DNA from: Syntrophobacterales bacterium
GTDB taxonomy: Bacteria; Desulfobacterota; Desulfobaccia; Desulfobaccales; 0-14-0-80-60-11
Length of the DNA stretch: 64,000 nucleotides
Direction: 5' to 3'
NCBI GenBank assembly: GCA_023512475.1
Contig: JAILZL010000011.1
Location: 1 to 64,000, forward strand
Shown: positions 1-64,000 of the stretch, piece by piece
Position numbering within the stretch: the first letter of the stretch is position 1
Layout: every line of letters starts with the position of its first letter
Notes under the pieces: generated by a model
Told to the model about the DNA's origin: nothing
Database searches by the model: none
The model's input: only the letters and a program-made list of their open reading frames with translations
Translations under genes and position numbers: made by a program

Positions 1-519
1 AACGGGCCCGGCGGCCCAGCGCGATTTTTGGGGGGGGGGGACCGGCAAACCCCCGCGGGGCGGGGGGCCCGGGGGGGCGGGAGGCAAGGCGGGGGGGGAT
101 ACGGGGGAGGGGAAGGGAAAGGCGACGGAGGGGAAAGGAGGGCCTCTCAGGCTGAGGTTTAAGTCAGAGGGAAATAGCAGGCGGGGGAAAAACTTTCTTC
201 CCCGGAGCCGGGCGGGATGAGGCTGGCCGATTTTACCATTCCGGCGAAGCCACATGCCGTTTTTGGGGTTCGGGGAGGGGCAGGGGTCTGTGGCCCCCGG
301 CCTCCTCCTGGGAATCACCTTTTCAAAACCTGCTAAGGGTCAGAAAGCCGGCGAGGGGCGCAGGGCGGCGGAGGCGGACCGGAAATCCAGGGGAAGTGAG
401 GGGATGGCACGCCGGGGCCGGGCCGGGAAAGGGCGAGGGGGAAACGGCCGGTCAATGGTGAGGGGCTCGGCGGAGGTCGGGGGCGCCTGGCCGGATTACC
501 CTCGGGCGGCGCCGGCCGC

Positions 520-933
520 CTAGCAGCCTCCCAGCTCCTTGCAGTACTGCAGCAGGATGTCTGTTTCCGTCACCAGGCCGATGAGGCGGTCCCCCTCCAC
601 CACCGGCAGGCAGCCGATCTTGTGGTCCACCATCATCCTCACCGCCGTCTTCAGGTCCGTGTCCGGGCTGACGGTGATGACCTGGGTGACCATGACGTCC
701 TTGATGCGCAGGCTCTTCATGAGCTCCCGGGTGGTCTTGGTCTCGTAACCCAGGGCCTGGGCCAGGGAGGAGCGGAACAGGTCCCGCTCCGAAATGATGC
801 CCACCAAACGGGCGCCGTCCACCACCGGGAGATGGCGGATGCGCCCCAGGCGCATGATGTCATTGGCCAGGCTCAGCTCGTCATTGACGTCGAGGGTGGC
901 CACTTCCTTCACCATGATGTCCCGCACCTTCAT
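520..933 (-). CDS. Tandem CBS domain protein
   Basis: MKVRDIMVKEVATLDVNDELSLANDIMRLGRIRHLPVVDGARLVGIISERDL...; two CBS repeats; start placed at the internal Met of ORF 520..1125. Confidence 0.88.
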   Translation of the reverse strand: MKVRDIMVKEVATLDVNDELSLANDIMRLGRIRHLPVVDGARLVGIISERDLFRSSLAQALGYETKTTRELMKSLRIKDVMVTQVITVSPDTDLKTAVRMMVDHKIGCLPVVEGDRLIGLVTETDILLQYCKELGGC

Positions 934-1091
934 CTGACCCTCCTGGTGGCCCCGGATCGGGCCGGGGAGACCGCCCGCTCCGGCCCCGGAAACTCCGCCT
1001 CCCCCTGCCCCGAACCCGGGGGATTGCCGTCGCCACTCCTTGCCGGAGCCGTCCTGTGCGACCTTTAGGCTCCGGGACATGGCCCCGGGGA

Positions 1092-2159
1092 TCAGGCCCC
1101 CACCCGCTCCAGGGTGGTGAGCCATTCCCGGGCCCGGTCACTCAGCTGCCGCAGATACTCCAGGGCGGTGACCGCCGCTTCCGGGGTGAGATACCCCAAG
1201 CCGCAGGACGGCGTCAGCAGGGCCTGGGAGAGGACCTGGGCCGGCTCCAGGCCGTGGGCCGCCAGCCGCTGGACCTGCCCGGTGAAGCGCTCCCACAGGC
1301 CGGCGGCGGTTTCCCCGGCCAGCTCCTCCCCGGTGGGCACCGCCCCCCAGGCCAGCCAGCCGCCCCGCTCCAGGAACTGGCGCAGAGGTTTTTCATACAG
1401 CGCCAGACTCTCAAAATAGCCGTAGGCATCGAAACTGAGAATATCCAGGGGCAGGGAGAGAATCAGGGACCAGTCGGTGTTGCCGCAGCAGTGCACCCCC
1501 AGCCGCACCGGGCCGGCATGGCGGGTGGCCTCCAGGGTGTCCTGGAGGATCCGGGCCACCTCCTCCCGGGACACCGGGAAGAAGGCGGAGCCGAAACCGG
1601 TGAGGATGGGCTCGTCGAAAAAGACCACCGCCTCGGCCCCCAGGGAGCGGAAGCGTTCCGCCTGCCAGGCCGCCTTTTTCGCCAGCCCCAGGGCCACTGC
1701 CTGGGTGAATTCCGCGTCGTAGAGGAGGGGTTTGTCCTGGGAGTCCTTGACCATGCCGGCAAAGGTCACCGGCCCCACCACCTGCCCTTTCAGCCCCAAA
1801 GGCGGAGACGGCAAGGCCGCCACCGCCCGGCTGAGGGCAAAAAAGCCGGCGGCCTCCTCCGGCGCCAGGGCGAAGGGCTCCAGCGTGTCCTGCCACACCA
1901 GCTCATAGAATTCCGCCAGGGCCATCTCCCGGGAGGTGCCGGGATCCAGGCGCACCTGCCGGGCCTCAGGGTCGGCCAGCAGCCCGGGAAGCCCCCGGGC
2001 TCCCTGGGGTACCATGTCTTCGGCGTAGCCCCGGCGCACCATCTGCGGCCAGAACGGCAGCTCCGGCAGGCGGGCCAGGATCAGGTCGACAGCGGCCTCC
2101 GGCTCCGTGAAGGGCACAGAGCCGATGCCGGTGGCGGCCAGCGGCGGCACTAAAGACAT
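1092..2159 (-). CDS. Cobalamin-independent methionine synthase (MetE C-terminal)-like / UROD-superfamily protein
   Basis: MSLVPPLAATGIGSVPFTEPEAAVDLIL... with VHCCGNTDW and LTPSCGLGYL motifs typical of MetE-like zinc sites. Confidence 0.8.
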   Translation of the reverse strand: MSLVPPLAATGIGSVPFTEPEAAVDLILARLPELPFWPQMVRRGYAEDMVPQGARGLPGLLADPEARQVRLDPGTSREMALAEFYELVWQDTLEPFALAPEEAAGFFALSRAVAALPSPPLGLKGQVVGPVTFAGMVKDSQDKPLLYDAEFTQAVALGLAKKAAWQAERFRSLGAEAVVFFDEPILTGFGSAFFPVSREEVARILQDTLEATRHAGPVRLGVHCCGNTDWSLILSLPLDILSFDAYGYFESLALYEKPLRQFLERGGWLAWGAVPTGEELAGETAAGLWERFTGQVQRLAAHGLEPAQVLSQALLTPSCGLGYLTPEAAVTALEYLRQLSDRAREWLTTLERVGA

Positions 2160-2400
2160 AACCTCCTCCCTCCGGAAACGGCGCCGAACCCCGAAGATTG
2201 CGGCGCGGGTCCGGCGCCCCAATATGGGCCATTATAATCCAACCGGCTCCGGGAGGAAAGCCGAAAGCCGCCGGGGGCCTGGCTCTCTGAAAGGGCCGGG
2301 ACCATCCGGACGCCTCCTCCCGGCAGCTGAAGTCCGCAAAATTCCAGTTGCAGTCCCCGGGGTTTTTGGGCAGAATGCGAGGGAACAGGGGGAGAAGGGC

Positions 2401-2829
2401 ATGACGACGGATGCCGCTCCGGGAAGGGGCCTCACCGGCTGGGGTGGGTACAAAGGGCTGGCGGTGGGGGCCATCCTCTGCCTGGTGGCCGTCATCGGGG
2501 TAGCCGTCTTCAGCCGTCAGGGGGTGTGGGAAATCAGCCGGCTGCGGCAGGAACTGCAGCGGCTGGAGTGGGAAAATGCCCGGCTGGCCCAGGAAAACCG
2601 CCGCCTCGCCCTCACCATTGAGCGTCTGCAGCACGATCCGCACCTGATTCAGGACCACATCCGGCGGGAATTGAACTTCCTGCGGAAAAACGAGCTGATC
2701 CTGCACCTGCCGGAGGATCAGGCCCCGGTGGTCCTGCCGGCGGAGCGGCACAAACCGCCACCCTCTGCGAAACCGGAGGCGAAGCATCGCTCCCGGGCCG
2801 GCCACTCCCCGGCGCCCCCCCGACCGTAA
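2401..2829 (+). CDS. FtsB/DivIC-like septum formation initiator
   Basis: Single TM segment followed by coiled coil (ISRLRQELQRLEWENARLAQENRRLALTIERLQHDP...IRRELNFLRKNELILHLPE). Confidence 0.75.
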   Translation: MTTDAAPGRGLTGWGGYKGLAVGAILCLVAVIGVAVFSRQGVWEISRLRQELQRLEWENARLAQENRRLALTIERLQHDPHLIQDHIRRELNFLRKNELILHLPEDQAPVVLPAERHKPPPSAKPEAKHRSRAGHSPAPPRP

Positions 2830-2976
2830 GCTGCCTGGGCGGGGGACGCACCCCCGGCCGGCCGACGATTACTCCCCGCGGACCTGGCGGTCCGGTGCGG
2901 CCGACGGGGCGAGTCCCTGACCCCGGGCCGGGACCGCGTGAGGCGGGAATTACTTTGACATCATTGAGGTTAGTCC

Positions 2977-3537
2977 ATGTACTCCACGGCGGATTTCAAG
3001 AAAGGCCTCAAGATTGAGCTGGATGGCCAGCCCTATGTCATCATTGACTTTCTCCATGTGAAGCCGGGCAAGGGCGGGGCCTTTGTGCGCACCAAGCTGA
3101 AAAACCTGGTGACCGGACGGGTGCTGGACCAGACCTTCCGTTCCGGGGAACGGGTCAAAAAGCCGGACCTGGAGGAGAGGGAGATGCAGTTCCTCTACCG
3201 GGACGGCCAGGATTTCGTCATGATGGACACCGAGACCTACGAGCAGCTCAGCCTGACCCCGGAGCAGATGGGGGAGGCGGCCCTCTTCCTGCCGGAAAAC
3301 CTCACCGTCAAGGTGTTGTTCTTCAACAAGCAGCCGGTGGCCGTAGAGCTGCCCCTGGCGGTGGAGCTCACCGTGGCGGAGACCGAGCCGGGGGTTAGGG
3401 GGGATACCGCCAGCGGCGGCAGCAAACCCGCCACTTTGGAGACCGGGGCGGTCATCCAGGTGCCCCTGTTCATCAATGTGGGGGACCGGGTGCGGGTGGA
3501 TACCCGCACCGGCACCTACCTGGAGCGGGCCAAGTAG
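2977..3537 (+). CDS. efp: Elongation factor P
   Basis: MYSTADFKKGLKIELDGQPYVIIDFLHVKPGKGGAFVRTKLKNLVTGRVLDQTFRSGERV...GDRVRVDTRTGTYLERAK. Confidence 0.98.
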   Translation: MYSTADFKKGLKIELDGQPYVIIDFLHVKPGKGGAFVRTKLKNLVTGRVLDQTFRSGERVKKPDLEEREMQFLYRDGQDFVMMDTETYEQLSLTPEQMGEAALFLPENLTVKVLFFNKQPVAVELPLAVELTVAETEPGVRGDTASGGSKPATLETGAVIQVPLFINVGDRVRVDTRTGTYLERAK

Positions 3538-3549
3538 CTCCCGCCGGCC

Positions 3550-3918
3550 TCAGACCAGCTTCACCAGGACCACCTGACGCTTCACCCCGAAGCGGCGGGC
3601 CTTCCGGTCGCTGTTCAGGAAGACGTCCACCTTCTTGCGCATCCGGGAGGCCATGCGGTCCTGATACTCAAAGACCCCCAGACCGTGGAGCAGCACCCGG
3701 TCGCCGAAGGCCAGGTTGAGGGTGCGCTCCACATCCCGGCTGACCGCCACCATCCCCTCCTTCACCTTCCTGCCCGAGGCCGTGATCCCGTGAGGAGAGG
3801 CGCCGCCGTTGTAAGAGTAGGCGGTGACCGTGACGATGGCCATGCTGACGCTGAGGGTGGGGCGGGGGGCGAGAAGGACCCCCAGGGAGATGAGGCACAG
3901 GATCGCCGCTTTTTTCAT
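3550..3918 (-). CDS. 3D-domain (MltA-C-like) secreted protein
   Basis: Signal peptide, then VTVTAYSYNGGASPHGITASGRKVKEGMVAVSRDV...FGDRVLLHGLGVFEYQDRM...KKVDVFL. Confidence 0.75.
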   Translation of the reverse strand: MKKAAILCLISLGVLLAPRPTLSVSMAIVTVTAYSYNGGASPHGITASGRKVKEGMVAVSRDVERTLNLAFGDRVLLHGLGVFEYQDRMASRMRKKVDVFLNSDRKARRFGVKRQVVLVKLV

Positions 3919-4355
3919 GATCGCCTCGCTTGGGTGCTGAATATGGGCAGGATGGGGGACGCGGCGGGCGTGACTGCCGGGGAGCCTAGGGCCTCCTTGC
4001 CCTGGACAGTCAGCCGGGTTTGGGCTCCCCCAAGGTGCAGTCCGGGTCCCCTCCCGGAACATCGGTGCGTCGGGAGAAGAAGAGGGGTGGGGACCCAGCC
4101 TCAACCGGCTGTCACCGCCATCCCGTGGGAATTGAAGGTTCGATTGTCTGTGGTGGCTGTTTGATGGCTCAGATTAGTAACCCAGGGGCGGCGGGCTTGT
4201 CAAGAAAATTTTTTCAATAAATTTATAACTAATTGATATCCCTGATAAATTATTATGATAATTTTCGTGCTGAAATGAACAAGGACTGGAAAGCCTGGGA
4301 ATAAGCCTGCTGCAAGGCTTTTAGTGGCGGAATTAGGCTAAATTGGCCCGAAATT

Positions 4356-4494
4356 TGAGGATAAAGTGGGAGAGAAAAAGGGAAGAATATGTATTTGCGC
4401 AAGATATTGCATGGGAATTTGGAATATGCTGTAAAATAAATAAGTTAAATGATTATAATTAGATATATCAGCCTGATCTGAGGATAAAGTGGGA
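4356..4494. repeat. Direct repeat TGAGGATAAAGTGGGA x2 (4356..4371 and 4479..4494) in an AT-rich island
   Basis: Two exact 16-bp copies 123 bp apart within the AT-rich stretch ~4200..4550. Confidence 0.8.
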
Positions 4495-4847
4495 CATTTC
4501 AACCAATTTTTCCCCATTTTTGGCGGCTAGCAGAGGGTTTGGTGGAAAAAATCGGCGCGGAGCGCCGCAGGAGTGGGAAGGAGACCGGCCGGGGCGCCCC
4601 CGGGGGCCTCAACCGGGGCCAAAGGAAAATCTAACGCACTTTTGACCTGTTAGACGCAAAAAATCCATCCGGGTGGCAGAGCAGGGGGGCCGGCCGGGGC
4701 AGAAAAAGACGCAAGTGGGAGATGGCTGCGCCGGAAACCGCCATCCTGGACCGGAGTCCCAGGAAGGCGCGAAAAGGGCGGGAGACGCCGCCTGGGCTTC
4801 CCCCGCCCCTGCACCCGCCCGCCACCGGCGGGCTGCCATCACACCCC

Positions 4848-5063
4848 TCAGGTGCCCCCGAAGCCGATGCTCACCTGCCCGCCCTCCACCAGCACCGGCA
4901 CCTTGCGCACCCCTTTGCTCAGGCGCAGCATTTCGTCCAGATACCTGGGCTCTTCCTTGACATCCCGATAGTCGACCTGGTAGCCTTCCTGGGTCTTGGC
5001 CTCCCGGGCCCGCACGGTAAAGGGTCAGCTGGCCTTGCCGTAAATGATGATCTCCTTGCCCAT
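4848..5063 (-). CDS. Glutaredoxin-like Uxx-star-type selenoprotein (in-frame TGA at 5025..5027 read as Sec)
   Basis: Minus-strand reading with TGA=U: MGKEIIIYGKASUPFTVRAREAKTQEGYQVDYRDVKEEPRYLDEMLRLSKGVRKVPVLVEGGQVSIGFGGT*. Thioredoxin-fold pattern (beta strand, UPFT at the CPYC position, cis-Pro KVPVLV). ATG lies 1 nt after the stop of the upstream gene. Absent from the ORF track because of the TGA. Confidence 0.85.
4998..5010 (-). promoter_or_regulatory. Candidate bacterial SECIS hairpin of the Uxx-star gene
   Basis: 15-27 nt downstream of the TGA: GGCC-CGGGA-GGCC, with a G-rich apical loop; stem is short. Confidence 0.4.
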
Positions 5064-5064
5064 G

Positions 5065-6270
5065 TCATCCTCCGCTGCCGCCCACATAGTAGGTCCTCAG
5101 GTAGAGGAAATCCACCAGATTGAGGATCAGGAGCGGCTCTTCGCTGATGGTGTATTGCACCCCCTCAAACCGGGGGCTCACTTTGGCCTTGATGTGGTTC
5201 ATGACGGTCTCCGGGGCCTTGGGGTCCCGGGGTACCACCTGGCGCACAAACTCCTGGAGGAGGGGGGCATAGCGCAAGGCCAGGCTCTGGCACTCCTTGC
5301 GCAGCTCCACCCGGATGGGCTTGAGGGCGTCGTCGAAGAAGTCGCCGATATCCTCGAAATTCTGCCGGATCTTGGCAAAGCTCCAGGTGCGCATCTCCCG
5401 GTACTTGGCCGCCTGGACACTTTTGAGCCCGTTGAAGGACAGATCCAGCAGGGTGATGTTCGGGGTGCCCGCAGCATTCCCCGGCAGGTGCACCACGTTC
5501 ACCTCCACCTCCGGGTAGGAGGCGTGCGTGAGGGTGAAGGCCCGGCTGGCCCGCACCCCGGGGCGGTCATAGTCATTGGCGGTGCTCACCCGCCAGCCGC
5601 TGCGCTCCAGGTATTGCCACACCGCCTGCCCCTGGGGCGCCAGACGCCGCAGCTCGGCAAAATCCCCCCGGAGGCTTTCCCGAAAGGAAGGCGCCGGGGT
5701 GGGCTGCCATTCCCGTCCGGGCTCCTCTTCCAATTCCTCCGGCTCCCCGGGGAGCGGCGCCATCTGGGCCCGGTGCGGCGTCGGGGGCGGCGGCACCGAA
5801 GGGGCGGTGCGGGCTGACGGGGCGGCGGTGGCCCGGCCCTCGGCTCTCAGCCCCACCACGAAGAGGGCCATGGCGCCGCTGCCGGGCCGGGACTGGCGCC
5901 ACCAGGTATAGGGCCGCCCCGGCACCAGCTCCAGGGTGATGGTGACCCCGGTGCCCCCGGCCCCCACCCGGGTGAGGGCCCGGGAGACCAGCACCTCATC
6001 CCCGGCCAGGGTGGCCGGCAGGCGCCCCGCCCGCACCTGGGGGAATTCCACCACCAGCTGGGGGGAGCCCTCCCGGTCCACGGGGGTGATCCGGGGAGCC
6101 GCCGGGCGGCTGAGGACCACGGTGAGGAGGGTCTGCCCCCCCACCCGGCTGAGCCCCACCTGGCGCACCTCCGGGATCTGCCGGGCCGGCGCCGCCAGCC
6201 CCGGGGCAGATGAGCTCACCAGCAGCCCCAGGGTCACCGCCATCAGCCCCAGAACCTTACGCCACCTCAT
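5065..6270 (-). CDS. AMIN-domain-like exported protein with uncharacterised C-terminal domain
   Basis: Signal peptide MRWRKVLGLMAVTLGLLVSSSAPGLAA; AMIN-like beta region (VGGQTLLTVVLSRPAAPRITPV...PQLVVEFPQV); Pro-rich linker; C-terminal domain KYREMRTWSFAKIRQNFEDIGDFFDDAL. Confidence 0.65.
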   Translation of the reverse strand: MRWRKVLGLMAVTLGLLVSSSAPGLAAPARQIPEVRQVGLSRVGGQTLLTVVLSRPAAPRITPVDREGSPQLVVEFPQVRAGRLPATLAGDEVLVSRALTRVGAGGTGVTITLELVPGRPYTWWRQSRPGSGAMALFVVGLRAEGRATAAPSARTAPSVPPPPTPHRAQMAPLPGEPEELEEEPGREWQPTPAPSFRESLRGDFAELRRLAPQGQAVWQYLERSGWRVSTANDYDRPGVRASRAFTLTHASYPEVEVNVVHLPGNAAGTPNITLLDLSFNGLKSVQAAKYREMRTWSFAKIRQNFEDIGDFFDDALKPIRVELRKECQSLALRYAPLLQEFVRQVVPRDPKAPETVMNHIKAKVSPRFEGVQYTISEEPLLILNLVDFLYLRTYYVGGSGG

Positions 6271-6644
6271 CCGCCACCTCCCGACACCCGGGTAAAGATG
6301 ATGCAGTGCTCCACCGGGCAGCTGGGGTGCCAGGTGCCGCTCATATCCAGGTTGAGGCGGCGGCCGCCCTCGCTGGGGGTGGCGATGATGATGCCGCCTT
6401 CCCGGGTATAGAGCCAGATCTGCCCTTTTTCCACCTTCCACTTGAACCTCAGGGAGGTGTGCTGCAGGGTCCAGGTGCCGTCCCCGTTCTCCTTCAGCAC
6501 CAATTCCACATGCCCCTGGCCGCCGTAGGGCAGCTCGGAGCGATAGGTGCCCACATAGGGAGCCCGGGACTCCCCGCAGCCCAGCCACGCCAGCGAGACC
6601 AGGACCCAGACCAGGGGCGTCCAGGGGTGTCTGCGCGCCGTCAT
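6267..6644 (-). CDS. Small lipoprotein (NlpE-like fold possible)
   Basis: Lipobox LAWLGCGES; YVGTYRSELPYGGQGHVELVLKENGDGTWTLQ; overlaps neighbours by ATGA. Confidence 0.65.
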   Translation of the reverse strand: MTARRHPWTPLVWVLVSLAWLGCGESRAPYVGTYRSELPYGGQGHVELVLKENGDGTWTLQHTSLRFKWKVEKGQIWLYTREGGIIIATPSEGGRRLNLDMSGTWHPSCPVEHCIIFTRVSGGGG

Positions 6645-8080
6645 ATCTCTCTTTCCCGCCAGATGAAGCCGCCCCGGTCCAGGACCAGGAAGCGGTCATA
6701 CAGGTAAATCTGCCCGGCCATAAGGAGCATGCCGGCATTTTTGGTCACTTTCCACCAGTTGACCGGCTCCCCCACCTCCCCCACGCAGCCGCAGTTGATG
6801 GGGAGGCCGGTGAGGAGAGCGTTCACCAGGCCGATAATAAAGATGAGGTTCATACCGCCGATGAGGGTGGCCGCCGCCCGGGTGCGGATGCCCAGGATGA
6901 GGAAGAGGCCGCACACCAGCTCCGCCCAGGGCAAAAACAGGGCCCAAAGGTTGACCCCCCAGGGCGGCATGAGGCCGTATTCCACCACATTGAGGGCAAA
7001 GACTCCCGGGCGCATGATCTTGCTGAGGGCAAACTGGATGAAGATCACCCCCAACACCAGGCGCCCGGCCATGGCCAGATGGGGGCTGCGCCGCACCGGC
7101 GGGATCAGGAGCAGGGCCAAAAAGCCCACCGGCAGCCATTCAATGAGCCCCGGGATCCCCAGGGGCATGGCCGGTGGCGGCGCCGCGGCCTTCTCCTCTA
7201 CCGGGAAGAGCTTCTCCCAGGCGGCGTGGTGGCCTGCCAGCACAAAAACCTGGCCGTGATCCTTTTCCTGGAGCAGGTGGGCCAGCTCGTGGTCGAAGCG
7301 GCGACTGAAATTGCCCCCGTAGACAATGAGGGGGCGGTTCTGCCAGCCCATCTGCTCCAGAATGAAGCGGAACATGGGGTATTGCAGATCAAAGTACAGC
7401 CGGGGCAGGTTTATGGCCCCCCGGATGTGGCGCTGTTCGTAAAAATTGGCCTTGCGGGCGTCCACAAAGACCGCGGCCTGCCGCCGGTGCAGCTCCAGGG
7501 CCCGGGTGGGGCTGATCTCCGCCACGGTGAGCTTTTCCCCCCAGCCGTGCACCAGGGGGATCTGGTTGTCGTTGTAAAGGTTAAAGACCAGAGCCAGGAC
7601 CAGGCTTAAGCCCACCATGAGGAGATAGTCAAACCAGGAGATCTGCCGGAGCTTGGCCTGATGCACCACCTCCCGCTCCAGGCGGCCGTCCCCCTGCACC
7701 AGCCAGTGGCTGAGCTGCTGGATGATATGCCGGGCCAGCTTGGGGTTGTGGTCCAGGACGTGGTCGAATTCCTCCTTGGTGATCTCCAGGAGGAGGGCAT
7801 CCTCCCGGGCCGCCACCGAGGCGGTGCGGGGCTGGCCGGTGACCAGGGCCACCTCCCCGAAGTAATCCCCGGGGCCCAGCTCCGTGAGGCGGGTGCGGAT
7901 GCCGTCGGTGGTCTCCCGGAAAACCTCCAGGCGGCCGCTGAGGACCACATAGAAGCATCGGGGCGGGTCACCCTGCCTGACCACCAAGGACCCCGCGGGA
8001 ATGCGGACCTCACGGCCGACATTCTCCAGCTTGAGCCCGTCGGCCCAGGTCAAGGGCCGGGAATCCATGGCCTCCGTCAT
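6641..8080 (-). CDS. Fusion protein: cyclic nucleotide-binding domain + TM + rhodanese-like domain + MauE/DoxX membrane domain
   Basis: N-terminal CRP-like cNMP fold (GDPPRCFYVVLSGRLEVF...GPGDYFGEVALVTGQPRTASV); rhodanese-like (AVFVDARKANFYEQRHIRGAINLP); MauE-like 4-TM region with INCGCVGE. Confidence 0.85.
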   Translation of the reverse strand: MTEAMDSRPLTWADGLKLENVGREVRIPAGSLVVRQGDPPRCFYVVLSGRLEVFRETTDGIRTRLTELGPGDYFGEVALVTGQPRTASVAAREDALLLEITKEEFDHVLDHNPKLARHIIQQLSHWLVQGDGRLEREVVHQAKLRQISWFDYLLMVGLSLVLALVFNLYNDNQIPLVHGWGEKLTVAEISPTRALELHRRQAAVFVDARKANFYEQRHIRGAINLPRLYFDLQYPMFRFILEQMGWQNRPLIVYGGNFSRRFDHELAHLLQEKDHGQVFVLAGHHAAWEKLFPVEEKAAAPPPAMPLGIPGLIEWLPVGFLALLLIPPVRRSPHLAMAGRLVLGVIFIQFALSKIMRPGVFALNVVEYGLMPPWGVNLWALFLPWAELVCGLFLILGIRTRAAATLIGGMNLIFIIGLVNALLTGLPINCGCVGEVGEPVNWWKVTKNAGMLLMAGQIYLYDRFLVLDRGGFIWREREI

Positions 8081-8280
8081 GCGCGCCTCAAGACCCCTCA
8101 GGTGGGGAGTAAACCGTCTGACCTCGGGACATCCCGCCGCCTACCCCTCTTCATACCACACCGCAGGCCGGAAGTGAACCGCTTCCGGCCGCCCGCCACT
8201 CCGGCCGGACGGGGCCACAGGAAAAAGGCGCCGCCGTGGGGGCATTTTTCTCAAAATGAGAACAAAATCTTCCCCTGGAA

Positions 8281-8307
8281 GGGCTTTCTCTCAGGGGGAG
8301 AAAGCCC
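8281..8307 (+). other. Perfect 10-bp stem-loop upstream of GT2 gene
   Basis: GGGCTTTCTC-TCAGGGG-GAGAAAGCCC. Confidence 0.6.
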
Positions 8308-8462
8308 AGGGGTTCAGGGGCCTCGGGCAGAGGGGGCTGAATAAATATACATGTGATTTCAAGTAGTTATAAATGGCAGCCGGGCATGGGATTGGCAAGC
8401 CCCTTGCATACAGTGGAGGCGATGATCACAACTCCTGAGGAGGAACCGAGGGTATCAACGCC

Positions 8463-9827
8463 ATGCGAGAGCACAGCACCACCCTGACCTGGGTGCCGGG
8501 AAAGTGGCGCACTCCGGAAGAGCGTCTGCAGGCCCTGGATCAGATTCTGAAGATTCTGGTGCCGGGGTTTTTGTTTGTCTGTTTCCTGGCTGCCTTGAAG
8601 CTGGGCTCTTTCGACGGTTACCTGACGCTGTTGAGCCGCCAGGCCTTCGCTTCGCCCCTCTTGGTCCTGGGGGCCGGTTTCACCTTTCTCGTCCTGGGCT
8701 TCCAGGCGGTGCGCACCTGGTTCTGGTGCCGCTATCGGCCCTATCCCCTGCCGGAGGGCGAGCTGCCGCCGGTCACGGTCATCATCCCGGCCTACAATGA
8801 GGGGGCCATGGTGGAGAAGGCCATCTACTCCGCCGCGGCCTCGGATTACCCCGCCGGCAAGCTGGAAATCATCGTGGTGGATGACGGCTCCAAGGATGAC
8901 ACCTGGTTTTACATCGACCGGGCCCAACGCCGTTATCCGGATCTCATCCGGGCGATACGCTTCGCCAAAAACCGGGGCAAGAAGGAAGGCCTGGCCGCAG
9001 GCTTCACCCTGGGCAAGGGGGAATTTTTCGTCACCATCGACTCCGACAGCGTCATCGAACCGGAGACGGTGAAGCAGATCATCGCGCCCATGCTGGCCGA
9101 CCCCCGGGTGGGCGCGGTGGCGGGCAACGTCAAGGTCTATAACCGCTTCCGCAGCCTTTTGGCCCGCATGCTGGCGGTGCGCTTTGTGCTGGCCTTCGAT
9201 TTCCTGCGGGCCTCCCAATCCATGTATGGCTTTGTGGCCTGCACGCCGGGGGCCCTGTCCGCCTACCGCAAAAGCGCCGTGCTGCCCATCCTGGAGGCGT
9301 GGCGCCACCAGACTTTCCTGGGGGAACCGGCCATCATCGGCGAAGACCGGGCCCTCACCAATTTCATCCTGCGCCAGGGGTTCACCTCGGTCTATCAGCG
9401 CAGTGCCGTGGTGCACACGGTGGTGCCGGAGACCTACCGGGGGCTGTGCAAGATGTTTCTGCGCTGGGACCGCTCCAACTTCCGGGAGTCCTGGGTGCAG
9501 CTCACCTACATGTTCACCCGCTACCGAGAGCGGGACCGCTTCTGGCCCATCGTGGACTTTTTCATCACCCAGATCGAGTTCCCGTTGACCTACCTCTTTC
9601 TGGGGCTGCTCTTCCTGTCCTTCTACCTCTACCCCATCGTCATGGTGAAGTTCTTCGCCGGCCTGGGCGTCATCACCCTCATCTACATGTATTACTACTA
9701 CGCCCAGGAACGGGACTGGGAATTCATCTACGGGATTCTCTATTCCTACTTCGCCTTCTTCGCCCTCAACTGGGTGCAACCCTACGCCTTCCTCACCCTC
9801 CGCAACTCCCGCTGGCTCACCCGCTAG
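8463..9827 (+). CDS. Family 2 glycosyltransferase, membrane (hyaluronan synthase/NodC/PgaC-like)
   Basis: VTVIIPAYNEGAMVEKAIYSA...IIVVDDGSKDDTWF...ITIDSDS...GEDRALTNFILRQG...FLRWDRSNFRE; TM segments at both ends. Confidence 0.9.
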   Translation: MREHSTTLTWVPGKWRTPEERLQALDQILKILVPGFLFVCFLAALKLGSFDGYLTLLSRQAFASPLLVLGAGFTFLVLGFQAVRTWFWCRYRPYPLPEGELPPVTVIIPAYNEGAMVEKAIYSAAASDYPAGKLEIIVVDDGSKDDTWFYIDRAQRRYPDLIRAIRFAKNRGKKEGLAAGFTLGKGEFFVTIDSDSVIEPETVKQIIAPMLADPRVGAVAGNVKVYNRFRSLLARMLAVRFVLAFDFLRASQSMYGFVACTPGALSAYRKSAVLPILEAWRHQTFLGEPAIIGEDRALTNFILRQGFTSVYQRSAVVHTVVPETYRGLCKMFLRWDRSNFRESWVQLTYMFTRYRERDRFWPIVDFFITQIEFPLTYLFLGLLFLSFYLYPIVMVKFFAGLGVITLIYMYYYYAQERDWEFIYGILYSYFAFFALNWVQPYAFLTLRNSRWLTR

Positions 9828-9848
9828 CGCGGTCAAAATATACTGCCG

Positions 9849-9883
9849 GGGCCGGGAACCGCGGGTTTCCGGCCCTTTATTTT
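9849..9883 (+). terminator. Rho-independent terminator after GT2 gene
   Basis: GGGCCGGGAACC-GCG-GGTTTCCGGCCC followed by TTTATTTT. Confidence 0.75.
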
Positions 9884-10002
9884 CGTCGTCCCGCCCGGGC
9901 CGGGGAGTTCCGCGGCCTCAGGCCGTGGGTCCTCGGGCGCCGTCTCAGAGGCTTCCGACAGCCGTGGGTCTGGAAATCTCCGCTTCCCGGGTGGGGAGAG
10001 CC

Positions 10003-11142
10003 TTAAAACCGGCCGCCCAAAGGGCCGGCATAGCCGGTGAGTTCCACATAGCCCCGGCCGGTGACCGGGGTGTCCTGATGGCGGCCTGAGACCGCCACCT
10101 GACCCTCCCAGTAGGTGATGCGGGTGCTGCCGGTGGTCCGGAGTTCCTGGTCCGGAAGGGTGGGGCTGAGCCTGAGATGATACCCCAAGGCGGGGAGGCG
10201 GATCTCCCAGCCCGCGGGGTAGCGGGCGCCGCTGGCGGGCGAGCGCCAGTGTCCAGTGACCGTGAGGGTGACATCCTCCCGGGTGAGGTGGCGGGAGCGG
10301 CCCTGGGGGTCGATATAGGTGCCGGAAGAGGCGGGGTCCACCCCGCCGTCGGCGAGGCGCAGCTGATAGAGCATGATCTCCGCGCCGTCGTCCAGGTGCA
10401 GGGCGAACCAGTCCCAGCCGGTTTGGTGGGGGGCCAGCTGGCTGCTGGAGAACTCCCGGTCCATCCAGCTCTCGCCGGTAACGGTGAGGTGCCGGCCGTG
10501 GACGCTCACCCTCCCCCGGGTATGCAGGCGCGTGAGGGAGTAATAGAGGGAGGCATGGTCGGTGCCGGCGGCCTTGCGGCTGAAGCCGCCCTCCCCATGA
10601 AAGACCGGGGGTTTTGTGGGGGTCAGGGTGAGATCCAGCTCCAGGTCCTCATCCCTTGCCACCAGACGCATCGTGTCGCCCTCGGCCTCCGCCCGCCAGT
10701 CATCCACCCAGACGTGCAGCCGGTCGGTGGCGGCTCCGGCCAGTCCCAGGGCGCCCCGCTGGGCCCGCTCCCGATAGTGGAAGCGCCGGCCGGGCCCGTC
10801 GGTGAGGGCGAAGTGAGCAAAATAGACGGTGCCCGCGGCCCAGGCGGAGGCGCGGCGGCCCGGGGCGGGGGTGAGGGCCACCCGAAAGAAAGTGAGCTGG
10901 TAGCCGAAAAGCTCCCCTTGGTCGCCGACAAGATGCCCGGTATAATACCACCACTCGGTGCGATACCCCGGGTGGGCGCCGTGGTCCCGGGGAAACTGCC
11001 ACTGGTAGCCGGGCCGGGCCGGAAGAAAGCCCCCCGGGTCCGATAAGGCCAGGGCAAACCCGGGCAGCAGGAAGAGCGCGAGGCCCCCCAGGAGGCAGAG
11101 GCGCCGCCGGCGGCGGCCCAAGCGGGCAGGGCAGGGCAGCAT
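10003..11142 (-). CDS. AttH/CrtC (carotenoid 1,2-hydratase-like, lipocalin-like) secreted protein
   Basis: FPRDHGAHPGYRTEWWYYTGHLVGDQGELFGYQLTFFRVAL...SWMDREFSSSQLAPHQTGWDWFALHLDDGAEIMLYQLR. Confidence 0.88.
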   Translation of the reverse strand: MLPCPARLGRRRRRLCLLGGLALFLLPGFALALSDPGGFLPARPGYQWQFPRDHGAHPGYRTEWWYYTGHLVGDQGELFGYQLTFFRVALTPAPGRRASAWAAGTVYFAHFALTDGPGRRFHYRERAQRGALGLAGAATDRLHVWVDDWRAEAEGDTMRLVARDEDLELDLTLTPTKPPVFHGEGGFSRKAAGTDHASLYYSLTRLHTRGRVSVHGRHLTVTGESWMDREFSSSQLAPHQTGWDWFALHLDDGAEIMLYQLRLADGGVDPASSGTYIDPQGRSRHLTREDVTLTVTGHWRSPASGARYPAGWEIRLPALGYHLRLSPTLPDQELRTTGSTRITYWEGQVAVSGRHQDTPVTGRGYVELTGYAGPLGGRF

Positions 11143-11187
11143 GCCTTCATCCTACCCGCTTCCCCCCAGTTTGCCAAGGAGGAGCAC

Positions 11188-11463
11188 ATGGCGGAGATCA
11201 AGGTGGAGCGCCACCCCCCGGAGGCGCGGCTCACAGAGCTGGGAGTGAGGACCTGGCCCATCTGGACCAAGGAGGTGTCAGAATTCCCCTGGACTTATGA
11301 CACCCAGGAGATCTGCTATTTCCTGGAAGGGGAGGTGGAGGTCATCCCGGAAGGCGGCGAGCCGGTCCGGGTGGGGCAAGGGGATCTGGTCACCTTTCCA
11401 GCGGGTCTGTCCTGCACCTGGAAGGTCACCAAACCGGTGCGCAAGCATTACCATCTGGCCTGA
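11188..11463 (+). CDS. Cupin domain protein (cupin_3/EutQ-like)
   Basis: WPIWTKEVSEFPWTYDTQEICYFLEGEVEVIPEGGEPVRVGQGDLVTFPAGLSCTWKV. Confidence 0.9.
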   Translation: MAEIKVERHPPEARLTELGVRTWPIWTKEVSEFPWTYDTQEICYFLEGEVEVIPEGGEPVRVGQGDLVTFPAGLSCTWKVTKPVRKHYHLA

Positions 11464-11556
11464 GGCGGGCGTCCGGACCCTGCCGCCCATGTTCTCCGGT
11501 GGGGTCCGGCTGCCCGGCTTTTCCTGCCATCGGAGGCGGCTGCCCGGGCCGCCCGA

Positions 11557-11928
11557 TCAGCCCCCCACGCCCTCGTAGATGTAGGCCCAGATGGCCTGGC
11601 CCATCACCGTCACCGGAATCAGGATGCGCCGGTAATCCTCGCCTTCGAAGTCGTCCAGGTCGGGGAATTTCTCCACCAGGGCCGGGGAGACGAAGAGCCA
11701 GGCCTGGTGCTCCTTGCCCCGGGGATCGTAGGTGAAGGACTTGAAGCCCTTGACGATGCGCATGTGCCCGAAGATGCTGCAGCGGTACCAGAACCCGCCC
11801 AGCCGGGCCAGGATGAAGTTGTTGGCGCCGCCGGGAGCGAGGCTCCCGTAGACGATGAGGCGTTCTTCGGGACGGTTGCCGAGATAGGGGAGAAGGTCAG
11901 CGGTCATAGGGATGAGGGAGCGGGCCAC
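11557..11928 (-). CDS. Gamma-glutamylcyclotransferase (AIG2-like) family protein
   Basis: RLIVYGSLAPGGANNFIL...DLDDFEGEDYRRILIPVTVMGQAIWAYIYEG. Confidence 0.8.
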   Translation of the reverse strand: MARSLIPMTADLLPYLGNRPEERLIVYGSLAPGGANNFILARLGGFWYRCSIFGHMRIVKGFKSFTYDPRGKEHQAWLFVSPALVEKFPDLDDFEGEDYRRILIPVTVMGQAIWAYIYEGVGG

Positions 11929-12263
11929 TTGTTCTCTCCTTCACAAAGCCCGTAGCATGATTCCCGCCGGCCTGCCATCGGGAGAGACCTGATTTTTTGC
12001 CCGGGATACCACCATAAATGGGGCCGGAAATCCTGAGGGCCGCAGGCTGTCTTTCCCCTTCCCCTGAAGGGGAGGGCGGGACGCCGACGGTATCCTGGCT
12101 TATCGGGAGGCATTCGCCGCCCCGGTCCTGGACCCCGCCCTTCGGGACTCCTGGGGGAAGCAGGTGGGGAGAGGAGCTGGGCACCGCGGCCCCCGGCTGC
12201 CTCGCCCGGAAGGGGGGAGGGGGCTGAGGCTCACAGAACCCCGCCCCAGCTTTGAACCCCCTC

Positions 12264-12326
12264 CCCGACCCCATAAATGGGAGTTGCTTCGCCAAACGGG
12301 CACAATCGGCCAGCCTCATCCCGCCA
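12264..12326. repeat. Structured intergenic repeat, copy A
   Basis: CCCCGACCCCATAAATGGGAGTTGCTTCGCCAAACGGGCACAATCGGCCAGCCTCATCCCGCC; aligns with copy B near 17110..17174. Confidence 0.6.
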
Positions 12327-12375
12327 AGCTGCCGGGAAGAGGGTTTTTCAACCTCTTGCTGCCTGCCAAAGGACC

Positions 12376-13317
12376 TCAATCCGGCGGCCGGCCGCCCGGG
12401 GCCGTTTTTTCCGGGCCTCGCGGTTGCGGCGCCAGGTAGCGGGCCAGTCCGGCGGCGAAGGGGACCGGCTCCAGGCCGAAGTCCCGGTAAAAGGGGGTGG
12501 GGTCGCAGGTGCTTCCCTCCAGGAGCATGCGCAGCTGGCCCGGGGTGAGGGGGAACCAGGCGAAGCGGCCGCACACCCGGGCCGCGGCCCGCATGCACCA
12601 CACCGGCTGATGCACCTTGATGACCCGGCGGCCCATCACCTTTGCGATGGTGTCGATGAGGTCCCGGAAGGCGATGGGTTGGGGCCCGCCCACCTCATAA
12701 GTCCGGTTTTCGGTGTGGGGGAGCTCCAGGGCCAGGGCAAAGGCCTGGGCCACCTGCCACACCGGCACCGGCTGCAGCCGGTACAGACCGTCCCCGATGA
12801 TGGGGAAGAAGCGCAGCCGCTGGATGTGGCGGGCGAAGAGATTGATGGACTGGTCCCCGGGCCCGTAGATCACCGACGGCCGGAAGATGGTGTAGGTGAG
12901 CCCGGAGGCCCTGACGATCTCTTCCGCCTGCCAGTTGGTGATATGATAGGGATCGGCCGGCTCCGGCCGGGCCCCCAGGGCGCTCATGTGCAGGAAGCGG
13001 CGCACCCCGGCTTTCCGGGCCGCCTCCACCATATTGCGGGTGGCCTCCACATGCACCCGCTCAAAGGTCACCCCCCGGCCGGGGAACTCCCGGATGATGC
13101 CGATGAGGTGGATGGCGGCCTCGCAGCCCGAAAGCCCCGGTTCCAGGACCTCCGGGTGCAGGCAGTCGCCGGTGAGGATCTCCACCTGCTCCCGGTCCCG
13201 GAGCTTGTTCTCCGAGCCCGGCCGGATGAGGGCCCGCACCGCGTGCCCCCGCTTAAGGAGCTCCCGCACCACCTCATTGCCCACAAAGCCGCTGGCACCG
13301 GTGACAAAAACCCGCAT
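12376..13317 (-). CDS. NAD-dependent epimerase/dehydratase, complex I NDUFA9-like
   Basis: MRVFVTGASGFVGNEVVRELLKRGHAVRALIRPGSE...FRPSVIYGPGDQSINLFAR. Confidence 0.9.
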   Translation of the reverse strand: MRVFVTGASGFVGNEVVRELLKRGHAVRALIRPGSENKLRDREQVEILTGDCLHPEVLEPGLSGCEAAIHLIGIIREFPGRGVTFERVHVEATRNMVEAARKAGVRRFLHMSALGARPEPADPYHITNWQAEEIVRASGLTYTIFRPSVIYGPGDQSINLFARHIQRLRFFPIIGDGLYRLQPVPVWQVAQAFALALELPHTENRTYEVGGPQPIAFRDLIDTIAKVMGRRVIKVHQPVWCMRAAARVCGRFAWFPLTPGQLRMLLEGSTCDPTPFYRDFGLEPVPFAAGLARYLAPQPRGPEKTAPGGRPPD

Positions 13318-13378
13318 GGACCCTCCTTCGAAGGTATAGCTCACAGACCGGCGCCCCTTCGCTCCTCCCGCTGCACAC

Positions 13379-13762
13379 CTACGCTTCCAGCACCACCATG
13401 GCCACCGCGTGGCCGTCTTCATCCGTCAGACTCACGTGCATCCGGGTGATGCCGTGGAGCCGGCAGAGCTCCGCCGCCCGGCCGCTCACATGGATTTCGG
13501 GCTTGCCCATCCGATCCGGCAGCACCTCCACCTCCCGCCAGCGGATGCCCCCCTGGCGCAGCCCCACCCCCAGGGCCTTGGAGAAGGCCTCCTTGGCGGC
13601 GAAGCGCTGGGCCAGCTGATAGACCCCCTGGCGGTGGCGCCCCTGGCAGTAGGCAATCTCCTGCTCGGTGAAGACGCGGCGCAAAAAGCGCTCGCCGAAG
13701 CGCTCCACCGCCCGGGCCAGGCGCTCCACCCGGATGAGATCCACGCCGATGCCGTAAATCAT
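13379..13762 (-). CDS. acpS: Holo-[acyl-carrier-protein] synthase
   Basis: MIYGIGVDLIRVERLARAVERFGERFLRRVFTEQEIAYC...AQRFAAKEAFSKALGVGLRQG...HVSLTDEDGHAVAMVVLE. Confidence 0.97.
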   Translation of the reverse strand: MIYGIGVDLIRVERLARAVERFGERFLRRVFTEQEIAYCQGRHRQGVYQLAQRFAAKEAFSKALGVGLRQGGIRWREVEVLPDRMGKPEIHVSGRAAELCRLHGITRMHVSLTDEDGHAVAMVVLEA

Positions 13763-13815
13763 GGGAGAGAAGGCCGGGTCACGGGCAGGCGGTCAGGGCC
13801 GCCCCCTGAGCACCC

Positions 13816-13950
13816 TCAGGAGCCCTTGCCCTGAGGTTTGGGATTCTCCGCCTTGCCCATGGTGCCGCTCTCACTGCACTGGGGGCATTTTTTGGGCTTG
13901 CAGCGGGTTTCCACCCGGGCGCCACATTTCTCACAGACAAAGACCGCCAT
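13816..13950 (-). CDS. Small RCKP-type rubredoxin-like zinc-ribbon protein (44 aa)
   Basis: MAVFVCEKCGARVETRCKPKKCPQCSESGTMGKAENPKPQGKGS*; two CxxC knuckles and the RCKPKKCPQC motif; below the ORF track size cutoff. Confidence 0.85.
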   Translation of the reverse strand: MAVFVCEKCGARVETRCKPKKCPQCSESGTMGKAENPKPQGKGS

Positions 13951-14115
13951 CGCCTGCCTCCAAGATCATGGGAGACCGCCAGGTCCGGAAGAGCCGGAAG
14001 GTGGGGACCCCTCCTCCATCCAGTGCGGGTCCTTCGGGGTCCTGGTTTCCGGCCCTGGGCTTACCCTTCCACCGGCCGGTCCCCCTCTCTATGTAGCACA
14101 TCCGCCCGTCGGGAC

Positions 14116-16515
14116 TCAATGCGAGACCGGGGCGCCCGAGCCGGATTCCTGGGGCGGGAAGGCGATCTCCAGGGCCTGATCCATCTTCTCCACCGGGTGG
14201 AAGATGAGGTCCCGGCGCACCGGCTCGGGGATCTCCTCCAGATCCACGGCATTCTGGGCCGGCAGGATGATCTCCCGGATGCCAGCCCGATGCGCCGCCA
14301 GGACCTTGTTCTTGATGCCGCCCACCGGGAGCACGTCCCCCCGCAGGGTGATCTCCCCGGTCATGGCCAAGCCCTTTTTCACCGGCCGATGGGCCAGCCG
14401 GGAGACCACCGCCGCCAGGAGGGCCAGACCCGCGGAGGGCCCGTCCTTGGGGATGGCGCCGGCGGGCACGTGGATGTGCAGATCCGAACCCTCGAAGAAA
14501 TCCTCCTCCACCCCCAGGAAGGGGGCCCGGGCCCGGACGTAGCTTAAGGCCGCCTCGGCGGACTCCTTCATCACCTCCCCCAGCTGGCCGGTGAGCTTGA
14601 GGGCCCCCTTGCCGGGCATGCGCAGCACCTCAATGAAGAGGATGTCGCCGCCGGTGGGGGTCCAGGCCAGGCCGGTGGCCACCCCGGGTTCGGGCCGGTC
14701 CAGGGCCGCCTCCCGGAAGAAGCGGGGCGGCCCCAGATAGGTGGCCAGATCGGGGACGTCAATCTCCACCCGCTCCCGGACCCCCTCCACGATCTCCCGG
14801 CCGGCGGCCCGGCACAGGGCGGCGATCTCCCGCTCCAGGTTCCGGAGGCCCGCCTCCCGGGTGTAGCGGGCGATGAGCTGCCGCGCCGCCTCCTCGGTGA
14901 GACGGAACTGCTCCGGGGTGAGGCCGTGGGCCTCCAGCTGCCGGGGGATGAGATACTTGAAGGTGATCTCGATCTTTTCCTCCTCGGTGTAGCCCGGCAG
15001 CTCCAATACCTCCATGCGGTCCCGCAGGGCCGGCGGGATGGGGTCCAGGAGGTTGGCGGTGGTGATGAACATCACCTTGGAGAGGTCGAAGCCCACATCC
15101 AGGTAATGGTCGGAGAAGGAGTGGTTCTGCTCCGGATCCAGGACCTCCAGCAGGGCCGCAGCGGGATCGCCCCGGAAGTCGGCGCCGATCTTGTCCACCT
15201 CGTCCAGGATGAAGACCGGGTTGTTGGAGCCGGCCCGGCGCATGGACTGGATGATGCGGCCGGGGAGGGCCCCCACATAGGTGCGGCGGTGCCCCCGGAT
15301 CTCCGCTTCGTCCCGCACCCCGCCCAGGGACAGGCGCACGAACTTGCGGCCCAGGGCCCGGGCGATGGAGCGGCCCAGGGAGGTCTTGCCGGTACCCGGG
15401 GGCCCCACAAAGCAGAGGATGGGCCCCTTCATGTCCGGCTTGAGCTTGCGCACCGCCAGATACTCCAGGATGCGCTTTTTCACCTTCTCCAGGTTGTAGT
15501 GGTCCTCATCCAGGATCTTCCGGGCCTGGGCCAGATCCAGGTTGTCTTCGGTGCTCACGCTCCAGGGAAGCTCGATCATCCACTCCAGGTAGTTGCGGAT
15601 CACCTGGTGGTCCGGGGAGGTGGGCGGGGTGCGTTTGAGGCGGGCCAGCTCCCGCTCCGCCTCCTTCAAAGCGTGGGGCGGCAGTTTGGCCTCCTCCAGC
15701 CGGAATTTGAGCTCTTCATATTCCCGGGTGCGTTCGTCGGTGCCGCCCAGCTCCTTCTCCAGGACCTTGATCTGCTCCCTTAAGAAATACTCCCGCTGGG
15801 CCTTGTCCATCTCGCTTTTGACCTGGGCCTGGATCTTCTTCCCCAGCTCCAGGATCTCCAGCTCCCGGTTGACGTGGGCCAGGACCTTGTGCAGCCGGGC
15901 CTTGACGTCGATGGTCTCCAGGAGGGCCTGCTTGTCCGCCTTGCTGATGTTGAGGCTGCCCGCGGCGATATCCGCCAGCACCCGGGGGTCGCTCAGCTCC
16001 CGGACCAGGGGGCCCAGCTCCGAGGGGAGATACGGCGAGAGCTCCAGCATCTTGAGAAAGAGGCCCTTGAGGTTGGAGACCAGGGCCTCCATCTCCATGT
16101 CCGGCTCATAATCTTCGCTTAAGCCCTCCACTTCGGCGGTCAGGTAGGGCTCATAGCCCACAAAATGGATCAGGTGGAAGCGATAGAGCCCCTGGATGAG
16201 GAGGCGCACCGAGCCGTCCTCGGGTTTGCGCATCTTGAGGATGACGGCCGCGGTGCCGGTGGTGAAGAGGTTGTCGGGGCCATAGCCGGTGGCGCTCTCC
16301 TTCCGGGAGGAGAGGACCCCGAAGATCTTGTCATGCAGCAGCACATCGTCCACCAGCCTCTGCCCGGCTTCGTCCCACACCGCCAGGGGCATGATGATGC
16401 GGGGGAAGAGCACGATGTCCGAGGTGGGCAGGATGGGCAGGATCAGTCTGCCGGTCGGCGGCCCGCCGGTGGGGACGCCCTTGCTGTTCTGGTTCTGGTT
16501 GCCGTCCGAAGTCAT
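14116..16515 (-). CDS. lon: Endopeptidase La (Lon protease)
   Basis: GPPGTGKTSLGRSIARALGRKFVRLSLGGVRDEAEIRGHRRTYVGALPG...PKDGPSAGLALLAAVVS. Confidence 0.98.
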   Translation of the reverse strand: MTSDGNQNQNSKGVPTGGPPTGRLILPILPTSDIVLFPRIIMPLAVWDEAGQRLVDDVLLHDKIFGVLSSRKESATGYGPDNLFTTGTAAVILKMRKPEDGSVRLLIQGLYRFHLIHFVGYEPYLTAEVEGLSEDYEPDMEMEALVSNLKGLFLKMLELSPYLPSELGPLVRELSDPRVLADIAAGSLNISKADKQALLETIDVKARLHKVLAHVNRELEILELGKKIQAQVKSEMDKAQREYFLREQIKVLEKELGGTDERTREYEELKFRLEEAKLPPHALKEAERELARLKRTPPTSPDHQVIRNYLEWMIELPWSVSTEDNLDLAQARKILDEDHYNLEKVKKRILEYLAVRKLKPDMKGPILCFVGPPGTGKTSLGRSIARALGRKFVRLSLGGVRDEAEIRGHRRTYVGALPGRIIQSMRRAGSNNPVFILDEVDKIGADFRGDPAAALLEVLDPEQNHSFSDHYLDVGFDLSKVMFITTANLLDPIPPALRDRMEVLELPGYTEEEKIEITFKYLIPRQLEAHGLTPEQFRLTEEAARQLIARYTREAGLRNLEREIAALCRAAGREIVEGVRERVEIDVPDLATYLGPPRFFREAALDRPEPGVATGLAWTPTGGDILFIEVLRMPGKGALKLTGQLGEVMKESAEAALSYVRARAPFLGVEEDFFEGSDLHIHVPAGAIPKDGPSAGLALLAAVVSRLAHRPVKKGLAMTGEITLRGDVLPVGGIKNKVLAAHRAGIREIILPAQNAVDLEEIPEPVRRDLIFHPVEKMDQALEIAFPPQESGSGAPVSH

Positions 16516-16521
16516 ATATGG

Positions 16522-16968
16522 TTACCTTTCCTGTTCGTCTTCCGTCAGGGAGACCGTGACCGGGATGCGCCGGGCGGCGGGCCGGGGAAGTTCCACCTCC
16601 AGGACGCCATGGAGGCAGCGGGCCTCCACCGCCTCGGGGTCCACCGCCAGAGGGAGCAGAAAGCGGCGCTCAAAGACGCCCGTCACCATCTCATGCTGCA
16701 GGATGCGGGCGGTGCCGGGAGGCGGGCTCAAGCGGCGGCGGCCCTGGATCACCAGCTCCTGGCCTGCCAAGGAGAGGCTCAGCTCTTCCGGGGGGATGCC
16801 CGCCACCTCCAGGCGCAGGACCAGCCCGGCCGCGGTCTCAAAGAGATCGGCGGCGGGCCGGAAGGAGGGCCCCGTCGGCCAGCCGGGCCACAGCTGCCTC
16901 AGGGCCCGGGCCCGCTCCTCCAGGTTTTCCAGATCCCGCAGAATGCGGATTTTGATGAAGCGGTGCAT
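16522..16968 (-). CDS. Hsp20/alpha-crystallin small heat shock protein
   Basis: DLFETAAGLVLRLEVAGIPPEELSLSLAGQELVIQGRR...GVFERRFLLPLAVD...GVLEVELPR. Confidence 0.92.
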   Translation of the reverse strand: MHRFIKIRILRDLENLEERARALRQLWPGWPTGPSFRPAADLFETAAGLVLRLEVAGIPPEELSLSLAGQELVIQGRRRLSPPPGTARILQHEMVTGVFERRFLLPLAVDPEAVEARCLHGVLEVELPRPAARRIPVTVSLTEDEQER

Positions 16969-17109
16969 GGGAGCCTCGAATCATTAATCACTACATTATT
17001 TTAAAATAATCGCCCCAACGCCCCGGACAAGGGCAGCGGCGTGATTTTCTCCCCGGCTCGCTGCTTGGCCGACCGGAAGGTTCTTCGGGGAAGGGGCCCG
17101 GGTCACAGA

Positions 17110-17174
17110 TCCCGAACCCCATAGATGGGATGTGGCTGCGCCAACCGGCAAATTCGGCCGGTTTCATCCCACCA
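17110..17174. repeat. Structured intergenic repeat, copy B
   Basis: CCGAACCCCATAGATGGGATGTGGCTGCGCCAACCGGCAAATTCGGCCGGTTTCATCCCACCA; nested inverted repeats TGGGATG/CATCCCA and AACCGGC/GCCGGTT. Confidence 0.65.
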
Positions 17175-17212
17175 GAACCGCCTCCTTCCCCCACCTGTGG
17201 ACTCTGGCCGGC

Positions 17213-20200
17213 TCAGGGGGTCTTGTTCCTGGCCAGGCGGTAGAAAATCAGGGGCACCACCACCAGGGAGAAGGCGGTGGAGGCAAAGAGCCCGAAGATG
17301 AAGGACCAGGCCAGCCCGGAGAAGATGGGGTCCAAAGTGATGACCCAGGAGCCGAACATGGCAGCCCCGGCGGTGAGGAGAATGGGGCGGAAGCGCACCG
17401 CCCCGGAGGTGAGCACCGCCTCCTGGAGGGGCAGGCCCCGCTCCAGGTGGTGGTGGATGAAGTCAATGAGGATGATGGAGTTGCGCACCACAATGCCCGC
17501 CAGGGCGATGAGGCCGATCATGGCGGTGGCGGTGAAGTAGATGGGATCCGCATACCCCGCCACCCGCCCCGCGAACAGGAGATTCAGCAGGGCAAAGCCG
17601 GGCAGAACCCCGATGAGGGTGAGGGGGATGGCCACCATGATCACCAGGGGCATGCCGTAGGACTGGGTCTGGAGGACCAAAAGGAGGTAAATGCCCACCA
17701 GGGCCCCGGCAAAGGCCAGACCCAGGTCCCGGAAGACCTCCACGGTGATCTTCCACTCGCCTTCGCCGCTCCACTTCACCTGGAAACCGGGGGGCAGCGG
17801 GTGGCGTCCCACCTCCCCCATGAGGTGGAGGATGGCGTTCACCGGGCTTTCTCCGGCGGTGTCCCCGGTGACGAACACCACCCGCTCCAGGTTCTTGCGC
17901 AGGATGGGCTGCGGGGCGGTGTCCAAGACGAACCGGCCCAGTTCCGTCAGGGGCACCAGGGCGCCGACGGGGGTGCGCAGGCGCAGCTGTCCCAGGTCGT
18001 CGGGAGAGGAACGGGCGGCCCGGGGCCAGCGCAGGAGGATCTCCACCGGCAGGCGCTCGGTCTCCTCATGCAGGCGGCCCACGGGTTCCCCGGCCTGGGC
18101 GAGAGCCAGACTGCGGGCGATCTGTTGGGCGCTCAGGCCCTGGAGAGCCGCCTTCTCCCGGTCGATGAGGAAGCGCCAGCGGGGGCGGTCCGCCTCCACT
18201 GAGGTGTCCACGTCCACCACGCCCGGGGTCTCCCGGAACCGGGCCGCCAGGGGCCGGGCGGCGGCGATGAGCTCCTCATAGGCGGCCCCCGGCGGGCCGT
18301 AGACCTCCCCCACCAGGGTCTGCAGGACCGGCGGCCCCGGGGGCACCTCCACCACCTTCAGGCGCACCCGGTGCTTCTCGGCCAGGCGGGCGAGCTCCGG
18401 TCGCAGCCGCAGGACGACCGAGTGGCTGGCGGCGGCCCGGTGGTGCTTGTCCGCCAGCTTCACCCGGATCTCCCCCACCGACGGCCCCCGTTTCAGATAG
18501 TAGTGCCGCACCAGGCCGTTGAAATCCATGGGGGAGGTCACCCCGGCAAAGGTGACCGCATGCTCCACCTCATTGACCCGGGCCAGATAGGCGGCCAGCT
18601 CCGTCAAGGCCCGCTGGGTGCCCTCCAGGGGGGTGTCCTCGGGCAGGTCCGCCACCACCAGGAGCTCATCCTTGTTGTCAAAGGGGAGCATCTTGACGGG
18701 CACCAGCCCCAGCACCGGCAACAGCAGGGCGACCACCAAGAGCAGCACCATGCCCCCCAGAAACAGCCGGGCCAGGCGGTCCCGGGTGAGGAGGGGGGTC
18801 ATGAGACGGGTGTAGAGCCGGTAGATCCGGGTCTCTTCCAACACCAGGGGGCGGGTCTCCCGGCCGTATTCCCGCTTCAGCAGGTGATAGGCGGCCCAGG
18901 GGGTGACGGTGAAGGCCACCACCAGACTCATGAGCATGGCCAGGGGCACATTCACCGGCATGGGCCGCATGTAAGGGCCCATCATGCCGGTGACGAAGAA
19001 CAGGGGCAGAAAGCTGATGATCACCGTGAAGGTGGCCAAAATGGTGGGGGCCCGCACCTCGTCCACCGCCACCAGGGTGGCCTCCAAGGGCGGATAGAGC
19101 CGCAACTGGAAGTGGCGGTGGATGTTTTCCACGTCAATGATGGGGTCGTCCACCAGCAGGCCCAGGGAGAGGATGAGGGCAAAGAGGGTCACCCGGTTGA
19201 TGGTATAGCCGAAGAGCATATTCCCGGTGAGGGTGATGGCCAGGGTCAGGGGCACCGCCAGGGCCACGATGAGGGCCTCCCGCCACCCCAGGGCCAGGGT
19301 GAGGAGCAGGGTGATGGAGAGCACCGCAATGAGGAGCTCCCGGATGAGCTTGTTCACCTTGTCATCGGCGGTCCGGCCGTAGTTGCGGGTCACCTCGACG
19401 TAGACGTCCGCCGGCAATAGCTGCCGCTTGAGCTCCCCGATCCGGGCCAGCAGCCCCTCAGCCACCGCCACCGCGTTGGTGCCGGGCCGCTTGGCGAAGG
19501 CCAGGGTGACGGCGGGGTAGAAGCGGCCGGGTTCCACCCCCACCGGCAGGCTGCCATGAGCCGGCCCGAAGACCAGGCGGCTCAGCTCCACCGGCTCCTC
19601 GGGGCCGTCCTGGATGTCGGCCACGTCCTCCAGATAGACCGGTTTCCCCTGATGCACCCCCACCACCAGGCGGGCCACCTCCCGGGCGGTGCGGAAGAAG
19701 GGCCCCGCCTCCAGGAGATATTCCCGGTCCTGGCGGGAGAAGTGTCCCGCCGGCAGGTTGACATTGCCCGCCTCCAGGGCCCGGAGCAGGTCCAGGAGGT
19801 CCAGCTGCCGGGCCGCCAGCCGGGGCGGGTCCGGGATGACCCGGAGCTGGCGTTTCCGCCCCCCCACCACCAGGGTGCGGGCGGTGTCCGGGATGTTCTG
19901 CAGCCGGTGCAGCAGTTCGTCCGCCACCCGTCTCAGCTCGTCGTCTTCCGCCCGGGGGCTCCACAGGGTGAGGGTGAGGATGGGCACGTCGTCAATGCCC
20001 ATGGGTTTCACCACCCAGCCCGCCACCCCGGAAGGCACCTGGTCGATATTGGAGAAGACCTGGTTGTAGGTCTTCACCAAGGCGTCCTCCATGCGCTCCC
20101 CCACCCGGAATTTGGCGGTCACCACCGCCAGACCCGGCCGGGCCAGGGAATAGAGATCCTCCAGGCCCTGCATCTCCCAGAGTTTTTTCTCCAGGTTGAT

Positions 20201-20428
20201 GACCACCAGGTTCTCCACCTCCTGGGGATCGGCCCCGGGGAAGCGGATGACAATGTCCACCATGGGCACCCGGATCTGGGGGTCCTCCTCCCGGGGGGTG
20301 GCCAGGAGGGCCACCGCGCCGGCCAGCAGGCTGAGGAGTATGAAGATGGTGGGGAGCTTGGAGGTCAGGAAGACCTCCACCAGGCGGGCGGTGAAACCCA
20401 GTTCAGGTTTGGGGGCGCCGTCAGTCAT
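17213..20428 (-). CDS. RND efflux inner-membrane transporter (AcrB/HAE-like)
   Basis: MTDGAPKPELGFTARLVEVFLTSKLPTIFILLSLLAGAVALLATPREEDPQI...GLLVDDPIIDVENIHRH...GIVVRNSIILIDFI. Confidence 0.95.
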   Translation of the reverse strand: MTDGAPKPELGFTARLVEVFLTSKLPTIFILLSLLAGAVALLATPREEDPQIRVPMVDIVIRFPGADPQEVENLVVINLEKKLWEMQGLEDLYSLARPGLAVVTAKFRVGERMEDALVKTYNQVFSNIDQVPSGVAGWVVKPMGIDDVPILTLTLWSPRAEDDELRRVADELLHRLQNIPDTARTLVVGGRKRQLRVIPDPPRLAARQLDLLDLLRALEAGNVNLPAGHFSRQDREYLLEAGPFFRTAREVARLVVGVHQGKPVYLEDVADIQDGPEEPVELSRLVFGPAHGSLPVGVEPGRFYPAVTLAFAKRPGTNAVAVAEGLLARIGELKRQLLPADVYVEVTRNYGRTADDKVNKLIRELLIAVLSITLLLTLALGWREALIVALAVPLTLAITLTGNMLFGYTINRVTLFALILSLGLLVDDPIIDVENIHRHFQLRLYPPLEATLVAVDEVRAPTILATFTVIISFLPLFFVTGMMGPYMRPMPVNVPLAMLMSLVVAFTVTPWAAYHLLKREYGRETRPLVLEETRIYRLYTRLMTPLLTRDRLARLFLGGMVLLLVVALLLPVLGLVPVKMLPFDNKDELLVVADLPEDTPLEGTQRALTELAAYLARVNEVEHAVTFAGVTSPMDFNGLVRHYYLKRGPSVGEIRVKLADKHHRAAASHSVVLRLRPELARLAEKHRVRLKVVEVPPGPPVLQTLVGEVYGPPGAAYEELIAAARPLAARFRETPGVVDVDTSVEADRPRWRFLIDREKAALQGLSAQQIARSLALAQAGEPVGRLHEETERLPVEILLRWPRAARSSPDDLGQLRLRTPVGALVPLTELGRFVLDTAPQPILRKNLERVVFVTGDTAGESPVNAILHLMGEVGRHPLPPGFQVKWSGEGEWKITVEVFRDLGLAFAGALVGIYLLLVLQTQSYGMPLVIMVAIPLTLIGVLPGFALLNLLFAGRVAGYADPIYFTATAMIGLIALAGIVVRNSIILIDFIHHHLERGLPLQEAVLTSGAVRFRPILLTAGAAMFGSWVITLDPIFSGLAWSFIFGLFASTAFSLVVVPLIFYRLARNKTP

Positions 20429-20564
20429 GCCTCGGTGAGCCCTGCCGCAGACGATGAGCAGGGGCCCGGGGGCGGACCCCGGTCCCCTCTCTTCAGCCCT
20501 CCCTTCCACCAGGAGGGGGAGGGGGCGCGGGGAGTGTTTTCCCCGGCCCTCCGGAAAAATCACC

Positions 20565-21632
20565 TTACTCTTCGGGAAGGAGGATCTGTTCCCCCGGCTT
20601 CAGGCCCGCCAGGATCTCCACCAGCTCCTCCACCTCCGCCCCCGGCTGTATCGGGCGGGAAGCGGGCCCGGCGGCGGTGAGCACCGTCACGAAGGTGAGC
20701 TGGCCCACCCGGCGCAGGGCCGCCCGGGGGATGGCCACCACCCGGGCCTCCGGGAGGGGCAGCCGCAGGCGGGCGTACATGCCCGGGACAAGGCCGGGGG
20801 CGCGCACCCGGCCGGTGCGGACCGTGAAGGTGCGGCTGTCGCCCTGGCTCAGGGGAAAGATCTCCGCCAGGGGGACCCGGGTCTCCAAGCCCGCCGCCGG
20901 CGCCGAGACCTCCACCTCCAGCCCGGGGGCCAGGAGCCGGCGCTGATCCTCGCTCACGTCCGCCTCCACCTGCACCTCTTCCGGATCATACAGGGTGAGG
21001 AGGGGCCCCCCGGGCTGGGCCAGGTCGCCCACCGCCACCGGCCGGGCCGCCACCACCCCGGTGATGGGGGCGGTGAGGACGGTGTAGCCCTGGAGCACCG
21101 CGGCCTCCCGCTCCTGGGCCTGCGCCTGGCTGAGAGCCCCTTGGGCGGCCTGCAGACGGGCCTCCATGGCCTCAAACTCCCGGGGACTCACCGCGCCCTC
21201 CCGCACCAGGCGGCGGTAGCGCTCATAGTCCGCCTGCACCTGGGAAAGGTGCGCCCGGGCCTGGACAGTTGCGCCCCGGGCCTGGCGCACCCGGGCCTCG
21301 TACTCCGGCGCCTGCAGGCTCAGGAGGGGCTCCCCCTGCCTCACCCGCTGCCCCACCTGCACGTGGATGTGCCGGACCCGTCCCGGGACCTGGGCCGCCA
21401 CCTGGGTGAGGCTCTGGGAGATCACCCGCGCCGGCACCGTCAGCGCCCGGGGCCAGGGGTGCTCGGTCACCGTCAGGGGCTTCCCGGGTGGCGGGAGGGC
21501 GGGCGGCGCGGTCCCGGGCGCGATCTTGCCGAACTCCAGCAGGCCGGCCAGCCAGACCATCACCAGGATCACCCCCCCGGTCAGGGCCAGAGGGGCCAGG
21601 ATGCGGGTGCGGGAGGCCGGTTCCCGGGTCAT
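20565..21632 (-). CDS. RND periplasmic adaptor (HlyD/MFP family)
   Basis: VPGRVRHIHVQVGQRVRQGEPLLSLQAPEYEARVRQARG...TAPITGVVAARPVAVGDLAQPG...RVVAIPRAALRR. Confidence 0.93.
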   Translation of the reverse strand: MTREPASRTRILAPLALTGGVILVMVWLAGLLEFGKIAPGTAPPALPPPGKPLTVTEHPWPRALTVPARVISQSLTQVAAQVPGRVRHIHVQVGQRVRQGEPLLSLQAPEYEARVRQARGATVQARAHLSQVQADYERYRRLVREGAVSPREFEAMEARLQAAQGALSQAQAQEREAAVLQGYTVLTAPITGVVAARPVAVGDLAQPGGPLLTLYDPEEVQVEADVSEDQRRLLAPGLEVEVSAPAAGLETRVPLAEIFPLSQGDSRTFTVRTGRVRAPGLVPGMYARLRLPLPEARVVAIPRAALRRVGQLTFVTVLTAAGPASRPIQPGAEVEELVEILAGLKPGEQILLPEE

Positions 21633-23023
21633 GGCGCAGTAGGCCTCCCTTGGGGGTCGGGGCCGGACGGGGTGGAGCCCGCCGGGGGGCCGCTCAACGT
21701 TCCCAGGGCCAGCTCCAGGCCGGCGTGGGCCAGGTGGGTGTCAAAGAGGGCCTCCAGGCGCCTGAGATCCGCCTCCTTGGCGGCATCCTCGGCACTGAGG
21801 AGATCCAGGAGCAGGGTGAGGCCCTCCTCATACCGCAGGCGGATGAGGCGCAGGCTCTCCCGGGCCTCGGCCACCACGGTGGTGGCCACCTGATAGCGTT
21901 CCCGGGCGGTCTTAAGGTGCAGGGCCGCCTCGGTCACCTGATGCCGGATGTGATCCAAAAGCTCCCGCTCCAGCTCCCGGGCCTTGGCTTCCCGGGCGGC
22001 GGACTCCCGCTGGCGGGCCAAATCCGCCAAGCCGTTGAACAGGTTGAGGTGGAGCAGGGCCATGACGGTGAAGCTGTCCCCGGAAGGGCCGAAGAGACGG
22101 CGCTGGTCCACGTCGTATTCCGCCACCAGTCGGGCCCGGGGGAGGTGGTTCAGGCGGGCCTTTTGGGTCTCTTTGTGGGCCGCCTGGGCCGCCAGCCTGA
22201 GCTCTTGCAGGTCCGGCCGCCGTGCCTGGGCCACCTGCAGGAGTTCCTCCATCCGGGGGGGCAGGGGCGCCGGCTCCCTGGGGGCCGGGGCCAGGGGGCG
22301 GGAGGCAGTCTCGGGCTTGCCCACCGCGGTGTCCAGGGCGCTCTGGCTGACCCCCACCTGGGCCGCGGCCTGCATCTCTTCCTGCCGGATCTTGGCCAGG
22401 TGCACCTCGGCGGAGAGCGCATCGGCCCGGATGGCGGCCCCGGCCTCATAGCGCCGGTGCACCAGTTCCCGGTGGCGGCGGGCGGTCTCCAGGGCCTGGG
22501 TCAGGACCCGGTGGCGTTCCCGGGCCAGATGCAGGCCGAAATACGCCCGGATGACCTGGAAGATGACCTCCTGGCGCCGCTTCAGCCCCTGGGCCCGGGC
22601 CATCTCCCGGGTGAGTTTCGCCTGCTGATAGCCCAGGGCGGCTTCCCCGGCCTGGAACAGGGGCTGGCTCAGGGTCAGGGCGGTGCGGAAGTTGCCATAG
22701 GGAGAAGGGTGGTTGAGGTTATCCAGCAGGAAATCCTCTGCTGCAAAACGCCGCTGGTTGAGCTTGCTCATGAACACCTGGGAGGGACTGTTGGACCAGG
22801 TGTAGCTCTCGGTCACCTCCAGCCGGGGGAGGAAGCGGGCCCGGGCCCGGGCCACCTCCGCTTCGGCGGCCGTGACCTCCCAGCCCGCGGCCTTGAGCCC
22901 CGGATGGTGCCGGAGGGCGGTGAGGATGGCCTCTTCCAGGGTCAGCGGGGCAGAAGCCGCCCCGGGGCTCAGGATGCCCAGGCCCAAAAGGAAGACGCCG
23001 ACCCATGGCAAAAGGCGCACCAA
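21629..23023 (-). CDS. TolC-family outer membrane efflux protein
   Basis: Signal peptide; LTLEEAILTALRHHPGLKAAGWEVTAAEAEV...; two TolC repeats; overlaps the adaptor gene. Confidence 0.93.
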   Translation of the reverse strand: MVRLLPWVGVFLLGLGILSPGAASAPLTLEEAILTALRHHPGLKAAGWEVTAAEAEVARARARFLPRLEVTESYTWSNSPSQVFMSKLNQRRFAAEDFLLDNLNHPSPYGNFRTALTLSQPLFQAGEAALGYQQAKLTREMARAQGLKRRQEVIFQVIRAYFGLHLARERHRVLTQALETARRHRELVHRRYEAGAAIRADALSAEVHLAKIRQEEMQAAAQVGVSQSALDTAVGKPETASRPLAPAPREPAPLPPRMEELLQVAQARRPDLQELRLAAQAAHKETQKARLNHLPRARLVAEYDVDQRRLFGPSGDSFTVMALLHLNLFNGLADLARQRESAAREAKARELERELLDHIRHQVTEAALHLKTARERYQVATTVVAEARESLRLIRLRYEEGLTLLLDLLSAEDAAKEADLRRLEALFDTHLAHAGLELALGTLSGPPAGSTPSGPDPQGRPTAP

Positions 23024-23042
23024 GGTTCAGACTCCCGCGGGC

Positions 23043-23072
23043 ATTGTAGCAGCTTGACGGGCCTTTTGACAA
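23043..23072 (-). promoter_or_regulatory. Sigma70-like promoter of the TolC-adaptor-RND operon
   Basis: Minus strand TTGTCA-18 nt-TACAAT just upstream of 23023. Confidence 0.55.
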
Positions 23073-23326
23073 TGGCCATCCCTCCTCCCCGACTCGCGGG
23101 TCCAAGGCGGACTTCATTACCTTCCGCCAATCATTCCCTCAACCTGCCAGCCAAAAACATGCAGAGAAAAAATGTCCCGCCCATTGTGGGCCAATATGAG
23201 TTTCGTACTCAGGGAAGGAAAAAGAGAGGGTGCCGGGGGCAGGAAGGCTGGGTGCCGACTCGGACCGCACCGGCACCGGAGGGGCGCCGCCCGGAGGGCA
23301 TCCGGGCCGCCGGAAAAGGGGGGATT

Positions 23327-24019
23327 ATGGAAGAATTCAGCCTGACGGTGGAGCGTCTGAGGGACATCCTCCACTACGCCAAGCCATTCGGCCACCACGA
23401 ACATGCCAAGACCCTGAATCTGGGGTTCGGGTTCCTCTACTACGGGGTGGTCCGGGCCCTGCGGCCGCAACACGTCCTGGTCATCGGCTCCGGCTATGGC
23501 TTCAGCGTCGTCTGCCTGGCCCTGGGCCTGAAGGACAACGCCAAAGGCCGCCTCAGTTTTGTGGACCCCTCCTATTCCCTGCTGGAAAACGGCCCCCTGG
23601 CCACCCTGGGCGGCCGGGGCTACTGGTCCGATGAGGCCCGGGTGCGGGAACATTTCCAGCGCTTCGGGGTGGAAAAGATCGTCCGGCACTATAAGCTGCG
23701 CAGCGACGAATTCTTCCCCCGCTATGCGGAGCTGGGGCTCCCGCCCATTGACGTGGCCTTCATCGACGGCAGTCATGCCTTCAAGGATGTGAAGTACGAT
23801 TTTTTGCAGGTTCTGGAGCATGCCCGGAAGAACACCTACATCTTCCTGCATGACACCAACATCTATTTCCGGGAGCTCCTCAGGCACGCCGGGGTGAGCC
23901 GCTGGCTCAGGATCCTCAAACGCCAGGAGCAGGCCTTTGAAGTGGTGAATTTCCCCTTTTCTTCGGGGGTGGCCCTGGTGCGGGTATTGCATCCCGGGGC
24001 CGGAAAGGAGCTGAATTGA
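23327..24019 (+). CDS. Class I SAM-dependent methyltransferase (Methyltransf_24-like)
   Basis: HVLVIGSGYGFSVVCLALGLKDNAKGRLSFVDPSY...IDVAFIDGSHAFKDVKYDFLQVLEHARKNTYIFLHDTN. Confidence 0.82.
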   Translation: MEEFSLTVERLRDILHYAKPFGHHEHAKTLNLGFGFLYYGVVRALRPQHVLVIGSGYGFSVVCLALGLKDNAKGRLSFVDPSYSLLENGPLATLGGRGYWSDEARVREHFQRFGVEKIVRHYKLRSDEFFPRYAELGLPPIDVAFIDGSHAFKDVKYDFLQVLEHARKNTYIFLHDTNIYFRELLRHAGVSRWLRILKRQEQAFEVVNFPFSSGVALVRVLHPGAGKELN

Positions 24020-24729
24020 GTTGGGCCTGGCTTTCTCTGCCCGCCGCCCTGGCGGCCGGCTACCTGTATTGGCGCCATGTCTGGTTTTTCCGCAATCCGC
24101 CCCGCACGCCTCCGTCGGGGGAGAATATCGTCAGTCCCGCGGACGGCCGGGTGGTCTATGCCCGGGTGGTGGCGGCCCATGAGGAGGTCATTCTCCTCAA
24201 ACAGGGGCGGGCCTTGGCCCTCTCCGACATTCTCCGCTTTCAGGTGAGCCTGCCCCGGGTGCATGTGGGGATCTTCATGGCTCCCTGGGATGTGCATTAC
24301 AACCGGGCCCCCCTGGCGGGCACCGTCACTGCCCTCCTCCACTTTCCCCCTCACCGGGGGAATGTCCACATGACCCCCATGCAGTGGCGCACCCTCCTGA
24401 AGCGGCCGCCCCTGTACCGGGGGGCCCGACACCTCCTGTACAACGAGCGCCTGGTGACCACCCTCCGGGGCACCTTCCTGGGGGAGGAGGTGGACTGCCA
24501 GGTGATCCAGATCGCCGGCGGCAGTGTCCGGGGCATTGACAGCTTCACCCAGGTGGGGGCCCGGCTGGAGAAGGGCGACATCTTCGGCATGATCCGCATC
24601 GGCTCCCAGGTGGATGTGGTGCTCCCCTGGCATCCCGCCATGGAGCTCCGGGTGCAGCCCGGCCAGCGGGTGCGGGCCGGGGAGAGCATCCTCATCGCCC
24701 CGGCCGCCGGAAAGGAGTCTGATTCATGA
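24016..24729 (+). CDS. Phosphatidylserine decarboxylase family protein
   Basis: VSPADGRVV...HVGIFMAPWDVHYNRAPLAGTV...GMIRIGSQVDVVLP (FGS-like self-cleavage site); TTG start overlapping upstream stop. Confidence 0.88.
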   Translation: MSWAWLSLPAALAAGYLYWRHVWFFRNPPRTPPSGENIVSPADGRVVYARVVAAHEEVILLKQGRALALSDILRFQVSLPRVHVGIFMAPWDVHYNRAPLAGTVTALLHFPPHRGNVHMTPMQWRTLLKRPPLYRGARHLLYNERLVTTLRGTFLGEEVDCQVIQIAGGSVRGIDSFTQVGARLEKGDIFGMIRIGSQVDVVLPWHPAMELRVQPGQRVRAGESILIAPAAGKESDS

Positions 24730-27116
24730 AAATTGACCTGCATGTGCATTCCCGCCATTCCACCCGGCCGTCTTTGTGGGTGTTGCAGAAACTGGGCTGC
24801 CAGGAGTGTTACACCGACCCCCGGGAGCTCTACCGCATTGCCAAGGCCCGGGGGATGCATCAGGTGACCATCACCGACCACAATGCCATCGACGGCGCCC
24901 TGGAGATCGCCCACCTGCCCGATACCTTCCTCAGCGAGGAGATCACCACCTATTTCCCCGAGGACGGCTGCAAGCTCCATGTGCTGGCCTATGACCTCAC
25001 CGAGGCCCAGCACCGGGAGATCCAGCGCCGGCGCCGGGATGTCTATGAGCTGGTGGCCTATCTCCAGGAGGAGGCCATCTTCCACGCCCTGGCCCACCCC
25101 TTCTGGTCGGTGAACGGCCGGCTCACCCCCCGCCACTTCGAGATGCTCCTGTTGCTCTTTGACCACTTTGAGCTGAACGGCGGCCGGGATCACCGCCTCA
25201 ACGACGGCCTCCGCCTCCTCCTCTCCCTCCTCACCCCCTCGGATCTGGAGGAGCTGGCGGCGCGGCATCGCCTGCCGGTCACCGCCGCCCGCCTGTGGCC
25301 CAAGGGACTCACCGGGGGCTCCGACGACCACAGCTCCCTCAATATCGGCCGCATGTTCACCGAGGTCCCGGGGGCCGCCACCCTGAAGGACTTCTTCCAG
25401 GGGGTGGCCCAGGGCCGGGGGCAGGTGGGGGGGCAGGCCTCCACCCCCCTGACGCTGGGGCACAACATCTACAGCATCGCCTACCAGTTCTATCGCCAGA
25501 AGTACCAGCTGGCCGACGGCGCCCCGAAGGATATCCTCCTCTTTTTCCTGGAGAAATACCTGCGCCGGCCGGAGGCGGTCTCCGGCCCGCCCCTGGTGCA
25601 ATACTACCTGGACCGCGTCAAGAGCTGGGTGAAATCCTCGCCGCCGGAGGCGGACTTCCTCCAGCTCCTCAAAAGGGAGGCGGCCAAGATCTCCTGCCCG
25701 GAGGACAATTCCGAAACCCAGTGGTACACCCTGGTCTCCCAGTTGGCGGAGGCGGTCCTCCGGCACTGCCACCACCATTTCCGCCAGGCCCTCCTGCAGG
25801 CGGACTTCCTCCGGCTCCTGAATGTGGCCACCTCCCAGGGGCTGGTGTATGCCGCCCTGGTGCCGTATTTCGCCGCCTTCTCCTCCTTTGCCGCGGACCG
25901 GAAACTGGGGGAGGAGATCGTCACCGCCTGGCGGCAGCGCCAGCTGAAAAAGCCCCGGGAGCACCAGCGCCTGAAGCTGGCCCATTTCACCGACACCTTG
26001 CATGAGATCAACGGCGTGGGTCTGACCCTGCGCCGGCAGGCGGAGGCGGCCCGGCGCTTCGCCAAGCCCTACACCCTCATCACCTGCGATTCCTCCCGGT
26101 CTCCGGGTTTGGGGGTGCGCGCCTTTGTGCCTGTGGGGGTCTTTCATCTCCCGGGCTATCCGGAGATGAAGCTCGTTCATCCGCCGCTGCTGCAGATCCT
26201 CAAGTATTGTGACGAGCACGGCTTCACCCACTTGCAGGCCGCCACCCCGGGGCCCATGGGGCTCACGGCCCTGGCCGTGGCCCGCCTCCTGAAGCTGCCC
26301 CTCTGGGGCACCTATCACACCGCCCTCCCCCAATACACCCAGCACCTCACCGACGACCCCACCCTGGTCACCTGGATGTGGAAGTTCCTCCTCTGGTTTT
26401 ACCGGCAGATGGACGTGGTGCTGGTGCCCTCCCACGCCACCGCCCGGGAGCTTGCCGGGGCCGGCCTGCCGGAGGACAAGATCCGCCTCTACCCCCGGGG
26501 GGTGGACCCCCACCACTTCACCCCCGGGAAGCGCAACGGTTTTTTCCAGCGGCGCTTCGGCCTGGAGGACCGGCTGATCCTGTTGTATGTGGGGCGGGTG
26601 TCGAAGGAGAAGAACCTGGAGCTTCTGGGGCAGGTCTTCCGGGAGCTCTCCCCCCGGCATCCGGAGCTGCATCTGGTGGTGGTGGGGGATGGTCCCTACC
26701 GGGAGGAGATGGAGGCGTCCCTGGCCGGGGCGCCCGTCACCTTCACCGGCTACCTGGAAGGGGAAAGTTTGGCGGAGGCCTATGCCTCCAGCGATCTCTT
26801 CGTCTTCCCCAGCACCACCGACACCTTCGGCAATGTGGTGCTGGAGGCCCAGGCCAGTGGGGTGCCCGTCATCGTCACCGATACCGGTGGCCCCCAGGAA
26901 AACGTTCTCCCCGGAGAGACGGGGCTGGTCATTCCGGGAAATGATCCGGAGAGCCTGGCGGCGGCCATCCTGCACCTGGCCGCGGCCCCGAAGCGGCGCC
27001 AGGAGATGGGTCGGGCCGCCCGGGCCTATGCCGAGTCCCGGGCCTTTGATCACGCTTTCCTCAAGACCTGGGAGCTCTATGAGCAGCTGGCCTTTCCCGC
27101 CGGGGAACCCTCCTGA
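24726..27116 (+). CDS. PHP phosphoesterase domain fused to GT4/GT-B glycosyltransferase
   Basis: N-term MKIDLHVHSRHSTRPS...TITDHNAIDGALEIA...GSDDHSSLNIG (PHP); C-term GLPEDKIRLYPRGVDPHHFTPG...LYVGRVSKEKNLELL...VFPSTTDTFGNVVLEAQASGVPVIVTDTGGPQENV (GT4). Confidence 0.92.
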   Translation: MKIDLHVHSRHSTRPSLWVLQKLGCQECYTDPRELYRIAKARGMHQVTITDHNAIDGALEIAHLPDTFLSEEITTYFPEDGCKLHVLAYDLTEAQHREIQRRRRDVYELVAYLQEEAIFHALAHPFWSVNGRLTPRHFEMLLLLFDHFELNGGRDHRLNDGLRLLLSLLTPSDLEELAARHRLPVTAARLWPKGLTGGSDDHSSLNIGRMFTEVPGAATLKDFFQGVAQGRGQVGGQASTPLTLGHNIYSIAYQFYRQKYQLADGAPKDILLFFLEKYLRRPEAVSGPPLVQYYLDRVKSWVKSSPPEADFLQLLKREAAKISCPEDNSETQWYTLVSQLAEAVLRHCHHHFRQALLQADFLRLLNVATSQGLVYAALVPYFAAFSSFAADRKLGEEIVTAWRQRQLKKPREHQRLKLAHFTDTLHEINGVGLTLRRQAEAARRFAKPYTLITCDSSRSPGLGVRAFVPVGVFHLPGYPEMKLVHPPLLQILKYCDEHGFTHLQAATPGPMGLTALAVARLLKLPLWGTYHTALPQYTQHLTDDPTLVTWMWKFLLWFYRQMDVVLVPSHATARELAGAGLPEDKIRLYPRGVDPHHFTPGKRNGFFQRRFGLEDRLILLYVGRVSKEKNLELLGQVFRELSPRHPELHLVVVGDGPYREEMEASLAGAPVTFTGYLEGESLAEAYASSDLFVFPSTTDTFGNVVLEAQASGVPVIVTDTGGPQENVLPGETGLVIPGNDPESLAAAILHLAAAPKRRQEMGRAARAYAESRAFDHAFLKTWELYEQLAFPAGEPS

Positions 27117-27294
27117 CGGTCCCGGGGGGCCGGAGGGAATCGCGCCGCTCCGGAGCTTCGGGGAGGGGCCCTCCAGCCCCGGAGAAGGAGGCCCCGGCTG
27201 AGCCCGGCAGGCTGCGAGGGGTGCCTTTCCCGGGAGAGATGGGCTGACTCGGCGCCCTGAGGCCCGGAGGCCGCCTCCCGCCGCCATTTTTTTC

Positions 27295-27323
27295 TTGACA
27301 GGGGGCTTACCTCCAGATATTGT
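27295..27323 (+). promoter_or_regulatory. Sigma70-like promoter driving the cobalamin riboswitch transcript
   Basis: TTGACA-17 nt-TATTGT. Confidence 0.6.
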
Positions 27324-27331
27324 GGTGTCAC

Positions 27332-27541
27332 ATCGTTCGGGTGCCCAGATAGGGCATAATAGGGAAGCCGGTGCAAATCCGGCACGGTCCCGCCGCTGTA
27401 ACCGGGGACGATCCCTGCACAATGCCACTGTCCCTGCAGGGGATGGGAAGGCGCAGGGGGAGGAGGATCCGGAAGTCAGAAGACCTGCCCGAACCCCGGC
27501 CGGCGTCGCTACGCGGTATAGCCGACGCCCGGCACGACATT
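27332..27541 (+). promoter_or_regulatory. Cobalamin riboswitch aptamer
   Basis: ATAATAGGGAAGCCGGTGCAAATCCGGCACGGTCCCGCCGCTGTAACCGGGGACGA ... GGAAGTCAGAAGACCTGCC: the conserved B12-box cores. Confidence 0.95.
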
Positions 27542-27563
27542 AAGGATCAAGCAAGCTGGGTGC

Positions 27564-27600
27564 AATCCTTAAGTCCCTCAGTGGCTTAAGGATTTTTTTA
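27564..27600 (+). terminator. Intrinsic terminator of the riboswitch expression platform
   Basis: AATCCTTAAG-TCCCTCAGTGG-CTTAAGGATT-TTTTT; upstream TTAAGGAT (27540..27547) can compete for the same ATCCTTAA strand. Confidence 0.85.
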
Positions 27601-27621
27601 TTTCCCGGCAAGGAGGGCAAG

Positions 27622-28494
27622 ATGCGGCAACCAAGGAAGAGATGGCATCTGGGGCTGGCGGCCGCCGTGCTGGCGGTGTGGGCGGCCGTCCCGGGGTGGG
27701 CGGCGGACAAGCCCGTCATCGTGCTCACCGCCTTCGGCACCACCACCGAGGCCTTCGCCACCTATGACCATTTTGAGAAGAAGGTCCGGGAGCGCTTCCC
27801 GGAGCATGAGCTCCGCTGGGCCTTCACCTCCCACAAGGTGCGCCACAAGGTGGCCGCCGAGCAGGGCCGGGAGCTCAAGGATCTGGGCACCGTGCTCCGG
27901 GAGCTGAAAGCCCAGGGCCGTACCCGGGTGGCCATCCAGTCCCTGCACATCGTCCCCGGGGAGGAGTGGGAGAAGAAGGTGGTCTCCGTGGTGCGGGAGG
28001 TGCCGGGTCTGAAGGCGGCCGTGGGGAAGCCCCTGCTGAGCAGCCCCCGGGACCAGGAGCGGGCCTTGGCGGCGGTGGCGGCCACCTTCCCGCCTGCGGA
28101 TAAAAAGACCGTGGTGCTCCTCATGGCCCACGGCAGTCCGGCCCCCTCCGGGGAGAAGGCCTATGTCCGCTTCGCCCGGCTCCTCACCTCCCGCTACCCC
28201 CACGCCTATCTGGCCTCGGTGGAGGGCAAGCCCGAGGCCCAGGCGGCCTTCGCCCGGGTACGGAAGGCCAACCCGGACAGGGTGGTCCTGATGCCCTTCA
28301 TGTTTGTGGCCGGGGAGCATGTGAAAAACGACCTGCTGGGGGAGGAGCCGGACAGCTGGAAGAGCCAGCTCCTGAAACAGAAGCCCTACCGGATTGAGGG
28401 CATCACCCGGGGCCTGGGATATCTGGACGGGATTGCGGAGATCTTTCTGGACCATCTGGCCCAGGCCCTCAAGGAAGCGGAGGGGAAGAAATGA
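27622..28494 (+). CDS. cbiK: Sirohydrochlorin cobaltochelatase, exported CbiK type
   Basis: Signal peptide ending in VPGWAA; VIVLTAFGTTTEAFATYDHFEKKVRERFP...AIQSLHIVPGEEW...LLMAHGSPAPSGEKAY...FMFVAGEHVKNDLLGEEPDSW. Confidence 0.93.
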   Translation: MRQPRKRWHLGLAAAVLAVWAAVPGWAADKPVIVLTAFGTTTEAFATYDHFEKKVRERFPEHELRWAFTSHKVRHKVAAEQGRELKDLGTVLRELKAQGRTRVAIQSLHIVPGEEWEKKVVSVVREVPGLKAAVGKPLLSSPRDQERALAAVAATFPPADKKTVVLLMAHGSPAPSGEKAYVRFARLLTSRYPHAYLASVEGKPEAQAAFARVRKANPDRVVLMPFMFVAGEHVKNDLLGEEPDSWKSQLLKQKPYRIEGITRGLGYLDGIAEIFLDHLAQALKEAEGKK

Positions 28495-28751
28495 AAACCG
28501 GGGTCATTGTCTATCTGGTGGGCGGCGCGGAAGTGCCTCCGGGGATGGATGTGGCGGCCCGCTGCCGGGAGCTGGGTCTCCCGGCGGACCGGGTGGAGGT
28601 GGTGGGCGGCGGCGAGGAGGGGTTTGCCGATGTCCAGGAGGCGTGGCATTTCCTCTTGACCCAGGGCTTCGGCCGCATCCAGCTTCTGGTGGCCCGTCCG
28701 GCGGACGACCGCCTGGAGCTGGTGCACCCGCCGCTGCGCCTCTGCGGCTGA
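28491..28751 (+). CDS. Hypothetical 86-aa protein co-transcribed with cbiK
   Basis: ATGA overlap with the cbiK stop; MKTGVIVYLVGGAEVPPGMDVAARCRELGLPADRVEVVGGGEEGF... Confidence 0.6.
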   Translation: MKTGVIVYLVGGAEVPPGMDVAARCRELGLPADRVEVVGGGEEGFADVQEAWHFLLTQGFGRIQLLVARPADDRLELVHPPLRLCG

Positions 28752-28934
28752 GGCGTTTCGGGCGGGAGCCGGGAGTCCGCCCCCAGGATCCCCCATGGGG
28801 GCACTTCCCCGCGCCTCATTCACGGCTTTTCCACCCCTGCCGGTCCCACCTGCGGCCGGGGTGGCGGAAGAAACCGGAGGGCGGCATCCTTGCCCTCCGG
28901 CTTGATGGCGTCTCCTTATCCGTGGCGGGTGGGC

Positions 28935-28972
28935 GGCGGGACCGGGTCCTGACCCCGGTTCCGCCATTTTTT
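28935..28972 (+). terminator. Rho-independent terminator of the cbiK operon
   Basis: GGCGGGACCGGG-TCCTGAC-CCCGGTTCCGCC-A-TTTTTT. Confidence 0.8.
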
Positions 28973-28973
28973 C

Positions 28974-31538
28974 TCATCCGGGCAGATTCAGGTGCTCCCG
29001 CAGGAACTCCTTGATATACCAGTCCACAATGCCGTCGGAGAACAGGGCCATGTCCAGCTGCTTGGTGTAGACCGTCAGCTTGCCCAACAGGGTGAGGCGC
29101 CCGCACATCTTCTCCAGGGGGTATTTGGCCAGGCGTGCCTCGATGTAATCCCCTTGGCGGGTGTGCTGCAGGTCCATGTGGTCAATGATGGTCTCGATGA
29201 GGCGGGTGCGGCGCTCCCGACGCTCCGGAGTGGAGCCGCCCCCCCGGAAACTGAAGGTGAGATAATTATCGTTCAGCACCTCGGACACATAGGCCTCCAC
29301 CGTGGAGAGGTGATACCCCAGGCGGATGCTGAAGTTCATATAATTGCGGGAGAGCACCACATAGCTCTGATCCCGCCAGGGGTCGGCGCCCTGGGCTACC
29401 TCCGCCTCTTCCTTGACAAAGACGGAGGACAGGCTCTTCACTCCCGGGGCGGGTTTGGGCCAGGGCATGCTTCTCAGGCCCTGCCAGAAGGCCTTGAAGG
29501 GGATGGATTCGATATCCGAGGGCCGCACCCGCCGGCGCCGGCGTCTGAGGCCGCCCCCCAGATCCAGGAGGCGGAGTTTCAGGGGGATGTCCGCCTCCAG
29601 TTCCTGCACCTCGCCCGCCTCGGTGAGCTCCAGTTCCGTCATGCGGAAGAGCTCCCGCATGGCGTACTCATGGCCGTAGCGCACCACATCGTGCACCGTG
29701 CGGCAGGCCTCGGGGGTGAAATTCTCCGCCCGGGGGTTGATGAGATTCAGGGGGATGACCTTCTGGAGCACCGCCTTCAGGGTCTGGAACACGGGGCTGT
29801 CCGCCAGATCGCTGTCCCGGCGCTCCCGGGCCTCCAGCAACTCCGGGATGAGGCCGTCATAGACGTTGTTGTAGTCCGCATCCACGGTGACCAGCTGGCC
29901 GGGGGTGAGGATCCGGGTGGCCTTGCCAGTGTCCAGGATGGTGGGCACCTGAAATTCCCGGGCCAACAGGGCCATATGCCCGGTGACGCTACCTGCGTCG
30001 GTGATGATGGCCGCGGCCTGGCGCATGACGGTGACGAATTTGGGGGAGGTGAAGCGGGAGACCAGCACCCCGCCGGGGGGGAAGTTTTTCAGGTCCTCGT
30101 CGGTCTTCACCAGGACCACGGGGCCGGCGCCCACCCCCCGGCAGGCCACCTTGCCCGAATCCAGGAGCACGGGATACTCCTGCTTCAGCCGGGGGCGGGC
30201 CGAGGGAGCCCTGCGGGTCTGGACCCTGAGGGGCCGGGTCTGCAAGAGCCAGAGGCGGCCGTCCTCCCCCAGGGCCCACTCCACATCCTGGGGTTTGCGG
30301 AAGTATTCTTCCAGGCGGCGGGCCCAGTCGGCCAATTGGGCCAGGTGCTCCCGGGTGAGGCAGGGCGCGGTGGCCTCCTCCGGCGGCACCGGTTCCTGCA
30401 CCTCCCCGCCCTCGGGCCGCCATCCCAGGCGCACCGGCTTGGGGGGAATGACCTGCTCCAGGATCTCTCCCGGCGGCTCGTAGGCGGCCAGATAATGATC
30501 GGGTTGCACCTTGCCGCCCACCGCATACTTCCCCAGGCCCCAGACGGCGTTCACCAGGATGGCGTCCCGCTCCGGCGCCTCGGGCTGCCGGGTGAAGAGC
30601 ACCCCGCTGGCTTTGGCCCGGATGAGGGGCATGACCACCACCCCCATGGCCAGCTCCTCTTCGTTGAAGCCCTTGTCTTTGTAGTAAAACAGGGCCCGGG
30701 GGGTGAAGAGGCTGGCCAGGATGTCCTTGTAGCGGGCCGCAAGGTCCCCGGGCGGCACATTGAGAAAGCTGACGTACTGGCCGGCGAAAGTGAAGGCCAG
30801 GTCCTCCCCCACGGCGCTGGAGCGCACCGCCAGAAAGGGGCGCTCCCCCAGGCGGCGGCAGAGCTCCTCGTAGGCCGCGGCCAGGGCCTCCTCCAGCTCC
30901 GGGGGCACCCGGGCCCCCAGGATGATGGCCTTGAGTTCCTCGCTCACCCGGGCCAGGGTGTCCAGATCCTCCAGGCTCCAGCCCTTGAGGAGTTCGGTAA
31001 GGCGCTGGGAGAGTTGGTTGGCGTCCAGAAATTTTTTATAGGCCGCGGTGGTGATGGCGAAACCCGGCGGCACCGGCAGCCCCAGTTTCCGGATGACCTC
31101 CCCCAAATTGGCGGCCTTGCCTCCCACCAGGTGCGCCTGCGTCAACTCCACGGCCGCCAGGTCCAGGACCAGCGGGCCGGCGGGGATTTCCCGCCGGTGT
31201 TCCAGGAGGGCCTCCACCTCCCGGCTGATGCGGGCCGCGGCTTCCTTCAGGTGGCCGTAGCGCCCCTCCCCCAGGCCGTCCAGGGCCTCCGCCAGGGCCT
31301 GGGTCTCCTGCCGCAACTCCCCCACCGCGGCCCGGATATAGGCCATGTCGAAGAGATAATCCCCGGAGAGCTTCTCCTCCATGTCGGCCATAAGGGCCAG
31401 GGTGCGGTTGTTGGCCTGCAGCAGCCGCTGGAACTGGGCATAGCGGGAGGCCAGGCGGGCCGAGGGAGGGGTTTCGGGAGCGCCGCCGGTGAGGCGTCTG
31501 AGGGAGCGCTTGATGACTTTCATGAAAGACCGCAGCAC
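28974..31538 (-). CDS. PEP synthase/PPDK-like protein (ATP-grasp + phosphohistidine swivel domain) with atypical C-terminal domain
   Basis: LVGGKAANLGEVIRKLGLPVPPGFAITTAAYKKFL...LAVRSSAVGEDLAFTFAGQY...DAGSVTGHMALLAREFQVPTILDTGKAT; no TIM-barrel PEP-binding motifs recognised at the C-terminus. Confidence 0.85.
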   Translation of the reverse strand: MLRSFMKVIKRSLRRLTGGAPETPPSARLASRYAQFQRLLQANNRTLALMADMEEKLSGDYLFDMAYIRAAVGELRQETQALAEALDGLGEGRYGHLKEAAARISREVEALLEHRREIPAGPLVLDLAAVELTQAHLVGGKAANLGEVIRKLGLPVPPGFAITTAAYKKFLDANQLSQRLTELLKGWSLEDLDTLARVSEELKAIILGARVPPELEEALAAAYEELCRRLGERPFLAVRSSAVGEDLAFTFAGQYVSFLNVPPGDLAARYKDILASLFTPRALFYYKDKGFNEEELAMGVVVMPLIRAKASGVLFTRQPEAPERDAILVNAVWGLGKYAVGGKVQPDHYLAAYEPPGEILEQVIPPKPVRLGWRPEGGEVQEPVPPEEATAPCLTREHLAQLADWARRLEEYFRKPQDVEWALGEDGRLWLLQTRPLRVQTRRAPSARPRLKQEYPVLLDSGKVACRGVGAGPVVLVKTDEDLKNFPPGGVLVSRFTSPKFVTVMRQAAAIITDAGSVTGHMALLAREFQVPTILDTGKATRILTPGQLVTVDADYNNVYDGLIPELLEARERRDSDLADSPVFQTLKAVLQKVIPLNLINPRAENFTPEACRTVHDVVRYGHEYAMRELFRMTELELTEAGEVQELEADIPLKLRLLDLGGGLRRRRRRVRPSDIESIPFKAFWQGLRSMPWPKPAPGVKSLSSVFVKEEAEVAQGADPWRDQSYVVLSRNYMNFSIRLGYHLSTVEAYVSEVLNDNYLTFSFRGGGSTPERRERRTRLIETIIDHMDLQHTRQGDYIEARLAKYPLEKMCGRLTLLGKLTVYTKQLDMALFSDGIVDWYIKEFLREHLNLPG

Positions 31539-31569
31539 CTACTGAGTCTCACGGGTCCCGGGGAAGGGG

Positions 31570-32187
31570 TTACCAGGTGCGGTCCAGAACCTCCACCTGG
31601 CCGTTGCTGAGAGAGTATTTGCTCACCACCAGGTGCAGGCGGCCCGCGGCCAGGGCCTCCCGGATGATGGCGCTCTCCCGGGTGAGCTTTTCCTGGAGGC
31701 GGCGCAGATGGGCCTCCGTGGCCGCCTCCACCAGTTCCGGGCCGCTCAGCCCCCGGGCCTGGGCCTGGGCCGCGGCCGGGGCGATCTCTCTCACCACCGC
31801 GGTGATATGCCCTTCGTCCAGGTCCGGATGCTGCACCGCCGCGCTCACCGCGCCACAGGCCTCGTGGCCCTTGATCACCAGCAGGGGCACCTGCAGATGG
31901 GCCACCGCATACTCCAGACTGCCCAAACCCGCCGGCTCCAGCACCAGGCCGGCGGTGCGCACCACAAAGAGGTCCCCCAGACTCTGGTCAAAGATGATCT
32001 CGGGGGCCACCCGGGAGTCCGCGCAGCAGAGCACCGCCGCCAGGGGGCTCTGCCCCCGGGTGAGGGAGCGGCGCAGCTCCACCAGATCGCGCCCCTGGAA
32101 GCAGCCCTGGATGAACCGCGTATTGCCTTCCGAAAGCCGTTGCCAGACTTCCTGGGCCTTGGGGCCCGGTCCTGAATGTCCCGTCAT
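31570..32187 (-). CDS. Beta-class carbonic anhydrase
   Basis: AAVLCCADSRVAPEIIFDQSLGDLFVVRTAG...LEYAVAHLQVPLLVIKGHEACGAVSAAV. Confidence 0.95.
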   Translation of the reverse strand: MTGHSGPGPKAQEVWQRLSEGNTRFIQGCFQGRDLVELRRSLTRGQSPLAAVLCCADSRVAPEIIFDQSLGDLFVVRTAGLVLEPAGLGSLEYAVAHLQVPLLVIKGHEACGAVSAAVQHPDLDEGHITAVVREIAPAAAQAQARGLSGPELVEAATEAHLRRLQEKLTRESAIIREALAAGRLHLVVSKYSLSNGQVEVLDRTW

Positions 32188-32295
32188 CTCCTTTTCCTCA
32201 TCTCCTCCCGAGGTGGTTGCGAAGGTTTGGCCCGGGGACCTTTTCTCCCTGCGGACCCCTGAGCTATCGGGGTTGCCGTCCTCGGGGCCCCGCGG

Positions 32296-32715
32296 TCAGG
32301 GGGTGCCGCCCTCCAGCTGGCGGCGCAGGGCCTTGTTCTGCTCCACCAGCTCCCGCCAGCGCATGGCCTTGTCGATGGCCAGCAGGAGCTGCTCCTTGCG
32401 GAACGGCTTGGTGATGTAGTCGAAGGCCCCCTTGGCCATGGCCTCCTCGGCGGTCTCCAGTGACCCGAAGGCGGTGATCACCAGGACCAGGAGGTCCGGA
32501 TCCTGCCGCCGGGCGAACTCCAACAGCTCCAGGCCGTCCATGCCCGGCATCTTGAGATCGGTGAGCACCAGGTCGAAGCGCTCCTTTTCCAACAGGTCCT
32601 TGGCTTCCAGGGGGTTGTTGGTGACCACCACCTGGTGGTCGGTGTAGCCTTCCACCATCATCTTGAGCAGGGAGAGCATATCCAATTCATCATCCACGGC
32701 CAGAATGCGTCCCAT
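32296..32715 (-). CDS. Response regulator, receiver domain only (NtrC-type receiver)
   Basis: MGRILAVDDELDMLSLLKMMVEG...FDLVLTDLKMPGMDGLELLEFAR...GAFDYITKPFRKEQL. Confidence 0.93.
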   Translation of the reverse strand: MGRILAVDDELDMLSLLKMMVEGYTDHQVVVTNNPLEAKDLLEKERFDLVLTDLKMPGMDGLELLEFARRQDPDLLVLVITAFGSLETAEEAMAKGAFDYITKPFRKEQLLLAIDKAMRWRELVEQNKALRRQLEGGTP

Positions 32716-32733
32716 GCGATCCTCCTCCCTGCC

Positions 32734-34950
32734 TCAGGCCGGAGGCAGGGTGACATAAAAAGTGGTGCCGGTGGGGCCGCCGCCCGGGTCCTGGGCGGTT
32801 TTGGTCTCAAACCGGATGGTGCCGCCGTATTTCTCCACGATGGCGTGCGCCACCGACAGCCCCAGGCCGGTACCCTCCCCCTGCTGCTTGGTGGTGAAAA
32901 AGGGATCGAAGATGCGGTCCACATACTCCCGGGGGATGCCGGTGCCGGTGTCCGCCACCACCGCCTCCACCCGGCCGGTGGGATGGAGCCGGGTGCGGAG
33001 GGTGAGGCGGCCTCCCTCCGGCATGGCGGCAATGGCGTTGGTGATGAGGTTCAAAAACACCTGCTGCAGCTCCCCCGCATCCCCCCTAACCCGGGGCAGG
33101 TTCGGAGTGAAATGGGTCTCCAGCTCCACTTTCTTCACCATCAGGGTATTTTGCACCAGCTTGAGGAGATTTTCCAGTTCCTGGTTGAGGTCACAGGACT
33201 CCTCGGGCTTGGCCGGGGTGCGGGCGAAGCTCATGAGATTTTCCACGATGCGCTTGCAGTTGAGGCCCTGGCGCTCGATGGTCTTCAGCATCTCATACTG
33301 CCTACTGTCCCTGGGGGTCATATCCAGGAGCATCTCGGTGAAGCCCAGGATGATGCCCAAGGGATTGTTGATCTCATGGGCCACCCCGGAGGCCAGGGTG
33401 CCGATGGAGGCCAGCTTCTCGGTGCGGGCCATCTGCTCTTCCATGAGGTGCCTATCGGTGATGTCCCGGGCGAAGATGAGGACCCGCTCCACCGTGCGGC
33501 CGTCTTCCCCGTACAGGGGCACAAAATGGCTGGAGAGCCAGTACGGGCGCCCCTGGATGTGCATCTGGCCCTTATGCTCCACGTTGCGCCCGGTGGTGAA
33601 GACATAGTGCACCTGATCCAGGATGGTTTTGGCGTCGTCGGGGGCGAAAAACTCATAGAGCGAGCGGCCCTGCAGGCCGATGGCCGGCATGTTGAAGGCC
33701 CGGGCGGTGGCGGTGTTGGCCGCCCGGATGAGCCCCTGGCTGTCCACCATGAAGATGAAGTCCGGGGAGCGCTCCACCACCGAGCGGTAACGCTCCTCGC
33801 TCTTTTTCAGGCGGGCGGTGGCCCGCTCCACCTCCTCCTGGAGGCTCATGGTCCAGCGGCGCTCATGGTAGAAGATCACCACCGCCACGCCCAACAGAGA
33901 GAAGATGAGCAGCCCCTGGATGAGGAACTGGCGGATGTAGAGAGAGGAGATGGTGCCGGCCACCTCCTCGGTGGGCGCCACCACCGCCACCGCCCAGATG
34001 CGGGTGCCCACGGGGTCCACATGGGGATAGTAGCGGGGCCCCTCGGTGTCCACGTGGGCGTGGGTGAAGGCCACAAACTTCTCCATGCGCTGGATGACGC
34101 CCCGATGCCAGCCGGAGATGTAGCGGGCGGTGCCGTCCTCGCCCTGCAGCATGCGGGCCTTCTGGATTTCATTGATCTTGTCGAAGCTGATGGCGGGGTT
34201 GCGCCGGCCCCGGGCGGTGAAGGCGTCATCGCCGATAAAGTCCCGTTCCGGGTGGTAGAGAAAGAGCCCCTGCTGATCAATGACCCAGCAATAGCCGGTG
34301 CGGCCGGAGCGGATGGTGCCGCAGGAGCTGGCCAGAAAGGCGCTGAGGTCGATCTTGAAGACCAGCACCCCCCCCAAGCCTCCCGGTGCCCGGGGATGGG
34401 CCTCATCCACGCTCTCCAGATAGATGGGGGTGGCCATGATCATCACCGGCACCCGGAAGGCCCCCTGCTGGTCCACCTCCACCGGACCGTGATAGATGCG
34501 TCCCTTGTTCACCGGCTCCTGGGCCCAGCAGTACTGGGGGGTGGCGGTGAAATCCTCCTTCACCACCCGACTGCCCTGGGCATCCAGCATGTAGGCCCGC
34601 TGGCCATCCTGGGACAGGCGGAGAATGGCGGTCACCCCCAGGCGGGCCAGTTCGTCGAAGCTGACCTGCATACGGTTGGCCCAGGCAGGGGTCTCCAGAT
34701 ACTGGATGGCGGGGGAAAAGGCGAGGATGCGCAGCTCCCGGCGCAGGAAGGCCAGGTCATCCTCGATCTTGCGGGCCGCGGTGCGGGCCAGGATGAGCTG
34801 CTGCTCCTGGAAATCGTTGGCGATGATCTCCTGGGTGCGTCGCAGGGACAGGAGCCCCAGGATGAAGGCCACCGCCAAAAGCACCACCACCAAAATGCCC
34901 AGGAACTTGAGCAGGCGGGGAAAGCCGATTTTTTCCACCAGGTGGGCCAT
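32734..34950 (-). CDS. Sensor histidine kinase with periplasmic Cache-like sensor, PAS and HisKA/HATPase domains
   Basis: TM-flanked sensor; PAS (SPDFIFMVDSQGLIRAANTATARAF); GVAHEINNPLGIILGFTEML; HATPase GTGIPREYVDRIFDPFFTTKQQGEGTGLGLSVAHAIVEKYGG. Confidence 0.93.
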   Translation of the reverse strand: MAHLVEKIGFPRLLKFLGILVVVLLAVAFILGLLSLRRTQEIIANDFQEQQLILARTAARKIEDDLAFLRRELRILAFSPAIQYLETPAWANRMQVSFDELARLGVTAILRLSQDGQRAYMLDAQGSRVVKEDFTATPQYCWAQEPVNKGRIYHGPVEVDQQGAFRVPVMIMATPIYLESVDEAHPRAPGGLGGVLVFKIDLSAFLASSCGTIRSGRTGYCWVIDQQGLFLYHPERDFIGDDAFTARGRRNPAISFDKINEIQKARMLQGEDGTARYISGWHRGVIQRMEKFVAFTHAHVDTEGPRYYPHVDPVGTRIWAVAVVAPTEEVAGTISSLYIRQFLIQGLLIFSLLGVAVVIFYHERRWTMSLQEEVERATARLKKSEERYRSVVERSPDFIFMVDSQGLIRAANTATARAFNMPAIGLQGRSLYEFFAPDDAKTILDQVHYVFTTGRNVEHKGQMHIQGRPYWLSSHFVPLYGEDGRTVERVLIFARDITDRHLMEEQMARTEKLASIGTLASGVAHEINNPLGIILGFTEMLLDMTPRDSRQYEMLKTIERQGLNCKRIVENLMSFARTPAKPEESCDLNQELENLLKLVQNTLMVKKVELETHFTPNLPRVRGDAGELQQVFLNLITNAIAAMPEGGRLTLRTRLHPTGRVEAVVADTGTGIPREYVDRIFDPFFTTKQQGEGTGLGLSVAHAIVEKYGGTIRFETKTAQDPGGGPTGTTFYVTLPPA

Positions 34951-35290
34951 GCGGGGCCTGAATTATATGACCGTTTTTATAAAATTTTAGACCGGTTAAG
35001 CCTTAAGGTCAAGGCGTCTCGCCCCCGGCGCCCGGAGGCTGGAACAGGCCGGATAAGGGGCCCTGCCTCCCGGCTCCCAAGGCCGGGACTCGGGAGGACG
35101 GCGCCCGCTGGCCGAAGGGGGGCCTTGCGCCGGGCCCCCTCCGCTTCCTGTTAACAAAATTTTAACGGGGCTCCCCCTCTTTTTAACCCTTTTTTTACAC
35201 CCCCTTTGTTATCTCCTCAAGCAGATACCCCCGCGGCCGGCCCGGTGGGGCCGGAGGCGGGTGACGGCCAGAGAGACTCAGGAGGCTGCC

Positions 35291-35797
35291 ATGCCGCAAG
35301 AGAAGAAAGTCAAGGATTTCATGATCCCCCTGGAGGATTACCCCCACATCCCCTACTGGTTCACCCTGAGGCAGGCCATGGCCATCGTCCGGGAGGCCAG
35401 CATCAAGTTTGAGGGCTCCTTCGAACCCCGGGCGGTGCTGGTGTTTGACGAGAAATACCAGCTCATGGGGATGCTCACCTTAAGGGACATCGTCCGGGGT
35501 CTGGAGCCCCGTTTTCTGCAGGAGACCGCCCTCATCAAGGCGGATCCCAGCCTGACGGTGCTGCTCAAGGACCTCTTCGGCCCCGGCCTCAAGGAGGCCT
35601 CCCAGAAGCAGGTGAGCGAGGTCATGAGCCCCATTCGGGTGACGGTGAACGCCGATGACCCCATCGCCAAAGCCCTGGCCCTGATGATCCTGGAGAATGT
35701 GGGCATGATGCCGGTCCTGGAGAACAACAAGGTGGTGGGCATGGTGCGGATGAACGAACTCTTTCAGGAAATCTCCAAGATCGTCCTGGGTGACTGA
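35291..35797 (+). CDS. CBS domain protein
   Basis: MPQEKKVKDFMIPLEDYPHIPYWFTLRQAMAIV...LMGMLTLRDIVRGLEPRFL...VSEVMSPIRVTVNADDPIAKALALMILENVGMMPVLENNKVVGMVRMNELF. Confidence 0.88.
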   Translation: MPQEKKVKDFMIPLEDYPHIPYWFTLRQAMAIVREASIKFEGSFEPRAVLVFDEKYQLMGMLTLRDIVRGLEPRFLQETALIKADPSLTVLLKDLFGPGLKEASQKQVSEVMSPIRVTVNADDPIAKALALMILENVGMMPVLENNKVVGMVRMNELFQEISKIVLGD

Positions 35798-35825
35798 GCC
35801 CCCACGCCCCGAAGGAGACAAAACC

Positions 35826-37355
35826 ATGGCGGAAAAAACCAAAAAGGTTCCCATCAGCGCCGGCCTGCCGGAAATGCCGGAAGAAATCGTCCTGGCGCCC
35901 CCGAAAAAAATCATTGACTGGAAGCGCATCCTTTTCATCTGTCTGGGTCTGGGCCTGTTTTTCCTCTTTTACGCTATCCCCGCGCTGCCGGATGCGGTGG
36001 ATCCCATGGGCAAGGTCTTCAAGCTGTCCTGGGAGGGCAAGATGGCCCTGGGGCTCTTTCTCATGGCCGGCACCTGGTGGGTCCTGGAGGTCATGCCCAT
36101 CGGCGCCACCGCCATCGCCATCGGGCTCTTTCAGGTGCTCTTTTACATCCGCCCGGCGGAGCAGGCCCTGAAGGATTTCATGGATCCCGCGGTCTGGTTC
36201 ATCTTCGGCTCGGTGGTCATCGGCTCCGCCTTCACCGCCAGCGGCCTCACCAAGCGCATGGCCTATAAGATGCTGGACCTGGTGGGGGAGAACACCAACT
36301 TCATCCTGTTGGGCACCTTCCTGGTGACCGCAGCCATGACCCTGCTCATGGCCCACACCGCGGTGGCCGCCGCCCTCTTTCCGTTGCTGATGGCCATCCA
36401 CGCCCTGTATAGCGAATCCGATCAGCCCACCCGCTTCGGCAAGGGGCTGTTCATCGGCATGGCCTGGGCCGCGGGCGCCGGCTCCATCATCACCTACCTG
36501 GGGGCCGCCCGGGGCGTGGCGGCGGCGGGCATGTTCAAGGAGTTCACCGGCATGGATGTCGGCTTCTTCGAGCTCACCTGGTACATGTTCCCCATCGGCT
36601 TCCTCATGGTGATCCTCATCTGGCTCATCATCATCCTCTGCTTCAAGCCCGAGCGGGAAAGGATTGAGGGCCTGCGGGAGAAGGCCCGGGAACTCACCCG
36701 GGAGCTGGGGCCCATGAGCACCAAGGAAAAATTCGTCATCTTCGTCATGGCCGCCATCATCGCCCTCTTCATACTCAAGTCCTTTGCGCCCTGGAAAATC
36801 TTCCGGGACCTGGACCGGGCCGGCATCATGCTCATCGCCACGGTGGCCTTCTTCCTCACCCGGGTGCTCTCGGTGGAGGAGCTGGAGCTCATCCCCTGGA
36901 ACATCATCCTGCTCTTTGGCGGCGCCATGTCCATCGGTTTCTGCCTGTGGAAGACCGGCGCGGCCCAGTGGCTGGCGGTGCATTGGCTCACCATGTTCCT
37001 CAAGGCCCACCCCCTGGTCTTCATTCTGGGGATCGCCTTCTTCGTTTTGGCGATGACCAACTTCATCATGAACGTGGCCGCCATCGCCATTTCCCTGCCG
37101 GTATCGCTGGTCATCGCCCAGTATCTCGGGGTGGCGCCCCATGTGATTCTCTTCGCCTCCCTGGTGACCGCGGGCATGCCCTTCAACCTCCTCATCGGCG
37201 CCGCGCCCAACGCCATCGCCTATGAGAGCCGGCAATTCACCACGGGGGAATTTTTCGTCTATGGCCTCATCCCCAGCGCGGTGCTCATGGCGGTCCTGGG
37301 GGTCTTCGTCTGGTACATCTGGCCCCTGCAGGGCATGCCGGTGCTCCTGCGCTGA
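35826..37355 (+). CDS. SLC13/DASS-family sodium:anion symporter
   Basis: GKMALGLFLMAGTWWVLEVMPIGATAIAIGLFQV...MAHTAVAAALFPLLMAI...LPVSLVIAQYLGVAPHVILFASLVTAGMPFNLLIGAAPNAIAY. Confidence 0.9.
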   Translation: MAEKTKKVPISAGLPEMPEEIVLAPPKKIIDWKRILFICLGLGLFFLFYAIPALPDAVDPMGKVFKLSWEGKMALGLFLMAGTWWVLEVMPIGATAIAIGLFQVLFYIRPAEQALKDFMDPAVWFIFGSVVIGSAFTASGLTKRMAYKMLDLVGENTNFILLGTFLVTAAMTLLMAHTAVAAALFPLLMAIHALYSESDQPTRFGKGLFIGMAWAAGAGSIITYLGAARGVAAAGMFKEFTGMDVGFFELTWYMFPIGFLMVILIWLIIILCFKPERERIEGLREKARELTRELGPMSTKEKFVIFVMAAIIALFILKSFAPWKIFRDLDRAGIMLIATVAFFLTRVLSVEELELIPWNIILLFGGAMSIGFCLWKTGAAQWLAVHWLTMFLKAHPLVFILGIAFFVLAMTNFIMNVAAIAISLPVSLVIAQYLGVAPHVILFASLVTAGMPFNLLIGAAPNAIAYESRQFTTGEFFVYGLIPSAVLMAVLGVFVWYIWPLQGMPVLLR

Positions 37356-37403
37356 GGCCGCCCGGCAGCTGGGGATTTCCCGAGGACATGTGAGGGCATC
37401 GGT

Positions 37404-39131
37404 ATGAAACGGATCGGACGATTGTGGTTGCTGACCGCCCTTCTTTTGGCCCTGACCGGGGTAAAAGGGGGCTTGGCGGCGGAGCCGCCGGCCCCCGGCG
37501 ATCACCTGACCCTCTCCGGGGTGGTGAAAAACCCCCAGGGCAAGGGCGTGAAGGAAGTGGAGATAGAGGTGCGGGTGAACGGTCAGCCCGTCCACCCCCG
37601 GGGCAAGGAAGAGGAGATCGTGACCGGCAGCAATGGCGGCTTTGTGGCCGAGTTCCTCCTGCCGGCAGGCACCCTGCCGGCGGCCCGGGTGGAGGTGAGC
37701 GGCCGCAAACCCAGTTGGCGGGATCTGCCGCCCACCCCGGTGCAGGTGGTGGAGACCGGCAGGGATGAGCAGGGCCACCGCCGGTTCACCGCCACCCACA
37801 CCTTCACCCTGAACCGGGCCGTCACCCCCGCCTTCTGGGTCGCCACCCTCATCCTCCTGGGGGTGTACGTGCTCATCGCCGCGGAGATCATGCACCGCAC
37901 CCTGGCGGCTCTTTTGGGCGCCGCCCTGGTGCTCTTCATCTCCTACACCGCCGGCACCTTCGACAAGAGTTATTTCATCCTCTCCTTTGAGGATGCCATG
38001 CGGGCCATCGACATGAATGTCATCTTCCTCCTCATGGGGATGATGATCATCGTCGGGGTGCTGAAAAAGACCGGCCTCTTCCAGTGGCTGGCCTACAAGT
38101 CCTACGCCCTGGCCCGGGGCAACGTCTTTGTGCTGAGCTTCATCCTGCAGATCGTCACCGCGGTCACCTCGGCCTTTCTGGACAACGTCACCACCATGCT
38201 GCTCCTCATCCCGGTGACCATCGAGATTGCGGTGACCCTGAAGATCAACCCCATGATCCTCCTCATTCCGGAGGTCTTTGCCAGCAACGTGGGCGGCACC
38301 GCCACCCTGATCGGCGACCCCCCTAACATCCTCATCGGCTCCTACGCCAAGCTCACCTTCGCCCAGTTCGTGGTGAACCTGGCCCTGGTGTGCCTCGTCT
38401 GCCTGGTGGTTTCAGGTCTGTGGTATCTGTGGTGGTACAGGAAGGGCTATCTGGAGGCGGACGTCAAGGATGTGAACCGCACCATTGAGTATCTCCGCCA
38501 GGAATACCGCATCACCGATACCCGGCTGACGGTCATGGGCCTGGGCATCCTGGCCTTTGTCATCTTTCTTTTCATCGTCCACGGGGTGCTGCACATGGAG
38601 CCCTCGGTGGCGGCCCTCATCGGCTCCATGCTCCTTTTGGTCATCTCCCGCATTGACATCGTGGAGATGCTGGAGCATGAGGTGGAATGGCCCACCCTGA
38701 TTTTCTTCATCGCCCTGTTCATGGTCATCGCCGGGGCGGAGGAGACCGGGCTCATCCAGATGATCGCCGAGTGGGTGCTCCAGGTCTCCCAGGGCAACCT
38801 CACCATCGCCATCGTCATGATCCTGTGGGTTTCGGCCATCGCCAGCGCCTTCATTGACAACATCCCCTTCACCGCCACCATGCTCCCCATCGTGCTGTTT
38901 CTCAACGAGAGCATGGGGGTGACCAACAATGTGCTCTGGTGGTCCCTGGCCCTGGGCGCCTGCCTGGGCGGCAACGGCACCATGATCGGGGCTTCCGCCA
39001 ATGTCGTGACCGTGGGCCTGGCGGAGAAGGCCGGCTACCACATCTCCTTTCTGGGCTATATCCGGGCCTGCTGGTGGCCCATGATGATCACCGTGTTCAT
39101 CTCTATGATCTATCTGCTGCTTTATTATTAA
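37404..39131 (+). CDS. ArsB/NhaD-family ion transporter with N-terminal extracytoplasmic Ig-like domain (paralog 1)
   Basis: Signal peptide; LTLSGVVKNPQGKGVKEVEIEVRVNGQ...; FLDNVTTMLLLIPVTIEIA...NVGGTATLIGDPPNILIGS...AFIDNIPFTATMLPIV...LGACLGGNGTMIGASANVV. Confidence 0.92.
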   Translation: MKRIGRLWLLTALLLALTGVKGGLAAEPPAPGDHLTLSGVVKNPQGKGVKEVEIEVRVNGQPVHPRGKEEEIVTGSNGGFVAEFLLPAGTLPAARVEVSGRKPSWRDLPPTPVQVVETGRDEQGHRRFTATHTFTLNRAVTPAFWVATLILLGVYVLIAAEIMHRTLAALLGAALVLFISYTAGTFDKSYFILSFEDAMRAIDMNVIFLLMGMMIIVGVLKKTGLFQWLAYKSYALARGNVFVLSFILQIVTAVTSAFLDNVTTMLLLIPVTIEIAVTLKINPMILLIPEVFASNVGGTATLIGDPPNILIGSYAKLTFAQFVVNLALVCLVCLVVSGLWYLWWYRKGYLEADVKDVNRTIEYLRQEYRITDTRLTVMGLGILAFVIFLFIVHGVLHMEPSVAALIGSMLLLVISRIDIVEMLEHEVEWPTLIFFIALFMVIAGAEETGLIQMIAEWVLQVSQGNLTIAIVMILWVSAIASAFIDNIPFTATMLPIVLFLNESMGVTNNVLWWSLALGACLGGNGTMIGASANVVTVGLAEKAGYHISFLGYIRACWWPMMITVFISMIYLLLYY

Positions 39132-39272
39132 GGGCTTAAGGGAGGGGGTTTGCCGCCGCCCGCGGATCTGTGGTAACATAGACCTGCCTCCCCGGCCGGG
39201 GCCACCCGGCGGGGCGGAGGTTAAGGGGGCGGGATCGAAGGTGCGTCCCCCGACATACGGCCGCAGAGGGAG

Positions 39273-39312
39273 GGCCTGCCAGGCGGAGTCTGTCACCCTG
39301 GCAGGCCTTTTT
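39273..39312 (+). terminator. Rho-independent terminator/attenuator between the transporter paralogs
   Basis: GGCCTGCCAGG-13 nt loop-CCTGGCAGGCC-TTTTT; perfect 11-bp stem. Confidence 0.85.
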
Positions 39313-39335
39313 CTATCAGGGAGGAGGACACACAG

Positions 39336-41057
39336 ATGCGGAGATCTGGCTGGACCGGGGCTGTGGTGGGGCTGCTGACGCTTTTTTTGGGGCTGGCGCC
39401 CGCCGTCCTGGCCGCCGACCCGCCGGGGGACCGGCTCACGGTCTTCGGGGTGGCGAGCGACGCCCAGGGCAAGGGCATCAAAGAGGTGGCGGTGGAGCTC
39501 CAGGTGAACGGGCAGACGGTGCCGGCGGTGGAGAAGGACCCTCCGGAAACCGGCCCCCGGGGCAGTTTTGTGGCCCACTACCTCCTGCCGCCGGGGACCC
39601 TGCCGGGGGCGAACCTCACCTTGCGGGTCCACAAACCCAGCTGGGAGACCCGGGAGATCCGCCTCACCCCGGTGGCCGCCGGCACGGACGCCGCCGGCCG
39701 CCGCCTCTTTGAGGCGGAAGCCGAGGTCACCCTGGGCCGCCGGATCACCCCGGCCTTCTGGATGGCCGCCTTCGTCCTCCTCCTGGTGTATGTCCTCATC
39801 GCCGCGGAGGTGATGCACCGCACCCTGGCCGCCTTCCTGGGGGCCTCCCTGGTGCTCTTCGTCTCCTACACCCTGGGCACCTTCGACCGACAATACTTCA
39901 TCGTCTCCTTTGAAGACGCCATGCAGGCCATCGACCTCAATGTCATCTTCCTCCTCATGGGGATGATGATCATCGTGGGGGTGCTCAAAAAGACCGGCCT
40001 CTTTCAATGGCTGGCCTACAAATCCTACGCCCTGGCCCGGGGGAATATTTTTCTCCTCTCCCTCATCCTGCAATTCATCACCGCGGTGGCCTCCGCCTTC
40101 CTGGACAATGTCACCACCATGCTCCTGTTGCTGCCGGTGACCATCGAGATTGCGGTGACGTTGAAGGTCAACCCCCTGGCCCTCATCATTCCGGAGGTCT
40201 TTGCCTCCAATGTGGGGGGCACCGCCACCCTGATCGGCGATCCCCCCAACATCCTCATCGGCTCCTACGCCAAGCTCACCTTTGTCCAGTTCGTCCTCAA
40301 TCTGGGGCTGGCAGTGGTGGTCTGTCTGTTCGTCAGTTCCCTGTGGTATCTCTGGTGGTACAAGAAGGGCTACCTGGAGGCGGAGGTCAAGGATGTGGCC
40401 CGCACCATTGCCTATCTGCGCCACGAATACCGGATCACCGACCGGAAACTGGCGGCCCTGGGACTGGGAATTCTGGCCTTCGTCATCCTCCTCTTTCTCC
40501 TCCACGGGCTGCTGCACATGGAGCCCTCCATCGCCGCCATTTTGGGGGCCATGCTCCTTTTGGTCTTCAGCCGCACCGACATCGTGGAGATGCTGGAGCA
40601 TGAGGTGGAGTGGCCCACCCTCATCTTTTTCATGGGTCTGTTCATCGTGATCGCCGGCGCGGAGGAGACCGGCCTCATCCAGCTCATTGCCGAAGGGGTG
40701 CGGGACCTGTCCCGGGGCAACCTGGCCCTGGCCGTCGTTTTGATTCTCTGGGTCTCGGCCATCGCCAGTGCCATCATTGACAACATCCCCTTCACCGCCA
40801 CCATGCTCCCCATCGTGGCCTTTCTCAACACGGCCATCCCGGGGGCGGAAAGCGGCGTGCTCTGGTGGGCCCTGGCCCTGGGGGCCTGCCTGGGCGGGAA
40901 CGCCACCATGATCGGCGCCTCCGCCAATGTGGTGACGGTGGGGCTGCTGGAAAAGGCGGGCTATCACATCTCCTTTCTGGGCTACATCCGGGCCTGCTGG
41001 CTGCCCACGCTGTTCACCATCATCATCTCCACCATCTATCTCCTGCTTTTTTACTAG
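39336..41057 (+). CDS. ArsB/NhaD-family ion transporter with N-terminal extracytoplasmic Ig-like domain (paralog 2)
   Basis: Same architecture as 37404..39131 with extensive identity across the transporter domain. Confidence 0.92.
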   Translation: MRRSGWTGAVVGLLTLFLGLAPAVLAADPPGDRLTVFGVASDAQGKGIKEVAVELQVNGQTVPAVEKDPPETGPRGSFVAHYLLPPGTLPGANLTLRVHKPSWETREIRLTPVAAGTDAAGRRLFEAEAEVTLGRRITPAFWMAAFVLLLVYVLIAAEVMHRTLAAFLGASLVLFVSYTLGTFDRQYFIVSFEDAMQAIDLNVIFLLMGMMIIVGVLKKTGLFQWLAYKSYALARGNIFLLSLILQFITAVASAFLDNVTTMLLLLPVTIEIAVTLKVNPLALIIPEVFASNVGGTATLIGDPPNILIGSYAKLTFVQFVLNLGLAVVVCLFVSSLWYLWWYKKGYLEAEVKDVARTIAYLRHEYRITDRKLAALGLGILAFVILLFLLHGLLHMEPSIAAILGAMLLLVFSRTDIVEMLEHEVEWPTLIFFMGLFIVIAGAEETGLIQLIAEGVRDLSRGNLALAVVLILWVSAIASAIIDNIPFTATMLPIVAFLNTAIPGAESGVLWWALALGACLGGNATMIGASANVVTVGLLEKAGYHISFLGYIRACWLPTLFTIIISTIYLLLFY

Positions 41058-41061
41058 GTCC

Positions 41062-41081
41062 CCGGGGGCCGCGGCCCCCGG
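41062..41081. terminator. Perfect 20-bp palindrome just downstream of transporter paralog 2 (terminator-like, no T tract)
   Basis: CCGGGGGCCGCGGCCCCCGG 4 bp after the stop codon. Confidence 0.5.
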
Positions 41082-41427
41082 TCCCTGACAGGTGGTGAAG
41101 AGGTGATTGGGGGAAGGGGCCAGGGGTCAGAGGCCCCTCCCCCGCCCCGGAGAGGGGTTGCCAGCCCGGTGAAAAGGGCGGGCCCTGGCCGGCCGCCCCT
41201 TTGGCTCCTCTGCCTGCCCCCATTTAAGGGGAGAGAGGCTAAGAGGGCCGCTTTTCCTTTTCCCCCGCCGAACTAATGGTGCCCGCCTCACACCCTCTTT
41301 TTGCCCGGGAAGGCCGGGAGAAAGGGCCGGCCCCTGGGCCCGTCAGGCATCCCGGGGCCGGCCCGGCCTTGATTCCCCCGAGGTTTGGGGGTATCTTTCC
41401 TTCAAGGGAATTCTCAAGGGAATCAAA

Positions 41428-43461
41428 ATGGATATGGCCGTGGAGGGGAAGGGCCACCCCGAGGGGACGCCCGCCGGCACCGAAGAGGTGAGGCCGCGAC
41501 TGGCGGTCTGCCTGCCGCCGTCGGCCGCCGCGCCTGAGCTGGTGCGGGCCGCCCACCGCCGGGCCGCGGCCCTGGGGGCCGAGTGGTTCGCCCTGAGCGT
41601 GGAGACCCCGGAGCAGGCCCGCCTCGCCCCTGAGGGGCGGGAGGCCCTCCTCCAGGCCCTGGAGCTGGCCGCCAGGCTGGGGGGGCAGGTGGCCCAGGCC
41701 TCCGGGGTGCATGTGGGCCGGGCGATCCTTCGCTTTGCCCGGGAGCACCGCCTCACCGCCCTCCTGGTGGGGCGGAGCCGGAGTGGCGGCTGGCGGCGCC
41801 TTTTCCATCGGCCGCTGGCGGAGGATCTCCTCCGCCACAGCGGCCTGGAGGTGGTGGTCCTGCCGGTCCCGGAAGGAGAGCCCGGGCCCGCCGCGGCCCG
41901 GTCTGCGTTCGCCCCCTCCCGGCGGCTGCTGGCGGAGTACGGGCTGGCCGCCGCCGGGGTGGCCCTGGTGAGCGCGGCGGCCGGGCTGGTCTCCCCCTGG
42001 CTCTCCTTCACCGGCGTGGTGCTCCTCTATCTCTTCGGGGTGGCGGTCCTGTCCGCCACGCTCAGCCGGGGGCCCGCCCTGGTGGCGGCCGGGGCCGGGG
42101 TGGCGGCGGTGGATTTCCTCTTTGTGCCGGAGTACTGGTCCTTCCGCATCGCCTATCCGGATTTTGCCCTCACCCTGGTGGTCATGCTCACCGTGAGTCT
42201 GCTCATCAGCGGGCTCACGGCCCGCAGCCGTTTCCAGGCCCGGGTGGCCCGGCTGCGGGAACGTCAGGCCGCAGCCATGTACGACCTCAGCCAGAAACTC
42301 AGCCTCGCCGCGGACCGGGAGACGCTTTTGGCCACCGCGGTGGCCCATCTGGAGGAGGTCTTTGAGGCCCGGGTGTCGGTGCTCCTCCCCGGGGCGGACG
42401 GGGAGCTTCGGCTGGCCGCGGGGCCGCCTTTGCCGGACGACGTGCGGGAGGCCATGGTGGCCCGCTGGGTCTATCGCTACCGCCATCCCGCCGGGGCCGG
42501 CACCGCTACCCTGCCGGCGGTCCAGGCCCTCTATGTCCCCCTGGGCCCGCCCCAGGAGCCGGTGGGGGTGCTGCGGCTGGAGCTGCCGGCCAAGCCCACT
42601 GCGGTGGCGGAAATCCTGCCGCTGCTCCAGGGTCTGGCCCGGCAGGTGGGTCTGGCGCTGGAGCGGGAGGAGCTCTCCCGCCAAGCCCGGGCGGCCCAGG
42701 TGGAGATCGAGGCGGAGCGCCTGCGCAACGTCCTTCTCAGCTCCGTGTCCCATGACCTGCGGACCCCCCTCGCCGTCATTGCCGGCTCGGCCAGCACCCT
42801 GCTGGAAAGCCCCGGTCTGGAGGACGCCACCCGCACGGAGCTGATCCACACCATCTATGACGAGGCCCGCCGCCTGGACCGGCTGGTGCACAACCTGCTG
42901 GAGATGAGCCGGCTGCAGTCCGGCCGGGTGGAGCTGAACCGGGACTGGCATGACCTGGAGGAGGTCCTGGGGAGCGCCCTGCACCAGCTGGAGGCCCGGC
43001 TGCAGGGGCGGTCTCTGACCCTGGACCTGGACCCCGACCTGCCCCTGGTGAAACTGGATGCCCTCCTCATCGAGCGGGTTTTCATCAATCTGTTGGATAA
43101 TGCCCTCAAATACAGCCCGGAGGGTCAGCCCATCACCCTGAGGGCCTTCCGGAGCCCGGGGGAGGTGGTGGTGGAAGTGGCGGATGCCGGGCCGGGTCTG
43201 CCTCCCGGGGCGGAGGCCCAGGTCTTCGACAAGTTTTACCAGGCGGCTCCGGGACGTCACCGGGGGGTGGGTCTGGGATTGAGCATCTGCCGCAGCATTG
43301 TGGAGATCCATGGCGGCCGCATGGAGGCGGCCAACCGGCCGGAAGGCGGGGCGGTCTTCCGCTTCACCCTGCCCCTGACGGAAGATGCCCCCCAAAACGG
43401 CCGGGAGATGCCCCAGCCGGAGGGGGGACCGCCCCATGAAGCCCCGTATTCTCCTTATTGA
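41428..43461 (+). CDS. KdpD-like sensor histidine kinase (USP-like + DUF4118 TM + GAF + HisKA/HATPase)
   Basis: USP-like N-term; four TM helices with LLYLFGVAVLSATLSRGPALVAAGAGVAAVDFLFVPEYWSFRI (KdpD DUF4118); SSVSHDLRTPLAVIAGSASTLLE. Confidence 0.9.
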   Translation: MDMAVEGKGHPEGTPAGTEEVRPRLAVCLPPSAAAPELVRAAHRRAAALGAEWFALSVETPEQARLAPEGREALLQALELAARLGGQVAQASGVHVGRAILRFAREHRLTALLVGRSRSGGWRRLFHRPLAEDLLRHSGLEVVVLPVPEGEPGPAAARSAFAPSRRLLAEYGLAAAGVALVSAAAGLVSPWLSFTGVVLLYLFGVAVLSATLSRGPALVAAGAGVAAVDFLFVPEYWSFRIAYPDFALTLVVMLTVSLLISGLTARSRFQARVARLRERQAAAMYDLSQKLSLAADRETLLATAVAHLEEVFEARVSVLLPGADGELRLAAGPPLPDDVREAMVARWVYRYRHPAGAGTATLPAVQALYVPLGPPQEPVGVLRLELPAKPTAVAEILPLLQGLARQVGLALEREELSRQARAAQVEIEAERLRNVLLSSVSHDLRTPLAVIAGSASTLLESPGLEDATRTELIHTIYDEARRLDRLVHNLLEMSRLQSGRVELNRDWHDLEEVLGSALHQLEARLQGRSLTLDLDPDLPLVKLDALLIERVFINLLDNALKYSPEGQPITLRAFRSPGEVVVEVADAGPGLPPGAEAQVFDKFYQAAPGRHRGVGLGLSICRSIVEIHGGRMEAANRPEGGAVFRFTLPLTEDAPQNGREMPQPEGGPPHEAPYSPY

Positions 43462-44131
43462 GGATGACGTGCATATCCGCCGGTTCTTGCGGGCCAGCCT
43501 GCCCACCCAGGGGTATGAGCTCCTGGAGGCGGCCGACGGCCGGGAGGGCCTGGCCCTGGCCGCCTCCCAGCCGGTGGAGGTCATCCTGCTGGACCTGGGA
43601 CTCCCGGATCTGGAGGGCATCGAGATCATCCGGCAGGTGCGGCAGTGGTCCCGGGTGCCCATCATCGTGCTCTCCGCCCGGGACCAGGAGCGGGAGAAGG
43701 TGGTCACCCTGGATGCGGGCGCCGACGACTACCTCACCAAGCCCTTCGGGGTAGGGGAGCTTCTGGCCCGCATCCGGGTGGCCCTGCGCCGTTCCCTGCA
43801 GGACCGGGAGGGCCGGGCCGAAACCTTCTTTGAGGTGGGGAAGATCCGGGTGGATCTGGAGAAGCGCCGGGTCTTCCGGGCCGGGGAGGAGGTGCACCTC
43901 ACCCCCACCGAATACAAGCTCCTCACCGTGCTCATCCGCCACGCCGGCAAGGTGGTGACCCACCGCCAGCTCCTCAAGGAGGTCTGGGGGCCCTCCTTTG
44001 TGGATCAGGGGGCCTACCTGCGCATCTTTGTGCGCCATCTTAGGCGCAAGCTGGAGGACAACCCCGCCCGCCCGGCCTTTCTCCTCACAGACCCCGGGGT
44101 GGGCTACCGCCTGCGGGCCCCGGAGGAGTGA
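43436..44131 (+). CDS. OmpR/KdpE-family response regulator
   Basis: MKPRILLIEDDVHIRRFLRASLPTQGYELLEAADGREGL...VILLDLGLPDLEGIEIIRQ...LTPTEYKLLTVLIRHAGKVVTHRQLLKEVWGP...LRIFVRHLRRKLE. Confidence 0.94.
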   Translation: MKPRILLIEDDVHIRRFLRASLPTQGYELLEAADGREGLALAASQPVEVILLDLGLPDLEGIEIIRQVRQWSRVPIIVLSARDQEREKVVTLDAGADDYLTKPFGVGELLARIRVALRRSLQDREGRAETFFEVGKIRVDLEKRRVFRAGEEVHLTPTEYKLLTVLIRHAGKVVTHRQLLKEVWGPSFVDQGAYLRIFVRHLRRKLEDNPARPAFLLTDPGVGYRLRAPEE

Positions 44132-44431
44132 ATCTCCACCCCATCCCCGGCCCTGGGGTATCAGGATCCTGATGGCTGAGGGCCGGGCCGGTTCGAGTCC
44201 GGAGGGGGGAGGGTCTGGCAGGCTGGCGGTCCGCCAACGGGAAGCCGCTTGGCCTCAAGCCGTCGGGCGAGCCGGGACGGAAACCAGGTGAAGGGCGCCC
44301 CGGGGCGTCTTTGCCCTGTGGAGGGAACGAAAGAACCAGGGCAGGGCAACCCCCTGGGGCAGAGAAAGACACGGGGAACGGGCTGACCGGCCCCACCGGG
44401 CGCGGGAAGGACCTTGCCGGGGCCGGCCCTG

Positions 44432-44626
44432 TCAGGACCCCCCTTCCGTCTCTTTCCGGCCCGGGGGATCGTCCTCCGGGCACGGGCAGAGCCCGTGCTT
44501 GTGCACCAGCTGTCCCAGTTTGTTGCAGTACAGGGCCGCAAAGGTCCGGCAGGAGCCGGCTCCGTCCACTGCCTCGGCAGTGGGGAAGGAGGCCTCCGGA
44601 CAACTCAAGTCACACCACCTGGGCAT
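44432..44626 (-). CDS. Small cysteine-rich protein (64 aa) downstream of selD
   Basis: MPRWCDLSCPEASFPTAEAVDGAGSCRTFAALYCNKLGQLVHKHGLCPCPEDDPP...; patterned cysteines (CxxxC, CRTFxALYC, CPCP) look like a real metal-binding or disulfide protein. Confidence 0.7.
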   Translation of the reverse strand: MPRWCDLSCPEASFPTAEAVDGAGSCRTFAALYCNKLGQLVHKHGLCPCPEDDPPGRKETEGGS

Positions 44627-44751
44627 CCGTCCTCCCGTATCACCATGGCGGGCAGGCTGTTTCCGGGGAAGACCCAGGCCCCGGAACCGTTTTTCTCGCC
44701 CCTGCGCCTGGATGTGGCCCGGGCTCTCCCCCTGCCCGGTTATCAGCGGGC

Positions 44752-45804
44752 TTACGGCCGGAGGATGATTCTGCCGGGGCCGGTGCCGCTCACCTCCCCG
44801 ATGCGGGCCGCCTGGGGGAAGCCCTCCCGCCGCAGGGCCCCCAGGAGGGCGTCGGCCGCCTCCGGGGCCGCGGCCAGGAGGAGCCCGCCGTTGGTCTGGG
44901 CGTCAGCCAGAAGATCCAGGAGCACCGGATCCACCCCCGGGTCCACCGTGAGGCTCCGGGCGCAGAAATTGCGATTGGCGAAGCTCCCGGCGGGCACCAG
45001 CCCCATGGCGGCGTAGTCATAAGCCCGGGGCAACAGGGGCACCTGCCGGGCGGCCAGGGTGAGTTCCACCCCGCTGGCCACCGCCAGCTCCAGGGCGTGG
45101 CCCAGAAGCCCGAACCCGGTGATGTCGGTGAGGCCGTGCACCGCGCCCGGGGCCAGGCACTCTTCGGGGAGGCGGTTCAAGGCGGTCATCACCGCCACCG
45201 CCGCGGCCTCGGCCTCCGGGTCGGCCAGGCGGCCTTTCATGGCCGTGGCGATGACGCCGGTGCCCACCGGCTTGGTGAGCAAAAGCACATCCCCGGGGCG
45301 GGCCCCGGCGTTGGTGAGGACCCGGTCAGGATGCACCACTCCCGTCACCGCCAGCCCGTATTTGAGCTCGGTGTCCTCCACGCTGTGGCCGCCCACCAGG
45401 AGCGCCCCGGCCTCGTGGATCTTGTCCAACCCCCCGGCCAGGATGTCTTTGAGCACCTCCTTGGGCACCGTGGCGCTGGGGTAGCAGACGATGTTCAGCG
45501 CCGTCAGCGGCCGCCCGCCCATGGCAAAGACATCGCTGATGGCGTTGGCCGCGGCGATCTGCCCGAAGGTGTAGGGGTCGTTCACCACCGGGGTGAAGAA
45601 GTCCACCGTCTGGATGAGGGCGATCTCCGGCGTCAGGCGGAAGACGCCCGCATCATCCGCGGTTTCCAGCCCCACGAGGAGATCCGGGTGCGCCCGGCGG
45701 GGGAGCGTGGCCAGGATTTCCTCCAGCAACCCGGGAGGAAGCTTGGCGGCTCACCCCGCGGCCCGGACCTGCTCCATCAGCGGCTTGTACGATTGTTCAG
45801 CCAT
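44752..45804 (-). CDS. selD: Selenide, water dikinase (SelD) as a selenoprotein; in-frame TGA at 45751..45753 read as Sec
   Basis: Reading through TGA: [97 protein letters not shown]...; Sec aligns with the catalytic Cys/Sec of SelD. The ORF track starts only at 45729, after the catalytic residue. Confidence 0.95.
45718..45740 (-). promoter_or_regulatory. Bacterial SECIS element of selD
   Basis: 11-33 nt downstream of the TGA: TTCCTCC-CGGGTTGCT-GGAGGAA; perfect 7-bp stem with GGGTT-containing apical loop. Confidence 0.8.
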
Positions 45805-46063
45805 GGCGTCCTAGATGGTGACCGATGTCAGTCTGGGGGAGCGGGCCAGGGCTCGTGGACCTCTGCCCCTCTCCCCCACCCTCTTCCCCTTTGAGCGGGG
45901 ATGGAAAGGGTAGGGAGCCAGGCTCGCGGCTCCCTTTTACCTCCACTTTATCTGAGATTGTCCCCTGGGACAAGGGCGGGGGCAGGGTTTGTCCTGGCAA
46001 TTCTTCCGGGTTATGTGGTACAGAGCAGGGGAGGTGCCCATCCTCTGTCAGGGGGAGTTCCTC

Positions 46064-46744
46064 ATGCTCTCGCCCGCCCTCCTCACCGCCGGGGTGGCCC
46101 GCCGGGTGGCGGAAGCCGGTGCCGCGCCTGACCCGGCCGCCCTTCTGGCCGTCACCCGGGAGGTTTATGCCCTCTGGGACTGGACCGTGCGCCAGTTTGA
46201 GGCCGGCCAGCCGCTGCCTGAGCCGGTGGCCTGCCGGCCGGGCTGCAGCTTCTGTTGTTACAACCGGGTGGAGCTGACCCCGCCGGAGGCTTTTCTCATG
46301 GCCGACTTTCTTTTGCGGGGGGTGGCGCCGGCGCAGCTTCCCGGGCTTCTGGCGGCGCTGGAGGAGGAGCTGGCCCGGCGTCGGGGGCTCAGCCCCACGG
46401 AGTTGGCCCGGCGGCGCCGGGAGTTCCCCTGCCCATTTCTGAGCCGGGACCACTGCGGCATCTACCCGGTCCGGCCTCTCATGTGCCGGGCCATGCACTC
46501 TCTGGAGGCGGAACACTGCCGGCGCTCCCTGGAGTCCGCCGAGCTTCTCCCGGACCGCTACTACGAACATCGCCATGACTTCGCCCGAGCCCTCAGCCGG
46601 GGGCTCATCGAGGGAGCGGCACGCCGCGGCTGTCAGGTGCTGCCCTTGGACCTGGTGGCGGCGTTGCGGCAGATCCTGGCCACCCCGGAGGCCCTGCCCC
46701 GCTGGCTCAGAGGGGAGCCGGTGTTTACAGCGGAGCGGGGCTGA
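46064..46744 (+). CDS. YkgJ-family cysteine cluster protein
   Basis: ACRPGCSFCCYNRVELTPPEAFLMADFL...FPCPFLSRDHCGIYPVRPLMCRAMHSLEAEHCRR. Confidence 0.88.
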   Translation: MLSPALLTAGVARRVAEAGAAPDPAALLAVTREVYALWDWTVRQFEAGQPLPEPVACRPGCSFCCYNRVELTPPEAFLMADFLLRGVAPAQLPGLLAALEEELARRRGLSPTELARRRREFPCPFLSRDHCGIYPVRPLMCRAMHSLEAEHCRRSLESAELLPDRYYEHRHDFARALSRGLIEGAARRGCQVLPLDLVAALRQILATPEALPRWLRGEPVFTAERG

Positions 46745-46804
46745 AGGAGCGGACCCGGCTCGCAAAAGCCGCCACCTCATCCCGCTGGGCCTGCGGGGCG
46801 GAGC

Positions 46805-47260
46805 TCAGGGCCCCTCGCTTTGCTCCAGGCGGTTAATCTTGGCCAGGCGGCGGCGGTGGCGCTCGGCGCCCTGAAACCGGGCCTGGAGAAAAGTCTTCAC
46901 CAGCTCCCAGGCCAGGGCGAAGCAGGTGACCCGCCCCCCCAGGCAGAGGATGTTCATGTCGTCGTGTTCCACCCCCTGGCGGGCGGAGTAGATCTCGGTG
47001 ATGAGGGCGGCCCGGGCCCCGGGGACTTTGTTGGCGGCGATGGAGGCGCCCACCCCGCTGCCGCAGATGGCAATGCCCCGGTCCACCTCGCCGGCGGCCA
47101 CGGCCTTCGCCAGGGGGATGACGAAATCCGGGAAATCATCGGCGGGGTTGTACTCCAGGGCGCCGAAATCCCGCACCTCATGGCCCAGGCCCCGGATCTC
47201 TTCCTTGAGCTGTTCCTTGAGTTCAAAGCCGCCGTGGTCGGCGGCCAGTCCGATGCGCAT
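46805..47260 (-). CDS. rpiB: Ribose 5-phosphate isomerase B
   Basis: MRIGLAADHGGFELKEQLKEEIRGLGHEVRDFGALEYNPADDFPDFVIPLAKAVAAGEVDRGIAICGSGVGASIAANKVPGARA. Confidence 0.97.
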   Translation of the reverse strand: MRIGLAADHGGFELKEQLKEEIRGLGHEVRDFGALEYNPADDFPDFVIPLAKAVAAGEVDRGIAICGSGVGASIAANKVPGARAALITEIYSARQGVEHDDMNILCLGGRVTCFALAWELVKTFLQARFQGAERHRRRLAKINRLEQSEGP

Positions 47261-47364
47261 GTTCTCTGCTCCTTGGGGCGAAGGTGGGTGGCGGCCGTTC
47301 CTGCCGCCCCGCACCTGACCCTGCCGGGCTTGAATTGAGGGCCCCGGGACGGCGCGTGGCTCCT

Positions 47365-49212
47365 TCAGCCGGCCGCCAGGATCTCCTTCACCTTCCGGAC
47401 GATGGCGCCGGCGGAGATCTCCTCCAGCTCCAGGAGTTCCCGGGGGGTGCCGCTTTGGGGTTTTTTGCGCACCGCCAGGGAATAGACTGGGGTGGGCACC
47501 GTGGCCAGGGCGCTTAAGACCGCCTCCCCCAGGCCGCCCTCGGGGAAATGATCCTCCACCGTGACCAGGGCCTGGGTTTCCCGGGCGGCCTGCCCCAGGG
47601 TGGCGGCATCCACCGGTTTCACCGAATACAGATCGATGACCCGGATGGGGATGCCCTCCTTTTTGAGCTCCTCGTAGGCCGCCAGGGCCTCAAAGAGGGT
47701 GATGCCGGCGGTGACTACGGTGACGCGGTCCTCGGGGCTCTTTCTCAGCACCTTGCAGCCCCCGATGGGAAAGCTCTCCGCCGGGTCATAGATCACCGGG
47801 GTGGCCTCCCGGGTGGTGCGGAGATAGGCAATACCCGGATAGCGGGCCATCTCCTCCACCAGCTTTTCGGTGGCCACCGCGTCCGCCGGGTAAAGCACCA
47901 CGCCGTTCAGGAGGGTGCGGAACATGGCCAGGTCCTCCAGGCCCATCTGGGAGGGGCCGTCGGCGCCGATGGAGACCCCGGCGTGGGAGCCCACGAACTT
48001 GAGGTTGGGCTCGGCGTACTGGGCCATGCGGATCTGGTCGAAGGCCCGGGTGAGAAAGGCGGCGAAGGAGGAGACGAAGGGGAGTTTCCCCCGGCGGGCC
48101 AGCCCCAGGCCCACGCCCACCATGTTCTGCTCCGCCACGAACATCTCAAAGAAGCGGCCCGGCTGCGCCTCCCGGAAGATCTCCGCCATGGTGGAGTTGC
48201 TCACCTCGCCGTCCAGGCTCACCAGCTGGGGGAACTGGGTAAAGAGGCGGACCAGGGCGGTGCCGTAGGCCTTGCGGGTGGCCACCTTCTCTCCGGGCTC
48301 ATAGGCCGGCGGCGGCGCCGGCAGACTCTCCGGGGTGGGAGGCAGAAGGTGCGCCGGCCGGGTGATCTCCCCCCGGGCGGTATGATCCACCGGACCCAGC
48401 TCCCCCAGGGCCCGCTCCAGCTCCAGGGGGCTTAAGGCCTTGCCGTGCCACCCGTTCACATCCTCGAGAAAAGAGACGCCCTTGCCTTTGACGGTCCGGG
48501 CGATGATGGCCACCGGGCGGCCGGTGACCCGGGCGGCCTCCCGGTAGGCGGCCAGAATCGCGGGATAGGAGTGGCCGTCGATGGTATAGGTCTCCCAGCC
48601 GAAGGCCCCCAGACGGCGTTCGTAGGCGGCCAGGTCGTGGCCGTACATGGTTTCGCCCCGCTGGCCCAAGCGGTTGACGTCAATGACGGCCACCAGGTTG
48701 TCCAGGCGGTAGTGGGCGGCAATGGCCACCGCCTCCCAGACCGAGCCCTCCGCCATTTCGCTGTCCCCCAAAAGCACATAGGTGCGATAAGGCAGGCGGT
48801 CCAGGTACTTGGCGTTCAGGCCCATCCCCACCCCGATGGACAGGCCCTGACCCAGAGAGCCCGTGGCCGCCTCCACATATGGAAAGGCCACGCTGGGGTG
48901 GCCCTCCAGGGGCGAGCCCAGTTTGCGGTAGCGGGAAATGAGCTCCTCCTCGGACAGCCGCCCGGCCGCCACCCACAGGGCGTAAAACAGGGGGGAGGCG
49001 TGCCCCTTGGAAAAGATGAGGCGGTCGTTGTTGGGATGCCGGGGGTCGTCGGCATAATAGCGAAAGGTGCCGCCGAACAGCAGGCCGGCCATGAGCTCCA
49101 CCGCCGACAGCGACGACGTGGGATGGCCGGAACCGGCCTCGGTGGTGCAGGCGAGGATGAGGTAGCGGATATAGGTGGACAGACGGGCCAGGTGCTCCAG
49201 ATCCGCGGGCAT
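47365..49212 (-). CDS. tkt: Transketolase
   Basis: STYIRYLILACTTEAGSGHPTSSLSAVELMAGLLF...HASPLFYALWVAAGRL...GSLGQGLSIGVGMGLNAKYL...LLGDSEMAEGSVWEAVAIAAHY; C-terminal Pyr and TKC domains. Confidence 0.96.
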   Translation of the reverse strand: MPADLEHLARLSTYIRYLILACTTEAGSGHPTSSLSAVELMAGLLFGGTFRYYADDPRHPNNDRLIFSKGHASPLFYALWVAAGRLSEEELISRYRKLGSPLEGHPSVAFPYVEAATGSLGQGLSIGVGMGLNAKYLDRLPYRTYVLLGDSEMAEGSVWEAVAIAAHYRLDNLVAVIDVNRLGQRGETMYGHDLAAYERRLGAFGWETYTIDGHSYPAILAAYREAARVTGRPVAIIARTVKGKGVSFLEDVNGWHGKALSPLELERALGELGPVDHTARGEITRPAHLLPPTPESLPAPPPAYEPGEKVATRKAYGTALVRLFTQFPQLVSLDGEVSNSTMAEIFREAQPGRFFEMFVAEQNMVGVGLGLARRGKLPFVSSFAAFLTRAFDQIRMAQYAEPNLKFVGSHAGVSIGADGPSQMGLEDLAMFRTLLNGVVLYPADAVATEKLVEEMARYPGIAYLRTTREATPVIYDPAESFPIGGCKVLRKSPEDRVTVVTAGITLFEALAAYEELKKEGIPIRVIDLYSVKPVDAATLGQAARETQALVTVEDHFPEGGLGEAVLSALATVPTPVYSLAVRKKPQSGTPRELLELEEISAGAIVRKVKEILAAG

Positions 49213-49317
49213 GAGGGCTCTCCTTCGGGCACGGATGGGCGGTCCCGGCCGGGTGCCCTCACCGGCGCCCGGAGCCACCCGGACCGCGGCCCCATTATAC
49301 CGCGGCCCCCCAGGGAA

Positions 49318-50040
49318 TCAACCGCCGGCTCCCCGGCAGCCCTGGCTCTCCGGCGGCGACCCGGCCAGCTCGCAGGTGGCGGTGGAGTAATCCAGCGAGC
49401 AGCAGTGGTCCAGCTGATACAGCACCACCGTCAGCACCAGGGCCCCGAGAAACATCCACAAGGGACCGAACAGCCACAGGGCCACCGGCACCGCCAGGTA
49501 GTAGGCCCGCATCCCCAGGGTATAGTGCAGCATCCCCAGATCCAGGGTGTGGGCGATGAAGCCGGGGGTGAGCACCGGATCGCAGGCCGCCGGCACATTG
49601 ATGAGAAAATTCACCTGGTTGAGATAACGGATGGCCAGGGTGAAGCTGAAAAAAGCGAAAAAGAAGTGGAGGCTGAGGAGCATCAGCTTCACCAGAAACA
49701 GGGTCTGCACCCGGGTGAAGATGGCGGTGAGTTCGAAATTCAGCTCCGCCAGCAATTCAGCCCGGAAAAGGAAGCTCAACAGTCCCAGCCCGATGAGGAT
49801 GGCAGTGGAGGCCAGGAAGCTGGCGGCCATGATCCAGTTGCGCAGGGTCTGGACCGCCAGGATGTCCCGCCGCTCCCGGATGATGGATTCCACCCACATG
49901 AAGCGCAGGTGCCGGGTGACCCCCAGGTAGGTCAGTAGCGGCGCCCGGCGCACCTGATAAGCCCAGAAAAGATGGTAGCCGGTCAAGAGCACACAGGTGA
50001 GAGCCGGAAAGACGATCTCCGACCACGGCAGGCCTGGCAT
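49318..50040 (-). CDS. DUF599-like multi-TM membrane protein
   Basis: MPGLPWSEIVFPALTCVLLTGYHLFWAYQVRRAPLLTYLGVTRHLRFMWVESIIRERRDILAVQTLRNWIMAASFLASTAILIGLGL. Confidence 0.75.
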   Translation of the reverse strand: MPGLPWSEIVFPALTCVLLTGYHLFWAYQVRRAPLLTYLGVTRHLRFMWVESIIRERRDILAVQTLRNWIMAASFLASTAILIGLGLLSFLFRAELLAELNFELTAIFTRVQTLFLVKLMLLSLHFFFAFFSFTLAIRYLNQVNFLINVPAACDPVLTPGFIAHTLDLGMLHYTLGMRAYYLAVPVALWLFGPLWMFLGALVLTVVLYQLDHCCSLDYSTATCELAGSPPESQGCRGAGG

Positions 50041-50288
50041 GGCTCCTCCTTGTCCCGTTCCCGAAAAAGAGATTCCGGGGCCGCCGACCCCTGCCCCTCT
50101 CCCACATCCTCTGCCCAAAATAAACATAGCACAACCGGCAGGTCCGGGGCAGGGGGCAGCGCCCCGCATCCACCGGGAAGTTGCCCTCCGCTTGCGGAAT
50201 GCAGGCGGCAGGAGCGGGGCTTTGGGGTATAATGGAACGAGGGCGCAGGGGAATCCCATGCCCGCCCGTCATCTCCGGGGAGGTGCCC

Positions 50289-52946
50289 ATGGCGCATCCG
50301 TTGGATGCCCTCTTCCAGCCTGAGGCGGTGGCGATTGTGGGGGCCAGTCCCCGGCCGGACAGCTTCGGCCGCCGCCTGCTGGAAAACCTGCTGGACTACG
50401 GTTTCCCGGGGCGGATCTACCCCGTCAACCCCCGGCATGAAGAGATTGTGGGGCTGACCTGTTACCCGGGGGTGGCGGCCATCGGCCAGCCGGTGGATCT
50501 GGCGGTGATCGCCGTCCCCATCGCCCAGGTGCCGGCGGTCATCGGGGAGTGCGGCACCGCCGGGGTGCCCGCGGCGGTCATCCTCTCCACCGGGGGCCGG
50601 GAGGTGGGACCGGCAGGGGAGAAGCTGGAGGCGGACATCCGGGCGGCCGCGGCCAGAAGCGGCCTCAGATTCCTGGGGCCCGGCTCCTGGGGGGTGCTGT
50701 GTCCGCCCTCCCGCCTGGCGGTCACCTTTTTGCCCCTGTGCGCCAAGCCGGGGCATCTGGCCTTCATCTCCCAAAGCGGCGCCATGTGCAGCTCCATCCT
50801 GGGTTGGGCCACCCAGAAAAATATCGGCTTCAGCCATTTCATCAGTCTGGGGTCCAAGGGCGACCTGGACTTTGCCGACCTGATCGACTACCTGGGCAAT
50901 CAGGAGGCCGCCCGGAGCATCATCATCTACATGGAGAATCTGACCCGGCACCGGAAGTTCATGAGCGCCTGCCGCTCGGTGTCCCGGGTCAAGCCCATCA
51001 TTGTGGTGAAGGCCGGGCGGCGGCCGGCCGGCGGGGCAGGGGAGGGGCTGGGGGATGAGGACGCCGCCTACGACGCCGCCTTCCGCCGGGCCGGCATCAT
51101 CCGGGTGGAGACGGTGGGGCAGCTGTTTCGCTGCGCCGAAGCCTTAGGGAAGATGGCCCCGCCGGTCCGGGGCGATCTGGGCATCATCACCAACGCCCGG
51201 GCCCCCGGCCTCATGGCGGTGGACGCCCTGGCCCGCTGGGATCAGGCGCCCGCGGCCTTGCGCCCGGAGACCCAGGCCGAGCTGGCGGCGGTGCTGCCGC
51301 CCCATTGGACCCCCGGGAACCCCATCGACATCCTGGGGGACGCCGACCCGGAGCGCTATGCCCGGGTGCTGGACGTGGCCCTGAAGGCCCCGGAGTTCGC
51401 CGGGCTGGTGATCATCTTAAGCCCCCTGGCCCAGACGGATCCGGTGCAGACGGCCAAGGTGGTGGCCGCCCGGGTGCCCCCGGGCCGCCCGGTGTTCGCC
51501 GTGTGGATGGGCGGCGATGAGATGGCCGGCGGCCTGAAAATTCTGAACGAAGCCGGCATCCCTACCCTGGAGACGCCGGAGCAGGCGGTGGACACCTTCA
51601 TGGAGATGTACTCCTACTCCCGCCGCCTCAAGGTCCTGCAGGAGACCCCGCCCCGTCTGCCCCGGGAGATCACGGTGAACACCCGCCAGGCCCGGGCCTA
51701 CCTGGATCACTGCCTGTGGGAGGGCCGCTCGTCTTTGACGGAGCTGGAATCCAAGGCGGTTCTGGCGGCCTACGGCATTCCCGCCAACCTGACGGTGGCC
51801 GCGGCCAGCGCCGCGGACGCGGTGCGGGAGGCCAGAAATCTGGGCTACCCGGTGGTTTTGAAGATCCACTCCCCGGACATCCTCCACAAGTCCGAGGTCC
51901 ATGGGGTGCGCTTTTACCTGCGCACCGACGAGGAGGTGCGCCTGGCCTACGACGAGATGATGCAGGCGGCCCGGGCCCGCTACCCCGAAGCCACCATCTG
52001 GGGGGTGACGGTGCAGACCCAGGAGCCGGAGGCCGACTGCGAGCTCCTGCTGGGCTGCCGCCAGCACCCCAACTTCGGACCCCTCATCCGCTTCGGGCTG
52101 GGAGGCGTGATGGCGGAGGTGCTCCAGGACTGGGCCGTGGATCTGCCGCCCCTGAACCTGCACCTGGCCCACAGCCTCATCCGCAAGACCCGGGTGCACC
52201 GGGTCCTGTTGGGCTACCGGGACATCCCGCCCGCCAACCTGGACCTTTTGGCGGAGATCCTGGTGCGCCTCTCCCACCTGGTCACCGATTTCCCGGAGAT
52301 TGTGGACCTGCTCATCAACCCCCTCATGGTGGTGGGCGGCCGCTTCGTGGCGGTGGACGCCCACCTGGAGATCCGGTCCGCCGCGGTGCCCGCCCCCCGG
52401 CATCTCATCATTGCGCCGTATCCCAACCAGTATGAGACCGCCTGGATGCTCCGGGACGGCACCCCGGTTCTGCTGCGGCCCATGAGGCCCGAAGATGAAC
52501 CCCTGGTCTTTGAATTCCTGCAGAAATGTTCCGACGACACCCTGTATTTCCGCTACTTCCGGCGCATCAAGAACTGGACCCACGAAATGCTGGTGCGCTT
52601 CACCCAGAATGACTATGATCGAGAGATCGGCCTCATGGCGGTGGGCCAGCCTCCGGGGCCGGAGGTGATGATGGGGGTGAGCCGCCTGGTGATGGACGCC
52701 GACCATCGGACCGCGGAGTTCGCCATCATTGTGGCCGACCCCTGGCAGGGCAAGGGCCTGGGGCCCCGCCTGGTACAGGGGGCCATTGACATCGCCCGGG
52801 ACCAGGGGATCAGGAAGCTTTACGGCGATGTCCTCCCCCAGAATCAGCCCATGCTGGATCTGGCCCGCCGCCTGGGCTTTACCCTGAAACGCCGGGATGA
52901 CATGATGCGCCTGGAGATGGACCTGGAGGCCGCCCCCAGTGCCTGA
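50289..52946 (+). CDS. CoA-binding/ATP-grasp acyl-CoA synthetase (ADP-forming) fused to GNAT acetyltransferase (Pat-like)
   Basis: DALFQPEAVAIVGASPRPDSFGRRLLENLLDYGFPGRIYPVNPRH...FISQSGAMCSSILGW...VVLKIHSPDILHKSEVHGVRF...GNAT: FAIIVADPWQGKGLGPRLVQGAIDIARDQGIRKLYGDVLPQNQPMLDLARRLGF. Confidence 0.94.
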   Translation: MAHPLDALFQPEAVAIVGASPRPDSFGRRLLENLLDYGFPGRIYPVNPRHEEIVGLTCYPGVAAIGQPVDLAVIAVPIAQVPAVIGECGTAGVPAAVILSTGGREVGPAGEKLEADIRAAAARSGLRFLGPGSWGVLCPPSRLAVTFLPLCAKPGHLAFISQSGAMCSSILGWATQKNIGFSHFISLGSKGDLDFADLIDYLGNQEAARSIIIYMENLTRHRKFMSACRSVSRVKPIIVVKAGRRPAGGAGEGLGDEDAAYDAAFRRAGIIRVETVGQLFRCAEALGKMAPPVRGDLGIITNARAPGLMAVDALARWDQAPAALRPETQAELAAVLPPHWTPGNPIDILGDADPERYARVLDVALKAPEFAGLVIILSPLAQTDPVQTAKVVAARVPPGRPVFAVWMGGDEMAGGLKILNEAGIPTLETPEQAVDTFMEMYSYSRRLKVLQETPPRLPREITVNTRQARAYLDHCLWEGRSSLTELESKAVLAAYGIPANLTVAAASAADAVREARNLGYPVVLKIHSPDILHKSEVHGVRFYLRTDEEVRLAYDEMMQAARARYPEATIWGVTVQTQEPEADCELLLGCRQHPNFGPLIRFGLGGVMAEVLQDWAVDLPPLNLHLAHSLIRKTRVHRVLLGYRDIPPANLDLLAEILVRLSHLVTDFPEIVDLLINPLMVVGGRFVAVDAHLEIRSAAVPAPRHLIIAPYPNQYETAWMLRDGTPVLLRPMRPEDEPLVFEFLQKCSDDTLYFRYFRRIKNWTHEMLVRFTQNDYDREIGLMAVGQPPGPEVMMGVSRLVMDADHRTAEFAIIVADPWQGKGLGPRLVQGAIDIARDQGIRKLYGDVLPQNQPMLDLARRLGFTLKRRDDMMRLEMDLEAAPSA

Positions 52947-52968
52947 GGCAAGCCCCCAGGAGGAGCCG

Positions 52969-53193
52969 ATGCATAAGGAAAAGGCGCAAACGCCCATGAC
53001 GCCCCTGACGGAGGCCCAGGCCAGGGCCCTGGCTTACTGGTGGGGCGGCCGCTATCGCCGGCGGCCGGAGGACGGCCGCCATGTGGTCGCCTTGCCCGAT
53101 TTCCCGGGGGAGATCTGGACCCGGGAGCAGGCCCGCCGGGTGGAGCACCGGCGGCCCGAGGTTAACCCCCAAGCGGTGGATTGGGTGGGGTGA
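52969..53193 (+). CDS. Hypothetical 74-aa protein
   Basis: MHKEKAQTPMTPLTEAQARALAYWWGGRYRRRPEDGRHVVALPDFPGEIWTREQARRVEHRRPEVNPQAVDWVG; follows the Pat-like gene on the same strand. Confidence 0.5.
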   Translation: MHKEKAQTPMTPLTEAQARALAYWWGGRYRRRPEDGRHVVALPDFPGEIWTREQARRVEHRRPEVNPQAVDWVG

Positions 53194-53299
53194 TGAGTCC
53201 TGGGCCGGCCCGGCGGGCCGGCAGCAACCCGGGCGGAGGGTGGGGCGCGATTTCCTGGAGGCCGGGGCAGATGCCCCCGGCCCAACAGGCCGGTGACCC

Positions 53300-54055
53300 A
53301 TGCGGCTGGATTGGCGCTATAAACTGAGCCTGGCCCTGGTGGCCGCCTCCCTGGCCATCTACGGGGTCAACTACCTCATCTTCCGGGATTGGGGCTACAT
53401 GATGCGCCTGTTCTTCGGGCAACTGGGGTTTTTGCCCCTGTCCATCATTGTGGTGACCCTGGTGATCAACCAGCTTTTGGCGACCCGGGCGCAGCAGGCC
53501 CGCCTCCACAAGATGAACATCGTCATCGGCGCCTTTTTCAGCGAAGTGGGCGTGGCCCTGCTGAAAAGGTGTCTCCGGTTCGATGCCCAGCGGGAGGAGC
53601 TGCAGGAGGCCATCGGCGCCCTCAGCCGCTGGTCGCCGGCGGACTTCCGGCAGGCCGCCCAGGTGCTGGCCCGCCACCCCTACGCAGTGGACTGTGGCCG
53701 GGGGGACCTGGCGGAACTCAAGCAGTTTCTCCTCAGCAAGCGGGATTTCCTCCTGCGCCTCCTGGAAAATCCCACCCTCCTGGAGCATGAGGCCTTCACC
53801 AATCTGCTGTGGGCGGTCTGTCATCTGGGGGAGGAGCTGGGTTACCGCCGGGAGGTGACCCAGCTTGCCCCGGCGGACCGGGAGCACCTGTCCGGCGACC
53901 TGAAGCGGGCCTACCAGCTGCTGGCCGCCCAGTGGCTGACCTACCTGGAATATCTCCAGCGGGCTTACCCCTATCTCTTTTCCCTGGCGGCCCGCATCAA
54001 CCCCTTGCACCCCCGGGCCCAGGCGGAGATTGCCCTGCCGGGGCCCGGGGCCTGA
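53300..54055 (+). CDS. Membrane-anchored hypothetical protein
   Basis: Two N-terminal TM helices (LSLALVAASLAIYGVNYLIF, LFFGQLGFLPLSIIVVTLVINQLL), then a helical cytosolic region. Confidence 0.75.
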   Translation: MRLDWRYKLSLALVAASLAIYGVNYLIFRDWGYMMRLFFGQLGFLPLSIIVVTLVINQLLATRAQQARLHKMNIVIGAFFSEVGVALLKRCLRFDAQREELQEAIGALSRWSPADFRQAAQVLARHPYAVDCGRGDLAELKQFLLSKRDFLLRLLENPTLLEHEAFTNLLWAVCHLGEELGYRREVTQLAPADREHLSGDLKRAYQLLAAQWLTYLEYLQRAYPYLFSLAARINPLHPRAQAEIALPGPGA

Positions 54056-54082
54056 CGGACCCGGAGGCGGGAAAGGAGCTCC

Positions 54083-54461
54083 GATGTATTACATGGCGGT
54101 GCGGCGGGATTTCGTCGCCCAGCACTACCTGGTGGGGGGCGACTGGGGGCCGGAGAACCTGCGCCATTCCCACCACTATCAGGTGGAGGTGGAGCTGGCC
54201 GGCAGGAAGCTGGATGAGCACGGCTACCTGGTGGACATCGTGGACCTGGAGGTCTATCTGTCGGAGGTGATCGCGCATTTCCGGGACCGCACCCTCAACG
54301 AGCTCCCGGAGTTTGCCGGCCTCAATCCCAGCATCGAGCACTTTGCCCGGATTTTTTGCCAGGCCCTGAAGGAGAAGCTCCGGGTCCCCCACTTGAGCAG
54401 CATCCGGGTGAAGATCTGGGAGACGGGCATCGCCTGGGCCGCCTACCAGGAAGACTTCTGA
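54083..54461 (+). CDS. 6-pyruvoyl-tetrahydropterin synthase/QueD-like family protein lacking the usual catalytic Cys
   Basis: MYYMAVRRDFVAQHYLVGGDWGPENLRHSHHYQVEVELAGRKLDEHGYLVDIVDLEVYL...SIEHFARIFCQAL...IWETGIAWAAYQEDF. Confidence 0.82.
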
Positions 54462-55540
54462 TGCACCTGGCCCTGGTCCTCTACGGGGACCTGGATTTCA
54501 TCAGCGGCGGCTTCCTCTACGACCGGCGGCTGGTGGAGCACCTGCGCCGGCGGGGGGTGAGGGTGGAGGTGATCTCCCTGCCGTGGCGGATCTACCCCCG
54601 GGGGCTGCTGGACAACCTCTCCCCGGCGCTGTACCGCCGGCTCGCGGGGCTGACCCCCGACCTCCTCCTCCAGGATGAGCTGGCCCACCCCTCCCTCTTT
54701 CTGGTGAACCGGCGTCTCAGGCCGGGCAAGAAACTGGCGGCGGTGGTGCACCACCTGCGCTGCGACGAGCCCCGGGCCTCCCTGCTGAACCGCCTCTACG
54801 CCCAGGTGGAGGGCCGCTATCTGGCCACCCTGGACGCCTGCATCACCAACAGCCGGGCCACCCTGGCCAGCGTGCGCCGCCGGTGCGGCCGGGAGCTGCC
54901 CGGGGTGGTGGCGCCGCCGGGCATTCAGGAGTTCCCCCGCCTCCCCGGGCCGGCGGAGATTGCCGCCCGGGTGAGGGAGAAGGGCCCCCGCCGGCTTTTG
55001 TTCGTGGGGAATGTCATCCCCCGCAAAGGGCTGCATCTCCTGGTCCGGGCGCTGGCAAGCCTGCGGGCCCGGGAGTGGCAGCTGACCGTGGCGGGCAATC
55101 TCACCCTGGCGCCGGGATATGTGCGCCGCCTGAGACAGCGCCTGGCCGCCGCGGGCCTGGCTTCCCGGGTGGAGTTCACCGGGCTCCTCCCCGCCCCGGA
55201 GCTGGCCCGGCACCTGGCCCGCAGCCATGTCCTGGTGGTGCCTTCCCTGTATGAAGGCTTCGGCATCTGTTATCTGGAGGGCATGGCCTTCGGGCTGCCG
55301 GCCATCGGCAGTGAGGCCGGGGGAGCCCCGGAGATCATCACCCCCGGCCGGGACGGCTTCCTGGTACCCCCCGGGGAGGTGGCCGCGCTGGCCGCCTGCC
55401 TGGAGCGCCTCCTCACGGACGATCGCCTGCTCCTGGAGATGAGCCTGGCGGCCCGGGAGCGCTTCCTGGCCCACCCCACCTGGGAGGAGAGCCTGGAGGG
55501 CGCGTACCGGCTGCTTCACTCTTTGGCGGATTCACCATGA
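54461..55540 (+). CDS. Family 4 glycosyltransferase
   Basis: RLLFVGNVIPRKGLHLLVRALASLRAREWQLTVAGN...LVVPSLYEGFGICYLEGMAFGLPAIGSEAGGAPEIITPGRDGFLVPPG. Confidence 0.93.
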   Translation: MHLALVLYGDLDFISGGFLYDRRLVEHLRRRGVRVEVISLPWRIYPRGLLDNLSPALYRRLAGLTPDLLLQDELAHPSLFLVNRRLRPGKKLAAVVHHLRCDEPRASLLNRLYAQVEGRYLATLDACITNSRATLASVRRRCGRELPGVVAPPGIQEFPRLPGPAEIAARVREKGPRRLLFVGNVIPRKGLHLLVRALASLRAREWQLTVAGNLTLAPGYVRRLRQRLAAAGLASRVEFTGLLPAPELARHLARSHVLVVPSLYEGFGICYLEGMAFGLPAIGSEAGGAPEIITPGRDGFLVPPGEVAALAACLERLLTDDRLLLEMSLAARERFLAHPTWEESLEGAYRLLHSLADSP

Positions 55541-56451
55541 CGAACTTCGATTTTCTGCGTTACCTCCGGGCCAAGGTGCCGGTGGACGACCGCAGCCTGA
55601 ACCGCGTCGTCTTTGACACCCTGGCCCGACGGCTCCTGCCGCTGATGGAGCACCGCACCCTCACGGTCCTGGAGGTGGGCTGCGGGCTGGGCAGCATGGC
55701 CGCCCGCCTCGCGGACTGGGGGCTGTTGCGCCGGGTGCGGTATCTCGGGGTGGATGTCAATCCCGCCTGCATCACCGCCGCCCGGGAGGAGCTGCCCGGC
55801 TGGGCGGAGGCCCGGGGCTTCCAGGTGAGCCTGACCGACCGGGGCGACTTGGTCCTCCGCGGCGGGGGCCGCCACCTGGAGTTGGCCTTCCGGGTGGGGG
55901 AGGCCCTGGAGTTCCTGCACCACCCCGCCCTGAGCGGCGCCTGGGACCTGGTCCTGGCCCACGCCTTTCTGGATCTGATGCCCCTGGAGGAGACGGTGCG
56001 TCGGCTCCTCACCTGCCTGGCCCCGGGGGGCGCCTTTTATTTCACCCTCACCTTCGACGGCACCACCATCTTCTGGCCGCCCCTCAGTCCGGACCTGGAT
56101 GAGCGGGTGACGGCGCTTTATCATCAGAGCATGGAGGAGCGCCGCTGGGCGGGGCGGCCCACCGGCGGCAGCCGGGCCGGCCGGCAGCTGTTCCACCTCC
56201 TTCCCGCCGCCGGAGCGGAGATGTGGGCCGCGGGCGGCTCCGAGTGGGTGGTGTGGGCGGGACCGGCGGGCTACCCGGGGGAGGAGGCCTTCTTTCTGGA
56301 ATGCCTCCTCGCCATGGTGGCGGACTCCCTGAGCGGCCGCCTGGACCCACGGGACCGGGACTTCTGGCTTCAGGAGCGCCGGCGCCAGGTGGAGGCGGGG
56401 GAGCTGGTGTTTCTGGCCCGGCACCTGGATTTCTGCGGCATCAAGGAATAA
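55537..56451 (+). CDS. Class I SAM-dependent methyltransferase
   Basis: LTVLEVGCGLGSMAARLADWGLLRRVRYLGVDVNPACITAAREEL...WDLVLAHAFLDLMPLEETVRRLLTCLAPGGAFYFTLTFDG. Confidence 0.87.
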   Translation: MTNFDFLRYLRAKVPVDDRSLNRVVFDTLARRLLPLMEHRTLTVLEVGCGLGSMAARLADWGLLRRVRYLGVDVNPACITAAREELPGWAEARGFQVSLTDRGDLVLRGGGRHLELAFRVGEALEFLHHPALSGAWDLVLAHAFLDLMPLEETVRRLLTCLAPGGAFYFTLTFDGTTIFWPPLSPDLDERVTALYHQSMEERRWAGRPTGGSRAGRQLFHLLPAAGAEMWAAGGSEWVVWAGPAGYPGEEAFFLECLLAMVADSLSGRLDPRDRDFWLQERRRQVEAGELVFLARHLDFCGIKE

Positions 56452-56456
56452 CCGGC

Positions 56457-57086
56457 ATGACGGCGCAGCTGGGGCATCTTAGGGTCATCATTTATGACTG
56501 CGACGGGGTGCTGGTGGATTCCTCCCGGGCCAACCGGGCCTTTTACGACCACATCCTCGGCCGCTTCGGCCTGCCGCCCCTCACCCCGGCGCAGTGGGAG
56601 GTGGTGAAGCCCCTCACCGCGGTGGCGGCCCTGGACTGGCTCTTCCGGGATCACCCCTTCAGGGAGGCGGCCCAGGAATACCAGAAGACCTTGGACAATA
56701 CGCCCTTTCTCCCCCTCCTGAGGCCCGAACCGCAGGTGAAGGAAACCCTGGCGCGGCTGCAGGGGCGCCGCCACCTGGCCATCGCCACCAACCGGGGGAA
56801 GAGCCTGCCCCTGGTGCTGGAGACCCTGGGCCTGGCCGGCTTCTTTGAGCTCACGGTCACATCCCTGGAGGTGCGCCACCCCAAGCCCCACCCGGAGTGC
56901 CTGGAAAGGATTCTCAGCCATTTCCGGCTGTCTCCCCGGCAGGCCTGCTATATCGGAGACAGCCGGGTGGATCATGAGACCGCGGCCCGTGCCGGGATGC
57001 TCTTCGGGGCCTACCGGGCCCCGGAGTTGCCCGCGGACTTTCATTTGCGCGATCATCTGGACCTTCCGGAACTTTTGGGTCTCTGA
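56457..57086 (+). CDS. HAD-superfamily hydrolase (phosphoglycolate phosphatase-like)
   Basis: [27 protein letters not shown]...[20 protein letters not shown]...[11 protein letters not shown]...[19 protein letters not shown]. Confidence 0.92.
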
Positions 57087-57154
57087 GGCCAACCGGGTTT
57101 TTGCGCTCCCCCACCGGGCAAGAGGGCCCGCCGGGCTTATCTTCTCCAAAACCC

Positions 57155-57182
57155 TTGGCGCCGGCCGGGAAATTGATACAAT
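57155..57182 (+). promoter_or_regulatory. Possible sigma70 promoter of icd
   Basis: TTGGCG-16 nt-TACAAT. Confidence 0.35.
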
Positions 57183-57216
57183 ATGTCGTTTTTTGATTTC
57201 TGGCAGGAGAAGGGAC

Positions 57217-58446
57217 ATGCATGCAGGCAAGAACGGAGAGAAAGTGACGGTGGCCGGGGGCGCTGCCACAGCGGTGCCGGAGCAGCCCGTGATTCTGTTC
57301 ATCGAAGGGGACGGCACCGGGCCCGACATCTGGCGGGCGGCGCAGCCGGTTCTGGACGCGGCGGTGGCCAAGGCCTACGGCGGCCGCCGGGCCATCATCT
57401 GGCAGGAGGTGCTGGCCGGGGAGAAGGCCTTCCAGGCCACCGGCAGCTATCTGCCGGAAGAGAGCCTCACCACCCTGAGGGAGTATCGGGTGGCCATCAA
57501 GGGCCCCCTCACCACGCCGGTGGGGGGCGGCTTCCGCTCCCTTAATGTCACCCTGCGCCAGGTGCTGGACCTGTACGCCTGCATCCGGCCGGTGCGCTAC
57601 TACGAGGGCGTCCCCAGCCCCTTGAAGGAGCCCTGGAAGATTGACATGGTGGTCTTCCGGGAGAACACCGAGGATGTCTATGCCGGACTGGAGTGGCCGG
57701 CCCACTCCCCGGAGGCCCAGCGCCTCATCCGCTTCCTCAACGAGGAGCTGGGTTGTCAGGTGGACCCCGGCGCCGCCATCGGCATCAAGCCCATGACCGC
57801 CCGGTGCAGCAAGCGTCTGGTGCGCATGGCCCTGCGTTATGCCCTGGAGCGGGGCCGCAGAAGCGTCACCCTGATGCACAAGGGCAATATCATGAAATAC
57901 ACCGAGGGGGCCTTCCAGAACTGGGGCTATGAGGTGGCCCTGGAGGAGTTCGAAGACCGGGTCATCTCCGAGGCCGAGGTGGCCAGCCGCTATCACTGGC
58001 AGGTTCCTGAAGGCAAGGTGGTCATCAAGGACCGGCTGGCGGACAACCTCTTCCAGCAGGTGCTGCTGCGGCCCGAGGAGTACGACCTCATTGCCACCCC
58101 TAATCTCAACGGCGACTACATCTCCGACGCCCTGGCGGCCCAGGTGGGGGGGCTGGGCATGGCCCCCGGGGCCAACATCGGGGATGAGTGCGCCATCTTC
58201 GAGGCCACCCACGGCAGCGCCCCCAAGTATGCCGGCCAGGACAAGGTGAATCCCAGCTCCGTCATCCTTTCCGGGGCCATGCTCCTGGAGTTCCTGGGCT
58301 GGCACGAGGCCGCCCGGCTCATCCACGCCGCCATCCCCCGGACCCTGAAGGACGGCATTGCCACCTACGATCTGGCCCGGCAGCTCCCCGGGGCCCGGGA
58401 GGTCTCCTGCTCCGCCTTCGGCCAGGCCCTGGTGGAGAGGATGTAA
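57217..58446 (+). CDS. icd: Isocitrate dehydrogenase (NADP+)
   Basis: [26 protein letters not shown]...[40 protein letters not shown]...[16 protein letters not shown]...[24 protein letters not shown]. Confidence 0.97.
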
Positions 58447-58530
58447 CGGGAAGGGAAGGGGGGCCCGGGCTCGGGCGCCCCGGGGGGCCGGGAACCGGGC
58501 CGCGCCTGGTCACCGGCCGGTGGGCGGGAA

Positions 58531-58601
58531 AGAGACAGGAGGGGGAGAGGCCGGTGGTTTGCGCTCTCCTGGCCCTCCCCGGAAGGGCACAACCTGTCTC
58601 T
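58531..58601. other. Large inverted repeat between convergent icd and glutamate synthase genes
   Basis: AGAGACAGG...CCTGTCTCT outer arms enclosing GGGGGAGAG/CTCTCCTGGCCCTCCCC inner complementarity. Confidence 0.5.
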
Positions 58602-58852
58602 CTGAAAGAGGCCGCCCCCGGAAGGGCTGAGGGGCGGGAGTCCCTGACATTCCTTAGGGTGGGAAAACCGATGGTGTCCCGGCGGGGGAACGGCTCGCAG
58701 GCTGAAATCCTGGATCTCCCCGCACCCCCTGGGTATGACAACCCCGCCTTTCTGAAGCCGCCGGAGGCCGCAGCCAGGCAGGAGCCGGCCTCCGGGGAGG
58801 AGGCCCGAATCCTGCGGCCGGGTCTCCTCTCCGGCCCCCTGGTCCCCTCCTG

Positions 58853-61549
58853 CTAATGCCGCAGGGGCTGGCCCCAGCCCACCTCCTCCAGGCCGGATTC
58901 CTCCACCACCTGGGCCAACACGGCCAGCTTCACCGCCTGCACCTTGCGGTAGACCTCATTAAAGGGCCTAAGCTCGCCGTCCACGGTGAGGAGGTCCCGC
59001 GCCACCTGAATCCCGAAAAGGCGCTCGTTTTCTTCCAGATAGGGCCGGATGAGGTCCCAGTCGGCCTGGGTCATCTCCACCAGCTCCCCGCCGTTGAGCT
59101 GATCCTCCCCCACCAGGCGGTAGGGGTCCCGGATGTAGATGGCCCCGCCGGAAGCCAGGGAAAAGAGGTTGGAGCCGGGATACGGGGTGGCCTGTTCCCG
59201 GATCCGGCCCCGATGATCGAACTCCAGGCCGTTGACGATGACGAAGCCGCCGCCGTGCAAGGGATCGCCGGCCATGAAGGATTCCGCCAGAAAATCCAGG
59301 GCGGTGCCGTTGATCACCACCCGGGGGCGGCCCACGGCGTTGATGAGGGGCCGGCCGGCGGCGTTTCCCAGGACGTACACCTCACCGCCCTTGGCGCCGT
59401 ACATGAAGGTCTGGCCCACATCGCCATAGACCACCAGCTTGCCCCGCTTCATGATCTGGCCCAGCTGATCCTGGCCGTTGCCGTGCACGTAAATCTCCAT
59501 GCCGTCGATGCCGCTGGCCAGGTAATCCCCGGAGCTGCCATAGACGTCAATGCGCACGTCGTCGGTGCCCGGCCCGAAGCCGCAGCCGGTGAAGCGCTGG
59601 CCCCGGTAGCCGTGGCAGAGGAAGCGCCGCCAGCCCAGGGCATGGGCCTGGCAGAGCAGCCGGGCGTCGCACTCCTCGCCCTCGGGGGGGAACTGGGCGG
59701 CGTCCAGCACCAGGACCGCATCCGGCCGGTGGGGCGGGGTGAGTCTCTCCCGGGTCTCCCAGTTAATGGCCCGGTAACGGCTGGGGTGCTCCACCCCCAT
59801 GGGCGGCGAGGCGGTGAAGATCTCCGTCAGGGTGTCCAGGAGCAGGCGCACCAGGTGGCTGCGCTTTTTGTCGCCCGGGTCGTAGCGCCGGTCCAGGAGC
59901 AGAGTGAGGCCGTGAATGAGGGCCTCCTTCAGGGCGTCGTCCTCCCCGGCCAGCCGGGCCGCCAGCTGGATGAATTCGAGAAAGCGGGAGTAGGGCCAGG
60001 TGGGCACCCGCACCCGGACATGATCGTAAAAGGCATAGCCGCTGGCGTCGGCCAGGAGATCGGTGAGGAGGGGCGTCATCTCGCTCAGACGCTCGGGATC
60101 CAGAGGCAGCACCGTCCCCTCCCAGGGCTTCTGGAACCAGGGCACGGTCTTGGGCTTGCCGAACTTGTCCTGGCAGCTAAGCACCATTTTGCCGTTCTGG
60201 CGCTCCAGGGAAAAGATGAAGGCGCCGCCGTCGGTGTGGCTGCCGCCCCGGGCGTTCCAATAGAGGTCGGCCACCGGGCAGAAGCGGGGGTCCTCCGCCG
60301 CCAGGGAGGCCAGGGTGGCGTCGATGGCCTGTTTTTCCGAGCACACCAGCCCGATCTGCACCTGGCCCTCGGAGAGGGCAAAGACCTGGGGCCGGAGCAT
60401 GCTGGTGTCGGTGATACCGATGAGCTCAAAGCGCTTCTTCACCGGGTCATTTCTGGCGATGATGAAAAACCAGGGGCCGTCCGGGGAGCCGTGGATGTGG
60501 GCCGCCTGCAGCTGCCGGTAGACCTGTTGCTTCTCCGGCGGCAGGAGGTCAAAGTCCCGCTCCGTGGTGGGGGCCAGGGCCTCGATGACGTACTCCAGGG
60601 GATAGCCGTAGAGGCGGTGCCAGAGATCAAAGAGGAGGACCGCCACCTCGGTGTCAGTGAGGAACTGGGGATAGAAGTGGCGCTGGCTTAAGTATTCGCT
60701 CACCGAGAAGTAGTTGGCGAAGTCGCCGTTGTGCACCAGGGCCACATTCAGGGCGGCGAAGGGGTGGGCGCCTCCCGGGTGCCAGACCCGGCCCCTGGTG
60801 GGATAGCGCTGGTGGGCGATCCAGATGTGGGCCTTGACCTCCAGGAGGTTATAATACAGGGCGGCCTCCTCGGCGTAGCCCACAATCTTCAGGATCATGA
60901 GGTTCTTCCCCTGGGAGAGCACAAAGGCCTTCTTCTCCCCCAGGGAGGCGTAAAAGGCCTGGTTCAGCCGGTAGCAGTGCTGGGAGAGGAACTCGTCCTC
61001 CACCATGGCCCAGGGCAGCTCATAGAGGCGGTGCCGGTGGATGAAGTATTGGAGCACCTCGGGCTTGACCCGGACAAAATAGCGCCAGACATCCGGGGGC
61101 CGGACTTCCAGGCCCGGCAGGTCCCGCCAGTCGGCCAGGGTGGGCACCGGGGCGGCATGATCCACCCGGAAGACATTGGTGATGAACCGGGTCTCCACCT
61201 CCCGGCGCACCTCGGGGTCCAGATAGGCTATCTGGAGGAGGTAGTCGTCCTCCAGGAGCTCTTGGGAGACACCCAGGGAGGGGGCGTCCAGCCCCACCGC
61301 GGCAATGCCGCCGCCCTTGCCGTTGCCCCGGTTGTGCATCTGCACGGAGGGGAGGAAGATGTGCTTCCCCGACACCGGCACGCTGGCGGCAAAGCCGGTG
61401 ACGCCGCAGCCGCCTTCGTCCTCGCCTTTGACGATACGGTCGGCCGGGTAGGGGCGGGGGAGATCCCGGCGGGTCTGCCAGAGTTGGAGGCCGGGATGAT
61501 GAAGATGATTATGACACTGCATTTTGACCTCGAAATGTGCTGATGCGTA
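58853..61549 (-). CDS. Glutamate synthase-like protein: class II glutamine amidotransferase + GXGXG (GltB C-terminal alpha) domains
   Basis: GGCGVTGFAASVPVSGKHIFLPSVQMHNRGNGKGGGIAAVGL...WIAHQRYPTRGRVWHPGGAHPFAALNVALVHNGDFANY; C-term DVRIDVYGSSGDYLASGIDGMEIYVHGNGQDQLGQIMKRGKLVVYGDVGQTFMYGAKGGEVYVLGNAAGRPLINAVG. Confidence 0.88.
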   Translation of the reverse strand, partial: YASAHFEVKMQCHNHLHHPGLQLWQTRRDLPRPYPADRIVKGEDEGGCGVTGFAASVPVSGKHIFLPSVQMHNRGNGKGGGIAAVGLDAPSLGVSQELLEDDYLLQIAYLDPEVRREVETRFITNVFRVDHAAPVPTLADWRDLPGLEVRPPDVWRYFVRVKPEVLQYFIHRHRLYELPWAMVEDEFLSQHCYRLNQAFYASLGEKKAFVLSQGKNLMILKIVGYAEEAALYYNLLEVKAHIWIAHQRYPTRGRVWHPGGAHPFAALNVALVHNGDFANYFSVSEYLSQRHFYPQFLTDTEVAVLLFDLWHRLYGYPLEYVIEALAPTTERDFDLLPPEKQQVYRQLQAAHIHGSPDGPWFFIIARNDPVKKRFELIGITDTSMLRPQVFALSEGQVQIGLVCSEKQAIDATLASLAAEDPRFCPVADLYWNARGGSHTDGGAFIFSLERQNGKMVLSCQDKFGKPKTVPWFQKPWEGTVLPLDPERLSEMTPLLTDLLADASGYAFYDHVRVRVPTWPYSRFLEFIQLAARLAGEDDALKEALIHGLTLLLDRRYDPGDKKRSHLVRLLLDTLTEIFTASPPMGVEHPSRYRAINWETRERLTPPHRPDAVLVLDAAQFPPEGEECDARLLCQAHALGWRRFLCHGYRGQRFTGCGFGPGTDDVRIDVYGSSGDYLASGIDGMEIYVHGNGQDQLGQIMKRGKLVVYGDVGQTFMYGAKGGEVYVLGNAAGRPLINAVGRPRVVINGTALDFLAESFMAGDPLHGGGFVIVNGLEFDHRGRIREQATPYPGSNLFSLASGGAIYIRDPYRLVGEDQLNGGELVEMTQADWDLIRPYLEENERLFGIQVARDLLTVDGELRPFNEVYRKVQAVKLAVLAQVVEESGLEEVGWGQPLRH

Positions 61550-61622
61550 CATCCGTGGGGCATCCTCTGGCCGCCGGCACCGGGGCGCCGGGCCCTGGAT
61601 GCCCTCCAGGCCGTGCCGTGAA

Positions 61623-63170
61623 CTAGGTCCCCCGGCGGATGTCGTCATCCACGGGCAGGTTGTAATAATCCAAATGGACTAACGTATCAGTCCGGCCCAC
61701 CAGCTCCCGGATGCTCCGCATGCCGAAGCGCCGGAGGATCTCCTTCAGCTGCCAGCTCCAGGCGTGGTACAGGTTGCAGACCCGGCGGGTGCCCCAGTCC
61801 ACGGTCATGAGCTCCACCAGCTCCGGGTCGGTGGTGGCAATCCCCCGGACGCAGCCCCGGCCGGATTCGCACTGGTAGCAGCGGATGCACTCCAGGGCCA
61901 CCATCTCTGCGGTGCCCACCTGGCAGCCGTCCGCGCCCAGGGCGATGGCCTTGGCCACATCATAGGCGGTGCGGATGCCGCCGGAGGCAATGAGGGTCAC
62001 CTGGTCCCGGATGCCCTCCTGCACCAGGAACTGGTGCACCTTGGGGATGGCGAACTCAATGGGCATGGCGATGTTCTTCTTGGCAATGTCCGGCGCCGCC
62101 CCGGTGCCGCCGTAGCTGCCGTCCAGCTGCACCACATGCGCGCCGGCATAATAGCTCCCCACCGCCACCATATCCACGTCCGTGGGGGTGGAGACCTTCA
62201 CCGACACCAGGGCCCGGGGGTTGACCTCCTTGATCCAGTCCAGGTGCTTTTTGTGGTCCTCCACCGAATAGACGCTGTGGAAGGGGAAGGGGCTGAAGAG
62301 GGCGCTCCCGGGCACACTCTCCCGCATGCGGGCCACCGCCGGGGTGACCTTGTCGCCCAACAGGTGCCCCCCCAACCCCGGCTTGGCGCCCTGGGCATAT
62401 TTGAACTCCACCATGCGCACCCGCTGGATGGTGTCCTCCCGGACCCCGAAAAGCCCGGTGGCCACCTGGGTGACGACATGGTCGTCATAAGGGTAGAGCT
62501 CCTCGGGGTAGCCCCCCTCGCCGGTGGACAGCAGGGTGTTGAAGCGGGTGGCGGCCCGCACCCGGGAGAGGATGGTGTTGATGCTCACGGAGCCGAAGGA
62601 CATGCCGGCGGAATACCAGGGCACCGACAGCACCACCTGGGGGCGGCCGTCGTGGCGCCGGTTCAGGGGGAGCTCCAGGGAGATGTCCTCGTGCCGGAGC
62701 TTCAGGTCCTTGGGCTGCGGCGGGAAAAAGAAGCGCAGCTTGTCAAACCCGCCTCCGGAATTCCCGGTGCGGTACTCCAGGTCGGCATAGGGGAGGGTGC
62801 CGAACTCCGCCATCCACCAGGTGCTGAGGAGCAGATCCGCGGTCCAGCGGTAATCCCCCAGGGTGGTGTAGACCGGGTGAAGCCGGAGGCTCAGGGCCTG
62901 GGTGGGGCAGCGGCGCACGCAGTAAAAGTCGTTTTTTTCGCAGGCGGGCCCCAGACACAGGTAACTCAGGGGCTTGCGGATGAACTTCCCCGCCCGGGTG
63001 TGCACCCCGTAGGGGCAGACCTCCACACAGGTGCCGCATTGGATGCACTTGGCCTCGTTGCGCCACACCCGCCATTTGGACAGGGGGTTTTTAAACCGGC
63101 AGGGGGTGCGCACCGGCGTCCAGGGGCCGGGGCCCCAGGCTTCAGGGTCGATGTTCAGGGCGAGTTCCAT
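61623..63170 (-). CDS. FMN-binding glutamate synthase catalytic subunit with ferredoxin-type region (archaeal-type GltB)
   Basis: CIQCGTCVEVCPYGVHTRAGKF...CEKNDFYCVRRCPTQAL; GSVSINTILSRVRAATRFNTLLSTGEGGYPEELYPYDDHVVTQVATGLFGV...AQGAKPGLGGHLLGDKVTPAVARMR...IASGGIRTAYDVAKAIALGADGCQVGTAEM. Confidence 0.93.
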   Translation of the reverse strand: MELALNIDPEAWGPGPWTPVRTPCRFKNPLSKWRVWRNEAKCIQCGTCVEVCPYGVHTRAGKFIRKPLSYLCLGPACEKNDFYCVRRCPTQALSLRLHPVYTTLGDYRWTADLLLSTWWMAEFGTLPYADLEYRTGNSGGGFDKLRFFFPPQPKDLKLRHEDISLELPLNRRHDGRPQVVLSVPWYSAGMSFGSVSINTILSRVRAATRFNTLLSTGEGGYPEELYPYDDHVVTQVATGLFGVREDTIQRVRMVEFKYAQGAKPGLGGHLLGDKVTPAVARMRESVPGSALFSPFPFHSVYSVEDHKKHLDWIKEVNPRALVSVKVSTPTDVDMVAVGSYYAGAHVVQLDGSYGGTGAAPDIAKKNIAMPIEFAIPKVHQFLVQEGIRDQVTLIASGGIRTAYDVAKAIALGADGCQVGTAEMVALECIRCYQCESGRGCVRGIATTDPELVELMTVDWGTRRVCNLYHAWSWQLKEILRRFGMRSIRELVGRTDTLVHLDYYNLPVDDDIRRGT

Positions 63171-63308
63171 ATGATCCGTTCAAGATCCCATCTCAAGGGG
63201 TGAAAGTTCAAGGGTGCCCCCAAGGCACGGGGCGACACTTTGCCGGCCGCGGAACAAAAGATTCGGGACGCACTGACTTTGATCAGGGAACCTGACCGCG
63301 GCATCGTG

Positions 63309-63995
63309 TTATTCCCCTTCCCGCCGCTGGCCCTCAGGGCCCGGCCGGGAGAACAGGGGCGCAAAAATCTCCCGCTGCAGCTCCTCCACGAACATGGCCC
63401 GGCCCACCTCCCCCCGCAGGCGGCGCACCTCCCTTAAGCCCATGGCGCCCAGGACCTCCAGGAGCTGGTTGTTCCAGGCCCCCATGAGATTCACCTGGCG
63501 CTGCGCCCCCCGGCGGGGGTCCAGGCTGTCCATGGCCACGGGGCACTCCCCGCCCCGCTGGCAGGCCCGGCACAGCCGGCATTCCAGGGCCAGAAGCAGG
63601 GGCAGGTCCACGATGACGCCGTCGGCCCCGCAGATGATGGCCTTGGCCACATGCTCCGCCAAGGCGATGCCTCCGGAGGCAAGAAGGGTCACGGTATCCC
63701 GCAGGTGGTCCTCCACCAGCTTCAGATGCGCCGCCCGGATGAGGTCCTTCAGATGCCGGTCCTGGGCCTGAAGGAACCCCCGGGCGTGGTGGTCGGCGAA
63801 GAGGTGGATAACCTCCGCCCCGGCGTGGGCCAGCTCCGAGAGCCGGGCGGCGGCCCGCTCATCCGCCGGCACCTTGATCATGGTGACCAAGCCCGGATAC
63901 CGGCGTTTCAGGGCCTCCACCTGGGCCAGCACCCCGTCGTGGTCGGTGAGCTCCACTACCCGAACCCGGGACAGCAGGGGGTCCTCCGGGTCCAC
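63309..63995 (-). CDS. Second glutamate synthase FMN-domain-like protein (5' end outside window)
   Basis: LLASGGIALAEHVAKAIICGADGVIVDLPLLLALECRLCRACQRGGECPVAMDSLDPRRGAQRQVNLMGAWNNQLLEVLGAMGLREVRRLRGE; probably continues past the window edge. Confidence 0.82.
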   Translation of the reverse strand: MDPEDPLLSRVRVVELTDHDGVLAQVEALKRRYPGLVTMIKVPADERAAARLSELAHAGAEVIHLFADHHARGFLQAQDRHLKDLIRAAHLKLVEDHLRDTVTLLASGGIALAEHVAKAIICGADGVIVDLPLLLALECRLCRACQRGGECPVAMDSLDPRRGAQRQVNLMGAWNNQLLEVLGAMGLREVRRLRGEVGRAMFVEELQREIFAPLFSRPGPEGQRREGE

Positions 63996-64000
63996 CCGGC

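Follow-up and report, generated by a model that had tools for sequence, protein, structure and literature searches.

Could a short frame interrupted by TGA codons encode a selenoprotein, and where would such a protein end? This question is raised by a locus on the minus strand of a 64,000-nucleotide stretch of DNA from a Syntrophobacterales bacterium (hereafter the window). A preliminary description, made from the sequence alone, had read a frame from ATG 5063 with one in-frame TGA as an unannotated Uxx-star glutaredoxin-like selenoprotein of 71 residues. In our translation this frame is reproduced exactly, with TGA as codon 13 and again as codon 72, where the description let the protein end. 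Past codon 72 the frame continues with Gly-Val before a further TGA, and the C-terminus reads ...GFGGT-U-GV. From the comparisons given below, codon 72 is most likely a second selenocysteine (Sec) codon rather than a stop; because it was missed, the described protein lacks three residues and has an incorrect end coordinate. Very probably, the locus is a functional UXX-star family 1 gene of 74 codons, in which U13 and U72 are both decoded as Sec by SelA/SelB/SelC/SelD, each with its own SECIS hairpin, and whose product is a putative two-selenol redox carrier or soft-metal/metalloid ligand pair. The coordinates are listed in Table 1.

Table 1. Positions in the window of the selenoprotein gene, its signals and selD.
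Feature	Position	Strand	Remarks
UXX-star family 1 selenoprotein gene	4839..5063	-	74 aa, Sec at 13 and 72 (predicted); stop TGA 4841-4839
GGAGG, likely ribosome-binding site	5069..5073	-	5 bases before ATG 5063; from sequence
First Sec codon, U13	5025..5027	-	First Cys position of the glutaredoxin site, U-P-F-T
Second Sec codon, U72 (most likely)	4848..4850	-	Stop in the preliminary description; TGA in all distinct homologs sharing the C-terminus
SECIS 1 apical hairpin, GGCC-CGGGA-GGCC	4998..5010	-	Loop 18 nt past the UGA, within the coding sequence
SECIS 2 apical hairpin, GCCCGC-CGGUG-GCGGGC	4817..4833	-	Loop about 20 nt past the UGA, 3' of the stop codon
selD (selenophosphate synthetase)	44752..45804	-	Own in-frame UGA 45753-45751

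The frame has the surroundings of a gene. The stop of the upstream gene (5067-5065) adjoins the GGAGG, with one base left between that stop and the ATG, and a GGAGG-like purine-rich stretch is found upstream in most homologs. The pN/pS ratio over codons 14-71 is 0.13-0.29 among same-genus orthologs; judged by this ratio, these codons are under purifying selection, as for a translated gene.

With C substituted for U, the protein matched the NCBIfam model NF041114 (UXX-star selenoprotein family 1) at 104.4 bits (cut-off 72), which bears out the Uxx-star identity first proposed. The alignment covers model positions 1-68 of 70 for the 72-residue reading, and 1-70 in the genome search. The broader Uxx-star subfamily model NF041212 was also passed (81.1 bits, cut-off 66), and the Pfam family Glutaredoxin (PF00462) was matched at 41.4 bits. 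Uxx-star families 2 and 3 (NF041211 and NF047338) and the HUGP/GUXX-star fusion (NF045501) scored under their cut-offs; the locus shares fold and Uxx site with these four models, of which NF041212 is the only one whose cut-off it passes. As NF041114 requires, the UxxT site begins with Sec (U13-P-F-T), and the second UGA falls within the GG[ST]-U-[G/K/R]-V motif of the homologs, which gives the locus the two predicted Sec residues of that family. With a match to the whole model, a UPFT site and two Sec, no material difference from family 1 is seen. The classical glutaredoxins (PF00462; Grx3, GrxA, NrdH) share the glutaredoxin fold by sequence and predicted structure, but here Sec replaces the first Cys and Thr the second. 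The protein does not qualify as a dithiol glutaredoxin, since its UPFT site holds no CxxC and all glutaredoxin equivalogs remained under cut-off, Grx3, GrxA and NrdH far under (Grx3, 33.3 bits vs. 90).

How new, then, is this gene? A 2026 review enters NF041114 in its Table 1 as Distant Grx-like protein 1 (UXX-star selenoprotein family 1), with UxxT and 2 Sec, and gives no position for the second Sec (PMC13188914); an earlier review has the same family as UxxT, 'distant Grx-like protein 1' (PMC9312934). Because the 2026 review already gives the family two Sec residues, the locus adds a member to a known family with two selenocysteines and is no new kind. The gene is real and lies outside what a standard-code ORF finder reports, but to call it 'unannotated' overstates its novelty, since a curated equivalog model and the review entry already cover the family. 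What is gained is a well-supported member with its end corrected, together with comparative data in which the second Sec is better conserved than the first and has its SECIS 3' of the stop codon. With these data it can be tested clearly which selenocysteine is the working residue and whether the pair functions jointly.

Matches to NF041114 above its cut-off came from 27 of 59 relatives and, across the phylum, from 100 of 395 genomes, mostly with two TGA codons inside. Such a spread, together with the 104.4 bits, argues that the frame is not due to chance. Among 72 loci read in frame, a few of which are the same record fetched twice, 59 have Sec at both sites and seven have Cys at the first site with TGA at the second; the remaining loci are a single one whose first site is TAA and a few that are truncated or more distant. 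TGA or Cys thus fills the column of codon 13, in agreement with the earlier placement of this TGA at the first glutaredoxin Cys position. At the second site, all 65 distinct homologs with a matching C-terminus have TGA, as counted by a search pattern that admits only Sec or Cys in this column. No member has TAA or TAG there in the unfiltered homolog translations. The residues that follow are also conserved, Gly/Lys/Arg/Ala and then Val/Ile, before a stop of mixed type (TGA 36, TAA 22, TAG 7). Cys was not seen at the second site in any homolog, and the usual Cys/Sec test is therefore unusable there. By these alignments, the C-terminal Sec is more widely conserved than the N-terminal Sec, which is Cys in some homologs; the second Sec persists, and is never Cys in the sample, whether the first site holds Cys or the protein has an insertion ahead of the second.

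The locus with TAA at the first Sec site is a Nitrospirae homolog (L077, 5149-5151), in which the second TGA and its hairpin are intact; mutation, assembly error and loss of the first site are possible readings. A divergent branch (L114, L124, L126, L128, L129 and L131) has the site CPFC, UPFC or UPYC and, ahead of the C-terminal TGA, an inserted stretch similar to AGD.SLRGGIPLFGGT. All of the divergent members with the long insertion keep the GGT-TGA ending.

For bacterial SECIS elements, the published rule is a loop of 3-9 nt starting 16-37 nt after the UGA, with a G in its first two positions (PMC13188914). The hairpins after both UGAs agree with this rule in loop size, loop G and distance. 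SECIS 1 takes the form AGGCC-AGGUC-GGCCU in many relatives. Over 54 distinct sequences, it shows 22 compensatory cells (both sides changed) against 5.8 in shuffles (0/500), with 82.2% of cells paired vs. at most 49% when slid. The figures for SECIS 2, over 64 distinct sequences, are 68 against 21.2 (0/500) and 89.7% vs. at most 46%. Relatedness among the sequences is lost in the shuffles and kept in the slid controls. A hairpin test at -5 kcal/mol was passed at the first site by 68% of sequences and by 9% of shuffled ones, and at the second site by 87% and 18%, respectively. The published energy rule is at most -7.5 kcal/mol; stretches of 43-44 nt fold at -8.9 (first) and -17.4 kcal/mol (second), and the short upper stem of SECIS 1 by itself at -5.3. 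In the G+C-rich sequence of the window, single-sequence folds of the hairpin regions are no stabler than shuffled ones (z -0.65 and +1.46), and consequently the support for the SECIS elements is comparative, coming from covariation. Across the aligned homologs, a hairpin with a loop G after each UGA is kept by compensatory changes.

Sec decoding had been considered likely for this organism, and a search for selA, selB and selC had been proposed. The host genome (2.78 Mb, 99.99% complete, 73 contigs) contains all three: selA at 620 bits (cut-off 267.9), selB at 361.5 bits (cut-off 242.25) and tRNA-Sec (selC) at 73.8 bits (gathering score 47). The fourth gene, selD, which the preliminary description had already read as using Sec, lies within the window (364.5 bits, cut-off 125) and has one in-frame TGA, in the motif ...RAAG-U-AAKLPPG. 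SelA, SelB, tRNA-Sec and SelD, the set expected with a bacterial selenoprotein gene, are thus all present. With these genes found, and with TGA or Cys at the codon 13 column of the homologs, the locus withstood the refuting conditions that the preliminary description had named. It can also be observed that this selD is itself a selenoprotein gene.

Could the frame nevertheless be a pseudogene or a chance open frame, with no read-through and translation ending at codon 13? A standard-code ORF finder indeed sees no gene at the locus, but the purifying selection on codons 14-71, the Cys homologs at the codon 13 column, the complete Sec machinery and the covariation in the hairpin after the first UGA make this exceedingly unlikely. 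More has to be weighed for a single-Sec protein of 71 aa, in which codon 13 is Sec and codon 72 a normal stop. This was the translation first given, and a stop at codon 72 still leaves a near-complete glutaredoxin fold. However, every distinct homolog with this C-terminus has TGA at codon 72, never TAA or TAG, while the stops after it are mixed; members with Cys at the first site retain the second TGA; the NF041114 model runs on through codon 72; and a covarying SECIS-like hairpin lies past it at the correct distance. We consider an end at codon 72 very improbable.

Given its place 3' of the stop codon, the second hairpin might instead be a transcription terminator or another 3' element and no SECIS. 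Its distance to the UGA of codon 72 and its loop G fit the published bacterial SECIS rules, however, and in the window it is not followed by a run of T. The hairpin (4833-4817) was absent from the terminator scan, which gave a site at 4567-4553 instead, on the same strand as the selenoprotein gene; as a terminator the hairpin was rejected, and a 3' element other than a SECIS has little probability.

With two Sec codons as the preferred reading, the mechanism would be as follows. Both in-frame UGAs would be decoded as Sec by SelA/SelB/SelC/SelD, each directed by its own hairpin, the second of them lying after the stop codon. U13 would stand in for the catalytic Cys of the glutaredoxin active site. 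U72, the third-last residue, would come after the last strand and close to the loop by which ordinary glutaredoxins hold glutathione, which probably brings the two selenols face to face. As a pair they could act as a redox carrier, forming a selenenylsulfide or diselenide, or could bind a soft metal or metalloid as paired ligands. Both the actual insertion of Sec and the closeness of U13 to U72 are what we infer here.

The AlphaFold model (14 sequences) has a mean pLDDT of 94.3, and its best PDB matches are glutaredoxins, including GSSG- and GSH-bound ones. Sequence and model together show a predicted glutaredoxin fold. Glutaredoxins carry a last helix where the present chain ends with Sec-Gly-Val. 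In the secondary-structure string of the model, short bridges occur at residues 54-55, just before Pro56, and at 72-73, and these suggest a place for U72 alongside the loop that adjoins the active site. From this position, the paired selenols could plausibly form a redox or metal site, and redox or soft-metal handling is the putative function. The 2026 review raises the possibility that Sec acts as a metal ligand in the UXX-star family (PMC13188914). A further idea, which we hold only tentatively and regard as somewhat doubtful, is that the family cannot do without its C-terminal Sec, whose SECIS lies 3' of the stop codon, and that the protein forms a paired-selenium site (e.g., for binding a soft metal or metalloid) and is not an ordinary glutaredoxin.

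Among the loci listed, the gene order glycosyltransferase, cNMP-rhodanese-MauE protein, lipoprotein-like protein, exported protein, selenoprotein gene, small protein and EF-P is conserved within the same taxonomic family. Outside it the order is not kept among these loci, and distant members adjoin other genes; the context therefore gives no function. The second gene of this order, at 6641-8080 (-) in the window, encodes cyclic-nucleotide-binding, rhodanese and MauE/DoxX membrane domains in one protein, whose rhodanese loop is without Cys at the usual place (VYGGNFSRR), and its closeness to the selenoprotein gene is conserved within the taxonomic family. In addition, a Cobalamin riboswitch at 27322-27506 (+), with 129.3 bits, is the sole Rfam family found in the window.
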